From: Adlercreutzia sp. ZJ473
Lineage (GTDB): Bacteria > Actinomycetota > Coriobacteriia > Coriobacteriales > Eggerthellaceae
NCBI RefSeq assembly: GCF_013185065.1
Contig: NZ_JAAVTO010000010.1
Coordinates: forward strand, 1 to 60,221
DNA length: 60,221 bases
Direction: 5' to 3'
In this document: in pieces, positions 1 through 60,221 of the stretch
Layout of the letters: every line of letters starts with the position of its first letter
How positions within the stretch are numbered: the first letter of the stretch is position 1
Made by a program: the position numbers and the translations under genes
The notes under the pieces: model-generated
Seen by the model: the letters and a program-made list of their open reading frames with translations, nothing else
What the model was told of the DNA's origin: nothing
Databases searched by the model: none

Positions 1-189
1 GCGCGCGAGCGGACCCGCGTGCGAGCGGGCACGCGAGCGGACCCGCGGCGCCCACGTGCGCCCCGCATCCGCCCGCTGAGCGCGTTCGTAGAGTTTTCAC
101 GCCGACGCTGGACAGCGCGCGCGAGCTCGCGGACAATAGGCGAAGCGTTTTTTCGCGGGCATAACCGCAGCTAAAGCTAAGGAAGCAGC
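1..189. other. Left-edge non-coding stretch upstream of def
   Basis: No convincing gene is seen here. A 16-bp direct repeat occurs at 4-19 and 32-47 (period 28), of the form CGCGAGCGGACCCGCG. It could be the end of an upstream gene cut by the window, but none of the three plus frames gives a recognisable protein. A weak -10-like GACAAT lies near 132, and a purine-rich ribosome site (AAGGAAG) precedes the def start. Confidence 0.4.
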
Positions 190-735
190 ATGTTGAAGAT
201 AGTTGTGTCACCTGACCCCATCCTCGCCACGGTGTGCGAGCCCTGCACGCCGGGCGACAAGTCGCTCGAGCGCCTCGCCAAGCAGATGGCGCACGCCATG
301 TACAAGAACTCCGGCTGCGGCATCGCCGCGCCGCAGGTGGGCGTCACGAAGCGCCTCGTCGTGATCGACGTGGACTACGATCCGGACGTCAAGTCCTCGC
401 AGGAGCCGCTCGTGCTCGTGAACCCCGAGATCGTCGAGCTTCGGGGCGAGCCGGAGACGGCGGGCGAGGGCTGCCTGTCCTGCCCGGGCATCTCCGTGCC
501 CGTCGCGCGCCAGCCCTGGGCGCGCGTGCGCTACTACGATCTCGCCGGCGACCTCTGGGAGATCGAGGGCGACGGCCTGCTCGGCCGCTGCCTGCAGCAC
601 GAGATCGACCACTTGAACGGCCGCACGCTCTTCGAGAGCTGCGACCCCGTGACCCGCATCGAGGCGTTGCGCGCCTACGAGGAGGCGCGCGCCCAGGGCG
701 CCCGCCCCGGCGACACGTCGATCGAGGTGAAGTAG
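190..735 (+). CDS. def: Peptide deformylase
   Basis: Removes the N-formyl group from nascent proteins in the cytoplasm, using a metal-bound water. All three family motifs are visible: GIAAPQVG at residues about 44-51, EGCLS at about 93-97 (the metal-binding Cys) and QHEIDH at about 136-141 (two metal His and the catalytic Glu). The length of 181 aa is normal. Motif 2 reads EGCLSCPG, with Cys where Val is usual. The ATG follows an AAGGAAG ribosome site. It is directly followed by fmt with 1 bp between, the classic def-fmt pair: Fmt adds and Def removes the formyl group. Confidence 0.97.
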   Translation: MLKIVVSPDPILATVCEPCTPGDKSLERLAKQMAHAMYKNSGCGIAAPQVGVTKRLVVIDVDYDPDVKSSQEPLVLVNPEIVELRGEPETAGEGCLSCPGISVPVARQPWARVRYYDLAGDLWEIEGDGLLGRCLQHEIDHLNGRTLFESCDPVTRIEALRAYEEARAQGARPGDTSIEVK

Positions 736-736
736 G

Positions 737-1693
737 TTGCGCATCGTCTTCATGGGCACGCCGCCCTTCGCCGCCACCGTGCTCGAGGAGCTTGCGGCCG
801 CACATGACGTGGTGGGCGTCTACACGCGCCCCGACGCCGTGCGCGGCCGCGGCAAGAAGCTCGTCCCCTCGCCGGTGAAGGAGCTCGCGTGCGCGCTCGG
901 CCTGCCCGTCCTCACGCCGCGCTCGCTGCGCAGCGCCGAGGAGCAGGCCGCCCTCGCCGCCCTCGAGCCCGACGTCATCTGCGTGGCGGCCTACGGCGCC
1001 ATCCTGCCGCGCGAGGTGCTCGACATCCCGCGCCTCGGCTGCCTGAACGTGCACGGCTCGCTCTTGCCGCGCTGGCGCGGCGCCGCCCCCGTCGAGCGCG
1101 CCATCCTGGCGGGCGACGCGGAGGCGGGCGTGTGCATCATGCGCATGGAGGAGGGCCTTGACACGGGCGACTTCTGCGTGAGCCGCCGCATCCCCGTGGG
1201 GGACCTCGGCGCCGAGGCGCTCAGCGACGAGCTGGCGAACCTCGGCGCCCGCGCGCTCATCACGGCGCTCGCGCACGTGGAGGAGGGCGCCGCGCGCTGG
1301 ACCCGCCAGGACGAGGCGCTCGTCACCTACGCGGACAAGATCGCCAAGGGCGAGCTCGACCTGGACCCGGAGGCGGCGGCCGACGTGAACGCGCGGCGCG
1401 TGCAGGCCTCGAGCGCGGCGCACCCGGCGCGCTGCGCCATCGCCGAGCGCGGCGTCACCGTGACGTCGGCGCGGCTCGCGGCGGACGGGGAGCTGCCCGA
1501 GGCGGCGCGCGGCCTCGGCGCGGAAGAGGCTCTCTTCGCGGGCAAGCGCCTCTTTCTGGGCTGCGCCGCCGGCGTGCTCGAGGTGCGCGCCCTCAAGCCG
1601 GACGGGAAGAAGGGCATGGACGCGAAGGCGTTCGCCGCGGGCGTGCCCGCGCTGCGCGAGGGCGATGCGAAGTGGGGGAGGCGCCATGGGTGA
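737..1693 (+). CDS. fmt: Methionyl-tRNA formyltransferase
   Basis: Transfers a formyl group from 10-formyl-tetrahydrofolate to Met-tRNAfMet for translation initiation. The 318-aa length fits the family. The N-terminal MRIVFMGTPPFAATVL matches the Rossmann start of Fmt. The signature NVHGSLLPRWRGAAPVERAI carries the catalytic Asn and His, and GLDTGD downstream carries the catalytic Asp. The C-terminal domain is the tRNA-binding OB-like fold. The start is a TTG one base after the def stop, which implies translational coupling. The stop overlaps the start of rsmB by 8 bp, so def-fmt-rsmB is a likely operon. Confidence 0.96.
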   Translation: MRIVFMGTPPFAATVLEELAAAHDVVGVYTRPDAVRGRGKKLVPSPVKELACALGLPVLTPRSLRSAEEQAALAALEPDVICVAAYGAILPREVLDIPRLGCLNVHGSLLPRWRGAAPVERAILAGDAEAGVCIMRMEEGLDTGDFCVSRRIPVGDLGAEALSDELANLGARALITALAHVEEGAARWTRQDEALVTYADKIAKGELDLDPEAAADVNARRVQASSAAHPARCAIAERGVTVTSARLAADGELPEAARGLGAEEALFAGKRLFLGCAAGVLEVRALKPDGKKGMDAKAFAAGVPALREGDAKWGRRHG

Positions 1694-3143
1694 GCGAGCC
1701 AACAAGAGGAGCTTCACGCAGTCGGGCCGCGGCGGACGCGGGCAGGGCGGCGGCGCCCATCGCGGGCGCGGCGGGGCGAAGGGCGCCTCGCCTGCGCGTA
1801 CCTCGGCGCTCGAGGCCGTGCGCATCCTGCGTGAGCGCGACGCCTTCGCGCAGGACGTCATGGAGAAGACGGTCGACGTGGCGCGCCTGAGCCCCGAGGA
1901 CCGCGCGTTCGCCACGCGCCTCGTGCTCGGCGTGGTGAGCACCAAAGGCGTGCTCGACGAGGTGCTCAACCGCTGCATGCGCACACCGCACGACGTCACG
2001 CCCGACGTGCGCGACGCGCTCCAGATCAGCGTCTACGAGATCCTCTTCCTCGACAAGAGCCCGCACGCCGCCGTCGACCAGGGCGTCGAGCTCGTGCGCG
2101 GCATCGCCCCGCGCGCGGGCGGCGTGGCCAACGCCGTGCTGCGCAAGGTGGCCGCCTCCAAGGCGAGCTTCCCCTTCGGGAACCCCGCCACCGACGCGGC
2201 GGCCTACGCGCGCCTGCATGGCTTCCCCGCCTGGCTCGCCGCGCGCCTCGTGTCCGACCTCGGCGCGCAGGACGCGCACGAGCTCATCAAGGCGTCGAAC
2301 GAGCCGGCGCCGCTGTACGCGGCCGTGTGCGCCGCGAAGGCGACGCCCGAGGTGGAGGACGAGGTCGTGGCCGACCTCGAGGCCGCCTGCGCCGCGCCCG
2401 AGCCCGTGGAGGTCGACGGCGCGCGCGTCGCGGGCTGCTACCGCCTCGCCGACGGGCGCGCCCTGCTCGACGGCCGCGTGAAGCGCCACATCGCCAACGG
2501 GTGCCTGCTCGTAAGCGACGCGGCCTCCCAGGTGGTGGCGAGCCTCGTGCTGCCCGCGGACAAGCCCGCGTCGCTTCTGGAGGTGGGCGCCGGGCGCGGC
2601 ACCAAGACTATCCTCATCCAGAGCAACGCGCAGCGCCGATACGGCGCGCAGGTCGACGGCTACGTAACGATCGACAACCACGGCTTCAAGACCAACCTGC
2701 TCGCCGACCGCGCAAGCGACTACGGCGTGCACCTCGAGGAGGCCCTCACGGGCGACGCCGCGCGGCTTGACGAGGCGGTCGGCGACCGCGCCTTCGACGT
2801 GGTGTTCATCGACGCCCCCTGCTCGGGGCTCGGCACGCTGCGCCGGCACCCCGAGATCCGCTGGCGGCTGCGCCCCGACGTGGTCACCGACCACGCGCGG
2901 CTCGGCCTGAGGCTGCTCGAGAGCGCCGCGGCGCACGTGGCGCCCGGCGGCATGCTCGCGTACGCCACCTGCACGGTGCTTCCCGAGGAGAACGCGCACG
3001 TGGTGGCCAGCTTCCTCAAGGGAGCGTTCGGGGAGGGCTTCGAGCTGGTGCCCGTGCGCGGGCAGGCCGCCTTCGCCACCCGCGTGGCGTCCGGCGGAAC
3101 TGACGGGCACTTCTGCGCCATCATGCGCCGCAAAGCGCTATAA
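1686..3143 (+). CDS. rsmB: 16S rRNA m5C967 methyltransferase RsmB (NusB-like N-domain)
   Basis: S-adenosylmethionine-dependent methyltransferase for 16S rRNA cytosine C5 (RsmB/Sun family). The ATG at 1686 gives 485 aa; in-frame extension upstream would run further into fmt. After a Gly/Arg-rich N-terminal tail comes a NusB-like RNA-binding region (about 35-170). The Rossmann domain then has the SAM motif EVGAGRGTKT, the motif IV loop DAPCSGLGTLRRHPEIRW (with the Cys that releases product) and the catalytic TC in YATCTVLPEEN. It overlaps fmt and probably shares its transcript. RsmF is an alternative family member, but the NusB-like domain favours RsmB. Confidence 0.92.
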   Translation: MGERANKRSFTQSGRGGRGQGGGAHRGRGGAKGASPARTSALEAVRILRERDAFAQDVMEKTVDVARLSPEDRAFATRLVLGVVSTKGVLDEVLNRCMRTPHDVTPDVRDALQISVYEILFLDKSPHAAVDQGVELVRGIAPRAGGVANAVLRKVAASKASFPFGNPATDAAAYARLHGFPAWLAARLVSDLGAQDAHELIKASNEPAPLYAAVCAAKATPEVEDEVVADLEAACAAPEPVEVDGARVAGCYRLADGRALLDGRVKRHIANGCLLVSDAASQVVASLVLPADKPASLLEVGAGRGTKTILIQSNAQRRYGAQVDGYVTIDNHGFKTNLLADRASDYGVHLEEALTGDAARLDEAVGDRAFDVVFIDAPCSGLGTLRRHPEIRWRLRPDVVTDHARLGLRLLESAAAHVAPGGMLAYATCTVLPEENAHVVASFLKGAFGEGFELVPVRGQAAFATRVASGGTDGHFCAIMRRKAL

Positions 3144-3188
3144 TACGCTCTCAATTGGCCCACGACGAGACGTGAAGGAGGATAGATC

Positions 3189-3773
3189 GTGGAACCGAAC
3201 ATCAAAGAGGTGGCAAATCGCATTCGCGCGCTGCGTGAGGACATGGACCTGTCGATGCAGGAGATGGCTGACGCCACGGGGCGCTCGGTGGCCGAGTACG
3301 CCGCGCAGGAGTCGGGCGAGCACGACCTGTCCTTCACCTTCCTCTACAAGTGCGCCGAGAAGTTCGGCGTCGACGTGATCGAGATACTCACCGGCGAGAA
3401 CCCGCACCTGACGGGCTACTCGCTCACGCGCGCGCATGACGGGCTGTCCATCAAGCGCCGCGCCGGCTTCGAGTACCTGCACAAGGCGCCGCACTTCCGC
3501 CACAAGCTCGCCGAGCCCTTCCTGGTAACGGCGCCCTACCTCGAGGAGGAGCAGGGCGTGCCCATCCACCTGTCGCGCCATGAGGGGCAGGAGATCGACT
3601 TCATCATCTCGGGCAAGATGCGCTTCGCCTACGAGGAGCACGTCGAGGAGCTCGAGGCGGGCGACATGCTCATGTACGACTCCGGCCGCGGCCACGGCAT
3701 GATCGCCGTCGGCGGCGAGCCGTGCGTCTTCCTGGCCATTGTTCTCAAGCCTCACGAGGACAAGATTATCTAG
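3189..3773 (+). CDS. XRE-family transcriptional regulator with C-terminal cupin (copy 1)
   Basis: A DNA-binding helix-turn-helix of the XRE type occupies residues about 5-65 (IRALREDMDLSMQEMADATG...). A cupin barrel follows in about 110-190 (RHEGQEIDFIISGKMRFAY, GDMLMYDSGRGHGM), a likely small-ligand sensor. The GTG start lies 6-7 bases after a strong GAAGGAGG ribosome site; total 194 aa. It lies just upstream of an acyl-CoA synthetase and has a paralogue at 9399 with the same neighbour. Regulation of these synthetases, perhaps in response to their substrate, is inference. Confidence 0.9.
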   Translation: MEPNIKEVANRIRALREDMDLSMQEMADATGRSVAEYAAQESGEHDLSFTFLYKCAEKFGVDVIEILTGENPHLTGYSLTRAHDGLSIKRRAGFEYLHKAPHFRHKLAEPFLVTAPYLEEEQGVPIHLSRHEGQEIDFIISGKMRFAYEEHVEELEAGDMLMYDSGRGHGMIAVGGEPCVFLAIVLKPHEDKII

Positions 3774-3799
3774 GCGCTGCGCAGACGCGCCAGCGCCTA
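3771..3799 (+). terminator. Hairpin after the XRE-cupin stop codon
   Basis: A perfect 9-bp stem TAGGCGCTG / CAGCGCCTA with an 11-base loop starts at the stop codon itself. No U-tract follows, so it may act as a partial terminator or as an mRNA-stabilising structure between the regulator gene and the synthetase gene. Confidence 0.4.
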
Positions 3800-3870
3800 A
3801 CAAATGCCGTCTTGTTCGCTTCGCGCAGCGACGTAAGGCCGCTGCGCCCTGATCGCTGAGGAATACTACC

Positions 3871-5655
3871 ATGAGAAACATCAACCTTCGCTACGTGAGC
3901 GAGTCCTACGACGAGAAGGGCCTGCTCACCTCCTTCGACGTACACTACCCCGAGGACTTCAACTTCGGCTACGACGTGGTCGACGACATCGCCGTCGCCG
4001 ACCCCGACCGGCGCGCCATGGTGTGGTGCAACCCCGAGGGCGAGCAGCACACCTTCACCTTCGCCGACATGAAGACGTGGTCGGACAAGACGGCGAACTA
4101 CCTGGCGAGCCTCGGCATCGGGCGGGGGGACTACGTGATGGTCATCCTGCGCCGCCACTACCAGTTCTGGTTCGTGGCCACCGCGCTCGCCAAGCTCGGC
4201 GCCGTCATGGTGCCCGCCACCTTCATGCTCAAGGAGCACGACCTCACCTACCGCGTGAACGGCGCGGACATCAAGGCCGTCATCTGCACGAACGCCGGCG
4301 ACATCGCGAACGTGGTGGACGCCGTGGCCGACGAGTGCCCCAGCCTCGTGACGCGCGTCCTGGTGAACTCGCCGGGCGCGGGCCTCACCCCGCGCGACGA
4401 GGCGGGCAACCTCCAGGTGGCGGAAGGCGAGCTCGTGGGAAGCGCCCTGTCGGGCGAGGAGGGCGTCTGCGCCGCGCCCGTCGAGCGCGCGGGGTGGCAC
4501 GACTTCAACACCGGCGTGCGCGCGGCCTCGGCTGACTTCGCCCGCCGCGAGACGCGCGCGGCCGACCCCATGCTCATGTACTTCTCGAGCGGCACGTCGG
4601 GCAACCCCAAGATGGTGCTGCATGACAGCGGATACGCGATCGGGCACTTGATCACGGCGAAGCACTGGCACAACGTGCGCCCGGACGGCATCCACTTCAC
4701 CATCGCCGACACGGGCTGGGGCAAGGCCGTGTGGGGCAAGTACTACGGCCAGTGGCTCATGGAGGCGTGCGTGTTCACGTACGACTTCGACCGCTTCCAC
4801 CCCGCCGAGATCCTCTCGCTCGTGGGCAAGTACCACATCACCACGCTGTGCTGCCCGCCGACCATGTACCGCCTCATGATGCAGGAGGACATCGACGCGT
4901 TCGACCTGAGCACGCTCGAGTACTCCACCACGGCGGGCGAGGCGCTCAACCCCGATCTGTTCGACTTCTGGAAGGAGCACACGGGGCTCACCATCTACGA
5001 GGGCTTCGGCCAGACCGAGACGCCGCTCACCATCGCGAACCTCACGAACTCCACGCCGCGCGCGGGCTCGATGGGCAAGCCCGTGCCGCTGTACCGCGTG
5101 GCCATCCTGCGCGAGGACGGCACGGAGTGCAGCGTGGGCGAGACGGGCGAGATCTGCATCAACATCGACCCGCACCCGGCGGGCATCATGATGGAGTACT
5201 ACCGCGACCCGGCCAAGACCGCCGCTGCGATGCACGACGGCTGGTACCACACCGGCGACACCGCGTGGGCCGACGAGGACGGCTACTACTGGTACGTGGG
5301 CCGCAACGACGACGTCATCAAGTCGAGCGGCTACCGCATCGGCCCCTTCGAGATCGAGAGCGTCATGCTCGAGCACGACGCCGTGCGCGAGTGCGCCGTC
5401 ACGGGCGTGCCCGACGAGGTGCGCGGCAAGGCCGTGAAGGCCACCGTGGTCCTCGCCGAGGGGTTCGCGCCGTCAGAGGCGCTCACGCGCGAGCTGCAGA
5501 AGTGGGTGAAGAACAAGACGGCGCCGTACAAGTACCCGCGCATCGTGGAGTACGTGGACGAGCTGCCGCGCACCGTCAACGGGAAGATCCGCCGCGTGGC
5601 CATCCGCGAGGCGGACGAGGCCGCGGGCAAGGCGACCCCCGAGGGGCTGGTGTAG
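3871..5655 (+). CDS. AMP-forming acyl-CoA synthetase (acetyl-CoA synthetase-like), copy 1
   Basis: Activates a carboxylic acid with ATP and CoA via an acyl-adenylate (ANL superfamily); 594 aa. The phosphate-binding loop is YFSSGTSGNPKM (about residue 236). The adenylation motif EGFGQTETP, the hinge region TGDTAWADEDGYYWYVGRNDDVIKSSGYRIGPFEIE and the catalytic-lysine region RTVNGKIRR are all visible. Substrate cannot be told from sequence alone; short or branched acids are plausible next to a 2-oxoacid oxidoreductase. The N-terminal FNFGYDVVDD is shared with the second copy at 10147. The ATG follows TGAGGAA. Confidence 0.9.
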   Translation: MRNINLRYVSESYDEKGLLTSFDVHYPEDFNFGYDVVDDIAVADPDRRAMVWCNPEGEQHTFTFADMKTWSDKTANYLASLGIGRGDYVMVILRRHYQFWFVATALAKLGAVMVPATFMLKEHDLTYRVNGADIKAVICTNAGDIANVVDAVADECPSLVTRVLVNSPGAGLTPRDEAGNLQVAEGELVGSALSGEEGVCAAPVERAGWHDFNTGVRAASADFARRETRAADPMLMYFSSGTSGNPKMVLHDSGYAIGHLITAKHWHNVRPDGIHFTIADTGWGKAVWGKYYGQWLMEACVFTYDFDRFHPAEILSLVGKYHITTLCCPPTMYRLMMQEDIDAFDLSTLEYSTTAGEALNPDLFDFWKEHTGLTIYEGFGQTETPLTIANLTNSTPRAGSMGKPVPLYRVAILREDGTECSVGETGEICINIDPHPAGIMMEYYRDPAKTAAAMHDGWYHTGDTAWADEDGYYWYVGRNDDVIKSSGYRIGPFEIESVMLEHDAVRECAVTGVPDEVRGKAVKATVVLAEGFAPSEALTRELQKWVKNKTAPYKYPRIVEYVDELPRTVNGKIRRVAIREADEAAGKATPEGLV

Positions 5656-5656
5656 C

Positions 5657-6646
5657 ATGGGCGCGGACGCCTGCGCCTCTGCCTGCGCCTCTGCCTGCGC
5701 CGCGGGCGCGGAGCGCGCCGGCGGCGTGCCCTTCGCGCTCGCCCCGGTGAACGTGGTGGCGGGCCACTACGGCGTGGGCAAGACGAACCTCGCGATCAAC
5801 CTGGCGATCGACGCCGCGCGGGCGGGGCATGACGTCACGCTCGTCGACCTCGACGTGGTGAACCCGTACTTCCGCTCGACCGAGTACCGCGGCGTGCTCG
5901 AGGAGGCGGGCGTCGACGTGGTGGCGCCCGTGTTCGCCGAGGCGGGGTCGAGCCTCGACGTGCCGTCCCTCACGGGCGCCGTCGTCCCCGCCGTCGAGCG
6001 CGCCTACGCCGACGCTGCTTTTGAGGATGCAGGGGGCGCCGCGGAGGGGCGGACGCGGAGCAGAGCTCAGTCGCTCGGACAGTCCTGCTCGCACGGAAGC
6101 GCCGCAGGCGCTTCCGGCTCGTGCGGAACTCGCTTGGTGAGCACCGCACCGCGTCCGCCCCTCCACCCCCAAGTCTCTGCGCCGTGCCGGGGCGGCGGAC
6201 GCGCCCGCATCGACGCCGCGCCGTCGCCCCGCACCGTCGTCATCATCGACGCGGGCGGCGACGACGCGGGCGCCATGGCGCTCGGCCGCTTCGCGCGCCA
6301 CGTGGCGGCGGGCCCCTACGCGCTGATCTACGTGGTGAACCGCTTCCGCAACCTGACGCAGGAGCCCGACGAGGCCCTCGAGGTGCTCGCCGAGATCGAG
6401 CGCGCGGCGCGCCTGCGCGCCACCGGCGCCGTGAGCAACGCGCACCTCAAGGCCGACACCACCGGCGAGGTGGTAGCGCGCGGCGCGGCGTTCGCGCAAG
6501 CGGTCGCCGACGCCGCAGGGCTTCCGCTCCTGTGCGTTACGGCGCCAAAAACGCTCACTCAGCCAGAATCCGACGAACTGTCATCGTTGCGAGGCGCCTT
6601 CAACCTGTATCCTGTTGAGCTGCGTGTGAAGACGCCCTGGGAATGA
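5657..6646 (+). CDS. P-loop ATPase/nucleotide-binding protein carrying an internal repeat element
   Basis: The N-terminal part has a Walker A motif in GHYGVGKTNLAINLA (about residues 35-50) and LVDLDVVNPYF, as in ParA/MinD-like or CobQ/CbiA-type ATPases. The C-terminal part resumes with VVIIDAGGDDAGAMALGRFA. Between them, about residues 120-195 are a low-complexity Ser/Gly/Ala/Arg stretch encoded by repeat copy 1 (6043-6164) and its flanks. The reading frame stays open through the element, so the protein may be made with an inserted linker or may be inactivated. The start is 1 bp after the synthetase stop. Its exact role is unknown. Confidence 0.75.
   Translation: MGADACASACASACAAGAERAGGVPFALAPVNVVAGHYGVGKTNLAINLAIDAARAGHDVTLVDLDVVNPYFRSTEYRGVLEEAGVDVVAPVFAEAGSSLDVPSLTGAVVPAVERAYADAAFEDAGGAAEGRTRSRAQSLGQSCSHGSAAGASGSCGTRLVSTAPRPPLHPQVSAPCRGGGRARIDAAPSPRTVVIIDAGGDDAGAMALGRFARHVAAGPYALIYVVNRFRNLTQEPDEALEVLAEIERAARLRATGAVSNAHLKADTTGEVVARGAAFAQAVADAAGLPLLCVTAPKTLTQPESDELSSLRGAFNLYPVELRVKTPWE
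6043..6164 (+). repeat. Dispersed structured repeat, copy 1 (inside the P-loop ATPase gene)
   Basis: The outer stem is a perfect 16-bp inverted repeat (6043-6058 with 6149-6164, GGAGGGGCGGACGCGG and its complement). Inside lie the shared core (GCTCA at 6065-6069 pairing with TGAGC at 6138-6142) and an inner hairpin GGAAGCGCC-GCA-GGCGCTTCC (6095-6115). The core is almost identical to copies at 36268 and 46002, while the outer stem sequence is specific to this copy. It lies within an open reading frame and keeps the frame open. Confidence 0.85.
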
Positions 6647-6667
6647 GGGCGCAGCATAGGTTAACCT

Positions 6668-6704
6668 CGCAGGGGTCGTCGTCTTCGGACGTTCGACCCC
6701 TGCG
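6668..6704 (+). terminator. Stem-loop between the ATPase gene and the ferredoxin gene
   Basis: An 11-bp stem CGCAGGGGTCG / CGACCCCTGCG closes a second short stem (CGTC-TTCG-GACG) capped by a TTCG tetraloop. GCTTT follows. It could terminate the upstream transcript, or be a leader structure of the oxidoreductase operon. A palindrome GGTTAACC lies just before it at 6659-6666. Confidence 0.5.
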
Positions 6705-6728
6705 CTTTAGCAAAGAAAGAGGTAAATC

Positions 6729-6935
6729 ATGGCACGAATCATCGTGGACGAGGGCTTCTGCAAGGGCTGCGGCCTGTGCGTTGACGCCTGCCCGGTCCAC
6801 ATCATCGAGCTCGACCCGGCGCGCATCACGCCGAAGGGCTATCATCCGGCCCATTGCACGGACGAGGGAGCATGCACGGGCTGCACGTCCTGCGCGCTCA
6901 TGTGCCCCGACGTGGCCATCACGGTGGAAAGGTAG
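6729..6935 (+). CDS. 2x[4Fe-4S] ferredoxin subunit of 2-oxoacid:ferredoxin oxidoreductase (delta)
   Basis: Small electron-transfer subunit (68 aa). It has two CxxCxxCxxxC clusters: CKGCGLCVDACP and CTGCTSCALMCP. Together they carry two [4Fe-4S] centres that pass electrons from the TPP-bound intermediate to ferredoxin. It is the first gene of a four-gene set (delta, alpha, beta, gamma), the order common in VorDBAC/KorDABC-type enzymes. The ATG follows AGAAAGAGG. The gap to the alpha gene is 6 bp. Confidence 0.93.
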   Translation: MARIIVDEGFCKGCGLCVDACPVHIIELDPARITPKGYHPAHCTDEGACTGCTSCALMCPDVAITVER

Positions 6936-6941
6936 GTTGAG

Positions 6942-8012
6942 GTGGCAGAGAAAGTTCTCATGAAGGGCAACGAGGCCCTTGCGGAAAGCGCCATGCGCGC
7001 GGGATGCCGCTTCTTCTTCGGCTATCCCATCACGCCGCAGACCGAGCTCGCGGCGTACATGTCCAAGCGCATGCCGAAGGTGGGGGGCACCTACCTGCAG
7101 GCCGAGAGCGAGGTGGCGGCCATCAACATGGTCTACGGCGCCGCGGCTGCCGGCGCGCGCGTGATGACGTCGTCCTCGAGCCCGGGCGTCTCGCTCAAGG
7201 GCGAGGGCGTGTCCTACATGGCGGGCGCCGACCTGCCGGGCGTCATCATCAACATCCAGCGCGGCGGCCCGGGCCTCGGCGGCATCCAGCCCTCGCAGTC
7301 CGACTACTGGCAGGCCACGCGCGCGCTCGGCCACGGCGACTTCCACATCGTGGTGTACGCGCCCTCGACCGTGCAGGAGATGGCCGACCTGGCTTACAGC
7401 GCCTTCGACGTGGCCGACAAGTACCGCACGCCCGTGATGATCCTCGGCGACGGCATGCTCGGCCAGATGATGGAGCCCGTGGTGCTGCCCGAGCCCATCG
7501 ACCCGGCGACGCTGCCCGAGAAGCCCTGGGCGACCACCGGGCATGCGCACCAGCGCCCGCACAACGTGATCAACTCGCTGTACCTCACCGCCGACGAGCT
7601 CGAGAAGCTCAACTTCGAGCGCTACGAGCGCTACGCGGTGATCGAGCGCGACGAGCAGCGCGCGGAGACCTACCTGACCGAGGACGCCGACGTGGTGGTC
7701 GTCGCCTTCGGCGCGGCGAGCCGCGTGGCGCGCAGCGCCGTGAACGCCGCCCGCGAGCGCGGCGTGAAGGCGGGGCTCCTGCGCCCGGTGACGCTGTGGC
7801 CGTTCCCCAAGCGCGCCCTCGAGGAGACGATCCCCACCGCCAAGGCATACTTGAGCGTCGAGATGAACATGGGCCAGATGGTCGACGACGTGCGCCTGGC
7901 CGTCAGCGGGCGGGCGCCGGTTGACTTCTACGGCCGCACGGGCGGCGTGATCCCCACGCCTGACGAGGTACTGGAGCGCATCTGCGCGCTGAGCGAGAAG
8001 GTCGGTGAGTAA
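6942..8012 (+). CDS. vorB: 2-oxoacid:ferredoxin oxidoreductase alpha subunit (VorB/KorA type)
   Basis: Oxidatively decarboxylates a 2-oxoacid to acyl-CoA and CO2 with reduced ferredoxin. The 356-aa protein opens with [32 protein letters not shown], typical of the pyrimidine-binding alpha domain. [19 protein letters not shown] carries the Glu of that domain, and [15 protein letters not shown] is the C-terminal domain signature. The overall pattern is closest to the 3-methyl-2-oxobutanoate (VorB) type from memory of the family, but 2-oxoglutarate specificity cannot be excluded. The GTG start at 6942 follows GGTTGAGG. The alpha and beta genes are 2 bp apart. Confidence 0.9.
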
Positions 8013-8014
8013 GC

Positions 8015-8869
8015 ATGACCGAGGAAAAGAAGGAAGCGAAGGTCGTCTTCGAGCGCCCGCACGCGCTGCTTCCCGTGGTGACGAACTACTGCCCGGGCTG
8101 CGCGCACGGCATCGTGCAGCGCCTGGTGGCCGAGACCCTCGACGAGCTTGACGTCGAGGGGCGCACGGTCGGCATCGCGCCGGTGGGCTGCTCGGTCATG
8201 GCGTACGACTTCTACGGCTGCGACATGATCGAGGCTGCGCACGGGCGCGCCCCGGCGGTGGCCACCGCCGTGAAGCGCGTTCATCCTGGCAACGTGGTGT
8301 TCGCCTACCAGGGCGACGGTGACTTGGCCTCCATCGGCATGGCCGAGACGGTGCACGCGGCCACGCGCGGCGAGAACATCACCATCATCTTCATCAACAA
8401 CGCCATCTACGGCATGACGGGCGGCCAGATGGCCCCCACGTCGCTGCCGAACCAGGTGACGCAGACCTCGCCCTACGGCCGCGACGTGGCCACGGCGGGC
8501 TATCCCGTGCGCGTGTGCGAGCTTCTGAGCTCGCTCGACGGCGTGGCGTACCTCGAGCGCGTGACCGTGGACACGCCGAAGAACGTGCGCAAGGCCAAGC
8601 GCGCGATCAAGAAGGCGTTCCAGACGCAGGTCGAGGGTCGCGGCTACTCGCTCGTCGAGGTGGTCTCCACCTGCCCCACGAACTGGGGCATGACGCCGCA
8701 GGACGCGTTTGCGTGGATGCGCGAGAACATGCTGCCGTACTACCCGCTCGGCGTCTACAAGGACGTGGTGGCCGACGGCTTCGCGAACGCCGCCGAGGCC
8801 GCCGCGGCCCGCAGCGCCGCATGTCCCATCGCACACCCCGAGGCGATGGCGGAAGGAGGTGCGCGGTGA
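8015..8869 (+). CDS. 2-oxoacid:ferredoxin oxidoreductase beta subunit (TPP-binding)
   Basis: The 284-aa beta chain binds thiamine diphosphate and a proximal Fe-S cluster. NYCPGCAHGIVQRL holds the CPGCxH motif. YQGDGDLASIGMAETVHAATRGENITIIFINNAIYGMTGGQ holds the GDGD...NN TPP motif (residues about 100-142). The ATG at 8015 comes immediately after the alpha stop. The last codons overlap the gamma start (GTGA at 8866-8869), so beta and gamma are translationally coupled. Works with the flanking subunits in the cytoplasm. Confidence 0.94.
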   Translation: MTEEKKEAKVVFERPHALLPVVTNYCPGCAHGIVQRLVAETLDELDVEGRTVGIAPVGCSVMAYDFYGCDMIEAAHGRAPAVATAVKRVHPGNVVFAYQGDGDLASIGMAETVHAATRGENITIIFINNAIYGMTGGQMAPTSLPNQVTQTSPYGRDVATAGYPVRVCELLSSLDGVAYLERVTVDTPKNVRKAKRAIKKAFQTQVEGRGYSLVEVVSTCPTNWGMTPQDAFAWMRENMLPYYPLGVYKDVVADGFANAAEAAAARSAACPIAHPEAMAEGGAR

Positions 8870-9402
8870 GTCGCGAGCTTCAGATCGTGCTCGCCGGCTT
8901 CGGCGGGCAGGGCGTGCTCTTCGCCGGCAAGGTGATGGCGTACGCGGGCCTCATCGAGAACCGCGAGCTGTCGTGGCTGCCCTCCTACGGCCCCGAGATG
9001 CGCGGCGGCACGGCGAACTGCTCGGTCACGCTGTCTGACGAGCCCATCGGCAGCCCGCTCGTGACCACGCCCGACGTGCTCGTCGCCATGAACCAGCCGT
9101 CGTTCGACAAGTTCATCGACGTGGTGCGCGAAGGCGGCGTGGTCATCGCCGACACCGACATGGTGCCCGAGCTCAAGGAGCGCGAGGGCGTGAAGGTCGT
9201 GGGCGTCCCCGCCACCTCGCTCGCCGAGGGAGCGGGGCTCAAGGGCCTCGGCAACATCGTGCTGCTCGGCAAGCTCTGGGCCGAGACGCAGTTCTGCGAG
9301 CGCGCCACCGTTGACGCGGCCATCGAGAAGTGCGTCCCGCCGCGCAAGGCAGCGCTCATCGACAAGAACAAGCAGGCCATCGGCCTGGGAATCGAGGCAT
9401 GA
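8866..9402 (+). CDS. 2-oxoacid:ferredoxin oxidoreductase gamma subunit
   Basis: The 178-aa gamma subunit has the family opening LQIVLAGFGGQGVLFAGKVMAYAGL and the SYGPEMRGGTANCSVTLSDEPIGSP motif. The start chosen is GTG at 8866, overlapping the beta stop and preceded by a strong GGAAGGAGG site at 8851-8859; longer in-frame starts would fall inside the beta gene. Its stop overlaps the ATG of the XRE-cupin gene (ATGA at 9399-9402). The regulator is therefore in the same transcription unit as the enzyme. Confidence 0.93.
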   Translation: MSRELQIVLAGFGGQGVLFAGKVMAYAGLIENRELSWLPSYGPEMRGGTANCSVTLSDEPIGSPLVTTPDVLVAMNQPSFDKFIDVVREGGVVIADTDMVPELKEREGVKVVGVPATSLAEGAGLKGLGNIVLLGKLWAETQFCERATVDAAIEKCVPPRKAALIDKNKQAIGLGIEA

Positions 9403-9953
9403 GCATGGACGAGCTGAAGGAGATCGGCCTGCGCATCCAGGGTCTGCGCGAGGCGTGCGACATGACGCCCGAGGAGATGGCGCGCGAGCTGGAAGTGAGC
9501 GTCGAGCAGTACCTGAGCTGGGAGGAGACGGGGGCTGACGTCCCCATCTCGGCCATCTACCACATGGCGCACGAGTTCGGCGTCGACCTCACCGAGATCC
9601 TCACGGGGACGGCGGCGAAGCTCGACACCTACCACGTGGTGCGCCGCGGGCAGGGCAAGGAAGTCGACCGCTACCCGGGCTACCACTACGACGACATGGC
9701 ATGGCGCTACTCCAACAAGATCATGCAGCCGCTCGTGGTGGTGCTCGACCCCTCTGACGAGCCGGCGAAGCTCGTCTCTCACCAGGGGCAGGAGTTCAAC
9801 TTCGTCATCGAGGGCTCCATCGTGGTGACCTTCGACGACAAGGAGATCGTGCTCGACGAGTGGGACAGCATCTACTTCAACCCCACGCACCCGCACGGCC
9901 AGCGCTGCCACGGCGACAAGACCGCGAAATTCATCACGATCATCGCCGAATAG
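9399..9953 (+). CDS. XRE-family transcriptional regulator with C-terminal cupin (copy 2)
   Basis: Paralogue of the gene at 3189: HTH in residues about 5-62 (IGLRIQGLREACDMTPEEMARELEVSVEQYLSWEE) and cupin in about 100-180 (LVSHQGQEFNFVIEGSIVVTF, DSIYFNPTHPHGQRC). The start is ATG at 9399, overlapping the gamma stop by 4 bp; ATG at 9405 is an alternative. Length 184 aa. Lying between the oxidoreductase and a second acyl-CoA synthetase, it is a candidate regulator of both (inference). Confidence 0.9.
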   Translation: MSMDELKEIGLRIQGLREACDMTPEEMARELEVSVEQYLSWEETGADVPISAIYHMAHEFGVDLTEILTGTAAKLDTYHVVRRGQGKEVDRYPGYHYDDMAWRYSNKIMQPLVVVLDPSDEPAKLVSHQGQEFNFVIEGSIVVTFDDKEIVLDEWDSIYFNPTHPHGQRCHGDKTAKFITIIAE

Positions 9954-9978
9954 GCAGGTAGAGATCTGCTGTCGTTCG

Positions 9979-10094
9979 CGTCGGGTCGCGGGGCAATGCT
10001 CAGCCGCTCAGACAGTCCTGCTCGCGCGAAATGCTTAGCAAGCATTTCGGCTCGTGCGGAACTCGCTTGGTGAGCACAGCCCCGCGCCCCGGCG
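9979..10094 (+). repeat. Dispersed structured repeat, copy 2 (diverged)
   Basis: The outer arms 9979-9994 and 10079-10094 pair at 15 of 16 positions (one as G-T). The core keeps GCTCAGCCGCTCAGACAGTC and GGCTCGTGCGGAACTCGCTT nearly as in the other copies. The inner hairpin has a completely different sequence, CGAAATGCTT-AGC-AAGCATTTCG (10027-10049), yet pairs perfectly over 10 bp. GCACG of the other copies is GCGCG here, opposite CGTGC, which still pairs as RNA through G-U. It fills the 193-bp gap between the regulator and the second synthetase. Confidence 0.85.
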
Positions 10095-10146
10095 CTGCGT
10101 TCTCTCAGTTGAAACCACATGCTTTGAAGGAGCCTAGAGAAATCCC

Positions 10147-11820
10147 ATGGATTACATCTTGAAGAAATACTGCCCCCGCATCGAGTTCGACTCGTACGAG
10201 GACTTCTACGCCAACTTCCGCATCGACGTGCCCGAGGTGTTCAACTTCGGCTACGACGTGGTGGACGAGTGGGCGCGCGTCGAGCCCGGCAAGCGCGCGC
10301 TTCTGTGGTGCGACGACGCGGGGGAGGAGCGCACCTTCACCTTCACCGACATCTCCCGCCTGTCGAACAAGACGGCCAACGCCTTCCGCAAGATGGGCAT
10401 CGGCAAGGGCGACGTCGTCATGTGCATCCTGCGCCGCCGCTGGGAGTACTGGGTGGTGGCCACGGCGCTGTGCAAGCTGGGCGCGACCATCATCCCGGCG
10501 TCGCTGCAGCTCACCAAGAAGGACATCGTGTACCGCGCGAACAGCGCGAACGTGAAGATGATGGTGTGCGTGGACGACGACTACGTGTGCACCCAGACCG
10601 AGCTCGCGCTGCCTGACGCGCCGACCATCACCAACCGCGTGGTCGTGGCGGGAGGCCGCGAAGGCTGGACGAGCTTCGACGAGCTGATCGCCGACGAGCC
10701 CGACGCCTTCGAGCGCCCCACCGGCGAGGCGGGCGTCACGAGCAAGGACATCATGCTCATCTACTTCACGAGCGGCACCACGGGCAACGCGAAGGCGGTG
10801 TGCCACAACTTCGCGCATCCCCTGGGCCACATCATCACGGCCAAGTACTGGCAGCAGGTGCATGAGAACGAGCTGCACATGAGCGTGACCGACTCGGGCT
10901 GGGCCAAGTTCGGCTGGGGCAAGATCTACGGCCAGTGGATCGCGGGCGCCACGGTGTTCGTGTACGACATGATGAAGTTCGTGCCCACCAAGCTGCTGCA
11001 GAAGATCCAGGACTACAAGCTCACCACGTTCTGCGCGCCGCCGACCATGTACCGCTTCATGCTGCAGGAGGACGTGGCGGCCTATGACCTGTCGAGCGTG
11101 CAGAACTTCGCCACGGCGGGCGAGCCGCTGAACGCCGAGGTCACCATCCAGTGGGAGCGCCTCACGGGCAAGAAGATCCGCGAGGGCTTCGGCCAGACCG
11201 AGGGACCGGTGCTCCTGGCCACCTTCCCCTGGGTCGAGCCGCGCCCCGGCTCCATGGGCAAGCCGTCGCCCCTGCTCAACATCAAGCTGCTCGACGACGA
11301 CGGCGTCGAGGTGGAGGACGGCGAGGAGGGCGCCATCTGCGTCACGGGCCTGAAGGAGGCCTACCCGCCGGGCCTGTTCGTGGGTTACTACCGCGACGAG
11401 GAGCGCACGCGCGAGGCCGTGGGCGGGGAGTACTACAACCTGCATGACATGGCGTGGCGCGACTCCGACGGCTACTGCTTCTTCGTGGGGCGCAACGACG
11501 ACGTCATCAAGTGCTCGGGCTACCGCATCGGGCCCTTCGAGGTGGAGAGCGCGCTCGTGGAGCACCCGGCCGTGGTGGAGTGCGCGGTGACGGCCGCGCC
11601 CGACCCCATCCGCGGCAAGGTGGTGAAGGCGACCATCGTGCTCGCGCGCGGGTACGAGCCCTCCGACGAGCTGGTCAAGGAGCTGCAGAACCACGTGAAG
11701 AAGACGACGGCGCCGTACAAGTACCCGCGCATCGTCGAGTTCACCGACGAGCTGCCCAAGACCATCGGCGGCAAGATCAAGCGCAAGCTCATCCGCACGA
11801 ACGACGGCGTGGTGGACTAG
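10147..11820 (+). CDS. AMP-forming acyl-CoA synthetase (acetyl-CoA synthetase-like), copy 2
   Basis: ANL-superfamily ligase of 557 aa, clearly paralogous to the gene at 3871. It has IYFTSGTTGNAKAV (phosphate loop), EGFGQTEGPVL, VGRNDDVIKCSGYRIGPFEVE (hinge) and KTIGGKIKRKLIR (catalytic Lys). Both paralogues share FNFGYDVVDEW-type N-termini and YRFMLQEDV/YRLMMQEDI blocks. ATG at 10147 follows GAAGGAG at a longer than usual distance. Substrate is not determinable here. A strong bidirectional terminator follows. Confidence 0.9.
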   Translation: MDYILKKYCPRIEFDSYEDFYANFRIDVPEVFNFGYDVVDEWARVEPGKRALLWCDDAGEERTFTFTDISRLSNKTANAFRKMGIGKGDVVMCILRRRWEYWVVATALCKLGATIIPASLQLTKKDIVYRANSANVKMMVCVDDDYVCTQTELALPDAPTITNRVVVAGGREGWTSFDELIADEPDAFERPTGEAGVTSKDIMLIYFTSGTTGNAKAVCHNFAHPLGHIITAKYWQQVHENELHMSVTDSGWAKFGWGKIYGQWIAGATVFVYDMMKFVPTKLLQKIQDYKLTTFCAPPTMYRFMLQEDVAAYDLSSVQNFATAGEPLNAEVTIQWERLTGKKIREGFGQTEGPVLLATFPWVEPRPGSMGKPSPLLNIKLLDDDGVEVEDGEEGAICVTGLKEAYPPGLFVGYYRDEERTREAVGGEYYNLHDMAWRDSDGYCFFVGRNDDVIKCSGYRIGPFEVESALVEHPAVVECAVTAAPDPIRGKVVKATIVLARGYEPSDELVKELQNHVKKTTAPYKYPRIVEFTDELPKTIGGKIKRKLIRTNDGVVD

Positions 11821-11850
11821 CGCTGAAGTCAACCGCATTCAAAGAGCGTC

Positions 11851-11883
11851 GGAGGGGCGCCCGTGAACTGCGGGCGCCCCTCC
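11851..11883. terminator. Intergenic hairpin between convergent genes
   Basis: A perfect 13-bp stem GGAGGGGCGCCCG / CGGGCGCCCCTCC with loop TGAACTG lies between the plus-strand synthetase and the minus-strand toxin gene. It is probably a bidirectional terminator. Confidence 0.7.
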
Positions 11884-11934
11884 GTTCTGCCACGGCATGC
11901 GATCTTTCGCGTCGTCCGAGATGTGAGATGGCGT

Positions 11935-12249
11935 TCAGCCGGGCAGGGTGTCGTGGTCGTAGATGCCCACCATGCGGATTATTCGCTTGCTCTCGCGCTT
12001 GAAGTAGATGACGAGCACGTCGTCATCGTAGATGTGGAACTCGAAGTGGCATCCGTCGGCGAAGGGTCGGTGAACGAGCGGATGGTCGTCCCATCCCGCC
12101 TCGTCAACGTAACCTTTGTCCGCGAGCTCGCGGATGGCGTCTTTCACGATGCCGATGATCTCGATGATCTGCTCGCGCGTGTACTTCCGGCGCAGCGGCT
12201 TCAGCCCGAGCCAGAAGCGATCGGACGCTTTGACGAGGTAGCGGCTCAT
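11935..12249 (-). CDS. RelE/YafQ-like toxin of a type II toxin-antitoxin pair
   Basis: A 104-aa basic protein with the RelE-superfamily fold pattern. DDHPLVHRPFADG, FHIYDDDVLVIYFKRE and IYDHDTL supply the His and Asp residues expected of YafQ-type mRNA interferases (HPL, HIxxD, terminal H). Such toxins cut mRNA on the ribosome. The start overlaps the antitoxin stop (ATGA), so translation is coupled to the upstream antitoxin. Family assignment is by motif; toxicity is not shown. Confidence 0.8.
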   Translation of the reverse strand: MSRYLVKASDRFWLGLKPLRRKYTREQIIEIIGIVKDAIRELADKGYVDEAGWDDHPLVHRPFADGCHFEFHIYDDDVLVIYFKRESKRIIRMVGIYDHDTLPG

Positions 12250-12560
12250 TGACCCACCTCGTCGGGGGAGATCCCCAAAGCAGCCAGGACGTCGTCTGGT
12301 ATATGCAGGGCATCTCCGGCATCGTCGGGAATGAGGCCGAGCTCCTGCGCCTCGGCGTACACCATGTCGCGGCGCACGTTCTCGGCGAGCTCAGCAGCAG
12401 CTCGCCCGGTGAACACGCCGTCGAAGGGGGTGCGGCCCTCGTTGGCCACCTGCGTCACCATCATCTTCATCGCCATCGGCGTGGTGATGCCGTTGCGCGC
12501 GAAGGCGGCGTCTGCGCGCGCCCTCACGTCATCGTCCACCGTGATCTGAATGAGGGACAT
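12246..12560 (-). CDS. RelB/DinJ-family antitoxin
   Basis: The 104-aa protein begins MSLIQITVDDDVRARADAAFARNGITTPMAMKMM, a typical DinJ/RelB ribbon-helix-helix N-terminus that binds DNA as a dimer. The C-terminal part should wrap the toxin. The ATG at 12560 (complement) follows GGAG at good distance; the longer in-frame ORF reaching 12674 is not needed. It is first in the minus-strand operon with the toxin. Autoregulation through the promoter at 12598-12625 is expected for the family. Confidence 0.85.
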   Translation of the reverse strand: MSLIQITVDDDVRARADAAFARNGITTPMAMKMMVTQVANEGRTPFDGVFTGRAAAELAENVRRDMVYAEAQELGLIPDDAGDALHIPDDVLAALGISPDEVGQ

Positions 12561-12597
12561 ACGGGTCTCCTTTGCTATGGGATTCCATTGGATTTTC

Positions 12598-12625
12598 ATT
12601 ATAGCATGCTGCTCTTTCTTCGTAA
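12598..12625 (-). promoter_or_regulatory. Extended -10 promoter with palindrome for the toxin-antitoxin operon
   Basis: On the minus strand, TGCTATAAT (extended -10; hexamer at 12603-12598) lies 38 bases upstream of the antitoxin start. A weak -35 TTACGA lies 16 bases further. The perfect palindrome AGCATGCT (12603-12610) abuts the -10 and is a candidate operator for the DinJ-like antitoxin. Confidence 0.5.
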
Positions 12626-12727
12626 CCGTATCGCTGCATAGGTATGGAAGCAGGGGTTGCTTGCTAGGGAACAACCATCCATGCGCAATAACGATTTGCC
12701 GTATTGCAACTTGCTACGTTGTTGCGA

Positions 12728-12949
12728 TCAAAAATCTTTATCTGGCGACGGAACTCCGCCGAAGTTGAACTCAGCATCACGGTATAGAAGATCTTGAGGT
12801 AAGAGGGAAAAAGGCTCTCTCGCTTCCTTGAGCCTATGCATTGTGGTCTGCAGCTGATGGTTGAGCCTGTCTTCGCCGAAAAAGTATTTGACCTCATTTC
12901 CGCCGTGCTCCTGCTCGAATTTGTCTAGTTTGCTTCTGGCTTCCTCTTC
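12728..12949 (-). pseudogene. Remnant of a truncated protein gene, unknown family
   Basis: A minus-strand frame with no start codon runs from just after a TAA at 12952-12950 to a TGA at 12730-12728. It encodes a plausible-looking peptide including KLDKFEQEHGGNEVKYFFGE, then a Gln/His/Arg-rich stretch and a C-terminal AEFNFGGVPSPDKDF. The amino acid make-up looks like real protein, but base composition is more AT-rich than the neighbours. There is no ribosome site and no ATG at the front. It is best read as the 3' end of a gene whose 5' part was lost. Family not recognised. Confidence 0.35.
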
Positions 12950-13177
12950 TTACCCTCGACGGCGTCGCTCGTTCGCCTCGTCGAGGCGGTGCTCGTGGAC
13001 CAGGGCGAGGGCTGGTCGGCGAGGAGGTGCTTCAGCGGCCCGTCGATGGCGAAGGCCTTCAAGCGGCCCGAGCCCGAGCCGGAGGCGTGCGACGTCGGGG
13101 AGATCGCCAAGAAGGCCGCAACCGTAATCGAGATGGCCAAGGACAAGAGTGTTGCCATCGGGAAGAGGGCCGCTTAA
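12929..13177 (+). pseudogene. Remnant of a second gene (3' end), unknown family
   Basis: A plus-strand frame opens after a TAG at 12926-12928 and ends at TAA 13175-13177. Codon choice is typical of this genome. The peptide includes LVRLVEAVLVDQGEGWSARR and ends KKAATVIEMAKDKSVAIGKR plus two Ala. A GTG at 12989 could start a 62-aa product, but no good ribosome site precedes it. It abuts and partly overlaps the opposite-strand remnant at 12728-12949, suggesting a deletion or recombination junction. Family not recognised. Confidence 0.3.
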
Positions 13178-13304
13178 GATGTAGTCAAGACGATCATGCT
13201 CTAGATGATGTTCCGCTTTCTCGGCCAGGTTCTACGGCCTGCCCTCCGAAACGGAATCGGCAAGCATCAACATCAGGCATACTATCCTAAGCGAGGTGAG
13301 ATCG

Positions 13305-13814
13305 ATGGTTGAAGACGTCACGATGCTGTTTCACGGCAGCTATCTGCCGGTGAGAGAGCCGCGCGTCACAGCGGGAGCCTATGCGAAATACTTTGGCGAA
13401 GGCTTCTATCTCACGCTTCTGCAGGAGCAGGCGGAACGATGGGCGCTGAGGAAGTTCCGAAACCTCAGGCGCACAAACCCTGAGGCTCGCCCCATCGTCA
13501 CCGTCTATCGCTTCGAGAAGAGCCGTGCTGTGAAGAATTGCCCCTCGCTGCTGTTCTCGCAGATGAGCGACGAGTGGCTCGATTTCGTCGCCTCATGCCG
13601 AGGTGGGGTGCCCCATGGCTTTGCCTATGTCGAGGGCCCCATGGCCGACGACAAGGTATACAACTTCGTGGAGTCCTTTCTCGCGGGAACCATCGGACGC
13701 GACGAGTTCTGGAGGAAGGCGCGGTTCAGCTACCCCACCCATCAGGTAATGCTCGCGGACGAGGCTCTTCCCTTCCTTCATTTCGTGGAATCGTACGACG
13801 TTGAGGAGCGATGA
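13305..13814 (+). CDS. DUF3990-domain protein (ADP-ribosyltransferase-like fold)
   Basis: A 169-aa protein with the DUF3990 pattern: MLFHGSYLPVREP near the N-terminus, AKYFGEGFYLTLLQEQAERWA in the middle and DEWLDFV, VEGPMADDKVY and THQVML towards the C-terminus. The H-G, GFYLT and late Q resemble the R/H-Y-E/Q layout of ADP-ribosyltransferase folds. In other bacteria DUF3990 genes often sit beside DUF3791 genes in toxin-antitoxin-like loci (known context). Here ATG at 13305 follows GAGGTGA; a GTG at 13296 is an alternative. Its stop overlaps the next gene's ATG. Confidence 0.75.
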   Translation: MVEDVTMLFHGSYLPVREPRVTAGAYAKYFGEGFYLTLLQEQAERWALRKFRNLRRTNPEARPIVTVYRFEKSRAVKNCPSLLFSQMSDEWLDFVASCRGGVPHGFAYVEGPMADDKVYNFVESFLAGTIGRDEFWRKARFSYPTHQVMLADEALPFLHFVESYDVEER

Positions 13815-14299
13815 TGATCACCTATCCTGTCCTCACCCGCTCGACCGTTGTCAAGAGGTTCGAGTTCGACGATGTGCGCTACACGGTTGCCGTGCTCCTC
13901 GCAATGGCGCGAGGCATAGGAGCGACTCTGAGGGAGCTCGTCGACCTCCTTTGCCTGGAGAACGACGACATCGCTGATCTGATCGATGACGCCCCCTGCA
14001 ACCATGCCCTTCCGTTCGAGGCTGCCGTCAGCGAGATGCTCCTGCGCTTCGGCGCGTGCGCCGACGCGGCTCCGATTCCTCCCTATGGCTCCTTCGAGGG
14101 CGAGGCGGAGATGCCCGCTCTTCTGGTGGAGCTCGTATCGTTCAACAGCGACCTTGATGAGCCCGCGGCGCTCTACGGGCTCATGTGCGACGGCACGCTC
14201 GACTGGCTGGGCAGCGACGACTTCAGAAGGCTGCCCGTCCCCCTCAACCAGGTTGCCAGCGAGCGAATCGCGCTCGTTTCCGACATGACAGCCGCCTAG
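13811..14299 (+). CDS. Hypothetical protein coupled to the DUF3990 gene
   Basis: A 162-aa, acidic, Leu/Ala-rich protein, not recognised. It starts with ATGATG at 13811, overlapping the DUF3990 stop by 4 bp, so the two are translationally coupled. The N-terminal half (RYTVAVLLAMARGIGATLRE, then LVDLLCLENDDIADL) looks helical. No membrane segment or signal peptide is seen. By position it is a candidate antitoxin, immunity or regulatory partner of the DUF3990 protein. It does not show the DUF3791 pattern that I know. Confidence 0.6.
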   Translation: MMITYPVLTRSTVVKRFEFDDVRYTVAVLLAMARGIGATLRELVDLLCLENDDIADLIDDAPCNHALPFEAAVSEMLLRFGACADAAPIPPYGSFEGEAEMPALLVELVSFNSDLDEPAALYGLMCDGTLDWLGSDDFRRLPVPLNQVASERIALVSDMTAA

Positions 14300-14386
14300 C
14301 GAGGATGATTCCTTTTCGCCCAAGCGCAAGGGCGCATCGAGAAGAGAAGCGTTCGAGTTGAGGAGCTCGGCTGTGGCTTGGGAGAG

Positions 14387-14417
14387 GACCCGGGACGGAT
14401 CGCCGTGCCGGGTCTTT
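14387..14417 (+). terminator. Weak stem-loop with T-run after the DUF3990 pair
   Basis: A 7-bp stem GACCCGG / CCGGGTC is followed by TTTT at about 14414, so a modest intrinsic terminator is possible. A -10-like TATACT (14421-14426) directly downstream could serve the next gene, with no convincing -35. Confidence 0.4.
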
Positions 14418-14458
14418 TGCTATACTGGGGCAAACACGTCACTTTGCAAGGAGCCCGC

Positions 14459-15283
14459 ATGCTGCCTTACTTCAAGCGCTACGTCATCATCTGCTGCGTC
14501 GCCGCGGCCGCCGTTCCCCTCGTCGCCTCGACCATCTGGCCGCTGCTCACCGGGCAGATCATGGCGGCGTCCCTGCCGGGGCTCATCACGCTGCTCGTGC
14601 TGTTCTTCGGCACCATGGCCGTCATGCAGCGCGTCATGGGCATGAAGGCGCAGGCCGAGACCGAGCGCCTCTTCGCGCTCTACAACGAGCAGTGCGACCC
14701 GAACGCGCTCATCGACCAGGGCGCGCCCGTCGCCGAGCTCGTCGAGCCGCAGTGCGGCGAGCTGCCCTCGTGGTTCATGTCGTACTACGCCCAGGCCCTG
14801 CTCGACGCGGGCCAGGTCGAGCGCGCGCAGGCCGTGAAGGCGACGCAGCTCGGCGGCGTGGCGAACCTCAAGAAGCCCGAGGCCCGGGCGGCCGTCGTGG
14901 TGAACATGGTGCCCCTCGCGCTGAAGCTCGACGAGCCCTCTGACGTGCTCGGGCTCATCGCGCAGGGGGAGGGGCTGCTCGAGGGGCTCGCCGATGACGC
15001 GTCCGCGCAGCGCCGCGCGTATCTGGCCTCGCAGCGCGAGCTCGTGGACGCGCGCGTCGCCGAGGACCCGCAGGGGCTGCTCGACTTGTGCGAGCAGGTG
15101 CGCGCGAACGCCGACCACCCCCTGCGCCTGCGCGTCGAGCGCGCGTGGGACGAGGCTCAGGCATGCTACCGGCTGGGCGACGCGGCCCGCGAGCGCGCCT
15201 GCCTCGAGTTCGTGGTGGGTCACGGCAACAAGCTCGCCCTCGTGACGCCCGCCCGCGCCCGCCTCGCCGCCTTAGGCGCGTAG
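14459..15283 (+). CDS. Membrane-anchored protein, unknown function
   Basis: 274 aa starting at ATG 14459, preceded by AAGGAG. Two hydrophobic segments (about residues 9-29 and 36-57) form a membrane hairpin near the N-terminus. The remainder is a helical, Ala/Leu/Glu-rich cytoplasmic region with alternating helices (for example DAGQVERAQAVKATQLGG and EAQACYRLGDAARERACLEF) that resembles TPR-like repeats. No catalytic motif is visible. It stands alone between the DUF3990 pair and the pyr leader. Codon use matches the core genome. Confidence 0.7.
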   Translation: MLPYFKRYVIICCVAAAAVPLVASTIWPLLTGQIMAASLPGLITLLVLFFGTMAVMQRVMGMKAQAETERLFALYNEQCDPNALIDQGAPVAELVEPQCGELPSWFMSYYAQALLDAGQVERAQAVKATQLGGVANLKKPEARAAVVVNMVPLALKLDEPSDVLGLIAQGEGLLEGLADDASAQRRAYLASQRELVDARVAEDPQGLLDLCEQVRANADHPLRLRVERAWDEAQACYRLGDAARERACLEFVVGHGNKLALVTPARARLAALGA

Positions 15284-15505
15284 GGGCGGTCCCCGAGAGA
15301 GCGCTCCGCCCTTCAAGGCGTCGCGTCTGACAAGGCAGACGCGCCTCGCCAGCGCTTCGACGCCGCGCGAGCCAGCGTGAGGCGCTACGTACGGTGCGGT
15401 CCGACGCGGGCGGGCATGGCGTCGTCGTGGCGCCCCGCCCGCTCGTGAAAAACTTGGCGCCGAGGGGTTACGCACGCGGGGGAAACGTGGCATACTGGAC
15501 GAGTC
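15284..15505. other. Intergenic region upstream of the pyr leader
   Basis: No gene is seen. A hairpin GCGTCTG-ACAAGG-CAGACGC lies at 15320-15339, and a 9-bp inverted repeat GCGGGCGGG / CCCGCCCGC at 15406-15414 and 15434-15442. Either could end the upstream transcript. A CATACT at 15491-15496 is a weak -10 candidate for the pyr transcript, with only a poor -35 (TTACGC, 15468-15473, 17-bp spacer). Confidence 0.4.
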
Positions 15506-15513
15506 CTTTAAAT

Positions 15514-15637
15514 GCGGTACAGAGAGACCGACAAGGTACAAACCAAGTGCATCACCTGCGCGCGGCCGCGCGCGGCGAAGATGCGAAGCGGGGAGAGCCT
15601 TTGTCAGTCGCAGGGGCTCGTTTTTTTGCCCTGCGAC
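15514..15637 (+). promoter_or_regulatory. PyrR-dependent attenuator leader of the pyr operon
   Basis: At 15516-15536 the RNA can form GGU-ACAGAGAG-ACC followed by GACAAGG. This closely resembles the PyrR binding loop of Bacillus (CAGAGAGGCU...CAAGG). Downstream is an intrinsic terminator: stem 15595-15604 (GAGCCTTTGT) with 15610-15619 (GCAGGGGCTC), including G-U pairs, then seven T at 15621-15627. A competing stem GTCGCAGGG (15607-15615) with CCCTGCGAC (15629-15637) would break the terminator. UMP-bound PyrR should therefore favour termination. Binding-site identity rests on motif likeness. Confidence 0.7.
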
Positions 15638-15799
15638 GGCGGGATGAACGCGGCGGACAGGACGCGAGCGCAGCGAGGAGCGCGAGGCGCGCGGGCGGCG
15701 GGCGCAGGCCCGGGCACGTGAGCGCAGCGCGAGCGCAAGCGGCCTGACGGCGGGGGATTCGGTTTCGTCTGTGCGCACTCGAACCAGAAGGGAGTGTGT

Positions 15800-16387
15800 A
15801 TGAACGAGAACAGCCTGGTCAAATCCGTTTGCATGGATGCAAGCGAGATCGAGCGATCCATCACGCGCATTGCGCATCAGATCCTCGAGGCCAACAAAGG
15901 AGCTCAAGGCATCGCGCTCGTGGGCATCGTGACCCGCGGCGACCTGCTTGCCAAGAAGCTCGCCTGCAAGATCGAGGAGATCGAAGGGGTGAAGGTGCCC
16001 CTCGGCAAGCTCGACATCAGCTTCTACCGCGATGACTTCATGACGCATTTCGCGCCCGAGGTCCACTCCACCGACATCGCGTTCGACATCGACGGCATCA
16101 CGGTCGTCCTCGTGGACGACGTGCTCTACACGGGCCGCACCATCCGCGCCGCGCTCGACGCGCTCATGGACATCGGCCGCCCGGCTGCCGTGCAGCTCGC
16201 CGTCCTCGTCGACCGCGGCCACCGCGAGCTGCCCATCCGCGCCGACTACGTGGGGAAGAACGTGCCCTCGTCCGCCGACGAGAGCGTGCGGCTCTTCCTC
16301 GAGGAGGTCGACGGCGTGTCAGCCGTGGAGATTCTTGCAATCGAACCGGGCTCCCGCGCGGGCTCGGCACCCCTGGGAGGTGAGTAG
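15800..16387 (+). CDS. pyrR: PyrR bifunctional pyr operon attenuator / uracil phosphoribosyltransferase
   Basis: RNA-binding regulator that senses UMP and promotes transcription termination in pyr leaders; many members also have UPRT activity. The 195-aa protein has the PRPP-binding motif [18 protein letters not shown] (about residues 98-115) and [15 protein letters not shown] near the N-terminus, both characteristic of PyrR. The ATG at 15800 is chosen for its AAGGGAG site 5 bases upstream; a GTG at 15794 overlaps that site. It is the first gene of the pyr operon, behind its own likely target leader. Confidence 0.93.
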
Positions 16388-16390
16388 GGC

Positions 16391-17335
16391 ATGGGCTTCA
16401 ACCACAAGCACCTGATCGACATCACGGAGTACTCCGCCGACGACATCATGACCATCCTCGAGACGGCGGTGCGCTTCCGCGAGGTCAACGAGCGGCGCAT
16501 CAAGCAGGTGCCCACGCTCAAGGGCTTCACCGTCGTGAACATGTTCAACGAGCCCTCCACGCGCACGCGCTCCTCCTTCGAGATGGCCGAGAAGCGCCTG
16601 AGCGCCAACAGCCTCAACTTCGGCGGCTCCTCCACCTCCACGGTCAAGGGCGAGAGCCTCGTGGACACGGTCGAGACGCTGTGCTCCTACAAGGTCGACA
16701 TGATCGTCGTCCGCGACAAGCACGCGGGCGTGCCGCGCAAGATCGCCGACGTGTCGGGCGTGCACGTGATCGACGCCGGCGACGGCAAGCACCAGCACCC
16801 CACGCAGGCCCTGCTCGACCTGTACTCCATCTGGCAGACCAAGGGCGACCTCGACAAGCTGCACGTCGGCGTCGTCGGCGACATCGGGCACTCCCGCGTG
16901 TGCGGCAGCCTCATCCCCGCGCTCAAGATCATGGGCTGCGAGGTCACGGTCATCGCCCCGCCCACGCTCCTGCCGGCGCGCCCCGACGTGCTCGGCGCCG
17001 ACCACTGGACGAGCAACCTCGACGAGGCCCTGCCCGAGCTCGACGTGGTGTACATGCTGCGCATCCAGCGCGAGCGACTCGAGGGGGCGCCGTACCCGAG
17101 CCTGCGCGAGTACAACATGCTCTACGGCCTCACCGAGGCACGCGAGCCCCTCATGAAGCCCGACGCCATCGTGTGCCACCCCGGCCCCATCAACCGCGGC
17201 GTCGAGCTCGACTCCTACATGGCCGACCACCCGGAGCGCTCGGTCATTCTCGACCAGGTCTATGCCGGCATCCTGACCCGCATGGCCGCCCTGTACCTGC
17301 TGCTTGGAGGGAGCGAAGATGGCATTGCTGCTTAG
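16391..17335 (+). CDS. pyrB: Aspartate carbamoyltransferase catalytic subunit
   Basis: Joins carbamoyl phosphate and aspartate to give carbamoyl-aspartate in UMP synthesis. The 314-aa chain has the carbamoyl-phosphate motif FNEPSTRTRSSFEMAEKRL (about residues 52-71), HQHPTQALLDLYSI and the C-terminal HPGPINRGVE. No pyrI regulatory chain is adjacent, so it is likely an unregulated trimer. It starts 3 bp after pyrR, preceded by GGGAGG, and its 3' end overlaps pyrC by 17 bp. Confidence 0.96.
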   Translation: MGFNHKHLIDITEYSADDIMTILETAVRFREVNERRIKQVPTLKGFTVVNMFNEPSTRTRSSFEMAEKRLSANSLNFGGSSTSTVKGESLVDTVETLCSYKVDMIVVRDKHAGVPRKIADVSGVHVIDAGDGKHQHPTQALLDLYSIWQTKGDLDKLHVGVVGDIGHSRVCGSLIPALKIMGCEVTVIAPPTLLPARPDVLGADHWTSNLDEALPELDVVYMLRIQRERLEGAPYPSLREYNMLYGLTEAREPLMKPDAIVCHPGPINRGVELDSYMADHPERSVILDQVYAGILTRMAALYLLLGGSEDGIAA

Positions 17336-18611
17336 AAACGCGCACTTGGTCGACCCGCAGGTCGGCCTCAACGAAGTCGCCGACGTGCTCATCCGCGACG
17401 GCCGCATCGTGGAGATCGGGCACGACCTCGACATGCCGAAGGGCGTCGAGCGCGACCTGGCGGGCAAGACGGTCGTCCCGGGCCTCGTGGACATGCACGT
17501 CCATCTGCGCGAGCCGGGCTTCGAGCAGAAGGGCGACATCGCCTCCGAGACGCGCGCGGCGGCCAAGGGCGGCTACACGGCCGTGTGCTCCATGCCCAAC
17601 ACCAAGCCGGTGGTGGACAACGCGGTGGCCGTGGAGTACGTGAAGGCGCGCGCGGCCGCGGTGGGCAAGTGCCGCGTGCACGTGTCCGGCGCCTGCAGCC
17701 AGGGCCTCAAGGGCGAGACGCTCTCCGAGATGGGCGACATGGTCGCCCACGGCGCGGTGGCCTTCACCGACGACGGCCGCGGCGTGCAGGGCGCGGGCAT
17801 GATGCGCCGCGTCATGGACTACGCGAGCCAGTTCGGCCGCGTGGTCATGAGCCACTGCCAGGACGAGGACCTCGTCGGCGAGGGGCAGGTGAACGAGGGC
17901 GTGGCGTCCACGCGCCTCGGGCTTTTGGGCTGGCCGGCCGAGGGCGAGGAGCTCCAGATCGCCCGCGACATCGCGCTGTGCCGCCTGACGGGCTGCCCGC
18001 TGCACGTCCAGCACATCTCCACCGCGCGCGGGCTCGACCTGGTGCGCGCCGCGAAGGCCGAGGGGCTGCCCGTGACCTGCGAGGCCACGCCGCACCACCT
18101 GTTCCTCACCGAGGACGCCATCGGCGACGACTACAATACCAGCTTGAAGGTGAACCCGCCGCTGCGCACGGCCGCTGACGCCGCCGCGCTCGTCGAGGGC
18201 GTCATCGACGGCACCGTCGACGCCATCGTCACGGACCACGCGCCGCACACCGACTTCGAGAAGGACCGCGAGTTCGAGCTCGCGCCCTTCGGCATGATCG
18301 GCCTGGAGACGGCGCTCGGCCTCATGGTCACGAACCTCGTGAAGCCGGGCCGGATCACCTGGGAGCGCCTCGTGGAGCTCATGAGCGTCGCCCCGCGCGA
18401 GATCCTGCGCGTGGAGCCCGTGCGGATCGAGCCGGGCAGCGTCGCCGACCTCACGGTGATCGACCCCGACGTCACCTGGACGGTCGACGTCGCCGACTTC
18501 GCCTCGAAGGCCAAGAACTCCGGCTTCGTCGGGGCCGAGCTCACGGGCCGCGCGACGGACGTGTACGTGGGCGGCTACGCCACGCTCGAGGACGGCGCCA
18601 TCGTCGAGTAG
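17319..18611 (+). CDS. pyrC: Dihydroorotase
   Basis: Zinc amidohydrolase that cyclises carbamoyl-aspartate. The 430-aa protein has the metal site DMHVHLREPG (about residues 58-67), GGYTAVCSMPNTKP, CEATPHHLFLTED and VTDHAPHT with its catalytic Asp. The ATG at 17319, preceded by GGAGGGAGCG, gives the standard MALLLRNAHLVDP start; upstream GTG at 17304 is unlikely. It overlaps the pyrB 3' end, so the two are coupled. The family is the longer class I type found in Gram-positives. Confidence 0.95.
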   Translation: MALLLRNAHLVDPQVGLNEVADVLIRDGRIVEIGHDLDMPKGVERDLAGKTVVPGLVDMHVHLREPGFEQKGDIASETRAAAKGGYTAVCSMPNTKPVVDNAVAVEYVKARAAAVGKCRVHVSGACSQGLKGETLSEMGDMVAHGAVAFTDDGRGVQGAGMMRRVMDYASQFGRVVMSHCQDEDLVGEGQVNEGVASTRLGLLGWPAEGEELQIARDIALCRLTGCPLHVQHISTARGLDLVRAAKAEGLPVTCEATPHHLFLTEDAIGDDYNTSLKVNPPLRTAADAAALVEGVIDGTVDAIVTDHAPHTDFEKDREFELAPFGMIGLETALGLMVTNLVKPGRITWERLVELMSVAPREILRVEPVRIEPGSVADLTVIDPDVTWTVDVADFASKAKNSGFVGAELTGRATDVYVGGYATLEDGAIVE

Positions 18612-18620
18612 CCAACGCGC

Positions 18621-18693
18621 GCCTGCGCCCGACGGCATGGGGGCAGGCGGCACATGAGTAGTTCGGCGGGGCCGGGCACGAGCCCGGCCCCGC
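18621..18693 (+). terminator. Two hairpins between pyrC and carA
   Basis: The first hairpin is GCCTGC...GCAGGC (18621-18648). The second is a 12-bp stem GCGGGGCCGGGC / GCCCGGCCCCGC with loop ACGA (18666-18693). There is no U-tract after either, so they may be RNA processing or stability elements inside the operon, not terminators. Confidence 0.4.
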
Positions 18694-18715
18694 TGTGAGA
18701 GGGAAAGGGTAGCGC

Positions 18716-20091
18716 ATGAGCGAGACAAGCGAGCGACTGCTCGCGGGCACGTCCAAGCCCGCCGGCACGCCGGCTCTCCTCGTATTGGAAGACGGCGCGG
18801 TTTTCAAGGGAACCGCCTGCGCGGCGCGAGGGGAGGTGTTCGGGGAGATCTGCTTCAACACGTCGCTCGAGGGCTACCTCGAGGTGATCACCGACCCGTC
18901 CTACGCGGGCCAGATCGTCACCATGACCTACCCGCAGATCGGCAACTACGGCGTGAACCTGGACGACTGCCAGTCTGACGCGCCCGCCCTGCGCGGGCTC
19001 GTGGTGCGCGACATGTGCGCCACGCCGTCCAACTGGCGCAGCGAGATGAGCCTGCCCGAGTTCCTCGCCAAGAACAACGTGGTGGCCGTCGAGGGCGTCG
19101 ACACGCGCGCGCTCGTGCGCCACGTGCGCGACCACGGCGCGCAGCGCGCGGTGCTCTCCACCGAGGACGCCAGCGCGGAGAGCCTGCTCTCCAAGGTGTG
19201 CGAGAGCGCGTCCATCGTGGGCGTGAACCTGGCGGCCACGGTGTCGTGCGAGGCGGTTCACGCCTTCGACTCGGTGCCGGCCAGCCACGCCTTCGCCGTC
19301 GAGCCCCCCGCCCCCAAGCGCTACCGCGTGGTGGCGTACGACTGCGGCGCGAAGCGCTCCATCTTCGAGAACCTCGTGCGCGTGGGCTGCGACCTCACCG
19401 TGGTGCCGTGGGACACGCCGGCGCCCGAGGTGCTGGCGATGGAGCCCGACGGGGTGTTCCTCTCGAACGGGCCCGGCGACCCCGAGGCCGTCGAGGGCAC
19501 GTACGCGCAGGTCGAGCAGCTTCTGGGCAAGGTCCCGGTGTTCGGCATCTGCCTGGGGCACCAGATGATCTCGAAGGCCGCGGGCGCGTCGATCGAGAAG
19601 CTCAAGTTCGGGCATCGCGGCGGCAACCAGCCGGTCATGAACCTGCGCACGGGGCGCGTGGAGATCACGGCGCAGAACCACGGCTTCGGCCTGGTGTGGC
19701 CGAGCCTGGGGCCGCTCGTGCCGGAGCTCTCCGAGGGCTTCAAGGGGCATGAGGACGACCTGCGCTTCTGGGCGCGCGCCCAGTGCGCGCCGGTGGTGCG
19801 CAACGAGAAGTTCGGGCGCATCCAGCTCACGCACGTGAACCTCAACGACGGCACCGCCGAGGGCATCGCGTTTCTGGACGTCCCCGCGTTCTCGGTGCAG
19901 TACCACCCCGAGGCCTCGCCCGGGCCGACTGACGCGCACTACCTGTTCACGGCGTTCACGCGCCTGATGGACGGGCGCGAGGACTACCTCGACATCGACA
20001 TCGCGGCCGACCGCCTCGAGGGCTGGACGTTCGCGGGCGATGCGCGCGAAGAGGGCTTAGGCAACGCAGGCGAAGGCAAGGTGAGCGAGTA

Positions 20092-20092
<1 letters not shown>
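18716..20092 (+). CDS. carA: Carbamoyl-phosphate synthase small (glutaminase) subunit
   Basis: Releases ammonia from glutamine for CarB. At 458 aa it is longer than the usual 360-390 because of a 20-residue N-terminal lead and a long C-terminal tail after the GATase domain. The N-domain shows [26 protein letters not shown]. The class I glutaminase domain has the nucleophile Cys in FGICLGHQM (about residue 280) and the His/Glu pair in YHPEASPGP (about 395). The ATG at 18716 follows GAGAGGGAAAGGG. The stop and the carB ATG share one base (TAATG at 20090). Confidence 0.95.
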
Positions 20093-23319
<3,227 letters not shown>

Positions 23320-23323
23320 CGAC

Positions 23324-24139
23324 ATGACCTTGGTGAATGAGAAGGCGCGCATCCTGGCGAACGCGTGCGTGGGGCCGCGGCTGTGGCTCATGGAGCTCGA
23401 GGCGCCCGCGATCGCTGCGACGGTCGAGCCGGGGCAGTTCGTGCACATGAGGGTGCCGCTCATGCCCGAGCGCATCCTGCGCCGCCCGTTCTCGATCTAC
23501 GCGCGCGACGTGCAGGCGGGCACGGTGGAGGTGCTCTACCAGGTGGTGGGCGCCGGCACCGACCACATGACCACGCTTAGGGAGGACCTCGCCTGCGAGC
23601 TCATGGGCCCGGTCGGGCGCGGCTGGCAGCCGCCCGCCTCGGCTCGGCGCGCCCTCCTGGTCGGCGGCGGCGTGGGGGCGGCGCCCCTGTTCATGCTGGC
23701 CGAGCAGCTCGTGGGCGCCGGCGTGCGCACCGACGTGGTCCTGGGCGCGCAGACGGAGTCGGCGCTCGCGTGCCGCGGGCGCTACGAGGAGCTGCTCGCG
23801 ACCGGCGCGTCCTGCGGGTGCGCGGGCGCGCGCTGCGCCACCGACGACGGCAGCTTCGGGCGCGCGGGCTTCTGCACGTCGCTCGTCGAGGAGGCCCTCG
23901 CCGAGGCGGACGCGGCGGGCGAGCCCTACGACTACGTGGCCGTATGCGGCCCCGAGCCGCTCATGAGGATCGTGGCGGGCATGGCGGCTCAATCCGGCGT
24001 GCCCTGCGAGGTGTCCATGGAGAAGCGCATGGCCTGCGGCATCGGCGCGTGCCTGTCGTGCGTGGTGGACACGCGCGCGGGGAAGAAGCGCTCCTGCGTC
24101 GACGGCCCGGTGTTTCCCGCAGAGGAGCTGATGTGGTAA
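23324..24139 (+). CDS. pyrK: Dihydroorotate dehydrogenase electron-transfer subunit
   Basis: FAD and [2Fe-2S] subunit that passes electrons from PyrD (class 1B) to NAD. The 271-aa protein has an FAD-binding region RPFSIYARD (about residue 49), an NAD-binding glycine stretch LLVGGGVGAAPLFMLAEQL and the C-terminal cluster motif CGIGACLSCVVDTR plus a later Cys in KRSCVDGP. The stop and the pyrD ATG overlap (TAATG). Confirms that the adjacent PyrD is the NAD-dependent two-subunit type. Confidence 0.94.
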   Translation: MTLVNEKARILANACVGPRLWLMELEAPAIAATVEPGQFVHMRVPLMPERILRRPFSIYARDVQAGTVEVLYQVVGAGTDHMTTLREDLACELMGPVGRGWQPPASARRALLVGGGVGAAPLFMLAEQLVGAGVRTDVVLGAQTESALACRGRYEELLATGASCGCAGARCATDDGSFGRAGFCTSLVEEALAEADAAGEPYDYVAVCGPEPLMRIVAGMAAQSGVPCEVSMEKRMACGIGACLSCVVDTRAGKKRSCVDGPVFPAEELMW

Positions 24140-25095
24140 TGGACGAGCGAAACGAGCAGAAGGCGGCGCGCGCCCCGCGCGCCACGAGCGTGAGCCTGGC
24201 CGTCAACCTGGGCGGGCTTGCCATGAGAAACCCCGTGACCACGGCCTCCGGCACGTTCGCCGCGGGGCGCGAGTACCACGACTTCGTGGACGTGGCGTCC
24301 CTCGGCGCCGTCACCACGAAGGGCGTGTCGCTGCACGGCTGGGAGGGCAACGCCTCCCCGCGCATCGCCGAGGTGCCCTCGGGCATGCTCAACTCCATCG
24401 GGCTGCAGAACCCCGGCGTGGCGCACCTCAAGGAGCATGAGCTGCCGTGGCTCGCCGAGGTGGGCGCCACCACCATCGTGAACGTGTCGGGGCACAGCTT
24501 CGACGAGTACGTGTCCGTGATCGAGGCGCTCGAGGACGCGCCGGTGGACGCGTACGAGGTGAACATCTCGTGCCCGAACGTGGACGCGGGCGGCATGACC
24601 ATGGGCTGCCACGTGCCGAGCGTCGAGAAGGTGGTGTCGCTCTGCCGCGCGGCGACGGCACGCCCGCTCATCGTGAAGCTCACGCCGAACGTCACCGACG
24701 TCACCGAGATCGCCCGCGCGGCCGAGGCGGCGGGCGCGGACGCCATCTCGCTCATCAACACGCTGCTCGGCATGGCGATCGACGCGCGCCGGCGCCGCCC
24801 GCAGCTCGCGCGCGTGGTGGGCGGCTTCTCGGGCCCGGCCGTGAAGCCCGTGGCCCTGCGCATGGTGTGGCAGTGCCACAACGCCGTGAAGGTGCCGATC
24901 CTCGGCATGGGCGGCGTCACCACCGGGACCGACGCCGTGGAGTTCATGCTGGCCGGCGCCACGGCGGTGGCGGTGGGCACGGCGAACTTCATGAACCCGC
25001 GCGCGACCGTCGACGTGATCGACGGCATCATCGACTACTGCGAAGAGCAGGGCGTTTCGGACGTCAACGAGCTGATAGGAGCGCTTCAATGCTAA
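24139..25095 (+). CDS. pyrD: Dihydroorotate dehydrogenase, class 1B catalytic subunit
   Basis: FMN enzyme oxidising dihydroorotate to orotate. The ATG at 24139 overlaps the pyrK stop and gives 318 aa; longer in-frame versions lie inside pyrK. Motifs are NPVTTASGTFAAG, the FMN-site GLQNPGV, NISCPNVDAGG with the catalytic Cys of class 1B (about residue 143), and ILGMGGVTTGTDAVEFMLAGA near the C-terminus. The N-terminal 18 residues are a charged extension. It overlaps the pyrF start by 7 bp. Confidence 0.95.
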   Translation: MDERNEQKAARAPRATSVSLAVNLGGLAMRNPVTTASGTFAAGREYHDFVDVASLGAVTTKGVSLHGWEGNASPRIAEVPSGMLNSIGLQNPGVAHLKEHELPWLAEVGATTIVNVSGHSFDEYVSVIEALEDAPVDAYEVNISCPNVDAGGMTMGCHVPSVEKVVSLCRAATARPLIVKLTPNVTDVTEIARAAEAAGADAISLINTLLGMAIDARRRRPQLARVVGGFSGPAVKPVALRMVWQCHNAVKVPILGMGGVTTGTDAVEFMLAGATAVAVGTANFMNPRATVDVIDGIIDYCEEQGVSDVNELIGALQC

Positions 25096-25838
25096 CGAAC
25101 GACCTCAACCCCAACTTCCGCGAGCTGCCCCAGCGCGACCGCGTCATCGTCGCGCTCGACTGCAACGCCGCCTGGGAGGCCATCGTCATGGCCGACGCCC
25201 TGGTGGGGAAGGCGTCCTGGGTCAAGGTGGGCATGACGCTGTACTACGCCGAGGGCCCGGCCATCATCCAGATGTTCAAGCGCCGCGGCTTCAAGGTGTT
25301 CCTTGACCTCAAGTTCCACGACATCCCGCACCAGATCGAGGGCGCGGCGCGCTCGGCTGCGGCGAGCGGCGCCGACATGATCACCATGCACACGGTGGGC
25401 GGCCTGGCCATGATGCAGGCGGCTCAGCGCGGCGCGGTGGCGGGCGCGGCCGAGATCGGCGCCTCCGTGCCGGCGACGCTCGGCATCACGGTGCTGACCT
25501 CGATGGACGACGAGGCCCTGGCCTCCACGGGCGTGACGCGCCCCCTGCGCGACCAGGTGCTCGCCCTGGCCGACCTCGCGCGCAACGCCGGCATCTCCGG
25601 CGTGGTTGCCTCGCCGCAGGAGGCGGCGGCCCTGCGCGAGCTTCTGGGCCCGGACGCGTTCATCGTCACGCCCGGCGTGCGCCCCGCCGGCGCCGCGCTG
25701 GGGGACCAGAGCCGCGTGGCCACGCCGGCCGAGGCGTTCGCCGCGGGCGCGTCGCACATCGTCGTCGGCCGCCCCATCACGCAGGCGCCCGACCCCGCCG
25801 CGGCCTTCGACGCCATCGCGGCCGAGCTCGAGGGCTAG
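25089..25838 (+). CDS. pyrF: Orotidine 5'-phosphate decarboxylase
   Basis: Last step to UMP. 249 aa from ATG 25089 (preceded by AGGAG and overlapping the pyrD 3' end). The active-site motif FLDLKFHDIPHQ (about residues 72-83) holds the catalytic Lys and Asp, and VALDCN near the N-terminus holds another Asp. TPGVRPAG and IVVGRPITQAPDP bind phosphate. The protein is of the short bacterial type. It ends the pyr operon, which lacks pyrE (orotate phosphoribosyltransferase); that gene must lie elsewhere. Confidence 0.95.
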   Translation: MLTNDLNPNFRELPQRDRVIVALDCNAAWEAIVMADALVGKASWVKVGMTLYYAEGPAIIQMFKRRGFKVFLDLKFHDIPHQIEGAARSAAASGADMITMHTVGGLAMMQAAQRGAVAGAAEIGASVPATLGITVLTSMDDEALASTGVTRPLRDQVLALADLARNAGISGVVASPQEAAALRELLGPDAFIVTPGVRPAGAALGDQSRVATPAEAFAAGASHIVVGRPITQAPDPAAAFDAIAAELEG

Positions 25839-25876
25839 GCGCCTCCCTCGGCGCCGGCCGCGCCTTCTCGCCTGCT

Positions 25877-25924
25877 GAGCCCCGCGCGGGACGAGGGCCT
25901 GCCCTCCCGCGCGGGGCTCCTTTT
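25877..25924 (+). terminator. Intrinsic terminator of the pyr operon
   Basis: A perfect 15-bp stem GAGCCCCGCGCGGGA / TCCCGCGCGGGGCTC (25877-25891, 25905-25919) is followed by CTTTT. This is one of the clearest rho-independent terminators in the window. Confidence 0.85.
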
Positions 25925-26142
25925 CGCGCAGGAGGGCTCCACCTGTAGAGGATTTGTGATGGAAATGTTAATTTTCCCAGTTCAACACCTGATTCATCCA
26001 TAATATGGGCGCTTGAGTTGCCCAAGGGCGCGCACGTGGCGCACTAAGCGGCCTCAAGCAGGCATTTCACGTACTGACGTGCGCCCGCCGGGACCACGTA
26101 ACCTGCAATCCGAGTTTGGTGAAAGAAGAAGGAGACAGATTC
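25925..26142 (+). promoter_or_regulatory. AT-richer upstream region of mIHF with candidate -10
   Basis: This stretch is unusually AT-rich for the window (25955-26006) and holds TAATAT at 26001-26006, a good -10 candidate for the mIHF-gmk-rpoZ operon. No matching -35 is clear; TTCAAC at 25981 has a short 14-bp spacer. The remaining leader of about 130 bases contains no gene. Confidence 0.45.
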
Positions 26143-26451
26143 ATGGCTATCCCCCAACTCAGCCCTGAAGCACGTGCGGAAGCCCTTGAGAAGGCGAAGG
26201 CCGCCCGCATCAAGCGCGCCGAGGTCCGCGAGGACCTGAAGTCGGGCAAGCTCACGATCGAGCAGGTGCTCGACATGAAGGAGGACCCCATCGTGGGCCG
26301 CATGAAGGTGTCCACGCTCATCGAGACGCTTCCGGGCTACGGCAAGGCCAAGGCTGAGAAGGTCATGAGGGAGCTCCAGATCGCCGAGAGCCGCCGCCTG
26401 CGCGGCTTGGGCGACCGTCAGCGCACCGCCCTGCTGGAGCGCCTGGGCTAG
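26143..26451 (+). CDS. mihF: Actinobacterial-type integration host factor (mIHF)
   Basis: Small basic nucleoid protein of 102 aa that binds and bends DNA; it is a different fold from E. coli IHF. The sequence MAIPQLSPEARAEALEKAKAARIKRAEVREDLKSGK and the helix-two-turn-helix region VSTLIETLPGYGKAKAEKVMRELQI match the actinobacterial family. ATG at 26143 follows GAAGGAGA; an in-frame GTG at 26116 would add nine residues that are not typical. It sits directly before gmk (3 bp gap), the classic actinobacterial order. Confidence 0.93.
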   Translation: MAIPQLSPEARAEALEKAKAARIKRAEVREDLKSGKLTIEQVLDMKEDPIVGRMKVSTLIETLPGYGKAKAEKVMRELQIAESRRLRGLGDRQRTALLERLG

Positions 26452-26454
26452 TTC

Positions 26455-27027
26455 ATGCGGCGCGGCAACCTCTTCGTCATCTCAGGGCCGTCAGGTGCCG
26501 GCAAGGGCACGCTGGTGGCCCGCCTGCTCGAAGCCGTGCCTGACGCGTGGGTGTCCGTCTCGGCCACCACGCGCGCCCCGCGCGACGGGGAAGCAGAGGG
26601 CGTGCACTACTTCTTCAAGTCCGAGGACGAGTTCATGCGGCTCGCGCGCGAGGGCGGGCTTCTGGAGTGGGCGCGCTACGCAGGCAACTGCTACGGCACG
26701 CCGCGCGCCTCGGTCGAGGAGCACATGGCCGCAGGCGACCAGGTCATCCTCGAGATCGACGTGCAGGGGGCCTTCCAGGTGCGCGAGAAGATGCCCTCCG
26801 CGCACCTCGTGTTCATCGAGCCGCCCTCGCTCGAGGTGCTCGAGCAGCGCCTGCGCGGGCGCGGCACCGAGGCCGAAGAGGCGGTCAAATCACGCCTTGA
26901 CGCGGCCGTGGTGGAGCTTTCCCGCAAAATGGAGTATGATATACGGCTGGTAAACGACGACCTTGAGCTTGCCTTGGGCGAGCTGGTCGCATATGTGAAC
27001 GAGCAAGCCGACAACCCGCGAGGATAA
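26455..27027 (+). CDS. gmk: Guanylate kinase
   Basis: Phosphorylates GMP to GDP. 190 aa, normal length. The Walker A motif is GPSGAGKGTLV (residues 10-20); the GMP-binding region is SVSATTRAPRDGEAEGVHYFF. VILEIDVQGAFQVREKM is the central signature. It starts 3 bp after mIHF and is followed 6 bp later by rpoZ, so mihF-gmk-rpoZ is a likely operon linking nucleotide supply and RNA polymerase assembly. Confidence 0.96.
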   Translation: MRRGNLFVISGPSGAGKGTLVARLLEAVPDAWVSVSATTRAPRDGEAEGVHYFFKSEDEFMRLAREGGLLEWARYAGNCYGTPRASVEEHMAAGDQVILEIDVQGAFQVREKMPSAHLVFIEPPSLEVLEQRLRGRGTEAEEAVKSRLDAAVVELSRKMEYDIRLVNDDLELALGELVAYVNEQADNPRG

Positions 27028-27033
27028 CAGTCT

Positions 27034-27294
27034 ATGAGCATTATCGAACCTGAGATCGACGTTCTGCTGAACGAAACCGAGAACGACCGCTTCCTGCTGT
27101 GCGCCTTGGCCTCCAAGCGCGCGCATGACATCAACGACATGATGCGCGGGCAGCGCGATCGCGCCATCCAGCTGCAGACCGCCGTGGAGATCGCGCGCGC
27201 GGCGGACAAGAAGCCGCTCTCGATGGCCTTCACCGAGATCGCCCGCGAAGAGGTCTCCTACGACCCCGAGTCCATCGACGCCAAGAACCACTAG
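27034..27294 (+). CDS. rpoZ: RNA polymerase omega subunit
   Basis: Small chaperone subunit that clamps the beta-prime chain. 86 aa with the omega pattern: a first helix NDRFLLCALASKRAHDINDM and later PLSMAFTEIAREEVSYD. The position directly after gmk is conserved in many bacteria and supports the call. ATG at 27034 follows GAGGATAAC. Confidence 0.9.
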   Translation: MSIIEPEIDVLLNETENDRFLLCALASKRAHDINDMMRGQRDRAIQLQTAVEIARAADKKPLSMAFTEIAREEVSYDPESIDAKNH

Positions 27295-27305
27295 CAACCG
27301 CTAGC

Positions 27306-27334
27306 CGGCTTCGCTGCTGACGAGGCAGCGAAGC
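27306..27334 (+). terminator. Strong hairpin after rpoZ
   Basis: A perfect 11-bp stem GGCTTCGCTGC / GCAGCGAAGCC with loop TGACGAG lies 12 bases after the rpoZ stop. No U-tract follows. The loop-side sequence CTGACGAGGCAG resembles a hairpin at 15320 (see findings). Confidence 0.6.
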
Positions 27335-27345
27335 CGCTCGACGCT

Positions 27346-27446
27346 GCGAGGGCCCCTGACCGCCCAGCTGCTCGCCTTGAGCGCTTCGCGCACAGCTTAT
27401 GCGACCGAAGCGCTTCCGCGGCATCTGAGCGGTCAGGGGCCCTCGC
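27346..27446. repeat. Long inverted-repeat element between rpoZ and thiI
   Basis: The outer arms are a perfect 18-bp inverted repeat, GCGAGGGCCCCTGACCGC (27346-27363) and its complement (27429-27446). Inside is a second stem AGCGCTTCG / CGAAGCGCT (27380-27388, 27406-27414) with a further small CGCA/TGCG stem at its tip. The layout (outer copy-specific stem, inner hairpin, CTGCTCGC on the 5' side) echoes the dispersed repeat family, but the core sequence is not the same. Confidence 0.7.
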
Positions 27447-27497
27447 GCTGGCTTGGCTGACGCTTTTCCCTTCTTCTCTTCCTTTGCGAGGTGCAAC

Positions 27498-28733
27498 ATG
27501 CCGGAATTCCAACGCATCGTCCTGGTCCACTACCACGAGATCGGCCTCAAGGGGCATAACCGCGCGAGCTTCGAGATGCGCCTTCTGCGCAACCTGGAGT
27601 CGCTGCTCGACGCGTTCCCCGTGGTGACCATCCACCGCATCGCCGGGCGCCTGCTCGTGTTCCTCAAGGAGGGCACGAGCCACGACACGGCGAACGCGTG
27701 CGCCGACGCCATCCTCGGCGTGCCGGGTGTGGCGCGCGTGTCGTGCGGCTTCAAGTGCGAGCGCGACCTCGACGTCATGGGGACGGCTGCGCGGGAGGCG
27801 CTCTCCGAGGCCGGCGGCTTCGAGAGCTTCAAGGTGAGCGCGCGGCGCAACCACACCGACTTCGCCATCGACTCCATGTGCATGAACCGCGAGATAGGCT
27901 CGGTTCTGTGCGAGGCGTTCCCCGAGAAGAAGGTGCGCATGAAGGACCCCGACGTCACGGTCGGCGTCGAGGTGGTGCAGAACGCCGCGTACGTGTACGC
28001 GCGCAGCGTGCGCGGCATCGGCGGGCTGCCCGTGGGGAGCTCGGGCGTGGTGGTGAGCCTCCTGTCCTCGGGCATCGACTCGCCGGTGGCCCTGTGGCGC
28101 ATGGCGCGGCGCGGCGCGGTGTGCGTCGGCGTGCACTTCTCGGGGCGCCCGCAGACCTCCGACGCCTCGGAGTTCCTCGTCGACGACATCGCGCGCGTGC
28201 TCGAGAAGACGGGCTGCATCGCGCGCGTGTACGTGGTGCCCTTCGGCGACTGCCAGCGCGAGATCTCCGTGCTCGCGCCGCCGTCGCTGCGCATCATCCT
28301 GTACCGCCGCCTCATGTTCAAGGTGGCCGAGCGCCTGGCGCGCCGCGAGCGCGCCGGGGCGCTCGTCACGGGGGAGAGCCTGGGACAGGTGGCCTCGCAG
28401 ACGCTCGACAACATCCGCGCCACCGACGCCGCGGTCGACCTGCCGGTGTTCCGCCCGCTCATCGGCACCGACAAGATCGAGATCATCGAGCAGGCTCAGC
28501 GCTTGGGCACCTTCGAGATCTCCTCGCAGGACGCGCCCGACTGCTGCACGCTGTTCATGCCGCGCGCCCCCGAGACGCATGCGAAGCTCGCCGACGTCGA
28601 GGCCGCCGAGGCGCAGCTGCCGATCGAGCAGTGGGTCGAGGAGCTTTCCGAGGCCGCCGAGGCGCACGACTACGCGTGCGCGGCCTACAAGCGCCGCAAG
28701 AAGGAGGCGTCAGCGCACGTCAGCTGCGCTTGA
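27498..28733 (+). CDS. thiI: tRNA 4-thiouridine synthetase ThiI
   Basis: ATP-dependent sulfur transfer to tRNA U8 and, in some species, thiazole synthesis. 411 aa from ATG 27498, which follows GCGAGGTG. The N-terminal ferredoxin-like and THUMP region (FQRIVLVHYHEIGLKGHNR...) leads to the PP-loop LLSSGIDSPVALWRMARRG (about residue 197). There is no C-terminal rhodanese domain, as in most Gram-positive forms. The Cys pair in DCCTLF near the C-terminus is noted. It stands apart from thiamine genes here, so tRNA modification is the likelier role. Confidence 0.93.
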   Translation: MPEFQRIVLVHYHEIGLKGHNRASFEMRLLRNLESLLDAFPVVTIHRIAGRLLVFLKEGTSHDTANACADAILGVPGVARVSCGFKCERDLDVMGTAAREALSEAGGFESFKVSARRNHTDFAIDSMCMNREIGSVLCEAFPEKKVRMKDPDVTVGVEVVQNAAYVYARSVRGIGGLPVGSSGVVVSLLSSGIDSPVALWRMARRGAVCVGVHFSGRPQTSDASEFLVDDIARVLEKTGCIARVYVVPFGDCQREISVLAPPSLRIILYRRLMFKVAERLARRERAGALVTGESLGQVASQTLDNIRATDAAVDLPVFRPLIGTDKIEIIEQAQRLGTFEISSQDAPDCCTLFMPRAPETHAKLADVEAAEAQLPIEQWVEELSEAAEAHDYACAAYKRRKKEASAHVSCA

Positions 28734-28791
28734 CGTATGGCTGACGCGTGAGGCGGCGACGCGGCCGGCGCGCTCGGCGCATGCGGCCGCG

Positions 28792-28956
28792 ATGCGGCAG
28801 GCGCGTCAGCTGCGCGCGGTCGTGGCGCGTCAAGTGCGCCAGATGCATGCGGCTGTGGTGCGGCACGTGCGTCAGCTGCGCGCAGCTGAAGCGCGAGCGA
28901 CGTGCGGTGTGCGTGCGGCCATGACGCGTCAGGCGCGCCTGGATCATGCCCGATGA
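28792..28956 (+). repeat. 33-bp imperfect tandem repeat (11-residue periodic ORF)
   Basis: From 28792 to the TGA at 28956 one frame encodes five 11-residue units: MRQARQLRAVV, ARQVRQMHAAV, VRHVRQLRAAE, ARATCGVRAAM and TRQARLDHAR. The last is one residue short. The period of 33 bp is seen at the DNA level too (repeated GCGTCAGCTGCGCGC-like blocks). No ribosome site is clear before the ATG at 28792. It may be a decayed minisatellite or a short Arg/Ala-rich peptide; I treat it as a repeat. Confidence 0.55.
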
Positions 28957-28982
28957 GCGGGGCCCTCACGCGAGGGCCCCGC
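28957..28982 (+). terminator. Hairpin before comEA
   Basis: A perfect 11-bp stem GCGGGGCCCTC / GAGGGCCCCGC with loop ACGC starts right after the repeat ORF stop. No U-tract follows. It may terminate thiI transcription. Confidence 0.55.
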
Positions 28983-29052
28983 CACGTTCCCGTCGTCCTT
29001 CTGCCCGACGGCGCCGCTACCCTGTCCTTGGGAGACGAGGGAAGGGGAGCGC

Positions 29053-29730
29053 ATGGGATTCCAGGACTCGGCTTACTCGTGGCGCGTGCGCCTGCATCTG
29101 GGAGGGACGAAGCCCGCGGTCATCGCGGGCGTTCTTGCGTCCGCACTGCTCATCGTGCTCTGCGTGGCTTTCGGCGCCCTTGGCGCAAGCGGCTCATCCT
29201 TCGAGATCGTCAAGGGCTCAGCGGACGCCTCAGCCTCCGAGATCGCCTCCTCTTCCTCGGCTGCCGCAGAGGAGGCGCCGCAGATCTGCGTGCACGTGGG
29301 CGGGTGCGTGGCGCACCCCGGCGTGTGCTACCTGCCCGCGGGGGCGCGCGTCACCGAGGCCGTCGAGGCGGCGGGCGGGTTCGCCGACGGCGCGGCGCAT
29401 GACGCGGTGAACCTCGCGCGCGTGCTCAGCGACGGTGAGCAGATCATCGTGCCCTCGGCTGACCAGGCGGCTGCTGCCGCGAGCCCGAGCGCCGATGCAG
29501 GGGGCGCAGGCGCCCCGCCCGCAAGCGCGGTGGGAGGGCGCGTCAACATCAACACGGCCGACGTGGCGCAGCTGGTGACGCTCGACGGCGTCGGCGAGGC
29601 CACGGCGCTCAAGATCGTCAAGGACCGCGAGGCGAACGGCCCCTTCAAGACCATCGAGGACCTCAAGCGCGTCTCCGGCATCGGCGACAAGAAGTTCGAG
29701 GGCCTCAAAGACCGCATATGCGTGGGGTAG
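29053..29730 (+). CDS. comEA: ComEA-type competence DNA-binding protein
   Basis: Membrane-anchored dsDNA receptor for natural transformation. 225 aa. One membrane segment lies at about residues 24-46 (VIAGVLASALLIVLCVAFGAL). A SLBB domain follows (CVHVGGCVAHPGVCYLPAGA, about 76-140). The C-terminal helix-hairpin-helix pair (VNINTADVAQLVTLDGVGEA, about 168-225) binds DNA. The ATG follows GGGGAGCG. The stop lies within the start of comEC, so the pair is coupled. Whether the host is competent is unknown. Confidence 0.92.
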   Translation: MGFQDSAYSWRVRLHLGGTKPAVIAGVLASALLIVLCVAFGALGASGSSFEIVKGSADASASEIASSSSAAAEEAPQICVHVGGCVAHPGVCYLPAGARVTEAVEAAGGFADGAAHDAVNLARVLSDGEQIIVPSADQAAAAASPSADAGGAGAPPASAVGGRVNINTADVAQLVTLDGVGEATALKIVKDREANGPFKTIEDLKRVSGIGDKKFEGLKDRICVG

Positions 29731-32183
29731 CGGACCGCGAGGCCCCCGAGCTGGGGGCGGCGGATCATGAGGCGCCCGGCTTGGGGGCTGCGGGTTTTGG
29801 GGCGGCCAGGCCGGGGGCGGCGGATCAGGCGGATCGCAAGGCGCCCAGATCGGAAGCAGCGGGTTGCGTGCCGCCCAGGCCGAGCATGCCGCCGCTGCTC
29901 GTGGTCGCGCTCGCGTTGTGGGCCGCCTGCGCGGGCGCCTACACGCTGCTCGGCTCGCTTCCGAAGCCGGCGGCGGGTGCCTTCGGCGTGGCGGGCGCCG
30001 CGTTCTCCGCCGTCTGCGGCGTGCTTCTGGCGCGTCGGCGTCGGGCGGCGATATGGTGCGTCCTGCTCGGGCTCTGCCTGGGCGCCTGCTGCGCCGGATG
30101 CGGCGCGTACGCCGTGCGGGCTGCGTCCGAGCCTCTCGTCGGAAATGCGCGCACGTGGACGTTCACGCTGGCCGAGGACGCGCGCTCGGGCTCCTTCGGC
30201 GCGCAGGCGCTCGCGTGGGCGCAGGATGGTGCGGGCGCGCGCGTGAAGGTGAGCCTCATGCTCGGCGAGGATGCCGGGATGCTCCTCTCCGGCAGCAGGC
30301 TCGAGGCCACGTGCGCCCTCGAGGAGGCTCCCGAGGAGCGCCAGGCCTTCCTCTGGGGCGAGGGCGCGTGCGCCACGGCGCGCGCGAGGTCGCCTCGGAT
30401 GCTCGAGGACAGAGGTCCGCTCGCGCCCGTCCGCGCCCTGCGCATGCAGGCCATCGGGGCGCTCGGGGCCTACGGCGGCGCGCAGGCGGGCATCCTGCAG
30501 GCGCTCGCGTGCGGGTACCGCGGCACCGTCAGGGACTCAGGCGCCTACGCGCGCTACCAGGCGGCAGGGCTCGCGCATCTGGTGGCGGTGTCGGGCGCGC
30601 ACCTCTCCCTCGTCGTCGCCCTGCTCGGATGGGTGCTCGGCGCGCTGCATGCGCCCCGCCCTGCGCGCCTGGCGCTGAGCGCGGGCGTGGTGGGCGCCTA
30701 CCTCGTGCTCGCGGGCGTGCCGCTCTCAGCGGTGCGCGCCGCGGCCATGGTGCTGCTCGCCCTCGTCGCGCCCGCGGCAGGGCGGCGCGCCTCCTCGCTC
30801 AACGCGCTCGCGCTGAGCATCATGGCCTTCGTCGCGCTCGACCCCTCCGCGTCTGTCTCGGCGTCGCTCTTCCTCTCGGCGGGCTCCGTGCTCGGCATCG
30901 TGCTCTTCGCGGGGCTCTTCCGCTCGTGGCTCGCCCCGCTTCCGCGCGCCCTGCAGGGCGCGCTCGCGCAGCCCCTGGCGCTCACCGCGGCGTCGAACCT
31001 GGTCGCGCAGCCCTTCTCAGCGGCGCTCTTCGCACAGCTTCCCCTCGTCGGGCTCGCGGCCAACGTGCTCGCGGCACCGCTCTTCACGCTCGGCTGCGTG
31101 GCGAGCCTCATCGCGGGCGTCGTCTCGTGCGCGTTTCCCGCGGCGGCGCCCCTCGCCGTCGAGGCGGCGGGCGCGGCGTGCCTGCCGCTCGAGGCGCTCG
31201 TAGCCCTCCTGGCGCGCCTGCCCTACGCCTGCGTCGCCGTGGACCTCTCCCTGGCGCCTGCCGTCATGCTCTCGGCGGCGGCGTGCGCGACGCTCTGGAT
31301 CGCCTGGCCCCAGCCGCGCCTGCGCGTGCTTGCCGCAGGCGGCGGCGTCCTCGCCGCCGCGCTCGCGCTCATGCTGATGGTAGCGCCCTCCTTCCGCGGC
31401 GACGAGATCATCATGCTCGACGTCGGCCAGGGCGACGCCTTCGTCGTGCGCAGCGGCGGCGCGTCCGTGCTCGTGGACACGGGGAACCAGGACGCGCTCC
31501 TGCGCAGGGCGCTCGGGCGCAACGGGGTCTACGGCGTCGACGCGCTCATCGTGTCGCACGCCGACGACGACCACTGCGGCAGCATGGGAGTGCTCGAGGG
31601 CGTCGCGCACACGAGGCGCGTGTGCGTCGCCGCGGGCGTGCTCACGTGCCCCTGCGCTTCCTGCGAGCGCCTGCGCCTGCAGGCGGAGCGCCTCGCAGGC
31701 GCGCAGGGCGTGTGCGGCATGGAGCCGGGAGACGCCTTGGAGGTGGGGAGGTTCACGCTCAAGGCCGTCTGGCCGCATGCGTTCGCCGACGAGGGCGGCA
31801 ACGCCGACAGCCTCTGCGTGCTCGCCTCGCTCGACGCCGACGGGGACGGCGCGGCTGACTGGACGGCGCTCTTCTGCGGCGACGCCGAGTCCGAGCAAGT
31901 GGAGCGCATCGTGGACGAGCAGGGCCTGCGCGGCGTCGACGTCCTCAAGGTGGGCCACCACGGCGCCCGCGTCGCGCTCACCGAGAAGCTCGCCGCCTCG
32001 CTCGCCCCGCGCGTGGCGCTCATCAGCTGCGGCGCCCGCAACCGCTACGGCCATCCGAGCGAGGAGGCCCTCACGCGCCTTGGGGCCGCAGGCGCGCGCA
32101 TCATCAGGACCGACCAGACGGGTGACGCCCGGCTCTCCTTCGCCAAGGGCTCCCTCCGCATCACCACCGAGCGCCCTGGATGA
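29718..32183 (+). CDS. comEC: ComEC/Rec2 DNA-uptake channel protein
   Basis: Polytopic membrane channel for ssDNA uptake; 821 aa. After a low-complexity N-terminal lead of about 56 residues rich in Ala/Gly/Pro/Glu come membrane helices and the DUF4131 region. The competence domain (GLAHLVAVSGAHLSLVVALL onwards) has many helices. A C-terminal metallo-beta-lactamase-like domain carries LDVGQGDAFVVRSG, SHADDDHCGSM and VGHHGARVALTEKL. ATG at 29718 overlaps comEA by 13 bp. An internal ATG near 29885 would give a more standard start, so the lead may not be translated. Confidence 0.92.
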   Translation: MRGVADREAPELGAADHEAPGLGAAGFGAARPGAADQADRKAPRSEAAGCVPPRPSMPPLLVVALALWAACAGAYTLLGSLPKPAAGAFGVAGAAFSAVCGVLLARRRRAAIWCVLLGLCLGACCAGCGAYAVRAASEPLVGNARTWTFTLAEDARSGSFGAQALAWAQDGAGARVKVSLMLGEDAGMLLSGSRLEATCALEEAPEERQAFLWGEGACATARARSPRMLEDRGPLAPVRALRMQAIGALGAYGGAQAGILQALACGYRGTVRDSGAYARYQAAGLAHLVAVSGAHLSLVVALLGWVLGALHAPRPARLALSAGVVGAYLVLAGVPLSAVRAAAMVLLALVAPAAGRRASSLNALALSIMAFVALDPSASVSASLFLSAGSVLGIVLFAGLFRSWLAPLPRALQGALAQPLALTAASNLVAQPFSAALFAQLPLVGLAANVLAAPLFTLGCVASLIAGVVSCAFPAAAPLAVEAAGAACLPLEALVALLARLPYACVAVDLSLAPAVMLSAAACATLWIAWPQPRLRVLAAGGGVLAAALALMLMVAPSFRGDEIIMLDVGQGDAFVVRSGGASVLVDTGNQDALLRRALGRNGVYGVDALIVSHADDDHCGSMGVLEGVAHTRRVCVAAGVLTCPCASCERLRLQAERLAGAQGVCGMEPGDALEVGRFTLKAVWPHAFADEGGNADSLCVLASLDADGDGAADWTALFCGDAESEQVERIVDEQGLRGVDVLKVGHHGARVALTEKLAASLAPRVALISCGARNRYGHPSEEALTRLGAAGARIIRTDQTGDARLSFAKGSLRITTERPG

Positions 32184-32191
32184 GAAGCGGT

Positions 32192-32229
32192 GAGGCTCGG
32201 CTCGCTTCCCGCGGCAAGAGCCGAGCCTC
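32192..32229 (+). terminator. Terminator-like hairpin after comEC
   Basis: An 11-bp perfect stem GAGGCTCGGCT / AGCCGAGCCTC with a 16-base loop starts 9 bases after the comEC stop. No U-tract. A -10-like TACAAT at 32296-32301 downstream may start holA, but only 8 bases upstream of its ATG, which would make a nearly leaderless mRNA. Confidence 0.5.
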
Positions 32230-32308
32230 TGCCGCCCCGTTCGCCACCTCTCAGGTTCCTCGCCGTTGTCCTGCGGGACGGCGCCGCGCTTCGGGTACAA
32301 TGGGATGC

Positions 32309-33277
32309 ATGACAACCCCGAAGAACACCGAGCTGCTCCCCGCCTACCTGGTGGTGGGGGAGGACGCGCTGAAGCGCGCGGCGGTGCTCGCGCGCCTGCG
32401 CACGCGCATGGAGGCGTACGGCGACCTCTCCTTCAACTCCGAGGACCTCAACGGCGAGGCGGTCGCGGGCGCCGACGTCGTCACGGCGTGCAACACCATG
32501 CCCTTCGCCAGCGAGAAGCGCCTCGTCTACGTGCGCAACGCCGACAAGCTCAAGAAGGCCGACTCCGAGGCGGTGGTGGCCTACCTCAAGGCGCCGAGCC
32601 CCACCACGGTGCTCGCGATGGAGGCCGAGAAGCTCGCGAGGAACACGCGCCTGTACAAGGCGGTCGCCGCAGTCGGCAAGAGCGCGGTCATCGACTGCAC
32701 GCCGCCGAAGCGCTACGAGCTGCCGCGCCAGGTGCGCGCCATGGCCACCGCGCACGGCGTCACCTTCACCGAGGGCGCCGCCTCGAAGCTCGTTGAGCTC
32801 GTCGGCGAGAACACGGTGCACCTCGACAACGAGATCAAGAAGATCGCGCTGGCGCACCGCGGCCGCGACGCCGTCAACGAGAACGAGGTGATCTCGCTCG
32901 TCGCGCGCACAGCCGAGGTGAAGCCGTGGGAGCTCGTCGACGCGTTCGCGGCGCGCGACCTCAAGAAGTGCCTGCGCTACCTGCAGATGATGGAGTCGGC
33001 GTCGCCCCACGCGCTCATCACCATGTGCGTGAACCGCACGCGCGAGCTCCTCTGCGCGCAGTCGCTCATGCGCCGTGGCTCGGTGGCGCAGCTTCCCCAC
33101 GCGCTCGGCATGCCAGACTGGAAGTGCAAGCACCATGCCACGTGGGCGCGCCAGTTCACCTCATCCGAGCTGCGCCGCGCCATCTGCACCGCCCGCGACA
33201 CCGAGCGCGCCATGAAGAGCGGCGCCGACCCGGACGCGGCCTTCTGCGACTGGCTCGTCGCCACCCTCAAGCGCTAG
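32309..33277 (+). CDS. holA: DNA polymerase III delta subunit
   Basis: Clamp-loader wrench subunit that opens the beta clamp. 322 aa from ATG 32309; the longer frame to 32180 reads through the comEC terminator and is rejected. The N-terminal LLPAYLVVGEDALKRAAVLARLR, the central LVELVGENTVHLDNEIKKIAL and the C-terminal helical collar are the usual layout. Its place between comEC and the rpsT gene is typical of Gram-positive genomes, which raises confidence. Confidence 0.92.
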   Translation: MTTPKNTELLPAYLVVGEDALKRAAVLARLRTRMEAYGDLSFNSEDLNGEAVAGADVVTACNTMPFASEKRLVYVRNADKLKKADSEAVVAYLKAPSPTTVLAMEAEKLARNTRLYKAVAAVGKSAVIDCTPPKRYELPRQVRAMATAHGVTFTEGAASKLVELVGENTVHLDNEIKKIALAHRGRDAVNENEVISLVARTAEVKPWELVDAFAARDLKKCLRYLQMMESASPHALITMCVNRTRELLCAQSLMRRGSVAQLPHALGMPDWKCKHHATWARQFTSSELRRAICTARDTERAMKSGADPDAAFCDWLVATLKR

Positions 33278-33320
33278 GCGGCAGCTTGCGAGCGCGTTTG
33301 CGCCGCATGCCCCTCCGCAC

Positions 33321-33359
33321 GCCATCCCACGCGCCCAAGTGCGCCATCCCACGCGCCCA
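33321..33359. repeat. Short direct repeat after holA
   Basis: GCCATCCCACGCGCCCA occurs at 33321-33337 and again at 33343-33359 (period 22). No function is evident. Confidence 0.6.
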
Positions 33360-33402
33360 CCTGCATGAGCGCCCCTCGCTCGCATGCGCTCCCCAAACGA
33401 AA

Positions 33403-33433
33403 CAGGGCCCGCGACTCATGGTCGCGGGCCCTG
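33403..33433 (-). terminator. Terminator for rpsT (possibly bidirectional with holA)
   Basis: A perfect 13-bp stem CAGGGCCCGCGAC / GTCGCGGGCCCTG with loop TCATG. Read on the minus strand it is followed by TTTCGTTT, fitting an intrinsic terminator 43 bases after the rpsT stop. Confidence 0.8.
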
Positions 33434-33475
33434 CGTCAACCTTGCTGCGGGCGCGTGCCGCTCGGCGCGATGAAG

Positions 33476-33976
33476 CTACTCAGCCGCTTCCTCAGCCTCG
33501 GCGGCCTCGGCCTTGGCAGCCTCCTCGGCCTCCTTGGCCTTGCGGGCCTCGGCAGCCTTGACGGCCTTCATGTGGGCCTCGCGGCGCTTCGCCTTCTCGG
33601 CGGAAGCGGCGGCCATGGCCTCCTTGCGGGCGGCCTTCGCGGCGGCCTTCTTGCTGCCCGTCTTCTCCTGCTTCTTGGGCTCGGGCTTCACGTAGGCAGC
33701 GCGGTCGGCGTCGGTCACGATGGTGTTGGCGAGCGCCATGATGCCGCTCTTGCGGTTCGCGGCCTGGTTCTTGTGGATGACGCCCTTGGAGACGGCCTTG
33801 TCCATGAGGCGGCAGGCGGCCAGCGCGCGGGCGTACGCCTCGGCGCCGTTGCCCTCGGCCACGGCGTCCTTGACGTGGCGGGTGGCCGTCTTCAGCTCGG
33901 CCTTGACGGCGCGGTTGCGCATGCGCGCCTTCTCGTTGGTGATGATGCGCTTCTTCTGCGACTTGATGTTCGCCAT
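33476..33976 (-). CDS. rpsT: Ribosomal protein S20 with long C-terminal extension
   Basis: Primary 16S rRNA-binding protein. Residues 1-87 are a canonical S20: [19 protein letters not shown], then [20 protein letters not shown] and [20 protein letters not shown]. Beyond the usual end there are about 75 more residues, almost entirely Ala, Lys, Glu and Arg ([16 protein letters not shown], ending [11 protein letters not shown]). The total of 166 aa is nearly twice the family norm. No frameshift explains it; codon use is uniform. The ATG follows AAGGAGGATCG. It is transcribed against holA and away from lepA. Confidence 0.93.
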
Positions 33977-34413
33977 TTCGATCCTCCTTGTGAATCAACG
34001 CGTTGAGCAGGTGGTCAGCGACCAGGCGCATCAGCGCTGCAGGAGGTGGGTGCACGTGAAGATTCAGGGGCAGGATGCCAACGGGCGCGCGAAGAGGCGC
34101 GCAAGGGCACGCTCGCTCAGAGAGAGGGAGCGTGCTCAAGGCAGGCGGGATTTTCTGCCTTGCGACCGTTTGGTCATCCAGCGACTCGAATCCTCATGTG
34201 CAGCCACGTCTGCGGATGGGGCACGCCTCGGCATGCCCGCACGTATCGCTGAATACGCAAGGCAGTAGAATACCAGAGAAATTGCGCGCAGGCACGAAGA
34301 ATGTGAAAAAAATCGCGCATGTCACGATACAATAGCGTCTCGACTGACATAAGAGACAGGCGAGGCGCGCAGCCAGCCCGCGCCTACATGAGGAACACGC
34401 CAGAGGAAGATAC
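33977..34413. promoter_or_regulatory. Divergent region between rpsT and lepA
   Basis: 437 bases without a gene. Two 8-bp hairpins lie on the rpsT side: GCACGCTC/GAGCGTGC (34107-34135) and CAAGGCAG/CTGCCTTG (34137-34162); they could be part of the rpsT leader. An AT-richer segment (34255-34335) holds TACAAT at 34328-34333, a -10 candidate for lepA without a clear -35. The lepA leader would be about 75 bases. Confidence 0.45.
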
Positions 34414-36222
<1,809 letters not shown>

Positions 36223-36267
36223 CCTGCGAGCTGGCGCCGCCCGCTGGCGGCTTGAGCAGTCCCGGGA

Positions 36268-36391
36268 GGCGCGGCGGGAGCCCGGGCAGAGCTCAGTCGC
36301 TCGGACAGTCCTGCTCGCACGGAAGCGCCGCCGGCGCTTCCGGCTCGTGCGGAACTCGCTTGGTGAGCACCGCCCGGGCTCCCGCCGCGCC
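36268..36391 (+). repeat. Dispersed structured repeat, copy 3
   Basis: Between lepA and the convergent reductase gene. Outer stem: perfect 20-bp inverted repeat GGCGCGGCGGGAGCCCGGGC (36268-36287) with its complement (36372-36391). A 3x3 internal gap AGA/ACC, then GCTCA/TGAGC, the invariant core and the inner hairpin GGAAGCGCC-GCC-GGCGCTTCC (36321-36341). The core differs from copy 4 only in the hairpin loop. Confidence 0.88.
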
Positions 36392-36414
36392 CTGCGAGGG
36401 GATACGGTTTCGCG

Positions 36415-37056
36415 CTAGGCGAGGTCGTCCCTCACGAAGTTCGTCATCACCTTCGGCTCGATCTCGGGCGGCGTGATGCCGGCCTCGCGCGCCGCGGCGA
36501 GGCTCTTCAGCATCCAGGCCATGTTGCGGCCGAGCTGGCGCATGGTGTGCAGGCCCTCGCCGTCGCGCTCCGCCTCGCCGGGGGTGCGCCCGTAGGCGAG
36601 GCCCCAGTAGGTGCTCGAGATCACCGGCATGCAGTTGATCTGGAAGTACTTGTTGATCTGGTCGGCCGCCTCCACGGCGCCGGCGCGCCGCGCCACGCCC
36701 ACGCCCGCGGCCGGCTTGAAGCGCAGGAGCGACCCGCCGGCGTAGAACATGCGGTCGAGCAGCGCGATGAGCGAGCCCGCGGCCCCCGCGTAGTACACGG
36801 GCGAGCCGACGATGATGCCGTCAGCCGCCGCGGCCTTCCCGATGAGCTCGTTGCAGCAGTCGTCGTCGAACGCGCAGCGGCTCTCCCCGCTGCGCGCGCA
36901 GGCGCCGCAGGCGATGCAGCCGCGGACCGGCTTGCTGCCGATCCAGGCGATCTCGGCCTCGACGCCCTCGGCGCGCAGCGCGGCGGCCGCCTCCTCGAGC
37001 GCGCGGTTCGTGTTGCCTTCCCGGCGCGGGCTTCCGTTGATGAGCAGGACCTTCAT
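36415..37056 (-). CDS. Flavodoxin-like NAD(P)H-dependent oxidoreductase (FMN reductase family)
   Basis: 213 aa from the ATG at 37056 (complement), preceded by GAGGAGACGC. The N-terminal MKVLLINGSPRREGNTNRAL is the FMN phosphate-binding loop of the flavodoxin fold. GIIVGSPVYYAGAAGSLIALLDR is the second FMN contact. A Cys-rich insert CIACGACARSGESRCAFDDDC (six to seven Cys region, about 56-77) is typical of the iron-sulfur-flavoprotein-like subgroup and may bind a cluster. Cytoplasmic. Substrate unknown. It stands alone, convergent with lepA. Confidence 0.88.
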   Translation of the reverse strand: MKVLLINGSPRREGNTNRALEEAAAALRAEGVEAEIAWIGSKPVRGCIACGACARSGESRCAFDDDCCNELIGKAAAADGIIVGSPVYYAGAAGSLIALLDRMFYAGGSLLRFKPAAGVGVARRAGAVEAADQINKYFQINCMPVISSTYWGLAYGRTPGEAERDGEGLHTMRQLGRNMAWMLKSLAAAREAGITPPEIEPKVMTNFVRDDLA

Positions 37057-37244
37057 GCGTCTCCTCGTCTCTCGTCGCTGTTTCGTCCAAGCCCATTGTA
37101 GCGCTTGCGCAGCAAACTTGGGATGCTGCTCCTGCTCTTTCAGCGCTGTCGAGCGCGACACGCTCCTGATAGCCGCACGTGTGAGGCGACGACGGCATCC
37201 CGCAGGTGATTTGGACGTTAAGAAGGCAAGACAGCGGCTTCGCC

Positions 37245-37697
37245 CTAGGCGAGCGCCGCCTTTTTGGGGCGGCCAGCGCTGCGGGGGCTGTTGAAGTAGT
37301 CCATCACGTCGGAGGTTGACACCAGGCGGGCGCTGCCCACCTTCTCGGCGCCGAGGATGCCGTCGCGGATCAAGGCGTGGATCCGCGCGGTGCTGATGCC
37401 GAGCGCGTCAGCGGCCTCCTGCACGGTCATGGTCGGGACATCAGGCTCGTCTGCGCTGCACTCGACGGCCACGGCGATAACGCGTCCGCCCTCCGGCGCC
37501 TCGTGGTCCATGCGGGGCTCGGGCAGCGCGCGGCCTTCCCTCAGCGCTTGGGAGATCCACAGCGCGAGGAGGTCCTGCGCCATGAAGGCCGCGTCGAACA
37601 GGTCGGCGCCCTGGGTGCAGATGCCCAGATCAGGGAACTCCGCCTCCCACCCGCCGCTCCACGGCGTAACTACGGCCTCGTAGAGGTACTTTTTCAT
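37245..37697 (-). CDS. hicB: HicB-like antitoxin fused to an excisionase-type HTH
   Basis: 150 aa. Residues 1-70 have the HicB fold pattern (YLYEAVVTPWSGGWEAEFPDLGICTQGADLFDAAFMAQD), a degraded RNase H-like domain. Residues about 90-135 form a helix-turn-helix of the excisionase/MerR type (TVQEAADALGISTARIHALI, then VSTSDVMDYF), the likely DNA-binding part. It neutralises HicA and represses the operon. The gene follows hicA by 33 bp; the order toxin-antitoxin is typical for hicAB. The ATG follows GGAAGGAT. Confidence 0.85.
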   Translation of the reverse strand: MKKYLYEAVVTPWSGGWEAEFPDLGICTQGADLFDAAFMAQDLLALWISQALREGRALPEPRMDHEAPEGGRVIAVAVECSADEPDVPTMTVQEAADALGISTARIHALIRDGILGAEKVGSARLVSTSDVMDYFNSPRSAGRPKKAALA

Positions 37698-37730
37698 GGC
37701 GTATCCTTCCTTTCGCGAAGGGGAGGGCCG

Positions 37731-37916
37731 TTAGCGTAGCCCGAGCTTTTCCTTGATGCTCTGCTCGACTTTCGGCGACAGGTCGCCGGGGTGGCGAGGG
37801 ATGGGGAACTCCTCTCCGGCGGCGTTGGCGTAGATGTCGTGGCTCCCGCCGTGCCTCACGAAGCGACCTCCCAGTTTTCTCGTGAGCCTCGCTGCCTCTC
37901 TTGCCGTCATCGGCAT
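37731..37916 (-). CDS. hicA: HicA-type mRNA interferase toxin
   Basis: A small basic protein of 61 aa with the HicA double-stranded-RNA-binding-like fold. The catalytic His lies in RHGGSHDIYAN (about residue 25), followed by EEFPIPRHPGDLSPKVEQSI, the usual C-terminal motif. The start at ATG 37916 (complement) follows AAAGGAGGCGAGG; an ATG two codons later is an alternative. Cuts mRNA when free of HicB (known of the family). Confidence 0.87.
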   Translation of the reverse strand: MPMTAREAARLTRKLGGRFVRHGGSHDIYANAAGEEFPIPRHPGDLSPKVEQSIKEKLGLR

Positions 37917-37943
37917 CTCCTCGCCTCCTTTCCGGGGACTATA

Positions 37944-37972
37944 ATTATAACTAATAGTAACAATTATTGCAA
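37944..37972 (-). promoter_or_regulatory. Near-consensus promoter of hicAB with AT-rich inverted repeat
   Basis: Read on the minus strand: TTGCAA, a 17-base spacer, then TATAAT, 28 bases upstream of hicA. It is the best sigma-70-type match in the window. An inverted repeat ATAATT...AATTAT (37941-37946 with 37962-37967) spans it and is a candidate HicB operator. The patch is strikingly AT-rich against the surroundings. Confidence 0.7.
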
Positions 37973-38197
37973 GGGGACGTGTCAGGAGCAGCAAGGCTTC
38001 GGCAGCTTTTGCAGACAGGGAGCATTGAGGAAGGACGGCCATGGACTTTGGTTCCGAAAAGCGCTCGCATTCCTTCCGGGAAGCAGCCCAAGAACAGCCT
38101 CTCGCATCTTCGACAAGCCGGATTCCTCGCGTTGCCTGGCTCCTGCGCAAAGGGGCGCGTAAACTACCCTTATTTCACCTTGAAAGGAGGGCGCGTG

Positions 38198-38863
38198 ATG
38201 TACAGCTGCGATGAGCTGGGCTTCGTCCGATACGACGCCGCGGCAACCGCGTACCTGATGTCGAAGGACAGGAAGCTGGCGCTGGCCATCGAGGCCGTCG
38301 GCAGCATCCGCCGTCCCGCAGACGGGGACGTGTTCGCCTCGGTCGTGAAGAGCATCGTCGGCCAGCAGATCTCGACGTCGGCGCTCAAGACCGTCCTCGG
38401 CCGCCTCGCGGTGAAGGTCGGCGACCCCGTGACGCCCGAGGCCGTCGGCGCCCTGAGCGTTGACGCCCTCCAGAGCTGCGGCATGACGTTTCGCAAGGCG
38501 GGCTACATCAAGTCCTTCGCCGACGCGGTCCGATCAGGCGAGTTCGACCTCGACGCGCTGGCGCGCATGGGCGACGAGGAGGCCGTCAAGGCGCTCACGT
38601 CGCTGAGGGGCGTCGGGAGGTGGACGGCGGAGATGGTCCTGATCTTCAGCATGAACAGGATGAACGTGTTCGCCTTCGACGACGTCGGCATACACCGCGG
38701 GATCCGCATGGTCTACCACCACCGCGACGTCAGCAGGGAGCTGTTCGAGAAGTACCGCCGGCGCTTCAGCCCCTACTGCACCGTCGCGAGCCTGTACTTC
38801 TGGCAGATATCGCACATGGACGTCCCCGGATACGACCGCGACTACGCCCCGAAGGGGCGCTGA
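38198..38863 (+). CDS. HhH-GPD DNA glycosylase (AlkA-type 3-methyladenine glycosylase)
   Basis: Base excision repair enzyme removing alkylated purines. 221 aa. Motifs are FASVVKSIVGQQISTSALKTVLGRL (about residues 47-71) and the helix-hairpin-helix SLRGVGRWTAEMVLIFSM (about 136-153), followed by NVFAFDDVGIHRGI with the catalytic Asp. There is no FeS cluster Cys set, which separates it from Nth/MutY. The ATG at 38198 follows GAAAGGAGGGCG; the long in-frame extension to 37967 overlaps the hicAB promoter and is rejected. Confidence 0.9.
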   Translation: MYSCDELGFVRYDAAATAYLMSKDRKLALAIEAVGSIRRPADGDVFASVVKSIVGQQISTSALKTVLGRLAVKVGDPVTPEAVGALSVDALQSCGMTFRKAGYIKSFADAVRSGEFDLDALARMGDEEAVKALTSLRGVGRWTAEMVLIFSMNRMNVFAFDDVGIHRGIRMVYHHRDVSRELFEKYRRRFSPYCTVASLYFWQISHMDVPGYDRDYAPKGR

Positions 38864-38978
38864 CGCGCCAGCAAGCGGTGTTTCGGGGTGATTCTGCGCA
38901 GGTTCGGCACGGAGGACGCGATTTGGGGTACCCTGACAGTCTCTGGTGAAACCGACGGCGAAAGCGACAAGGAGACCC

Positions 38979-39176
38979 ATGAAGAGCACCCGGGAATACG
39001 ACTGGCTCAACGACCCCTTCGACGAGAAGAAGTGCGCCGAGGAGCTTGACCGCGCCCGCTCCCGCGGCATGCGCGGCGCGGGGTGCGCGCTCGCGGTCAT
39101 CGTCGCCATCGCCGTGGTTCTCGTAGCCGCGTTCGTGGTGATCGTCGGCTCAATCGGCAGCGGCGCCTCGATCTAG
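38979..39176 (+). CDS. Small single-span membrane protein
   Basis: 65 aa from ATG 38979, preceded by AAGGAGAC at 5 bases. The N-terminal half is charged (STREYDWLNDPFDEKKCAEE). Residues about 36-57 (GCALAVIVAIAVVLVAAFVVIVG) form one membrane helix, with a short outside tail. It lies 9 bp before dusB and probably shares its transcript. No known family. Confidence 0.7.
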   Translation: MKSTREYDWLNDPFDEKKCAEELDRARSRGMRGAGCALAVIVAIAVVLVAAFVVIVGSIGSGASI

Positions 39177-39185
39177 GGCGCCCAC

Positions 39186-40157
39186 ATGGCTCTGTTCGGC
39201 AAATACGAGGTGCTGCTGGCGCCGATGGCGGGCGTGAGCGACGTCGCGTTTCGCACGCTGTGCCTGGAGCAGGGGGCCGACCTGGCCTTCACCGAGATGG
39301 TGTCGGCGAAGGGGCTCTCGTACGCCAACGAGAAGACGCGGCATCTGCTCGCGCTGGCCGCAGGCGAGAGGAGCGTGGGCGTGCAGCTGTTCGGCCACGA
39401 GCCCGACACCATGGCGAGCCAGGCCGCCTGGGTGGAGGACGAGCTCGGCGAGGCGCTCGCGTACCTCGACATCAACATGGGCTGCCCCGCGCGCAAGATC
39501 GTGAGCAAGGGCGACGGCAGCGCGCTCATGAAGGCCCCGGACGTGGCGGCCCATATCGTGCGCGCGGTGAAGGCCGCGGTTTCGCACCCCGTCACCTGCA
39601 AGTTCCGCCGCGGCTGGGACGAAGGCGAGGAGACCGCGCCCGAGTTCGCGCGGCGCATGGAGGACGCCGGCGCCGACGCCGTCTGCGTGCACGGGCGCTA
39701 CGCCGCCCAGCTCTACCGCGGCAGCGCCGAGTGGGGCGCGATCGCGCGCGTGAGGGAGGCCGTGTCCATCCCCGTGGTGGGCAACGGCGACATCCGCTCA
39801 GGCGCCGACGCGGCGCGCATGCGCGCGGCCACCGGCTGCGACGCGGTGATGGTTGCCCGCGGCGCCGAGGGCAACCCGTGGCTGTTCTCCCAGGTGAAGG
39901 CCGCGCTGGCGGGGGAGGCGGAGCCCGCGTGCCCCGACGTGGCGGCGCGCCTGTCCATGGCGAGGCGCCATGCCGCGCTGCTCGCGTGCCGCGAGGGGCG
40001 CAACATCGTGCGCATGCGCAAGCACGCCATGTGGTACGTGGCGGGGCTTCCCGGCGCCGCGGCCGCGCGCGGCAAGATCAACTACTGCACCACGCTCGAG
40101 GACTTCGGCCGCGTGTTCGACGAGCTCGAGCAGATTGCGAGCGAACATGCCTTATGA
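39186..40157 (+). CDS. dusB: tRNA-dihydrouridine synthase
   Basis: FMN enzyme reducing uridines in tRNA D-loops. 323 aa. LLAPMAGVSDVAFRTLCLEQ is the FMN-binding N-terminus; DINMGCPARKIVSKGDGSALM carries the catalytic Cys (about residue 100). CVHGRYAAQLYRGSAEW and VVGNGDIRSGADAARM are the later barrel motifs. By domain it is of the DusB-like bacterial class. The 3' end overlaps the hemW start by 11 bp. Confidence 0.94.
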   Translation: MALFGKYEVLLAPMAGVSDVAFRTLCLEQGADLAFTEMVSAKGLSYANEKTRHLLALAAGERSVGVQLFGHEPDTMASQAAWVEDELGEALAYLDINMGCPARKIVSKGDGSALMKAPDVAAHIVRAVKAAVSHPVTCKFRRGWDEGEETAPEFARRMEDAGADAVCVHGRYAAQLYRGSAEWGAIARVREAVSIPVVGNGDIRSGADAARMRAATGCDAVMVARGAEGNPWLFSQVKAALAGEAEPACPDVAARLSMARRHAALLACREGRNIVRMRKHAMWYVAGLPGAAAARGKINYCTTLEDFGRVFDELEQIASEHAL

Positions 40158-41259
40158 CCCGTACCAGGCGCTCTACCTCCACGTGCCGTTCTGCGTGAGC
40201 CGCTGCCTGTACTGCGACTTCGCCACGCGCGCCATGCCCGCCGACGACCCTCAGATCACGCGCTACGTGGAGGACCTCGTGATGCAGATCCGCCGCGCGG
40301 GCAAGCAGGGCGAGCTCGCGGGCGTGGAGACGGTGTACGTCGGCGGCGGCACGCCGAGCCACGTGGGGTCGCGCCACCTCTCGCAGCTGCTCTACGCGCT
40401 CGGGCTGTCGATGCACCTCACGCCTGAGGTGGAGTGCACCGTCGAGTGCAACCCCGAGAGCCTTGACGAGCGCCTCGTGCGCGACATGTGGGCGCTCGGC
40501 GCGAACCGGCTGTCTGTCGGCGTGCAGAGCTTCGACGACCGCCTGCTGCGCGTGCTCGGCCGCGCGCACACGGCTGACGAGGCCCGACGCGCCGTCGACG
40601 CCGCGCTCACGCGCTTCGAGAACGTGAGCGTGGACGTGATGTGCGGCCTGCCCGGGCAGTCCGCCGAGGACGTTCGCGCGAGCGCGGAGGAGGCCGTGCG
40701 CCTCGGCGTCACGCACGTGAGCGTGTACCCGCTCACCATCGAGGACCACACGCCGTTCGCGCGCATGGTGATGCGCGGCGAGCTTGTGGAGCCCGACGAC
40801 GACGTGGAGGCCGAGCACATGGAGGCTGCCGCGGAGGTGCTCGAAGGCGCGGGCCTTCACCGCTACGAGGTGGCGAGCTACGCGCGGGAGGGCTTCGAGA
40901 GCCGGCACAACACCGCCTATTGGACGGGGAAGCCCTACCTCGGGCTCGGGCTGTCGGCCGCCACGATGACGCAGAACGCCACGCGCCGCATGCGGCGCCA
41001 GGACGGCCAGGTGACCGACGACCTGAACCCCGCGCAGATGCTCGCCGAGGACCTCATGCTCGGCATGCGCATGTCGCGCGGCGTGAGCGACGAGCTTTTG
41101 GCGCGCGCCTCGGCGCTCCTGCCCGCCGCGCGCGGCGTGTTCGAGGGCCTTGCGCGCGACGGCCTGGCCGTGCACGAAGGCGGCCGCTGGTGTCCCACGA
41201 GCCGCGGCTGGCTGTGCGGCAACGAGCTCTACGGGCGAATCTTCGACCTCGCCACGTAG
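40147..41259 (+). CDS. hemW: HemW-type radical SAM heme chaperone (coproporphyrinogen oxidase-like)
   Basis: 370 aa. The cluster motif CVSRCLYCDFA (about residues 17-27) follows ALYLHVPF, typical of HemW/HemN. VYVGGGTPSHV and ECNPESLDERLVRDM bind SAM. HemW has CxxxCxYC rather than the CxxxCxxCxC of HemN, and that is what is seen, so a heme-transfer role is likelier than protoporphyrin synthesis. The start at ATG 40147 overlaps dusB. In many Gram-positives hemW precedes hrcA-dnaJ, as here. Confidence 0.92.
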   Translation: MPYDPYQALYLHVPFCVSRCLYCDFATRAMPADDPQITRYVEDLVMQIRRAGKQGELAGVETVYVGGGTPSHVGSRHLSQLLYALGLSMHLTPEVECTVECNPESLDERLVRDMWALGANRLSVGVQSFDDRLLRVLGRAHTADEARRAVDAALTRFENVSVDVMCGLPGQSAEDVRASAEEAVRLGVTHVSVYPLTIEDHTPFARMVMRGELVEPDDDVEAEHMEAAAEVLEGAGLHRYEVASYAREGFESRHNTAYWTGKPYLGLGLSAATMTQNATRRMRRQDGQVTDDLNPAQMLAEDLMLGMRMSRGVSDELLARASALLPAARGVFEGLARDGLAVHEGGRWCPTSRGWLCGNELYGRIFDLAT

Positions 41260-41355
41260 CGCAGCCACGCCCGAGGCGCCGGGCGCGCATCGCCGCGCCG
41301 CGCTTCTGCGCATTATGGCGCTTGCGTTGAATTTTCGGCGGTTCCCTCCAATCGT

Positions 41356-41385
41356 TTAGCACTCGGGGGCCGAGGCTGCTAAAAT
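41356..41385 (+). promoter_or_regulatory. CIRCE operator overlapping the hrcA promoter
   Basis: TTAGCACTC (41356-41364), nine bases, then GGCTGCTAA (41374-41382). The CIRCE consensus is TTAGCACTC-N9-GAGTGCTAA, so the left half is perfect and the right has two changes. The site coincides with a promoter: -35 TTAGCA (41356-41361), 18-bp spacer, -10 TAAAAT (41380-41385). HrcA binding would block RNA polymerase; the operon is thus self-regulated and heat-inducible. Confidence 0.85.
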
Positions 41386-41487
41386 GCTGCGAGAGCTTGC
41401 GCTGCGCGGCCTGCGTCCACGTGCCCGCAGGCAGGAGAGGAGAAGGCAGAAGGCCGGAAGGCGGCCAAGCGCCGAAGGAGGAGTGCC

Positions 41488-42537
41488 GTGCTATCCGACA
41501 GGCGGCAGCGCGTGTTGAGCGCGCTCATCGAGGAGTACGTCGAGCGGGCGATGCCCGTGGGGTCGCGCACGCTCACCGAGCGCTATCAGCTCGGCGTGAG
41601 CCCGGCCACCGTGCGCAACGACCTGTCCGCCCTCGAGGACGCGGGCTACATCACGCAGCCCCACACCTCCGCCGGCCGCATCCCCACCGACGCGGGCTAC
41701 CGCGCCTTCGTCGACGAGCTTCTGAGCCACGGCCTCGCCGCCGAGGAGCACCCCCACCGCGACATCGTCGACGAGCTGCGCGCGAGCGCCAGCGAGCTCG
41801 ACGCGCTCATGGAGCAGACCTCGGCCGCGCTCGCGCGCCTCACCGACTGCCTCTCCATCGTGATGGCGCCGTCGTTCTCCGCGCACATCCGCCAGCTCTC
41901 GCTCATCTCGCTGTCGAACTACCGCGCGCTCATCGTGATCGTGGCCGAGGACGGCCGCGTGGCGAACCGCAGCGTCGCGTTCGCCGAGGAGGTCACGCCT
42001 GACGAGCTCGCCGGCGTGCAGAACCTGCTCGGGCGCCTGTTCGCCGGGAAGTCGGTGCGCGAGCTGCGCGAGGGGTTCGACGCGCCGACCTACGAGGCCC
42101 TGCGCGACCCGCTCGTGCAGCTCATCCTCGACGAGGTGATCGCGTGTCTGCAGGAGAACAACATCGGGCGGGCGCACCGGCTCGGCATGAGCTCGCTTCT
42201 GCGCAAGCCCGAGTTCAGCAGCTCGAGCGCCCTCCTTCCCCTCGTGCAGGTGCTCGAGGACGACTCCGTGCTCCTGCACGTGTTCGACGAGGCGTCCGCG
42301 CCCGCGGAGCCCGCGCAGGCGCCTGACGACGTGCCCGGCGCGGAGGGGGAGCACGTGATGGTGCGCATCGGGCGCGAGAACGCGGCCGTCGAGCTCTCCG
42401 GCGTGTCGGTGATCGCAAGCACCTACGGCCGCGGCGAGGGCGAGGGCATCGTCGCCGTCATCGGCCCGACGCGCATGGACTACACGCGCGTCATCCGCGC
42501 CGTGCGGGCGGCCCAGCACGTGCTGAGGGACGAGTGA
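41488..42537 (+). CDS. hrcA: Heat-inducible transcription repressor HrcA
   Basis: Represses chaperone genes through CIRCE. 349 aa from GTG 41488, which follows GAAGGAGGAG. The winged helix is at residues 1-75 (RVLSALIEEYVERAMPVGSR, then GVSPATVRNDLSALEDAGYI and PHTSAGRIPTDAGYR). The IDD and GAF-like dimer domains follow, with VMAPSFSAH and the C-terminal SVIASTYGRGEGEGIVAVIG. Its own CIRCE lies about 105 bp upstream. dnaJ follows, so they are likely one operon. Confidence 0.97.
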   Translation: MLSDRRQRVLSALIEEYVERAMPVGSRTLTERYQLGVSPATVRNDLSALEDAGYITQPHTSAGRIPTDAGYRAFVDELLSHGLAAEEHPHRDIVDELRASASELDALMEQTSAALARLTDCLSIVMAPSFSAHIRQLSLISLSNYRALIVIVAEDGRVANRSVAFAEEVTPDELAGVQNLLGRLFAGKSVRELREGFDAPTYEALRDPLVQLILDEVIACLQENNIGRAHRLGMSSLLRKPEFSSSSALLPLVQVLEDDSVLLHVFDEASAPAEPAQAPDDVPGAEGEHVMVRIGRENAAVELSGVSVIASTYGRGEGEGIVAVIGPTRMDYTRVIRAVRAAQHVLRDE

Positions 42538-42597
42538 GGCGAAGGCGCGGGCGAGAGCGACGGCGGGGGAGGCCCCTCGGGGCAGCAAGGTAACAAG

Positions 42598-42621
42598 GCG
42601 CGGCCGGTTTCGGGGCCGCGC
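42598..42621 (+). terminator. Hairpin between hrcA and dnaJ
   Basis: A perfect 8-bp stem GCGCGGCC / GGCCGCGC with loop GGTTTCGG. No T-run. It may set the ratio of hrcA to dnaJ message. Confidence 0.4.
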
Positions 42622-42656
42622 GTTCGAGATAGGTGACAGAAAGGCATTACGAACCC

Positions 42657-43796
42657 ATGGCTAAAGACTTGTACGAGGTGCTCGGCGTTTCGCGGGACGC
42701 CTCCGAGGCTGAGATCAAGAAGGCGTTTCGCCACAAGGCGCGCGAGCTGCACCCCGACGTGAACAAGGCCCCCAACGCGGAGGACCAGTTCAAGGAGCTC
42801 AACGAGGCGTACGACGTGCTCTCCGACGCGAACAAGCGCGCGCAGTACGACCGCTTCGGCACCATCCCGGGCGCCGCGGGCTCGAGCCCGTACGGCGGCG
42901 GCAGCGGCTACGTTGACTTCGAGGACCTCTTCGGCGGCGGCTTCGGCGGCATGGGCGACATCTTCTCCACCTTCTTCGGCGGGAGCGCCGGGGGCGGGCG
43001 CACGGTGCGCAAGGAGGGCCGCGACATGGGCATCGGGCTGCGCCTGACGCTCGAGGAGGTCGCGCGCGGCGTGAAGAAGGAGATCGTGTACGACCGCCTG
43101 GCGCCGTGCCCCGACTGCGACGGCTCGGGCCTCGGCGAGGGCGGCCGCGAGGTCACGTGCCCGGAGTGCAACGGCAAGGGCCGCGTGGTCACCGTGCAGC
43201 GCACCTTCCTCGGCGACATGCAGTCGTCCTCCACGTGCCCGAAGTGCCACGGCACGGGCTCGTCCATCGAGAACCCCTGCCCGGAGTGCGAGGGCCAGGG
43301 CCGCGTGCCCGACCGCCAGAAGGTGTCGGTCGAGGTGCCCGCGGGCGTCCGCGACGGCCAGCAGCTGCGCGTGTCGAGCTTCGGCGAGGCCGGCATGCAG
43401 GGCGCGGCGGCGGGCGACCTCATCGTCACCGTGCGCATCCAGCCGCATGAGTTCTACGAGCGCGACGGCGAGGACCTGCACGTGCAGGTGAGCGTGCCCA
43501 TGGTCCAGGCGGCGCTCGGCGCCGAGATCGAGGTCGACGGCATCTTCGACGACGAGGAAGTGCCGGTGCGCATCCCCGAGGGGACGCAGAACGGCCAGGT
43601 CATCCGCTGCAAGGGCTTCGGCATGCCGCGCCTGCGCTCGGACGCGCGCGGGGATCTGTACGTGCACGTGGAGGTGGAGATCCCCCGCCGCCTCTCGAAG
43701 CGCGAGCGCGAGATCCTCGAGGAGCTCGCCGACGAGATGGGCGAGGACGTCTCGGAGGCCCGCTCGCCCCTGCAGAAGCTCCGCGACATGTTCTAG
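42657..43796 (+). CDS. dnaJ: Chaperone DnaJ
   Basis: Hsp40 co-chaperone of DnaK; 379 aa. J domain at 1-70 with the HPD motif (ELHPDVNK), a Gly/Phe-rich linker ([19 protein letters not shown]), four zinc-finger repeats [32 protein letters not shown] (about 150-215), and the C-terminal substrate domains. ATG 42657 gives the typical [16 protein letters not shown]; an in-frame GTG at 42633 would add eight residues. dnaK and grpE are not in this window. Confidence 0.96.
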
Positions 43797-43815
43797 CCTG
43801 AAGGACCCCGGCCGC

Positions 43816-43836
43816 CGCTGGCCTCGCCAGCGGCGC
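43816..43836 (+). terminator. Hairpin after dnaJ
   Basis: Stem GCCGCTGG / CCAGCGGC with a five-base loop CCTCG lies about 18 bases after the dnaJ stop. No T-run. Terminator or spacer structure before rsmE. Confidence 0.45.
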
Positions 43837-43866
43837 TCGCCTTCCTCCCGTTGCAAAGGAGACTCC

Positions 43867-44706
43867 TTGTCCCTCCACCAGTTCTTCCTGGATGACCAGG
43901 TGCTCGCCGACGAAGGCGCCGCGGTGTTCCCGCTGCGCCTCGCGCCCGACGACGCGCGCCACGCCCGCGTGCTGCGCCTCGCGCCCGGCGAGCACGTCGC
44001 CGTGGTGGACGCGGCGCGCGACTACTTCGAGTGCGAGGTCGTCTCCTTCGACGACGCGATGCCGCTCGTGCGCATCGCGCGGCGCCTCGACGCGCCTGAC
44101 GACGGCCCGCGCGTGATCCTGCTCCAGGGGCTCGCCAAGGGCGACAAGATGGAGACGGTCATCCGCCATGCCACCGAGGTGGGCGTCGAGGCTTTCGTGC
44201 CCTTGAGGTGCGCGCGCTCGGTGATGAAGGTGGACGCCAAGAAGGCCGCTGCGAAGCGGAGCCGCTGGCAGGCCGTCGCGAAGAGCGCCGCCATGCAGGC
44301 GGGACGCCGCGCGGTGCCCGAGGTGAGCGAGCCTCTGGGCCTGCCCGAGGCGTGCGAGCTTCTGGCGAACGCCACCGCCGTGCTCGTGTGCTGGGAGGAG
44401 GCGCCCCAGACGGCGACGATGCGCGCGGCGCTTTCCGACGCGCTGGCGCATGCGGGCTGCGCCGTGGCGGCCGACGCGCGCGTGGCCGTGGTGGTGGGCC
44501 CCGAGGGCGGCCTTGCCCCCGAGGAGGTGGAGCGCCTGCTCTCGTGCAACCCCCGCGCGCGCCTCGTGTCGCTCGGGCCGTCCATCCTGCGCACCGAGAC
44601 GGCCGGCGTCGTGGCGCCGGCGCTCGTCCTCTACGAGCTCGGCGGCATGGGCAACGCGGGCGGCGCGCTCGGGGCGTCTGAGGCGCTCGGGGCGGGGGGC
44701 CTCTGA
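43867..44706 (+). CDS. rsmE: 16S rRNA m3U1498 methyltransferase RsmE
   Basis: SPOUT-class methyltransferase for the decoding-site uridine. 279 aa from TTG 43867, preceded by AAAGGAG. The N-terminal PUA-like part includes DDARHARVLRLAPGEHVAVVD. The knot region has QGLAKGDKMETVIRHATEVGVEAFVP, VVVGPEGGLAPEEVE and the SAM-site SLGPSILRTETAGVVAPALVL. A Gly/Ala-rich tail of about 25 residues follows the usual end. The stop overlaps the mtaB ATG by one base. Confidence 0.94.
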   Translation: MSLHQFFLDDQVLADEGAAVFPLRLAPDDARHARVLRLAPGEHVAVVDAARDYFECEVVSFDDAMPLVRIARRLDAPDDGPRVILLQGLAKGDKMETVIRHATEVGVEAFVPLRCARSVMKVDAKKAAAKRSRWQAVAKSAAMQAGRRAVPEVSEPLGLPEACELLANATAVLVCWEEAPQTATMRAALSDALAHAGCAVAADARVAVVVGPEGGLAPEEVERLLSCNPRARLVSLGPSILRTETAGVVAPALVLYELGGMGNAGGALGASEALGAGGL

Positions 44707-45938
44707 TGCGGTTCGCCGTGGTCAACCTGGGGTGCAAGGTGAACCGCGTGGAGTCGGACGGCTTCGAGCGGCTCCTTCTGGCGGCGGGCGGCGTGGAGGC
44801 CCCGCAGGAGGAGGCCGACCTCATCGTGGTGAACACGTGCACGGTCACCGCCGAGGCCGACAAGAAGACGCGCAAGGCCGTCCGCCATGCGCTGCGGGCC
44901 AACGCGTCGGCCCGCGTGGCGGTCACCGGCTGCGCCGCGGCCATCGACGAGGACGCCTTCTCGTCCATGGACGCGCGCGTGAGCGTGGTCCCCAAGGCCG
45001 GCATGGGCCTGTGGCTCGCCGACGCCGCTCACGCGGGCGCGGGCGCCGCAGCTGCGGAGGCGAGCGCGGCCTGCGAGCCTGACCTCGCGCTCTTCTCCTC
45101 GCGCACGCGCGTGGGCGTGAAGGTGCAGGACGGCTGCGACAACGCGTGCACCTACTGCATCGTGCACGTGGCGCGCGGGCGCGCGACGAGCCGGCCGGCA
45201 CCCGAGGTCCTCGCCGAGGTCGTGGCGCTCGCCGCTTCGGGCGTGCGCGAGATCGTGCTCTCGGGCATCAACCTCGGCTCGTATCGCTGGGAGGGCAAGG
45301 GCCTGGCCGCGCTGCTCGAAGAGCTCCTCGCCGCCACCGCGCGCCTGCATGAGCCCGGCGAGCCGCCGTGTCGCTTCCGCGTGAGCTCCGTCGAGCCCAT
45401 GGACGTCGACGACGGCTTCGCGAGCCTGCTCGCCCGCGCCGACGGGCGCGTCTGCCGCCACCTGCACCTGCCCCTGCAGTCGGGCAGCACCAAGGTGCTC
45501 CGCGAGATGGACCGCCCGTACACCGCCGAGGAGTTCAAGGGCCTCGTGGGCCGCCTGCGCGCGCAGGTGCCCGCGCTCTCGCTCACCACCGACGTCATCG
45601 TGGGGTTCCCCGGCGAGACGGAGGGGGAGTTCGCCGAGACGCTCGAGGTCGCCCGCGCCTGCGCGTTCAGCAAGATCCACGTGTTCCCCTATTCGCAGCG
45701 CGCAGGCACGCCCGCCGCCGCGCGCGCCGACCAGGTGCCGCCGCCCGTGAAGGCAGCGCGCGCCGCCCGCCTGCGCGCGCTCTCCGACGAGCTGCGCGCC
45801 GCCGACCGGGCACGACGCGCCGGCACCAGCGAGCTCGCGCTCGTGGAGGAATCCGGCCGCGCCATGACCGAGAGCTACCACGAGACCACCGCCCCCGCCA
45901 ACGCAAAGCCCGGCGCCCTGATCCAAGTGAAGCTCTAA
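44706..45938 (+). CDS. mtaB: tRNA t6A37 methylthiotransferase MtaB
   Basis: Radical SAM enzyme converting t6A to ms2t6A in tRNAs. 410 aa. The N-terminal UPF0004 domain has LGCKVNRVESDGF and VVNTCTVTAEADKKTRKAVR plus TGCAA, supplying the auxiliary-cluster Cys residues. The radical SAM motif is CDNACTYCIVH (about residues 144-154). DVIVGFPGETEGEFAETL is conserved. The C-terminal TRAM is short. The order dnaJ-rsmE-mtaB is common in Gram-positives. Confidence 0.94.
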   Translation: MRFAVVNLGCKVNRVESDGFERLLLAAGGVEAPQEEADLIVVNTCTVTAEADKKTRKAVRHALRANASARVAVTGCAAAIDEDAFSSMDARVSVVPKAGMGLWLADAAHAGAGAAAAEASAACEPDLALFSSRTRVGVKVQDGCDNACTYCIVHVARGRATSRPAPEVLAEVVALAASGVREIVLSGINLGSYRWEGKGLAALLEELLAATARLHEPGEPPCRFRVSSVEPMDVDDGFASLLARADGRVCRHLHLPLQSGSTKVLREMDRPYTAEEFKGLVGRLRAQVPALSLTTDVIVGFPGETEGEFAETLEVARACAFSKIHVFPYSQRAGTPAAARADQVPPPVKAARAARLRALSDELRAADRARRAGTSELALVEESGRAMTESYHETTAPANAKPGALIQVKL

Positions 45939-46001
45939 CATCATGCAGTCCAAAAAGGTTCTTCTTATATCCCTTGGTTTTAGTGATGTCGCAGGGGACC
46001 C

Positions 46002-46125
46002 GGCGCCTCGGGAGCCCGGGCGGTGCTCACCAAGCGAGTTCCGCACGAGCCGGAAGCGCCAGCGGCGCTTCCGTGCGAGCAGGACTGTCCGAGCGACTGA
46101 GCTCTGCCCGGGCTCCCGAGGCGCC
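46002..46125 (-). repeat. Dispersed structured repeat, copy 4 (inverted)
   Basis: Lies between mtaB and phoH on the opposite strand to the other copies. Outer stem: perfect 20-bp inverted repeat GGCGCCTCGGGAGCCCGGGC (46002-46021) with its complement (46106-46125). Inner hairpin at 46052-46072. Relative to copy 3 the outer stem has GG changed to CT on one side and CC to AG on the other, so pairing is preserved. The core is otherwise the same as copy 3 apart from the hairpin loop. Confidence 0.88.
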
Positions 46126-46166
46126 ACCCGGGACTGTTTGGCCCCGCGCTCTGCTACAATAGCCGC

Positions 46167-47132
46167 ATGACCGATCAGACACAGATTACCCTCACCATCC
46201 CCGACAGCGTGAGCATGGCGCTCGTGGTCGGCGAGGCCGACGAGATCCTGCGCACGCTGCAGGACGCCTACGAGGCGCGCATCACCGTGCGCGGCAACGC
46301 CATCTCGCTCGTCGGCGACCCCGTCGAGGTGCAGTCGCTCACCGCCATCTTCTCCGACCTCGTCAAGCTCGTGAAGGGCGGCGACGTGCCCGACGCCGCG
46401 TACGTGCGCCACGCGCTCGACCTCATGCGCACGGCGGAGTTCTCGCCCACGGCGCTGCGCGAGGACGTCCTGCTCACGTACCGCGGGCGCGCCGTGCGCC
46501 CGAAGACCACGGGGCAGAAGCGCTACGTCGACGCCATCCGCGCGCATACCATCACCTTCGGCATGGGGCCGGCCGGCACGGGCAAGACGTATCTGGCCAT
46601 GGCCATGGCGGTCGCGGCGCTGAAGCGCAAGGAGGTCGGCCGCATCATCCTCACGCGCCCCATCGTGGAGGCGGGGGAGAGCCTCGGCTTCCTGCCCGGC
46701 ACCCTCACCGAGAAGGTCGACCCCTACATCCGCCCGCTCTACGACGCGCTCTTCGACATGTGCGACGCCGAGCGCGTGAACCAGCTCATCGAGGCGGGCA
46801 CCATCGAGATCGCGCCGCTCGCCTTCATGCGCGGGCGCACCCTGAACGACAGCTTCATCATCCTCGACGAGGCGCAGAACACCACCCCCGAGCAGATGAA
46901 GATGTTCCTCACGCGCCTGGGCTTCGGCTCGAAGATGGTCATCACCGGCGACGCCTCGCAGATCGACCTGCCGCGCGGGGCCTCGGGCCTCACGCGGGCG
47001 CGCAGCATCCTCGAGGGCGTCGACGACATCGCGTTCTGCACGTTCACCGGCAAGGACGTCGTGCGCCACTCGCTCGTGGCCGCCATCGTGGCGGCCTACG
47101 ACCGGGCGGCCTCCGCGGCGAGCCGGTCCTGA
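46167..47132 (+). CDS. phoH: PhoH-family ATPase
   Basis: Predicted RNA-associated P-loop ATPase. 321 aa. Walker A is GPAGTGKTYLAMAMA (about residues 134-148) and Walker B FIILDEAQNTTPEQMKMFL, followed by the sensor TGDASQIDLP. The N-terminal KH-like part (about 1-100) is standard for PhoH2/PhoL forms. It is directly upstream of ybeY, a pairing seen across bacteria that links it with rRNA maturation and quality control. The start at ATG 46167 lacks a good ribosome site and lies just after CTACAATAG, which could be its -10 and give a near-leaderless mRNA. Confidence 0.93.
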   Translation: MTDQTQITLTIPDSVSMALVVGEADEILRTLQDAYEARITVRGNAISLVGDPVEVQSLTAIFSDLVKLVKGGDVPDAAYVRHALDLMRTAEFSPTALREDVLLTYRGRAVRPKTTGQKRYVDAIRAHTITFGMGPAGTGKTYLAMAMAVAALKRKEVGRIILTRPIVEAGESLGFLPGTLTEKVDPYIRPLYDALFDMCDAERVNQLIEAGTIEIAPLAFMRGRTLNDSFIILDEAQNTTPEQMKMFLTRLGFGSKMVITGDASQIDLPRGASGLTRARSILEGVDDIAFCTFTGKDVVRHSLVAAIVAAYDRAASAASRS

Positions 47133-47153
47133 GGCAAGGCGGAGAGGAGCCCC

Positions 47154-47699
47154 ATGGAGATCTACGTCGACTACGCCCATTGTGCTGACGAGTTGCGCGC
47201 GCTGCCCGTCGAGGAGCTCGTGCGCTTCGTGCTCGAAGCCGAGGAGATGCCCGAGAGCACCGAGGTGTCCGTGAGCTTCGTCACCGACGAGGCCATCGCC
47301 GCGCTGAACGAGGAGTTCCGCGGCAAGGCCGGCCCCACCGACGTGCTGTCGTTCGAGTGCGACGGCGCGGATGACGCGTTCTACGAGGCCCTGCTTCCGC
47401 CCGACGGCGCGGCGGGCGCCGCATGCGACGAGCTCCCCTTCGAGCTCGGCGACGTGGTCATAGCCCCCGACGTGGCGCGCCGCCAGACCGACCTGTACGG
47501 GACCACCTTCGAGGGCGAGGTCACGCTTCTGCTCGTGCACGGCCTCCTCCACCTCGCCGGCTTCGACCACATCGCCGACGACGAGGCGGAGGAGATGGAG
47601 GCGCGCGAGCGCGAGATCCTGGGGCTGTGGGCCGACGCGGGGCACGAGGGCGTGCGCCACGTGCGCGACGACACCATCCGCGTCCGCGGCGACCACTGA
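47154..47699 (+). CDS. ybeY: Endoribonuclease YbeY (rRNA maturation factor)
   Basis: Zinc-dependent RNase acting on 16S rRNA 3' end and ribosome quality control. 181 aa. The metal site HGLLHLAGFDH (about residues 126-136) fits the family HGxLHLxGyDH motif. The N-terminal half has SVSFVTDEAIAALNEEFRGKAGPTDVLSFE. A small insert (about 75-90) is rich in Gly/Ala. ATG 47154 follows GAGAGGAGCC. Between phoH and dgkA, as expected. Confidence 0.94.
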   Translation: MEIYVDYAHCADELRALPVEELVRFVLEAEEMPESTEVSVSFVTDEAIAALNEEFRGKAGPTDVLSFECDGADDAFYEALLPPDGAAGAACDELPFELGDVVIAPDVARRQTDLYGTTFEGEVTLLLVHGLLHLAGFDHIADDEAEEMEAREREILGLWADAGHEGVRHVRDDTIRVRGDH

Positions 47700-47708
47700 G
47701 GAGCGCGC

Positions 47709-48254
47709 ATGTCCCGCCAGCCGAACATACCTGACGCGTCGGGCGCGCCTTCCCGCGCGGGCGCATCCGAGGCTCCCGCCGCGCAGGCCGCGCCGTCGCG
47801 CGTCAGCGCCCCCGACGCCCGCAATACCTCCAGCGCCCCCGACGAGTCGCGCTTCGTGCGCCACGCTGCCGACAGCCGCGCCAGCGCGCGCACGCGCTTC
47901 ACGCTCTTCCGCGCGTTCTCCTGCGCGTGGGAGGGCATCGCCTACGCCTTCACCTCGCAGCGCAACCTCAAGATCCACAGCGCGTTCGCCGTGCTCGCCG
48001 TGGCGCTCGGCTTTGCGCTTCGCATCTCGGAGGCCGGCTGGCTCTCCGTGGTGGTCTGCATTGCGCTCGTCATGGCGCTCGAGGTGGTGAACACGGCCGT
48101 CGAGTCGGTGGTCGACCTGGTGTCACCCGAGTGGAACGAGCTCGCCAAGCGCGCGAAGGACTGCGCCGCCGGGGCGGTGTACCTCGCGGCGGGCGCCTCG
48201 CTCGTCGTGGCCGCGATCGTGTTCCTGCCGCGCCTCTGCGCGCTCATCCTCTAA
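47709..48254 (+). CDS. dgkA: Diacylglycerol/undecaprenol kinase (DgkA family)
   Basis: Small integral membrane lipid kinase; the Gram-positive form usually phosphorylates undecaprenol. 181 aa, with an Ala/Pro/Ser-rich lead of about 60 residues ahead of the usual start. The family motifs are FSCAWEGIAYAFTSQRNLKIH and IALVMALEVVNTAVESVVDL (active-site Glu and Asn), with three membrane helices. ATG at 47709 follows GAGGAGCGC. The long lead is unusual and its role is unknown. Confidence 0.9.
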   Translation: MSRQPNIPDASGAPSRAGASEAPAAQAAPSRVSAPDARNTSSAPDESRFVRHAADSRASARTRFTLFRAFSCAWEGIAYAFTSQRNLKIHSAFAVLAVALGFALRISEAGWLSVVVCIALVMALEVVNTAVESVVDLVSPEWNELAKRAKDCAAGAVYLAAGASLVVAAIVFLPRLCALIL

Positions 48255-48272
48255 CGAGAAACGAGAACTGAC

Positions 48273-49232
48273 ATGGACCTGGACGCCTTCTTCGCCGAGA
48301 ACCCCATGGGCGGCACGCCCGACGCCCTGCCCGACGGCTTCAAGTCGGGCTTCGTCACGCTCGTCGGCCGTCCGAACGCGGGCAAGTCGACGCTTCTGAA
48401 CGCCGTCATGGGCAAGAAGATCGCCATCACCTCGGACACCGCGCAGACCACGCGCCACCGCTTCCGCGCCGTGCTCACGCGCGAGGGCTTCCAGATGATC
48501 ATCGTGGACACGCCCGGCTTGCACAAGCCGCACGACGCGCTCGGCGAGGAGCTCAACACCTCGGCCATCAAGGCGCTCGAGGACGTCGACGTGGTGGCCA
48601 TGCTCATCGACGCCTCGGCGCCGATCGGGCGCGGCGACGCGTGGGTGGCCGAGCAGGTGCGCGCGGCGCGCGGCGCGAGGAAGATCTGCGTGCTGTCGAA
48701 GTGCGACCTGGCGACCGAGGCGCAGATCGCCGCCCAGCGCGAGGCCGCCGAGGGACTCGCCGACTGGGACGCCATGGTGGCGCTGTCGTCGGAGACGGGC
48801 TACAACGTGGAGGCGTTCGTGGAGGAGGTCACGTACTTCCTGCCGGAGGGCCCCGCGTGGTTCCCGCCCGACATGGAGACCGACCAGCCCCTCGAGGTCA
48901 TGATCGCCGAGTTCGTCCGCGAGAAGATCCTGCGGGGCTTCCACGACGAGGTGCCGCACGCCATCGGCGTGGTGGTCGAGGAGATGGAGTACGTGCGCAA
49001 GACCGACCTGACGCGCATCTACGCCATCGTCTACGTGGAGCGCGACAGCCAGAAGGGCATCATCATCGGCAAGCGGGGGAGCGCCCTCAAGCAGATCGGG
49101 ACCGAGGCGCGGCGCGACCTCGAGCAGCTCCTGGGCACGCGCGTGTTCTTGGACCTGCGCGTGAAGGTGAAGAAGAACTGGCGGCGCGACGCCAACCAGA
49201 TCCGCCGCTTCGGCTACGGCGAGGGGCTGTAA
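48273..49232 (+). CDS. era: GTPase Era
   Basis: Ribosome assembly GTPase that binds the 16S rRNA 3' end. 319 aa. G1 is GRPNAGKSTLLNAV (about residues 30-43), G2 TTRHRFRAV, G3 DTPGLHKP, G4 SKCD. The C-terminal KH domain starts near VPHAIGVVVEEME and includes IIIGKRGSALKQIGTEAR. Encoded after ybeY and dgkA and before recO, a conserved order. ATG at 48273 is 18 bp after dgkA. Confidence 0.96.
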   Translation: MDLDAFFAENPMGGTPDALPDGFKSGFVTLVGRPNAGKSTLLNAVMGKKIAITSDTAQTTRHRFRAVLTREGFQMIIVDTPGLHKPHDALGEELNTSAIKALEDVDVVAMLIDASAPIGRGDAWVAEQVRAARGARKICVLSKCDLATEAQIAAQREAAEGLADWDAMVALSSETGYNVEAFVEEVTYFLPEGPAWFPPDMETDQPLEVMIAEFVREKILRGFHDEVPHAIGVVVEEMEYVRKTDLTRIYAIVYVERDSQKGIIIGKRGSALKQIGTEARRDLEQLLGTRVFLDLRVKVKKNWRRDANQIRRFGYGEGL

Positions 49233-49420
49233 GCGCGCCCGCCGCTCGACGTGCGGCGCGCGATGCGGGCGGCGGGGCGCCGCCGCGGGGCTCCTCCGCC
49301 GCCGAGCGTCGCCCTCGGGCGTCCTTTTCGCAGGTGAACTTGATGTGAATTGGCAACGAAATTCATGTGGGGTTTCTTTTTGGCTATAATGGGCGCAGCC
49401 GTAACGAGGAGAACCCTTTC
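49233..49420 (+). promoter_or_regulatory. Promoter region for the zinc-ribbon/PASTA gene
   Basis: A TATAAT at 49385-49390 has a -35 TTCATG at 49362-49367 (17-bp spacer), placing the start about 25 bases before the ATG. The first part (49235-49310) is GC-rich with imperfect inverted repeats that may fold and end the era transcript. Confidence 0.5.
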
Positions 49421-51478
49421 ATGATATGCCCTAACTGCAAAACCGAGAATCGCGCCGAGGCCAAGTTCTGCGACGAGTGCGGGTTCGACCTGCGCGCGTC
49501 AGCCGTCGAGGAGGCGGCCGCAGCAGAGGAAGCCGCCGCCGCGAGTGCGCAGGCTGCTTGCGCCGGGGAAGCCGCATCCGATGCGGCCGACGCGCCGGCG
49601 CCGGCTGACGCGGCCCCCAACCAGGTGATCGCCGAGGCGCTCGGCGAGGTGCGCGCGCTGCGCGACGCCGTGCCGCCCGTCATCAAGGTGCCGGCCATCG
49701 TGTCGGTGCCCGACATCACGATCGAGGACGCGCCCGAGCCGGCGGCGTCAGAGCCCAAGCTGGAGGCTTCCGCACCTGTTGAGGCTCCCGCGCCCGCCGA
49801 GGCGCGCACGTCCGCAGCGCCCGCGAAGCCTGACATCCCCGCAATCGCCGAGCCCGCGAGACCCGCCGCTGACGGCGCGCCTTCCGCAGGCGCCAAGGAG
49901 CCCGCGTCCTCCGACGTCCGTCCTGACACCCCCTTCGCCGAGGCGCGCGCGATGTTCGGCCCCAAGGGCATCTCGGCCGAGGTGACCGCCGACCTCTCGG
50001 GGCTCGAGCGCCTCGTCGACTCGAGCTACGTGCCGCCCTCGTCGTCGGGTCGCGCCGGCGACACCATGGAGATCCCGCGCATCGAGGAGGACCCGGCGCC
50101 GCGCGCCACCTCCTTCCGCGCCGAGGTCGACCGCAAGGAGGCGCGCCGGCAGCGGCGGGCGCAGCGCAAGCTCGAGCGCGAGCAGGCAAGACGCGCCAAG
50201 GAGCTGCAGAAGCAAGGGGCCGTCGCTGCGTCGGGCGCGCCCCCCGCGCTTGACGACCTGCCCGCCGTCGAGCCCGAGCCCGAGCCCGCGGCCGTCTCCG
50301 ATCCCGAGGCCAAGGTCGCGCCCGAAGCCGCGCCCGAGACGGCGACCGCGCCTGAGATCCCGGCGGAAAGCGCGCCCGATGCTTCGGCCGAGGCCGCGTC
50401 TGCGCCTTCCCCCGAGCCCGAGCACGCCGAGTCAGAGTCCGCCGGCCATGCCGGCCAGCCGTCCGAGCCCCGCAGCTCCGCGCCTGCGGGCCACGCTGAC
50501 GCCCCCGGCGATTCCGCCGCGCGGCCGCGTCCCCGCACGTCGGTCATCGCCGGCATCGTCGTCGCCTGCGTCATCGTCTGCGCGGCCATCGCGTTCGGCA
50601 CCTACAGCGCCGAGCTCTGGGGCGGCAAGGTCGTCCCCGACGTCGCCGGCAAGTCGCAGGCCGACGCGCGCTACCTGCTTGAGGAGAAGGGCTTCGCCAC
50701 CATGACCACGCAGGTGAAGTCCGACGAGGTCGAGGGCCTCGTGATTGAGACCGACCCGGCGGCGGGCGAGCGCGCCGACAAGGGCAGCGAGATCACGCTG
50801 CGCGTCGCCACGGCGCGCAGCATCCCCGAGGTCGCCGGCAAGCCGCAGGCCGAGGTGGAGAAGCTCATGGCCGAAGAGGGATTCGAGCGCGTCGAGTACG
50901 TGCTCGTGAAGTCGAACGAGGCCGAGGGCACGGCGCTGTCGGTCACGCCTGAGCCGGGCACGCGCGCGAAGGCGTCAGAGCCCGTCAGGGTGGAGGTCGC
51001 GCAGGCCTACACGGTGCCCGCGGTCGAGGGGAAGACCACCGCCGAGGCGACGAGCGCGCTTGAGGCCGAGGGCTACGAGGTGACCACGGCCCCGCACAAC
51101 ACCGAGGAGCTTCCCGAGGGCACGGCCGTCTCCACCGACCCGGCGGCGGGCACGAAGCTCCCCTCGGGCTCGACGGTCACGCTCTACGTGGCGCACAACC
51201 GCTCGACCGACCTCATCGAGTTCACGCGCGCGTTCTTCACCGACTCGCCGGTGATAACCTACGCGGACAAGGTCTACAACACCAGGCCGAACACGCTCGA
51301 GCTGGCCTACGTCGGCAACGACACGGTGAGCTTCAGCATCCAGGGCGTCGAGGTCGGGTTCATCTTCGGCATCGCCATCGAGAACCCGAACGGGCAGGCC
51401 ACGCTCACCGGCACCATCACCTGGGACGATGACGACAACATCGTGTCGACGAGCCCCGTGATGAAGCAGGGCGCCTGA
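49421..51478 (+). CDS. Zinc-ribbon, single-span membrane protein with three PASTA domains
   Basis: 685 aa from ATG 49421, which follows GAGGAGAA. Residues 1-25 form a double zinc knuckle (CPNCKTENRAEAKFCDECG). A long Ala/Pro/Glu-rich, probably disordered cytoplasmic region follows. One membrane helix lies at about 384-406 (TSVIAGIVVACVIVCAAIAF). Outside are three PASTA repeats starting VVPDVAGKSQADARYLLEEK, SIPEVAGKPQAEVEKLMAEE and TVPAVEGKTTAEATSALEAE, then a C-terminal beta-rich domain (about 600-685). PASTA units bind peptidoglycan or muropeptides. There is no kinase domain, so signalling by phosphorylation is not expected. Confidence 0.85.
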   Translation: MICPNCKTENRAEAKFCDECGFDLRASAVEEAAAAEEAAAASAQAACAGEAASDAADAPAPADAAPNQVIAEALGEVRALRDAVPPVIKVPAIVSVPDITIEDAPEPAASEPKLEASAPVEAPAPAEARTSAAPAKPDIPAIAEPARPAADGAPSAGAKEPASSDVRPDTPFAEARAMFGPKGISAEVTADLSGLERLVDSSYVPPSSSGRAGDTMEIPRIEEDPAPRATSFRAEVDRKEARRQRRAQRKLEREQARRAKELQKQGAVAASGAPPALDDLPAVEPEPEPAAVSDPEAKVAPEAAPETATAPEIPAESAPDASAEAASAPSPEPEHAESESAGHAGQPSEPRSSAPAGHADAPGDSAARPRPRTSVIAGIVVACVIVCAAIAFGTYSAELWGGKVVPDVAGKSQADARYLLEEKGFATMTTQVKSDEVEGLVIETDPAAGERADKGSEITLRVATARSIPEVAGKPQAEVEKLMAEEGFERVEYVLVKSNEAEGTALSVTPEPGTRAKASEPVRVEVAQAYTVPAVEGKTTAEATSALEAEGYEVTTAPHNTEELPEGTAVSTDPAAGTKLPSGSTVTLYVAHNRSTDLIEFTRAFFTDSPVITYADKVYNTRPNTLELAYVGNDTVSFSIQGVEVGFIFGIAIENPNGQATLTGTITWDDDDNIVSTSPVMKQGA

Positions 51479-51484
51479 TCGGCC

Positions 51485-52249
51485 GTGGCCGCGCCCACCT
51501 ACCGCGCCCGCGCGCTCGTCCTGCGCAAGACGAAGCTGGAGGAGAGCGACCTCATCCTCACGCTGCTCGCCGAGGACGGCAGCCAGCTGCGCGCGGTGGC
51601 GAAGGGCGCGCGCAAGCCGCGCAGCTCGTTCGCGAGCCGCCTCGAGCTCTACAGCGAGGTTGACCTTCTGTGCGCGCGGGGCCGGAGCCTCGACGTCGTG
51701 AAGGAGGCGCGCCTCGTCAAGGGCCGCGACGCGCTGCGCACGAGCGTCGAGCGCGCCGCCGGGGCCGCGTGCGCCTCCGAGCTCGTCGAGCGCGTGTCGC
51801 TCGAGCACGTCTGCGCGCCGCGCCTCTTCGCCGCCACCGGCGTGGCGCTCGACTCGCTCGCGCGCGCCAGCGTGGCGCAGGTCCCCATCATCACGGCGGC
51901 CCACCTGCTGAAGGCGTTCTCCCTCGCCGGCCTGCGCCCGAGCTTGGAGGCGTGCGTGGCGTGCGGGAGTCCGGCGGAGCCGGCGGCGGGGCAGGTGCGC
52001 TTCTCGGCCCCCGACGGCGGCGTGGTGTGCGCGCGCTGCGCGTCCCGCGTCCAGACGACGCTTCTGCCCGAGCAGACCCGCGCCTGGGCGTGCGCGCTCA
52101 TCGCCTCCACCTTCGCCCAGATCGAGCAGATGGACGCGCCCGCCCAGGCCGGCGTCGACCTGCTCCAGCTCTGCCAGGCCTGGGCCGCCGCCCACCTCGG
52201 CGTTCGCCTCAAGTCGGTCCAGTTCCTCCTCACCTGCGGCCTGCTCTGA
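51485..52249 (+). CDS. recO: DNA repair protein RecO
   Basis: Recombination mediator that loads RecA with RecR. 254 aa from GTG 51485. The N-terminal OB-fold is YRARALVLRKTKLEESDLILTLLAEDG; the RLELYSEVDLL segment is typical. A zinc-binding set CVACGS...CARCAS (about residues 158-188) is present. It starts 6 bp after the PASTA gene but belongs functionally with era, as in many Gram-positives. Confidence 0.92.
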   Translation: MAAPTYRARALVLRKTKLEESDLILTLLAEDGSQLRAVAKGARKPRSSFASRLELYSEVDLLCARGRSLDVVKEARLVKGRDALRTSVERAAGAACASELVERVSLEHVCAPRLFAATGVALDSLARASVAQVPIITAAHLLKAFSLAGLRPSLEACVACGSPAEPAAGQVRFSAPDGGVVCARCASRVQTTLLPEQTRAWACALIASTFAQIEQMDAPAQAGVDLLQLCQAWAAAHLGVRLKSVQFLLTCGLL

Positions 52250-52344
52250 GCCTGTTCTCGCGGCGTGACGCCTTCGGGGAGGGGCGGCGCGACTTCGGGC
52301 GCGAGAGCGGGCGCGGCTCCTGCTCCGATCCCTTCGATTTCCCC

Positions 52345-52373
52345 TTGTTTTTGAGGTGTCGCTGTCGTATACT
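52345..52373 (+). promoter_or_regulatory. Promoter of rpsO
   Basis: TTGTTT (52345-52350), 17-base spacer, TATACT (52368-52373). The leader to the rpsO ATG is about 130 bases and could hold an S15 autoregulatory fold, though I cannot define one. Confidence 0.6.
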
Positions 52374-52510
52374 AGAAAAGCTGTGCACAGGCGCAGCTCG
52401 TCTGACCTTAGCCTGCATGGGCCACCCTCTTGCTCGCTCAGATCTGACGGGACACGTACATGCCGTAAGGCACGGGCGATGAGGCCCGCACGAACACGAA
52501 AGGTGGAGAC

Positions 52511-52798
52511 ATGGCTGACAAACTGAGCATCAGCAAGGAGCGCACCGCAGAGCTCGTCAAGGAGTTCGGCAAGGGCGAGGGCGATTCCGGCAGCGCCGAG
52601 GTGCAGGTTGCCATCCTCACGGAGCGCATTCGCAACCTGACCGAGCACCTCAAGGTGCACAAGAAGGACAACCACACCCGTCGCGGCCTGATGATGCTCA
52701 TCGGCAAGCGTCGCGGCCTGCTGAAGTACATCAAGCAGCGCGACATCGACGAGTACCGCGCGCTCATCAAGAAGCTCGGCATTCGCGACAACATCTAA
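52511..52798 (+). CDS. rpsO: Ribosomal protein S15
   Basis: Small-subunit protein that binds the 16S three-way junction. 95 aa. The signature TGSxEVQVA region appears as [22 protein letters not shown], then [25 protein letters not shown]. The ATG follows GAAAGGTGGAG. The neighbour pnp is the classic partner. Confidence 0.97.
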
Positions 52799-52812
52799 TC
52801 GCGTCAGCATCG

Positions 52813-52840
52813 GGGCCCGCAAGCTTTGCGGGCCCTGTGT
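52813..52840 (+). terminator. Terminator of rpsO
   Basis: A perfect 10-bp stem GGGCCCGCAA / TTGCGGGCCC with a three-base loop (52813-52822, 52826-52835), followed by TGTGTTTGTT. In other bacteria some reading through supplies pnp; that is likely here as well. Confidence 0.8.
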
Positions 52841-52969
52841 TTGTTGAGTCGGTCGAAGCTGCCAGTGGGGCTGCTTTGCTCGAGAGGCGCGGTGAAGGTA
52901 AGTAGCCGCCCCTCGAAGAAGCTCACGCGCAATGAGGCGCGCGAGGTGAAGAGAAAGACACGAAAAAAC

Positions 52970-55201
52970 ATGACCAAGATCGTCGAATCCTTTGAGCTGT
53001 ACGGCAAGGAATACCGACTTGAGACCGGCGAGCTGGCCAAGCAGGCCACCGGCGCCGTTCTCGCAACCTGCGGCGACACCACCGTGCTCGTGACCGCCGT
53101 GGTGTCCAAGCAGGAGCGCGACTACGACTTCTTCCCGCTGACGGTGGACTTCCAGGAGAAGATGTACTCCGTGGGGCGCATCCCCGGCGGGTACCTGAAG
53201 CGCGAGACGAAGCCGTCCGACCACGGCACGCTCACGGCGCGCATGATCGACCGCCCCATCCGCCCGGGCTTCCCGGACGGGTACAAGAACGAGGTCCACA
53301 TCGTGGTCACGCCGTTCGTGTGCGACGGCCAGCACCTGCCTGACACCATCGCCGTCAACGCCGCCTCGGCGGCCCTCCTGGTCGGGGGCGCGCCGTTCGA
53401 CGGCCCGGCGGCCTGCGTGCGCATCGGGCGCATCCGAAACGAGGAGACCGGCGAGCTCGAGTTCGTGGTGAACCCCACCGTCGACGAGGAGGCCGCGTCC
53501 GACCTGGAGCTGACCATCGCCGGCACCGCCGACTACATCTCCATGGTGGAGGCCGGCGCGCATGAGATCTCCGAGGAGGACATGCTCGCCGCCATGACGT
53601 TCGGCCAGGAGGCCATCGCCGCGTTCTGCGAGAAGCAGAGGGAGTTCCTGGCGAAGGTGAGCCCCACGCCGATGGACTACGTCATCCACGCCGCCGACCC
53701 CTGCGTCGCCGAGCGCATCGAGCCCTACTTCGAGCAGATGTCCGCGGCCCTCAAGGACGCCGACAAGCTCGCCCGCATGGGCAAGGTGGAGCAGCTCAAG
53801 GCCCAGGTCAAGGAGACCGAGTTCACCGAGGACGAGCGCGCCGCCTGGGGAAGCGACATCGCCGCGGCCCTCAAGAAGCTCGAGAAGCGCGCCATGCGCA
53901 AGATGATCATCGAGACGGGCGAGCGCGTCGACGGGCGTGCGCCCGAGGAGGTGCGCCCGCTGCACATCGTCCCGGGGTACCTGCCCCGCGTGCACGGCTG
54001 CGGCCTGTTCCAGCGCGGCCAGACCCAGGTCATGAGCGTGTGCACCCTCGGCATGCTCAACGAGTGGCAGCGCCTCGACACCATCTGGCCTGAAGAGGGC
54101 AAGCGCTACATGCACCAGTACAACTTCCCGCCGTTCTGCACGGGCGAGACCGGCCGCATGGGCGCCCCGAAGCGCCGCGAGATCGGCCACGGCAACCTCG
54201 CCGAGAAGGCCATCCTGCCGGTGCTGCCCACCGAGGACGAGTTCCCCTACGCCATCCGCGTGGTGTCTGAGGTGCTCGAGTCGAACGGCTCGTCCTCCAT
54301 GGCCTCCACATGCGGCTCCACGCTCGCGCTGATGGACGCCGGCGTGCCCATCAGCGCCCCCGTGTCCGGCGTGGCCATGGGCCTCATCAAGGAGGGCGAC
54401 GACGTCGTCATCCTCACCGACATCCAGGGCATCGAGGACTTCCTCGGCGACATGGACTTCAAGGTGTGCGGCACGTCGAAGGGCATCACGGCGCTGCAGA
54501 TGGACAACAAGGCCAAGGGCCTGTCGGTCGACATCCTCGCCCGCGCGCTCAAGCAGGCGCACGAGGGCCGCGCGTTCATCCTCGACGCCATGCTCGCCGA
54601 GATCGCCGAGCCGCGCGCCGAGATGCGCGAGACGGCGCCGCGCATCGAGACCATCAAGATCCCCGTGGACAAGATCCGCGACGTCATCGGAAGCGGCGGC
54701 AAGGTCGTCCGCGGCATCCAGGAGGAGACGGGCGCGTCCATCGACATCCAGGAGGACGGCACCATCCACGTCGGCGCCACCGACGGCACCTCCATGGAGG
54801 CCGCCAAGGCCATGATCCTCGGCATCGTGAAGGAGCCCGAGGTCGGCGAGGTCTACGAGGGCGAGGTCGTGGGCATCAAGGACTTCGGCGCCTTCGTCAA
54901 GCTCACGCCGGGCAAGGACGGCCTGCTGCACATCTCGCGCGTCGCCAACGGGCGCGTGGGCAAGGTGGAGGACGTGCTCAACCTCGGCGACGTCGTGAAG
55001 GTCGAGGTCCTCGAGGTGGACGCCAAGACGGGCAAGATCTCGCTCGACCGCCTCGACAAGCCGGACGCGCCGGCTGGCAGCGCCCCGGCGCGCGACGACC
55101 GCCCGCGCGAGCGTCGCGGCGAGCGCGCCCCCAAGGGCGACAAGCCGCGCCCGGGCCAGGGCACGCGCACCCCGCGCCGCCGCCACGGCAACGACGCGTA
55201 A
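52970..55201 (+). CDS. pnp: Polyribonucleotide nucleotidyltransferase (PNPase)
   Basis: 3'-5' phosphorolytic exoribonuclease. 743 aa from ATG 52970; an in-frame extension to 52826 overlaps the rpsO terminator and is rejected. Two RNase PH domains: LETGELAKQATGAVLATCGDT (first) and RAPEEVRPLHIVPGYLPRVHG (second, with FQRGQTQVMSVCTLG). A KH domain (IRDVIGSGGKVVRGIQEETG) and an S1 domain (GEVVGIKDFGAFVKLTPGKDG) follow, then an Arg/Gly/Pro-rich tail. The ribosome site is weak. Confidence 0.96.
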   Translation: MTKIVESFELYGKEYRLETGELAKQATGAVLATCGDTTVLVTAVVSKQERDYDFFPLTVDFQEKMYSVGRIPGGYLKRETKPSDHGTLTARMIDRPIRPGFPDGYKNEVHIVVTPFVCDGQHLPDTIAVNAASAALLVGGAPFDGPAACVRIGRIRNEETGELEFVVNPTVDEEAASDLELTIAGTADYISMVEAGAHEISEEDMLAAMTFGQEAIAAFCEKQREFLAKVSPTPMDYVIHAADPCVAERIEPYFEQMSAALKDADKLARMGKVEQLKAQVKETEFTEDERAAWGSDIAAALKKLEKRAMRKMIIETGERVDGRAPEEVRPLHIVPGYLPRVHGCGLFQRGQTQVMSVCTLGMLNEWQRLDTIWPEEGKRYMHQYNFPPFCTGETGRMGAPKRREIGHGNLAEKAILPVLPTEDEFPYAIRVVSEVLESNGSSSMASTCGSTLALMDAGVPISAPVSGVAMGLIKEGDDVVILTDIQGIEDFLGDMDFKVCGTSKGITALQMDNKAKGLSVDILARALKQAHEGRAFILDAMLAEIAEPRAEMRETAPRIETIKIPVDKIRDVIGSGGKVVRGIQEETGASIDIQEDGTIHVGATDGTSMEAAKAMILGIVKEPEVGEVYEGEVVGIKDFGAFVKLTPGKDGLLHISRVANGRVGKVEDVLNLGDVVKVEVLEVDAKTGKISLDRLDKPDAPAGSAPARDDRPRERRGERAPKGDKPRPGQGTRTPRRRHGNDA

Positions 55202-55218
55202 GGAGAGCCTGACGCGCT

Positions 55219-55247
55219 GACGCGGGAGCCTTTGCGGCTCCCGCGTC
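55219..55247 (+). terminator. Terminator of pnp
   Basis: A perfect 12-bp stem GACGCGGGAGCC / GGCTCCCGCGTC with loop TTTGC, followed by GCTGTTT. Confidence 0.8.
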
Positions 55248-55273
55248 GCTGTTTGAGGCTGCTGTTGAGAGCG

Positions 55274-55494
55274 CCGTGCAGATTTTCCGCGGGATTTTGG
55301 CAGAAATCTTCAGATATTTGCCCCTCATTCGTCGACGGAGGGGCGCATTTGCGGGAGATGGCTCCCGTCTTCATGTGTTTTTGCAGGTCAGTTTTTCTCG
55401 CGCGCGACAACGCGATCCCGCGCGCAGGCGCGGGACCCTGATTTTGACCAACATCTGAAGATTTCTGCCAAAATGCCTTGAGGATTCTGCACGG
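55274..55494. repeat. 221-bp long inverted-repeat element upstream of dapB
   Basis: The outer tips CCGTGCAGA (55274-55282) and TCTGCACGG (55486-55494) are complementary. Further in, a perfect 22-bp inverted repeat pairs 55294-55315 (starts ATTTTGGCAG) with 55453-55474. The interior holds smaller hairpins: CCCCTC/GAGGGG near 55322-55344, CGGGAG/CTCCCG near 55353-55368 and CCCGCGC/GCGCGGG near 55420-55437. The arms are AT-richer than the surroundings. It could be a non-autonomous transposon-like element or a structured leader RNA. No coding capacity is seen. Confidence 0.7.
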
Positions 55495-55547
55495 GGCTCA
55501 CGAGACTTCCCCTCTTGCATGAAAACGACGCAATCGAAGGAGACATG

Positions 55548-56318
55548 ATGATCAAAGTTGCTGTTGCCGGATGCGCGGGCCGCATGGGCTCGGCCGTCTG
55601 CGATGCCGTTCGCGCCGCAGACGACATGCAGGTCGTCTGCGGCATCGACCCGCACGCCGCAGACGCGGCGGACTTCCCGGTCTACGCCGCGGTTGACGAG
55701 GCGCTCGACGCACACGAGGTCGACGTGCTCGTGGACTTCACGCAGCCCTCCGTGGTGGCGGGCAACCTCGCCGCCGCCCTGCCGCGCGGCGTGAACTGCG
55801 TGGTGGGCACCACCGGCCTCGACAACGCGACGCTCGAGGAGCTGGCCGGCCGCGCGGCGGGCGACGCGTGCCTGTTCTACGCGCCGAACTTCACCACGGG
55901 CGCCGTGCTCATGATGCAGTTCGCGAAGGCCGCCGCGCCCTACTTCCCCGAGGCCGAGGTGATCGAGTTCCACCACGCCAAGAAGAAGGACGCGCCCTCG
56001 GGCACGGCCGTGCGCACCGCGCAGATGATCTCGGAGGCCCGCGGCGGGCGCGCAAGCGAGGCCCCCGGCGCCGAGACCGAGATCGCCGGCGCCGAGGGCG
56101 CCCGCGGCGCGCTCGTCGACGGCGTGCCCGTGCACTCCGTGCGCTCGATGGGCTACGTCGCCAGCCAGGAGGTCGTGCTCGGCTCCATGGGCCAGACGCT
56201 CACCATCCGCCACGACTCGTGGGACCGCGCCTCCTACATGCCCGGCGTGCTCCTCGGCATCCGCAGCGTGGGCGCTCGTCGCGGCCTGATTGTTGGTTTG
56301 GAGAACTTCATGGCGTAA
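55548..56318 (+). CDS. dapB: 4-hydroxy-tetrahydrodipicolinate reductase
   Basis: NAD(P)H-dependent step of lysine and diaminopimelate synthesis. 256 aa. VAVAGCAGRMGSAV binds the nucleotide; CVVGTTGLDNATL and YAPNFTTGAVLMMQFAKAAA follow. The substrate motif EFHHAKKKDAPSGTAVRTA holds the catalytic His and Lys. Of the paired ATGs at 55545 and 55548 the second has better spacing to AAGGAG. It heads a dapB-dapA-rnj cluster. Confidence 0.95.
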   Translation: MIKVAVAGCAGRMGSAVCDAVRAADDMQVVCGIDPHAADAADFPVYAAVDEALDAHEVDVLVDFTQPSVVAGNLAAALPRGVNCVVGTTGLDNATLEELAGRAAGDACLFYAPNFTTGAVLMMQFAKAAAPYFPEAEVIEFHHAKKKDAPSGTAVRTAQMISEARGGRASEAPGAETEIAGAEGARGALVDGVPVHSVRSMGYVASQEVVLGSMGQTLTIRHDSWDRASYMPGVLLGIRSVGARRGLIVGLENFMA

Positions 56319-56441
56319 CGCCTGCGAAACGCGAACAGTCGTGGCACAATATCAACCAGTTGTTCGTCGCGTGATGGCGCATGCGCGCGCCGTTGCGCGA
56401 TAATGAGCGCAATACGCAGCAAGGCAAGTGAGGAGAACTTC
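56319..56441 (+). promoter_or_regulatory. dapB-dapA gap with candidate promoter and inverted repeat
   Basis: A -10-like GATAAT lies at 56398-56403, inside the 6-bp inverted repeat TTGCGC...GCGCAA (56392-56411). No clear -35. dapA may therefore have its own promoter with an operator, in addition to reading from dapB. Confidence 0.35.
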
Positions 56442-57341
56442 ATGTCTTTAGGTGAACCCCGTTTCGGCCGCATGATCCCGGCCATGGTGACCCCGTTCGA
56501 CGAGAACCGCGACCTCGACCTCGACCGCGCCGGCGCGCTGGCCGACCGCCTCGTTGAGGGCGGCGCAGACGCGCTCATCATCAACGGCACCACGGGCGAG
56601 AGCCCGACGGTGTTCTACCCGCAGAAGATGGAGCTCTTCCGCGCCGTGGTGTCCGCGGTGGCCGGGCGCGTGCCCGTCATCGCGAACGTGGGCGACAACT
56701 GCACCGCCGACACGGTCGACTTCGCGCACGACGTCCAGGCAACCGGCGTCGACGGGTTCATGTGCGTGGTGCCCTACTACAACAAGCCCCCGCAGGAGGG
56801 CCTCTACCAGCACTTCAGCACCATCGCCCGGGCGGTCGAGCTGCCCATCATCCTGTACAACATCCCCGGCCGCTGCGTCATCAACATGACGCCCGAGACC
56901 ACGCTGCGCCTGGCGAACGACTGCGACAACGTCGTGGCCATCAAGGAGGCGTCGGGCAACCTCGAGCAGATCAAGCGCATCATCGACGAGGCGCCCGCGG
57001 GCTTCGACGTCTACTCGGGCGACGACTCGGCCACCTTCGACATCATGAGGCTCGGCGGCGTCGGCGTCATCTCCACCATCGGCAACGTGGCGCCCGCGCG
57101 CATGAAGGAGATCGTGGACCTGTGCGCGGCGGGCGACTTCGAGGCGGCCGCCGCGGCCAACGAGCGCCTGCTGCCGCTCATGAACGGCCTGTTCGAGACC
57201 TCGAACCCCATCCTCGTGAAGGAGGCGCTCAAGCTCTCGGGCTTCCCCGTCGGCGGCGTGCGCCTGCCGCTCGTGGACGCCACGCCCGAGCAGTCGGCGC
57301 GCCTGGCCTCCATCATGCGCGAGGTGGGCGTGCTCGCCTGA
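56442..57341 (+). CDS. dapA: 4-hydroxy-tetrahydrodipicolinate synthase
   Basis: Condenses pyruvate and aspartate semialdehyde. 299 aa. Motifs: NGTTGESPTVFY (about residues 47-58), VVPYYNKPPQEGLYQHF with the catalytic Tyr, YNIPGRCVINM and VVAIKEASGNL with the Schiff-base Lys (about 168). ATG 56442 follows GTGAGGAGAA; a GTG/ATG further upstream at 56403 would add 13 atypical residues. Confidence 0.96.
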   Translation: MSLGEPRFGRMIPAMVTPFDENRDLDLDRAGALADRLVEGGADALIINGTTGESPTVFYPQKMELFRAVVSAVAGRVPVIANVGDNCTADTVDFAHDVQATGVDGFMCVVPYYNKPPQEGLYQHFSTIARAVELPIILYNIPGRCVINMTPETTLRLANDCDNVVAIKEASGNLEQIKRIIDEAPAGFDVYSGDDSATFDIMRLGGVGVISTIGNVAPARMKEIVDLCAAGDFEAAAAANERLLPLMNGLFETSNPILVKEALKLSGFPVGGVRLPLVDATPEQSARLASIMREVGVLA

Positions 57342-57377
57342 GCCTGCGGGGCGAGGCGCAGCGCATAAAGGGACGCG

Positions 57378-57410
57378 ACGCCGGCTCGGCCACGCTCGGG
57401 CCGGCGTTTT
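57378..57410 (+). terminator. Intrinsic terminator between dapA and rnj
   Basis: An 8-bp stem ACGCCGGC / GCCGGCGT (57378-57385, 57400-57407) runs into TTTT. Confidence 0.75.
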
Positions 57411-57443
57411 GATAGGAAACGTCATCTGACACCAAGGAGATAC

Positions 57444-59351
57444 ATGGCAAAGGAAAGAAGAGAAGGGGACGCGCCGGCGCAGGGCCAGGCCGCCGCGACC
57501 CAGGGCAACCGCAAGAACGCGCAGCGCTCCCAAGGCTCGCAGGGCGGGCGCAACGCGAAGAAGAGGACGAGCTCGTACAAGCACGTCAACCTCGAGCGCA
57601 AGCGCCCGCAGCTCACCCGCGACGGCGTCGAGGCGAGCAAGGGCGCAGGCCAGCGCGCCGACGCCCGCCGAGCGTTCTCGTCGCACAAGAAGGACCCGCA
57701 CGCGCGCCTCGAGATCATCCCGCTCGGCGGCCTCGACGCCATCGGCAAGAACATGACCGCCTTCATGTGCAACGGCGACATGATCCTCGACGACGCGGGG
57801 CTCATGTTCCCCGATGACGACCACCCGGGCATCGACCTCATCCTGCCCGACTACACCTACGTGCTCGAGAACGCCGACAAGCTGCGCGGCATCGTCATCA
57901 CGCACGGCCACGAGGATCACACGGGCAGCCTCCCGTACCTGCTCAAGGACCTCGACCGCACGGTGCCCATCTACGCCACGAAGCTCACGCTCGGGCTCAT
58001 CGAGGGCAAGTTCGCCGAGCACCGCATCAAGAACGCCAAGCTCGTCGAGATCAAGCCGGGCGACGAGGTCAAGCTCGGCTGCATGACGGTGGACTTCTTC
58101 GCGGTGAACCACTCCATCCCGGGCGCCGTGGGGCTGTTCCTGCAGAGCCCGGCCGGCAACGTGCTGCACACGGGCGACTTCAAGCTCGACCAGACGCCCA
58201 TCGACGGCGTGCACACCGACTTCGCGGCGCTCGCGCGCTTCGGCGAGATCGGCGTCGACCTCATGATGAGCGACTCCACCAACGCGCAGAACGCAAACTT
58301 CACGCCGTCGGAGGCGGAGGTGGGCAAGTCCCTCGCGCAGATCATCAGCCAGGCCCGCGGGCGCGTCATCATCGCGTCGTTCGCGAGCCACATCCACCGC
58401 ATGCAGCAGATCTGCGACGCGGCGGTGGCGAACGGCCGCAAGGTGGTGGTCACGGGCCGCTCGATGATCCAGAACACCGACATCGCGCGCCGCCTCGGCT
58501 ACCTCAACATCTCCGACAACGACCTCATCGACGCCTACGACCTGTCGGGCATCCCGCCTGAGCAGGTGGTCATCATGTGCACGGGAAGCCAGGGCGAGCC
58601 GCTCTCGGCCCTCGCGCGCATCGCCAACGGCGAGCACCGCACCATCGACATCGAGCGCGGCGACACCGTCATCATCTCGGCCACGCCCGTTCCCGGCAAC
58701 GAGAAGGCCGTCACCCGCGTGATCAACTCGCTCGCCAAGATCGGCGCCGACGTGTACGACAAGAGCCGCGCGCGCGTGCACGTGTCGGGCCACGCCGGGG
58801 CCGAGGAGCTCAAGATCGTGCTCACCATCGTGCAGCCGCACGCGTTCATGCCCGTCCACGGCGAGGCCACGCACCTGCGCGCGCACGCCAAGCTGGCCGA
58901 GGCCACCGGCGTGCCGACCGAGAACATCTTCGTGATGGAGAACGGCGACTCGCTCGTCCTGTCCGCCCGCGGCATCGAGGTGGGGGAGGGCGTGCAGTCC
59001 GGCATCGTCTACGTGGACGGCCTGTCGGTCGGCGACACCTCCCAGGACGTGCTCGACGAGCGCAACGCGCTCGGCAACCAGGGCTTCGCGAGCGTGGCCG
59101 CGGCCGTGTCGTTCAAGCGCCACGACCTCGTCGGCAGCCCGCAGGTGGAGATGCACGGCATCACCGGCGGCGACGACTACTACCTCAACCAGGAGATGGT
59201 CAGCGTGGTGGGCAACGCCATCCGCCGCGCGCTGTCGAAGGACGGCGACGCGAAGAGCGTGCGGAAGGTGGCGCGCGACTCGCTGCTGTCGCTTCTGTGG
59301 GAGCGCACCAAGCAGCGCCCTATGGTGATCGTGAACCTGTTGGAGGTGTAG
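57444..59351 (+). CDS. rnj: Ribonuclease J
   Basis: Metallo-beta-lactamase/beta-CASP RNase with endo- and 5'-3' exonuclease activity. 635 aa. About 80 N-terminal residues are basic, Arg/Gln/Lys/Gly-rich and look disordered; the catalytic core starts near LEIIPLGGLDAIGKNMTAF. The metal site is ITHGHEDHTGSLPYLL. MMSDSTNAQNANFTPSEAEV and VSGHAGAEELKIVLTIVQPH are beta-CASP motifs, and FMPVHGEATHL follows. ATG at 57444 follows CAAGGAGA. Its place between dapA and ftsK is common in Actinobacteria. Confidence 0.95.
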   Translation: MAKERREGDAPAQGQAAATQGNRKNAQRSQGSQGGRNAKKRTSSYKHVNLERKRPQLTRDGVEASKGAGQRADARRAFSSHKKDPHARLEIIPLGGLDAIGKNMTAFMCNGDMILDDAGLMFPDDDHPGIDLILPDYTYVLENADKLRGIVITHGHEDHTGSLPYLLKDLDRTVPIYATKLTLGLIEGKFAEHRIKNAKLVEIKPGDEVKLGCMTVDFFAVNHSIPGAVGLFLQSPAGNVLHTGDFKLDQTPIDGVHTDFAALARFGEIGVDLMMSDSTNAQNANFTPSEAEVGKSLAQIISQARGRVIIASFASHIHRMQQICDAAVANGRKVVVTGRSMIQNTDIARRLGYLNISDNDLIDAYDLSGIPPEQVVIMCTGSQGEPLSALARIANGEHRTIDIERGDTVIISATPVPGNEKAVTRVINSLAKIGADVYDKSRARVHVSGHAGAEELKIVLTIVQPHAFMPVHGEATHLRAHAKLAEATGVPTENIFVMENGDSLVLSARGIEVGEGVQSGIVYVDGLSVGDTSQDVLDERNALGNQGFASVAAAVSFKRHDLVGSPQVEMHGITGGDDYYLNQEMVSVVGNAIRRALSKDGDAKSVRKVARDSLLSLLWERTKQRPMVIVNLLEV

Positions 59352-59477
59352 CGCACGCATCTGCGCGCATCCCCTATACTATATGTCCACGCATGTTGAG
59401 CGGCTTGCCTTGCGAGCCGCTCACGTCGTACCATCCATCTGAATCGAACCGCAAACACAGCACGAAGGAGCTTGGGC
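59352..59477 (+). promoter_or_regulatory. Gap between rnj and ftsK with candidate -10
   Basis: TATACT lies at 59375-59380 in an otherwise unremarkable gap; no convincing -35. An ftsK ribosome site AAGGAG is at 59465-59470. Confidence 0.35.
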
Positions 59478-60221
59478 GTGGCCCGTCAACCAGCATCAAC
59501 GCAGTCTACCAAGAAGAAGCAGGCCCGCAACACCGCGCAGGGCCGCAAGAGCGCCGCCGCACGCCGCAGCGCGCCGCCTGAGCCCGCGGCGCACGTGCTC
59601 GACGACCGCGCGCGCCGCGACATCGCAGGCGTCGTGTTCATCCTGCTCGCCGTCGTGCTCCTGCTCGCCGCCGTGCTCTCTCCGAGCGGCGAGGGCATCG
59701 TGACCTCGTTCATCTCGCGTGGCGTGCACCTCGTGTTCGGCGTGGGCTGCTACGTGCTGCCCGCGGTCCTCGCCGCCGTCGGCGTCACCTTCCTCGTGCG
59801 CTTCGAGCGCGAGCGCGTGCCCGTGCGCGTGGCGTGCGGCCTCATGGTGATCTTCGTGGCGCTGCTCGGCTTCATCGCGCTGTTCACGCCCATCTCGGGC
59901 GTCAACGGCGACAACCTGGCGCTGCTGTTCGCCGAGGGGGCGCTCACGAGCCACGGCGGGTACGTGGGCGCGGGCATCGCCTGGGTGGGGCTCACGCTGT
60001 TCGGCCAGGTCATCTCGTGTGTGATCCTCGCCGGCGTCATGCTCATCGGCGGCATCATCATCGGGTTCTCCATCTCGAAGCTCATCGAGACGATCCGCGC
60101 GAAGCGGGAGGCGCACGCCGCCGCCGCCGAGGCGGCTGCGGCCGAGGAGCGCGACGGGGTGGTGGCCGCGCCCCCCTTCGCGCGCGTGCGGCGCGGACGC
60201 GGCTCGCGCAGGCGCGACGCT
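59478..60221 (+). CDS. ftsK: DNA translocase FtsK/SpoIIIE, N-terminal part (cut by window end)
   Basis: An open frame of 248 codons from GTG 59478 runs off the right edge without a stop. The N-terminus is basic (residues about 10-40, rich in Lys/Arg/Ala). Then come four membrane segments: about 54-76 (GVVFILLAVVLLLAAVLSP), 86-108, 117-138 and 165-200 (with VILAGVMLIGGIIIGF). This is the FtsK/SpoIIIE 4-TM domain layout. The motor and gamma domains lie beyond the window. The position after rnj supports the call. Confidence 0.8.
   Translation, partial: MARQPASTQSTKKKQARNTAQGRKSAAARRSAPPEPAAHVLDDRARRDIAGVVFILLAVVLLLAAVLSPSGEGIVTSFISRGVHLVFGVGCYVLPAVLAAVGVTFLVRFERERVPVRVACGLMVIFVALLGFIALFTPISGVNGDNLALLFAEGALTSHGGYVGAGIAWVGLTLFGQVISCVILAGVMLIGGIIIGFSISKLIETIRAKREAHAAAAEAAAAEERDGVVAAPPFARVRRGRGSRRRDA

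Follow-up and report, generated by a model that had tools for sequence, protein, structure and literature searches.

Class-wide palindromic repeats with site-specific arms, lying in frame within genes and at gene 3' ends in Coriobacteriia

How a conserved protein gene comes to hold a long palindrome between its catalytic motifs, and whether it reads through it, is the question raised by an open reading frame of Adlercreutzia sp. ZJ473, located in a stretch of 60,221 nucleotides (contig NZ_JAAVTO010000010.1, positions 1 to 60,221; hereafter the window). A first-pass annotation made from sequence alone had proposed that a 122-bp repeat lies between the Walker A and VVIIDAGG halves of a P-loop ATPase gene without closing its frame, that it contributes about 75 extra residues, and that it could be an in-frame palindromic insertion analogous to the palindromic elements (RPE) of Rickettsia. 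The placement was confirmed by the ORF, the PF01656 match, the fold and a covariance model. The frame is open from end to end, across the element included, and its product matches PF01656 (CbiA/MinD/ParA; E=1e-8, residues 34-245), with Walker A (GHYGVGKTN) encoded 5' of the element and VVIIDAGGDD encoded 3' of it (Table 1). In the nearest orthologue, that of Adlercreutzia sp. ZJ176 (G001; contig NZ_JAAKEC010000002.1), the element is absent, and the span from PYF to DAGGDD is 65 aa, against 131 aa in the window; the same span is 59 aa in G002 and 53-69 aa in most of about 40 further relatives. The net gain relative to G001 is 66 codons, close to the 75 first proposed. A low-complexity segment shared by repeat-free orthologues would have refuted that annotation; on alignment the segment was absent from G001 and G002. 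Inserts of this kind, in frame and free of stops, also occur in hisH in about 20 species. Because the spans of the orthologues are shorter, the insert is genuine and in frame, and is not an ancient low-complexity segment of the family. The ATPase gene of G062 carries the repeat at the identical place, in a different reading frame. It could be argued that the gene is decayed or unexpressed and its open frame a chance product of high GC, and long spurious frames are indeed common in the window. However, the catalytic motifs on either side of the insert are intact and in one frame, the protein is 93% identical to that of G001, and the insert region comprises a whole number of codons, which together all but exclude this explanation. 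AlphaFold2 gave a confident fold except for the insert, which is predicted to be a disordered loop because pLDDT falls below 50 there (residues 137-166 and 168-181). We infer that translation includes the insert, as a disordered loop that the protein tolerates; the disorder is a model prediction, and we found no evidence of expression.

Table 1. Features of the ATPase locus and of the other element copies in the window
Feature	Position	Strand	Evidence
MinD/CobQ/ParA-type P-loop ATPase ORF with insert, 329 aa	5657..6646	+	ORF list, PF01656, alignment with 25 orthologues
Stretch unlike the empty G001 allele: element with additional sequence beside it, net +66 codons	6016..6237 (limits approximate)	+	Orthologue comparison
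Complete palindromic element (left arm, conserved head, right arm)	6043..6164	+	Fold z=-7.4, covariance model 128 bits, family in own genome
Left arm, sequence private to the ATPase copy	6043..6061	+	18/19 pairs with right arm
Conserved 82-nt head, common to copies in the genome	6063..6144	+	Alignment of copies
Right arm, complementary to left, private to the ATPase copy	6146..6164	+	Arm pairing
Second copy, 24 nt past the stop of the HTH/cupin gene ending at 9953	9977..10096	+	Covariance model
Third copy, 48 nt past the stop of the LepA-like gene ending at 36222	36270..36389	+	Covariance model
Fourth copy, between two + strand genes, opposite in orientation to both	46004..46123	-	Covariance model

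The element itself folds far better than expected by chance (-98.9 kcal/mol, where 200 shuffles averaged -68.7 and none did as well; z=-7.4), and the covariance model matches it at 6044-6163 (128 bits, E=3e-28). Across the family, a conserved head of about 80 nt, whose internal-loop nucleotides are almost invariant, is held inside a near-perfect outer stem with a median length of 22 bp counted from the head edge (mostly 19-27). The arms differ in sequence from site to site, and yet the two arms of any one copy remain complementary. The mean stem score is 14.5 for arms of the same copy and 4.0 for arms taken from different copies. Across 74 copies representing the family as a whole, double changes occur at 29 of 40 stem pairs. 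Both sides are altered in 615 cells, where shuffling gives 191 on average (0 of 500 shuffles reach 615), and the signal is lost when the partner arm is slid; compensatory changes are found in the outer and the apical helices alike. Different paralogues have near-identical heads and unrelated arms, from which it follows that arms are not transmitted together with the head. The covariance model spans 120 nt, a short form of 93 nt lacks the apical hairpin, and other variants have different lower loops. Among these variants, subfamilies represented by L299, L300, L323-L328 and L331-L334 keep the upper head (CAGTCCTG..GTGCGGAA) and differ in their lower loops, and at L222 in Adlercreutzia hattorii (G007), where a longer form reaches up to 146 nt, partial copies occur in tandem or nested, with repeated GCTGCGGAACTCGCTTGGTGAG... 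units. At one common position in the Collinsella group (L348, L362, L363), the stems of close species differ in the middle third, in both arms together, with matching outer and inner parts, as if a block of the stem had been replaced in concert.

That the ATPase element is one copy of a repeat, as first annotated, also held. The window has four copies, this one included, and the genome (G000) has 19 full copies by BLAST and at least 28 matches to covariance model R1, a minimum, since scoring was limited to 150 candidates. Beyond what had been annotated, the repeat proved to be class-wide and its outer arms site-specific yet complementary. Matches were found in 70 of 138 Eggerthellaceae species (25 of 48 genera) and in 127 of 396 Coriobacteriia genomes sampled, including other families of the order, in which the upper head is retained and the outer stems reach 25-30 bp. 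Nothing in the window matched Rfam at gathering score, and at E<=10 there were only weak chance matches to miRNA families, none credible. The phage and viral records searched gave no match, and among plasmid records a single Collinsella record had the element, leaving no clear plasmid carrier. The family is not a product of chance, but a set of hairpins dispersed across the class Coriobacteriia. The flank search also brought to light another dispersed repeat, about 160 bp long, at L132 and about 25 places in G000 (for example G000:C89:6008-6166 and C65:7208-7357), its copies 75-87% identical and marked by CACCGATAACG/CGTTGTCGGTG motifs.

The positions of the copies relative to genes are far from uniform. 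In G052 and G065, 29 of the 30 intergenic copies closely follow the 3' end of a gene on the same strand, mostly 5-58 nt past its stop codon and with the head in one orientation, and the intragenic copies of these genomes comprise six sense and five antisense (hisH copy L194 being re-assigned by hand). Genes in G052, G065 and others were called by a simple codon-usage gene caller, and some hisH and ATPase copies were mis-called as intergenic. A further 98 copies from many genera, which are not a random sample because the best-scoring matches were chosen, comprised 40 that are 3' of a same-strand gene, 41 within ORFs (25 in sense and 16 in antisense orientation) and 17 that fitted neither group, of which at least five are hisH or ATPase copies that the gene caller missed. 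Overall, ORFs contain about 40% of the classified copies, in frame and pointing either way. In the window, the fourth copy is the only one opposed to both neighbouring genes, an exception to the 3'-end rule. Many copies occupy orthologous positions across species with nearly invariant heads, and the presence of a copy at a given site varies between close species. In several genera (L015, L124, L178, L185, L190, L221) a copy lies in what we take to be the gap between pheS and pheT, from recognition of the PheS and PheT termini by eye and without a family search. Orientation relative to the replichore is also biased (87:42, p=9e-5); this is explained well enough by the orientation of the upstream gene, which intergenic copies follow in 29 of 30 cases, so replication-strand targeting was set aside and we make no claim of targeting to single-stranded DNA.

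These positions bear on two rival explanations. The first, which is possible and is the main and serious rival, is that the element is a structured cis-acting RNA, the head binding a protein or ligand, and that it acts at mRNA 3' ends as a terminator, stabiliser or processing site. Covariation of the outer stem would then reflect ordinary RNA selection, and the intragenic copies would be by-products or act in the mRNA. The first-pass annotation had itself offered an RNA fold acting in the mRNA as its alternative, and this is not excluded. In favour of this view, the compensatory changes run throughout the outer and apical helices and the internal-loop nucleotides are invariant, such that covarying helices with conserved loop nucleotides, the pattern required of a structured RNA, are both present. 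The placement and single orientation of the 29 of 30 intergenic copies in two genomes also favour it, as do the 40 of 57 non-intragenic copies elsewhere that follow a same-strand gene (several of the others being mis-called hisH or ATPase copies), the Collinsella copy located, by independent annotation, a few nucleotides past manA, and the conservation of copy positions between species. Against it, the expected enrichment of G.U over A.C pairs is not seen on the sense strand of 3' copies (3 G.U, 9 A.C), intragenic copies occur in both orientations, near-identical heads have unrelated arms among paralogues, no regular T-tract past the stem was seen by eye, and presence at the hisH site has turned over repeatedly. 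The second rival has the head landing in palindromes that were already there, for instance transcription terminators, the arms being old host sequence. Intergenic copies do sit where terminators do, just past stop codons, and their arms are GC-rich. However, coding copies have arms of about 20 bp, the linkers of element-free sister genes are too short to have held such a palindrome, the pheS-pheT copies lie between apparent genes of one operon, and most right arms are not followed by a T-run. Terminator palindromes as targets are rejected for the coding copies, being largely refuted there by the short linkers, and we consider this explanation as a whole very unlikely.

The hisH gene provides a natural experiment on insertion into coding sequence. 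In about 20 species HisH is split by an insert at model position ~124, and those inserts that could be read whole are all in frame and free of stops; the head is in sense in some genera and antisense in others, and the arms covary between genera (for example G052, G038 and G054). A hisH tree built without the insert shows 13 changes of presence, at least nine of them forced by well-supported branches, with a few inserts scored as filled that no longer have a recognisable head. The insert has therefore been gained or lost at one loop at least nine times, and repeated insertion at this loop of a histidine-pathway enzyme has left filled and empty alleles that form a natural series. The choice of frame is also restricted. 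Among 48 intragenic copies, 32 use just two frames, QSLGQSCSHGS.. in sense and HQASSARAG.. in antisense, both encoding hydrophilic peptides rich in Ser, Gly and Ala, and a third fully open frame encoding a basic and hydrophobic peptide is used once. Favoured hydrophilic frames and lengths in multiples of three are indirect evidence that the inserts are translated. It could instead be proposed that the insert is left untranslated through ribosome bypass or RNA excision, as with T4 gene 60 or byp elements, giving a normal protein. The hairpin in mRNA would be extremely stable (-98.9 kcal/mol), and the copies use several frames without conserving any one peptide, all as that proposal would have it. 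However, neither bypass nor excision needs whole hisH inserts that are uniformly in frame and stop-free, and the frames used favour hydrophilic peptides, so that this possibility appears very unlikely.

On balance we lean, without great confidence, towards seeing the element as one of a class-wide family of short DNA hairpins, mobile or selfish in nature, whose behaviour resembles that of the Rickettsia palindromic elements. In this model only the head would travel between sites, and the arms would be created or kept perfect at the DNA level. Fold-back copying could turn one flank into an inverted second arm, or hairpin-templated correction could keep the two arms matched. Copies would persist where they are harmless, at gene 3' ends and in surface loops in frames that encode hydrophilic peptides. 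The mismatches in the arms have some bearing on this. Counted in the orientation of the core and beyond a conserved A.C position, there are about 66 A.C/C.A mismatches against 41 G.T, one-sided G.U changes are almost absent, and A.C is in mild excess overall. Such pairing, nearly perfect and with few G.U intermediates, is more readily explained by copying at the DNA level than by selection on RNA, although the numbers are small and stem positions 4-6 carry conserved mismatches. In three comparisons (the window ATPase with G001, L016 with G001, and G061 with G089) the empty allele is similar to the gene-5' arm, with nothing like the other arm. That one flank is the template of the second arm is consequently no more than a possibility, weakly supported by these three suggestive cases. 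Eight sites that differ between G000 and G001 were examined, five filled only in G000 and three only in G001, and none provided a clean empty site, the flanks being replaced or hypervariable at most of them; nor was a target duplication found in these comparisons, the alleles being too divergent to show or exclude one. Both absences are due to the hypervariable DNA around the copies. A Y1 transposase (RAYT, PF01797) is absent from G000, where control searches were positive, and no mobilising enzyme for the element was identified. Without a clean empty site or a mobilising enzyme, the mobile, flank-copying model is an inference. Moreover, the orthologous positions, the invariant heads and the recurrence at pheS-pheT and hisH would also fit a selected function, and neutral drift by itself does not account for the bias in orientation among intergenic copies (29 of 30 in G052 and G065). 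A bolder reading, to which we would give rather less credence than to its negation, is that the hairpin is mobile as a head only, and that it, or fold-back repair by the host, copies the flank inverted. If true, each insertion would build its own near-perfect stem of about 22 bp, and the element would have spread class-wide in gut bacteria, and into working protein genes as well, by making inverted target duplications in place of direct ones. The spread or upkeep of hairpins with site-specific complementary arms, whether by inverted flank copying, hairpin-templated correction or selection on structure, is a question that can be tested.

Several known repeat systems resemble the Coriobacteriia element in part. 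REP and BIME sequences of the GTAG and CGTC superfamilies are palindromic, occur in many copies, show compensatory stem changes, and in some cases lie within longer palindromes (PMC3733652). The Coriobacteriia element is likewise palindromic and multi-copy with compensatory stem changes. In contrast, REPs are 20-40 bp long with a GTAG or CGTC tag and a RAYT (Y1), and the present element is 93-146 nt with a different head consensus of about 80 nt. Identity with REP/BIME is ruled out by size, by tag and by the lack of a Y1 transposase in G000; Eggerthella, Gordonibacter and Slackia are not mentioned in the REP paper (PMC3733652). MITEs such as ERIC, Correia/NEMIS and RUP are about 100-200 bp, give long stem-loop transcripts and are in some cases fused in frame to genes (PMC2229807), and in size class, long stem-loop and in-frame gene fusions the Coriobacteriia element is similar. 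MITEs have fixed terminal inverted repeats for a transposase and usually a target duplication; here there is no fixed terminal repeat, and no duplication was found in alleles too divergent to show or exclude one. No such repeat has been described for Eggerthellaceae or the class in the open-access literature that we searched. As subscription papers were not covered, we regard as only provisionally new the combination of in-frame and 3'-end palindromic repeats with site-specific arms, the kind itself being already known. The best-known cases of palindromes that code for protein come from Rickettsia and Wolbachia. The RPE of Rickettsia are elements of 105-146 bp lying in frame in genes, and the gmk product with its insert is made and active (PMC2229807), with further in-frame cases since described (PMC10969869). 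Like the RPE, the Coriobacteriia element is a dispersed palindrome of about 100-150 bp, found between genes and in frame in conserved protein genes (the ATPase and hisH). Unlike them, it has arms that differ at every site (14.5 against 4.0), whereas RPE are described as having terminal inverted repeats of about 12 bp, and it is found in a different bacterial class, in both orientations and several frames, with many copies just 3' of genes. The analogy with RPE first proposed for the ATPase insert is thus supported as a functional one only, and this is not the Rickettsia element. The likeness is one of working alike and not of membership, one RPE feature that could be tested, the fixed terminal repeats, being absent; it is drawn by analogy, RPE sequences not having been compared. 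What is known from Rickettsia is thus paralleled by a separate and abundant palindrome family in common gut Actinomycetota.

Follow-up and report, generated by a model that had tools for sequence, protein, structure and literature searches.

Rickettsia palindromic elements (RPEs) are 100-150-bp palindromes that occupy intergenic sites as well as in-frame positions in conserved protein genes, and for which no target duplication has been established (PMC2229807); their repeats are reported to become less identical over time (PMC6649704). Bacterial MITEs such as ERIC/IRU, Correia/NEMIS and RUP are dispersed, non-autonomous palindromes of ~100-150 bp, some copies of which lie in frame in genes, and have terminal inverted repeats that are conserved, together with a target duplication (PMC2229807). 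REP/BIME sequences, which are associated with RAYT (Y1) transposases, are palindromic, often intergenic and present in many copies, with individual REPs measuring 20-40 bp (PMC3733652). Finally, coding palindromes of Nematomorpha mitochondria form near-perfect inverted repeats within genes, and it has been proposed that template switching or repeat conversion keeps them perfect (PMC6649704). When a polymerase switches template between inverted repeats, the published signatures are homogenised arms, inverted spacers and multinucleotide mutations (PMC8604942; PMC8794818).

The window analysed here, a 60,221-nucleotide stretch of DNA from Adlercreutzia sp. ZJ473, contains four copies of a palindromic element that shares some features with each of these systems. 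Like an RPE, it is a dispersed ~100-150-bp palindrome found in frame in conserved protein genes. It nevertheless belongs to another lineage, and in contrast to RPEs its stems are free in sequence and vary from almost every locus to the next, and their pairing remains close to perfect. The likeness is one of habit, drawn from descriptions of RPEs rather than from consensus sequences: the element works like an RPE, which is not to say that it is one. Although the size, dispersal and occasional in-frame placement of MITEs are likewise matched, conserved terminal inverted repeats are not a property of this element: its terminal arms differ between loci, being mostly locus-specific, with sharing confined to some recent bursts, and a target duplication was not observed. 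It is much longer than REP/BIME sequences, and Y1 transposases are absent from the copy-rich genomes. The Nematomorpha palindromes are mitochondrial and have not been described as a dispersed, core-bearing family, whereas the element discussed here has a conserved core. An open-access literature library yielded no published description of it in Coriobacteriia, and it is best described as a new Coriobacteriia family of a known kind, the dispersed palindromic DNA element, with unusual arm evolution.

Our analysis centered on copy 2, which, as delimited by its letters, genome search, fold and arms, spans 9978..10095 on the plus strand when the outer arms are counted in. It lies between an XRE-cupin gene, whose stop codon is at 9953, and an acyl-CoA synthetase/AMP-ligase gene, which starts at 10147. 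Its parts likewise read on the plus strand. The left outer arm, GCGTCGGGTCGCGGGGC (9978..9994), is locus-specific in sequence and faces the complementary right outer arm, GCCCCGCGCCCCGGCGC (10079..10095), with 2 positions that are not Watson-Crick. Inside these lie the left half of the conserved core, AATGCTCAGCCGCTCAGACAGTCCTGCTCGCG (9995..10026), and its right half, GCTCGTGCGGAACTCGCTTGGTGAGCACA (10050..10078), which enclose the inner hairpin CGAAATGCTT-AGC-AAGCATTTCG (10027..10049). The free-sequence stem of this hairpin is formed by 10027-10036 and 10040-10049, with GCTCGCG and GCTCGTGCGG as its flanks. These letters agree with those given in an earlier note on this DNA, which had called the inner hairpin wholly different from that of copies 1, 3 and 4 but still perfectly paired. 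The pairing is indeed perfect; the difference extends to 6 of the 10 inner-stem pairs, all of them compensated (CGGAAGCGCC versus CGAAATGCTT, closing C-G counted), rather than to the whole stem. Similarly, the G-U attributed to the segments GCGCG and CGTGC is present in the letters and represents one possible register, but it reflects a one-sided change and goes unused in the minimum-energy fold, where both segments pair otherwise. The outer arms, which that note had not included, constitute a third paired segment that is equally variable. The two 26-nt core halves occur exactly 4 times in the window, precisely where the copies lie, and none of 100 shuffles contained them, while a 106-nt query matched 21 places (~20 copies) in the 2.63-Mb genome to which the window belongs. 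Copy 2 is thus a true member of the family, which rules out an unrelated sequence with a chance match to the core.

Copy 1 (6043..6164, plus strand) was identified by homologue comparison as an in-frame insertion in a ParA-like gene (5657-6646). Residues ~122-190 of the ParA-like protein lack a counterpart in homologues, and a protein-family search recognised the host protein but not the insert. The copy is absent from the relative G002, which is 95-99% identical on either side. Copy 3 (36268..36391, plus strand) lies downstream of a lepA-like gene, and its orthologous site is also filled in other genera (L208, L305). Copy 4 occupies 46002..46125 on the minus strand. Copies 3 and 4 have 12 bp of core-adjacent arm in common; farther from the core, a dinucleotide differs between them in compensated fashion (gg/cc to ct/ag). 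The window additionally holds two successive XRE-cupin and AMP-ligase gene sets (3189-5655 and 9406-11820), apparently duplicated, which flank 2-oxoacid oxidoreductase genes on either side.

Beyond the genome of the window, an 83-nt core query found matches in 23 of 60 relatives. These belong to Eggerthellaceae as well as to other families of the order and have up to 20 copies each, copy-rich genomes holding about 20. The element was also found in Collinsella aerofaciens. We catalogued 125 distinct copies. The element is ~110-150 bp long, and consists of a conserved, mismatched core of ~80 nt placed between a free-sequence inner hairpin and free-sequence outer arms (~12-25 bp; median aligned length 24, core-proximal part counted). 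All 125 copies carry, exactly or in a closely related form, the core consensus, which reads GCTC-R-GACAGTCCTG..CTCG on its left side and CTCGTGCGGAACTCGC on its right side, and the core is not only mismatched but remains so. The inner hairpin exists in 88 versions among the catalogued copies, with its closing CC/GG conserved. The apical loop keeps its orientation, reading RCH in nearly all copies and AGT once, and left arms are strongly G-rich (922 G versus 368 C). Among the old sites are the lepA 3' flank, tsaB and the cupin-ligase interval, each occupied in several genera by elements with other arms, genome-specific cores and, in some cases, reversed orientation. A host role at these three sites is possible. 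The claim of the earlier note that the fold has been conserved over time therefore holds for the pattern, which is old and common to many genera.

Other repeats were encountered alongside the element. In relatives without the palindromic element in the cupin-ligase interval, that interval holds a second structured repeat family, GACGCTGCGAAGCGTTGATG..GATCTTGCCG..CGGCAATCTCGG..CAACGCTTCTCGCTGAC; this family was seen upstream of the AMP-ligase gene at L054, L058, L062, L077, L078 and L106, and in the left flank of the C93 copy of G000 (L010). A short hairpin repeat, TCGTAGGGCMGAGATTYTATCTCKGCC, often adjoins the element in G019, either upstream (L212, L213, L215, L219) or downstream (L210, L217). 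The flank of L176 in G002 and about 25 places in G000 (query 472-558) carry a third hairpin repeat, ACCGACAACG..CGTTGTCGGT, which is likewise dispersed.

As judged by a custom codon-usage test made without a gene caller, 8 of the 20 copies in the genome of the window had the same reading frame on both sides and no stop through the element, with the gene on either strand. Based on Pfam, the hosts of in-frame copies include TrmD, whose domain is split in two by the insert, as well as HisH, Mfd, a TsaB-TsaD fusion, an ABC-F protein and others; the names HisH, Mfd, TsaB and ABC-F represent our interpretation of Pfam domains and sequence. In most intragenic copies, the frames read give Ala/Ser/Gly-rich peptides. 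Four sites are empty in close relatives and have neither hairpin nor arms there, namely those of copy 1 and C33 in G002, and the adk-map and C57 3' sites in G000. A separate ordinary terminator lies beside the elements at adk-map. Extra unaligned sequence accompanies the element at each of these insertions, so that the junction is not cleanly definable.

Recent bursts were apparent in two genomes. In G019, nine copies at unrelated loci have identical arms, sharp ends and TTT at the left end, indicating that arms can travel with the core; no target duplication is visible in these nine copies, for which a clean empty site is lacking. In G018, three loci have a 96-99% identical core and entirely different arms, indicating that arms can also be replaced locally. 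A search for empty sites of these bursts within the genera concerned led to one orthologous site that contained the element in flipped orientation and with different arms. No Y1 transposase was found in G000, G001, G002, G007, G019, G023 or G028, a set that includes copy-rich genomes, and mobilisation by Y1/RAYT was rejected on this basis. An IS110 transposase was not detected above cut-off in G001 or G002, nor a reverse transcriptase in G001, and both were rejected as carriers since their presence does not track copy number. With respect to carriage by phage or plasmid, there was no phage match, and one Collinsella record is a 900-kb replicon annotated as a plasmid; three viral contigs matched a pattern search, and the one inspected (L248) did not contain the element around the pattern. 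Since neither a transposase nor a target duplication was found, mobility of the element is read from its distribution.

We compared the arms at nine orthologous sites, eight between the genome of the window and its congener G002 and one between two Adlercreutzia. At these sites, 13 positions had changed on both arms and were still paired, compared with ~0.7 expected under independent arm change, and 14 had changed on one side only; the pairs were hand-chosen as alignable, with rearranged sites omitted, and the P value is only indicative. Changes in very recent copy pairs were mainly uncompensated. One G002 element, at the C68 site, has a left arm with 22 of 24 matching positions followed by a flipped core: core identity was 53 of 86 columns when flipped, versus 9 of 140 in the same orientation. 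The site of copy 2 holds two reversed tandem copies in G002. A complex inverted duplication is present at L168 of G002 (the C83b site), where the left half of the element is followed by a whole reversed element with new outer arms, an arrangement that a template-switch event might give.

Covariation of the inner hairpin, as claimed in the earlier note, goes far beyond chance. In 37 distinct 23-nt inner hairpins, 98.6% of the 370 cells were paired and 8 of the 10 pairs had changed on both sides; the same cells contained 89 two-sided changes and 0 one-sided changes to another standard pair. In 500 shuffles, neither the covariation score nor the percentage paired was ever reached, and the signal was lost when the partner was slid. 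The 125 catalogued copies contributed 1289 inner-stem pairs, among them 1268 Watson-Crick, 1 G.T and 6 A.C, while their outer arms contained 1439 Watson-Crick, 38 G.T and 52 A.C pairs with no strand preference (p = 0.17). As a control, 30 tRNAs of the same genome displayed 39 G.U in 624 pairs; that A.C is absent from this control may be due in part to the way in which ARAGORN draws stems.

Compensatory change in stems is standard evidence for a functional RNA, and the earlier note had read the G-U as a hint of one. A structured RNA, whether a regulator, a riboswitch-like element or a small RNA, with helices kept by selection, would account for the strong covariation of the inner stem, for the conserved core, which resembles an internal loop, for the conserved apical RCH loop, and for intergenic sites that have been kept for long periods, such as that downstream of lepA. 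However, if selection acted on an RNA helix, one strand should show G.U in preference to A.C, and no such preference was present, leaving this reading unsupported: G.T is nearly absent from the inner stems and no commoner than A.C in the outer arms, despite the frequency of G.U in the tRNAs. The element strand and its complement also gave equally good folds (30:30 copies), in-frame copies lie inside genes on both strands, and the core is flipped at an orthologous site. Rfam had nothing at gathering score for the element, its one match falling far below the cut-off (E = 0.9). We therefore regard a structured RNA as very unlikely. The covariation is genuine and the structure old, but an RNA reading is not supported; practically no wobble, together with copies inside genes in both orientations, indicates that the covariation most likely reflects a DNA process.

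What kind of DNA process is a separate matter. One view is that a DNA hairpin or cruciform is under direct selection, with a putative protein (a transposase, nucleoid or replication factor) binding the extruded mismatched core, such that selection rather than template switching would keep the stems paired. The restriction of sequence conservation to the core, with both stems free yet nearly perfect, fits this view, as do the conserved loop and closing CC/GG, and the sharp ends, left-end TTT and lack of an obvious target duplication in the recent burst. We nevertheless consider it unlikely, since close relatives show compensation at a pace that two independent mutations could reach only under very strong selection, and since the searches noted above yielded no Y1 transposase in the copy-rich G000, G001, G002, G019 and G028, no above-cut-off IS110 in either G001 or G002, and in G001 no reverse transcriptase either. 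Alternatively, a mobile cassette might insert into the loops of host hairpins such as terminators, in which case the outer arms would be host sequence. The three G018 loci, with their near-identical cores and unrelated arms, and the many intergenic copies are as this scenario would predict. Insertion into pre-existing terminator loops is disfavoured by the four empty sites, which have no such hairpin, and the separate terminator at adk-map, the arms common to several loci in G019 and the eight copies inside genes likewise count against it, making the cassette scenario highly implausible.

Taken together, these findings suggest that copy 2 is probably a dispersed palindromic DNA element of Coriobacteriia, RPE-like in habit, in which pairing of the arms is most likely maintained at the level of DNA. 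Recent bursts, in-frame copies in protein genes and empty sites without arms are points in favor of a DNA element. We propose that the palindrome folds during replication and that the polymerase may then switch template between the arms, so that mismatches would be copied away and the arms homogenised; the same switching might occasionally flip the core. The 13 two-sided paired changes against 0.7 expected speak for this, and the dinucleotide difference between copies 3 and 4 and the inversion of the core match the published signatures of template switching. Counting against this explanation as a whole are the mainly uncompensated changes in recent pairs, the lack of a transposase or target duplication, and the old sites filled across genera, which could mean a host function. 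In addition, the mismatched core and the fixed orientation of the RCH loop argue that something selects sequence on one strand; homogenisation does not account for the sequence constraint seen in the core, in the RCH loop and in the left arm with its many G. The core may be conserved because something needs its sequence, probably a putative mobilising protein, or else exchange between copies. We put forward, tentatively and as somewhat less than an even prospect, an undescribed class-wide DNA element whose stems are rewritten arm against arm by template switching, and whose mismatched core would be the recognition site of a putative mobilising protein.

These results have bearing on how such elements are recognised, in that covariation scores alone can label a palindromic DNA element an RNA. 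They also show that common gut bacteria carry in-frame palindromic insertions in essential genes, similar to those described in Rickettsia, and provide a family with many stems for measuring template-switch correction in bacteria. If the template-switch reading is true, the family would preserve, in bacteria, a natural record of how palindromes are corrected and their cores inverted, one that extends even into essential genes.

Follow-up and report, generated by a model that had tools for sequence, protein, structure and literature searches.

A palindromic repeat family of the Coriobacteriales with a near-invariant core and compensated arms, most likely a mobile DNA element

Between lepA (end 36222) and the convergent gene 36415-37056 (-) of Adlercreutzia sp. 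ZJ473 lies a foldable sequence of the kind usually met in structured RNAs or in palindromic mobile elements, and the question which this locus raises is to which of the two it belongs. We analysed it within a stretch of 60,221 nucleotides (the window), in which an earlier note had described four copies of the sequence. All four are real: copy 1 at 6043-6164 (+), copy 2 at 9979-10094 (+), copy 3, the one under study, at 36268-36391 (+) and copy 4 at 46002-46125 (-), with covariance-model scores of 135, 122, 136 and 139 bits respectively. Copy 2 is intergenic between the co-directional neighbours 9399-9953 and 10147-11820, and copy 4 lies between the co-directional genes 44706-45938 (MiaB/MtaB-like) and 46167-47132 (PhoH-like). 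A further model match at 27346-27447 (-) is weak (21.6 bits, E 0.06) and is perhaps a decayed copy or a chance match, and a 25-nt imperfect inverted repeat (72%) was seen at 46220-46332 within the phoH-like gene.

Judging by the copies of the window and its relatives, the element is a mirror-image (palindromic) DNA repeat of ~115-125 bp. In the alignment (columns 1-117) its 5' half runs from an outer arm of 15-24 nt through a short mismatched step (A·A, often A·C) and a stem P2, usually GCTCA/TGAGC in the aligned copies, to the 5' core GTCGCTCRGACAGTCCTGCTCGC; this is followed by one free base, a cap hairpin with a 9-10 bp stem and a 3-nt loop, the 3' core GCTCGTGCGGAACTCGCTTGG, P2' and the other outer arm. 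The cap hairpin and the outer arms are copy-specific in sequence, with pairing kept. In copy 3 an inverted-repeat search placed the outer arms at 36268-36290 and 36369-36391 (+), and alignment of the copies placed the two strands of the invariant core at 36296-36318 (GTCGCTCGGACAGTCCTGCTCGC) and 36343-36363 (GCTCGTGCGGAACTCGCTTGG), on either side of a covarying, copy-specific cap hairpin with a 10-bp stem and a 3-nt loop (36320-36342), all on the + strand. Copy 1 is likewise complete, with arms at 6043-6064 and 6145-6164 and P2 formed by GCTCA (6065-6069) and TGAGC (6138-6142). The inverted-repeat search also found an imperfect third copy of its arm, GGGGCGGCGGACGCG, at 6189-6203 (+), 25 bp past the 3' arm, which is possibly the footprint of a fold-back event. 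Compared with dinucleotide shuffles the copies have folding z-scores of -5.7 to -7.4 on either strand, and both strands fold equally well. The fold previously described from the letters holds for P2, the cap hairpin and the outer arms. Conservation does not extend to the proposed GCACG/CGTGC stem, whose middle base varies freely (A, G or T depending on the copy, opposite a constant T). The proposed 3x3 internal loop is a feature of particular lineages, Collinsella-type copies being mostly paired across it. The outer stems had also been said to pair fully, which is not the case for copy 2, where the arm is broken by a mismatch and was undetected as an inverted repeat.

The core is the most constant part of the element. 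In the window's genome, 15 copies contain the exact pattern GACAGTCCTGCTCGC-[cap]-GGCTCGTGCGGAACTCGCTT (reversed-pattern control: 0), which was also found once each in four other genera, where the cap, P2 and arms differ. Around 40 core bases are near-invariant across families; scored over 36 strict core positions, 16 of the 20 copies in the window's genome show no deviation, and those of other genera deviate by 1.25 on average. The core also has subtypes whose inner portion changes jointly on both sides (TCGCN...GCTCG vs TTTGG...CGTCG). We also observed a short form which lacks the cap hairpin and has a CAGTCCTCGCTTCGCTGTGGAACT-type core, at L239:2463-2552 and L249:2400-2489 of one congeneric genome (G001).

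The earlier note had suggested building a covariance model and searching related Coriobacteriia, and this search found many further copies. Three congeneric genomes contain 20 (G000, the window's genome), 20 (G002) and 19 (G001) copies. Matches were present in 77 of 138 Eggerthellaceae genomes and in 172 of 396 Coriobacteriia genomes, including Collinsella, and these belong to six families of the same order; in other orders of Coriobacteriia the matches were weak and mostly single. Copy number varies greatly within a genus, with the genomes of genus g51 containing 1, at least 26, 0 and 11 copies, where per-genome counts in the 138-genome scan are lower bounds because no more than 26 candidates were scored in each genome. 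One annotated record with the element is from Collinsella aerofaciens, and the single match among plasmid records was to a Collinsella aerofaciens record. NZ_OY725717.1 (L299, L300), a 900-kb Collinsella record labelled plasmid 6, contains the his operon, eno, purH and murB and therefore looks like part of a chromosome. Carriage by phages or viruses was considered and rejected: blastn found no match to the element in phage records, and while exact core halves occurred in 25 and 1 IMG/VR contigs, the element was absent from the 12 of these loci searched with the model.

Searching Rfam at the gathering threshold and at a permissive threshold gave no match, only unrelated sub-threshold miRNA hairpins, and a literature search, largely outside subscription journals, found no paper describing such an element. 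Both results agree with the earlier statement that no named family matches. The Coriobacteriales repeat family is previously undescribed, and the kind to which we assign it, the palindromic mobile repeat, is already known. The segment GACAGUCCUG, which looked hairpin-ribozyme-like, was dropped as a lead as matching catalytic loop sequences are absent. An intrinsic terminator was not supported either, the arm having no consistent T-run after it by eye.

Compensated stems are commonly taken as the mark of an RNA, and it is possible to read the element as a structured non-coding or cis-regulatory RNA (for 3'-end processing, stability, attenuation or as a ribozyme or aptamer) in which the stems are kept by RNA pairing; the near-invariant core surrounded by covarying stems and the strong folding z-scores are in favour of this. 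We aligned 97 copies, including 6 palindromic reverse-strand shadows. Rather than varying without compensation, the additional copies had double changes in 32 of 33 pairs (0 of 500 shuffles as high), 821 compensated cells compared with 233 in shuffles, and 93% paired cells compared with 65% in shuffles and ~42% after sliding the partner, where the size of the effect, though not its existence, is inflated because the alignment is model-fitted and its rows are related. RNA helices tolerate G·U and not A·C. In the cap, 879 pairs were Watson-Crick, 2 were G·T and 4 were A·C; across the cap, P2 and arm positions 3-17 the imperfect pairs comprised 45 G·T and 55 A·C (P = 0.37). As the two are about equally frequent, neither strand shows a G·U bias, and pairing is therefore strand-symmetric, as in a DNA palindrome. 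This absence of a G·U excess, the equal folding of both strands and the lack of an Rfam match all count against an RNA.

Compensation can also be followed between species. In 8 orthologous pairs of copies with the same orientation in G000 and G002, the arms carry 7 double Watson-Crick changes and ~12 single ones, which implies that compensation arises in situ and within a short time; the G002 orthologue of copy 4 has two compensated arm changes. Inverted repeats are reported to undergo template switching which makes their arms alike and turns the spacer round, coding genes included (PMC8604942), and which generates hairpins and preserves them with compensated changes (PMC8794818). These effects on arms and spacers, also in coding genes, are what the Coriobacteriales repeat has in common with such quasipalindrome mutation, which is however a mutational process and not an element, and which we propose as the shaper of the arms and not as their mover. 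The earlier note considered compensated stems to mark selection on structure; the compensation is borne out, and the inference of selection is insecure because there is no G·U bias and because template switching has been reported to homogenise arms without selection (PMC8604942, PMC8794818). Template switching would be a sufficient mutational cause of the arm compensation, and selection on the DNA hairpin may also be at work.

Comparison of G000, G001 and G002 showed that sites vary by species, being either occupied or empty. The stretch which bears the copy 1 insertion is absent from both G002 and G001, the copy 2 site is empty in G001 and holds two tandem copies of opposite orientation in G002, and the copy at L210 is absent from both relatives; the check for empty sites, which had been proposed earlier, found these three copies missing from sister species. 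Copy 3 has no counterpart immediately behind lepA in ZJ176 (locus L076). No clean target-site duplication or insertion boundary was readable at the empty sites examined, which differ by more than the element, nor at L207, where the flanks are rearranged in G002, or L216, where the locus is missing from both relatives. L207:2470-2586 adjoins a break in synteny, with the left flank collinear and the right flank inverted ~7 kb away (G002 C1:98788-107904). The copies at L206 (+) and L207 share arms that differ by compensated changes, an indication that the arms travel with the element.

Orientation also changes at shared sites, differing at 5 of the 13 compared sites which are occupied in both G000 and G002. 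That the core had simply inverted from one species to the other was partly rejected as the cause: 3 of the 5 changes have an adjacent remnant in the other orientation, so the addition of an inverted copy followed by truncation fits better. In trmD of G000 (L215:1950-3006) a truncated sense half-copy, oriented as in G002, stops at the cap palindrome, and a full antisense copy comes after it, both in frame. A full or partial extra copy lies within 250 bp of 18 of 59 copies, compared with 1 of 177 in the control. Neighbouring pairs, tandem or inverted and ~120-175 bp apart, were seen at L172 (6938/7092), L224 (2442/2566), L231 (2461(+)/2606(-)), L236 (2422/2565), L021 (1469/1644) and L064 (1501/1641). 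Judged by these footprints, the changes of orientation and the extra copies are what would be expected of fold-back template switching.

Palindromic, multi-copy units arranged in tandem and inverted pairs recall BIMEs and REPINs, and a REP/REPIN-type repeat moved by a Y1 (RAYT, TnpA-REP) transposase would be an obvious candidate. However, Y1_Tnp is absent from G000 (99.9% complete), G001 and G002, which nonetheless have ~20 copies each, and there was no association with Y1 across the 138 genomes (42/77 vs 29/61, P = 0.49), on which grounds we rejected this candidate as very improbable. The unit, with its internal core, is also far above REP size, has no conserved GTAG/CGTC-type tag at the foot of the hairpin, and beyond the G-rich arms no flanking k-mer is common to most copies. 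What it does share with REPs and REPINs is the form of dispersed hairpins which often stand in adjacent inverted pairs.

Many copies lie inside genes. According to a codon-usage gene caller, 8 of 20 copies in G000 (~40%), 6 of 20 in G002 and 9 of 19 in G001 are within ORFs, in either orientation. The eight G000 host genes, with Pfam support, encode a ParA/CbiA ATPase, a HisH-type GATase, Mfd, a radical-SAM DUF512 protein, a CoA-enzyme activase, an ABC-F-type ATPase, TrmD and a GNAT-TsaD fusion, and the intragenic copies are in frame with their hosts. Copy 1 is one of these: its host gene (5657-6646, +) encodes the CbiA/ParA (MRP-like) P-loop ATPase, and the element is read in frame as SRAQSLGQSCSHGSAAGASGSCGTRLVST. 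The element translates as AQSLGQSCSHGSAAGASGSCGTRLVST in sense and as GAHQASSARAGSAGGASVRAGLSERLSS in antisense, and AQSLGQSCSHGSAAGASGSCGTR is an example of the peptides predicted from intragenic copies. The L210 copy is in a frame where TGAGC would be a stop, and here P2 has changed, with compensation, to GCGCA/TGCGC, so that the TGA is removed. The TsaD copies of three species have one extra core base, which moves the reading out of the TGA frame; as the extra-base variant exists elsewhere too, this point is only suggestive. Both features are candidate signs, read from the sequence, that the intragenic copies are translated.

Outside genes, the copies in G000 lie mostly 10-120 bp beyond a stop codon, as do three annotated Collinsella copies. 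Copies also tend to share the sense of the genes around them (36:15, P = 0.005, with the caveat that orthologues are not independent). Position and bias would both suit an RNA. Intragenic copies on both strands, shared sites without conserved orientation and sites which are empty in relatives would not. Strand symmetry, empty sites and genic copies on both strands therefore weaken the RNA reading, and we consider it unlikely, keeping it in view because of the near-invariant core and the sense bias. The earlier note had left the choice between a structured RNA and a palindromic mobile element; the first option is weakened, and the second is well supported by copy number, presence and absence between species, the use of both orientations and the in-frame copies. 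A mobile DNA element is the most likely reading, rather than a regulatory RNA.

The same core could alternatively be a DNA site which benefits the host, bound by a nucleoid, segregation or recombination protein, and dispersed by replication errors. Its near-invariance across the order and the presence of several sites common to the three species, at ~80% nucleotide identity, are in agreement with this. Set against it, the element is undetected in nearly half of the family's genomes and ranges from 0 to at least 26 copies in one genus, and frequent placement inside genes would be costly for a housekeeping site, so we regard such a primary role as improbable.

We compared the repeat with known mobile palindromes. 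Rickettsia palindromic elements are described as multi-copy palindromes of ~100-150 bp which occur between genes and in frame in unrelated genes, to which they add a peptide (PMC10969869, which summarises Ogata et al. 2000, 2002). The Coriobacteriales repeat resembles them in size, palindromic form, copy number and in-frame placement in unrelated genes. It differs in belonging to GC-rich Actinomycetota, another phylum, in having a core that is near-invariant throughout the order and arms which vary freely with compensation, and in being used in both orientations, which change at shared sites; the likeness is one of working and we do not claim common descent. ERIC (RU-1) and other MITEs are palindromic, include a 127-bp size class, vary in copy number between species and are occasionally intragenic with ORFs (PMC2759123, PMC10969869), all of which applies here. 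In contrast to these, ~30-47% of the Coriobacteriales copies in the three genomes are intragenic, the arms are copy-specific instead of conserved terminal inverted repeats, and neither a target-site duplication (the empty sites being diverged) nor a parent IS (in the Y1_Tnp search of G000) was found.

Taken as a whole, it is probable that the copies form a non-autonomous, MITE-like mobile palindromic DNA repeat of the order which holds the Eggerthellaceae and Collinsella. Under this explanation a putative trans-acting machinery would recognise the folded core and move the element, probably in the form of a hairpin of single-stranded DNA; the search for a mobilising enzyme, which covered Y1_Tnp, found none. 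Fold-back template switching during replication would keep the arms and cap as near-perfect palindromes, and might also make the tandem and inverted partial copies and alter orientation. Purifying selection would purge frame-breaking insertions, so that those which persist lie in frame inside genes or just past stop codons. It should be noted that the core is more constant than is usual for decaying non-autonomous elements, which leaves room for a further function in the host. More tentatively, the core could be the recognition fold of a transposition or replication machinery which copies hairpin DNA by fold-back, with the arms re-made each time as perfect complements, representing a class without a known transposase. 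If this were true, a class of element would be systematically adding peptides to the housekeeping proteins of dominant gut Coriobacteriales.

Palindromes which invade ORFs are best known from Rickettsia. The family described here is found order-wide in common gut bacteria, among them the Adlercreutzia, Eggerthella and Collinsella group, and lies in frame in HisH, TrmD, Mfd and TsaD-type proteins, which makes it a natural test bed both for what moves such palindromes and for how far covariation arises from DNA template switching as opposed to selection on RNA. It is also a caution for RNA discovery pipelines which treat covariation as proof of an RNA.
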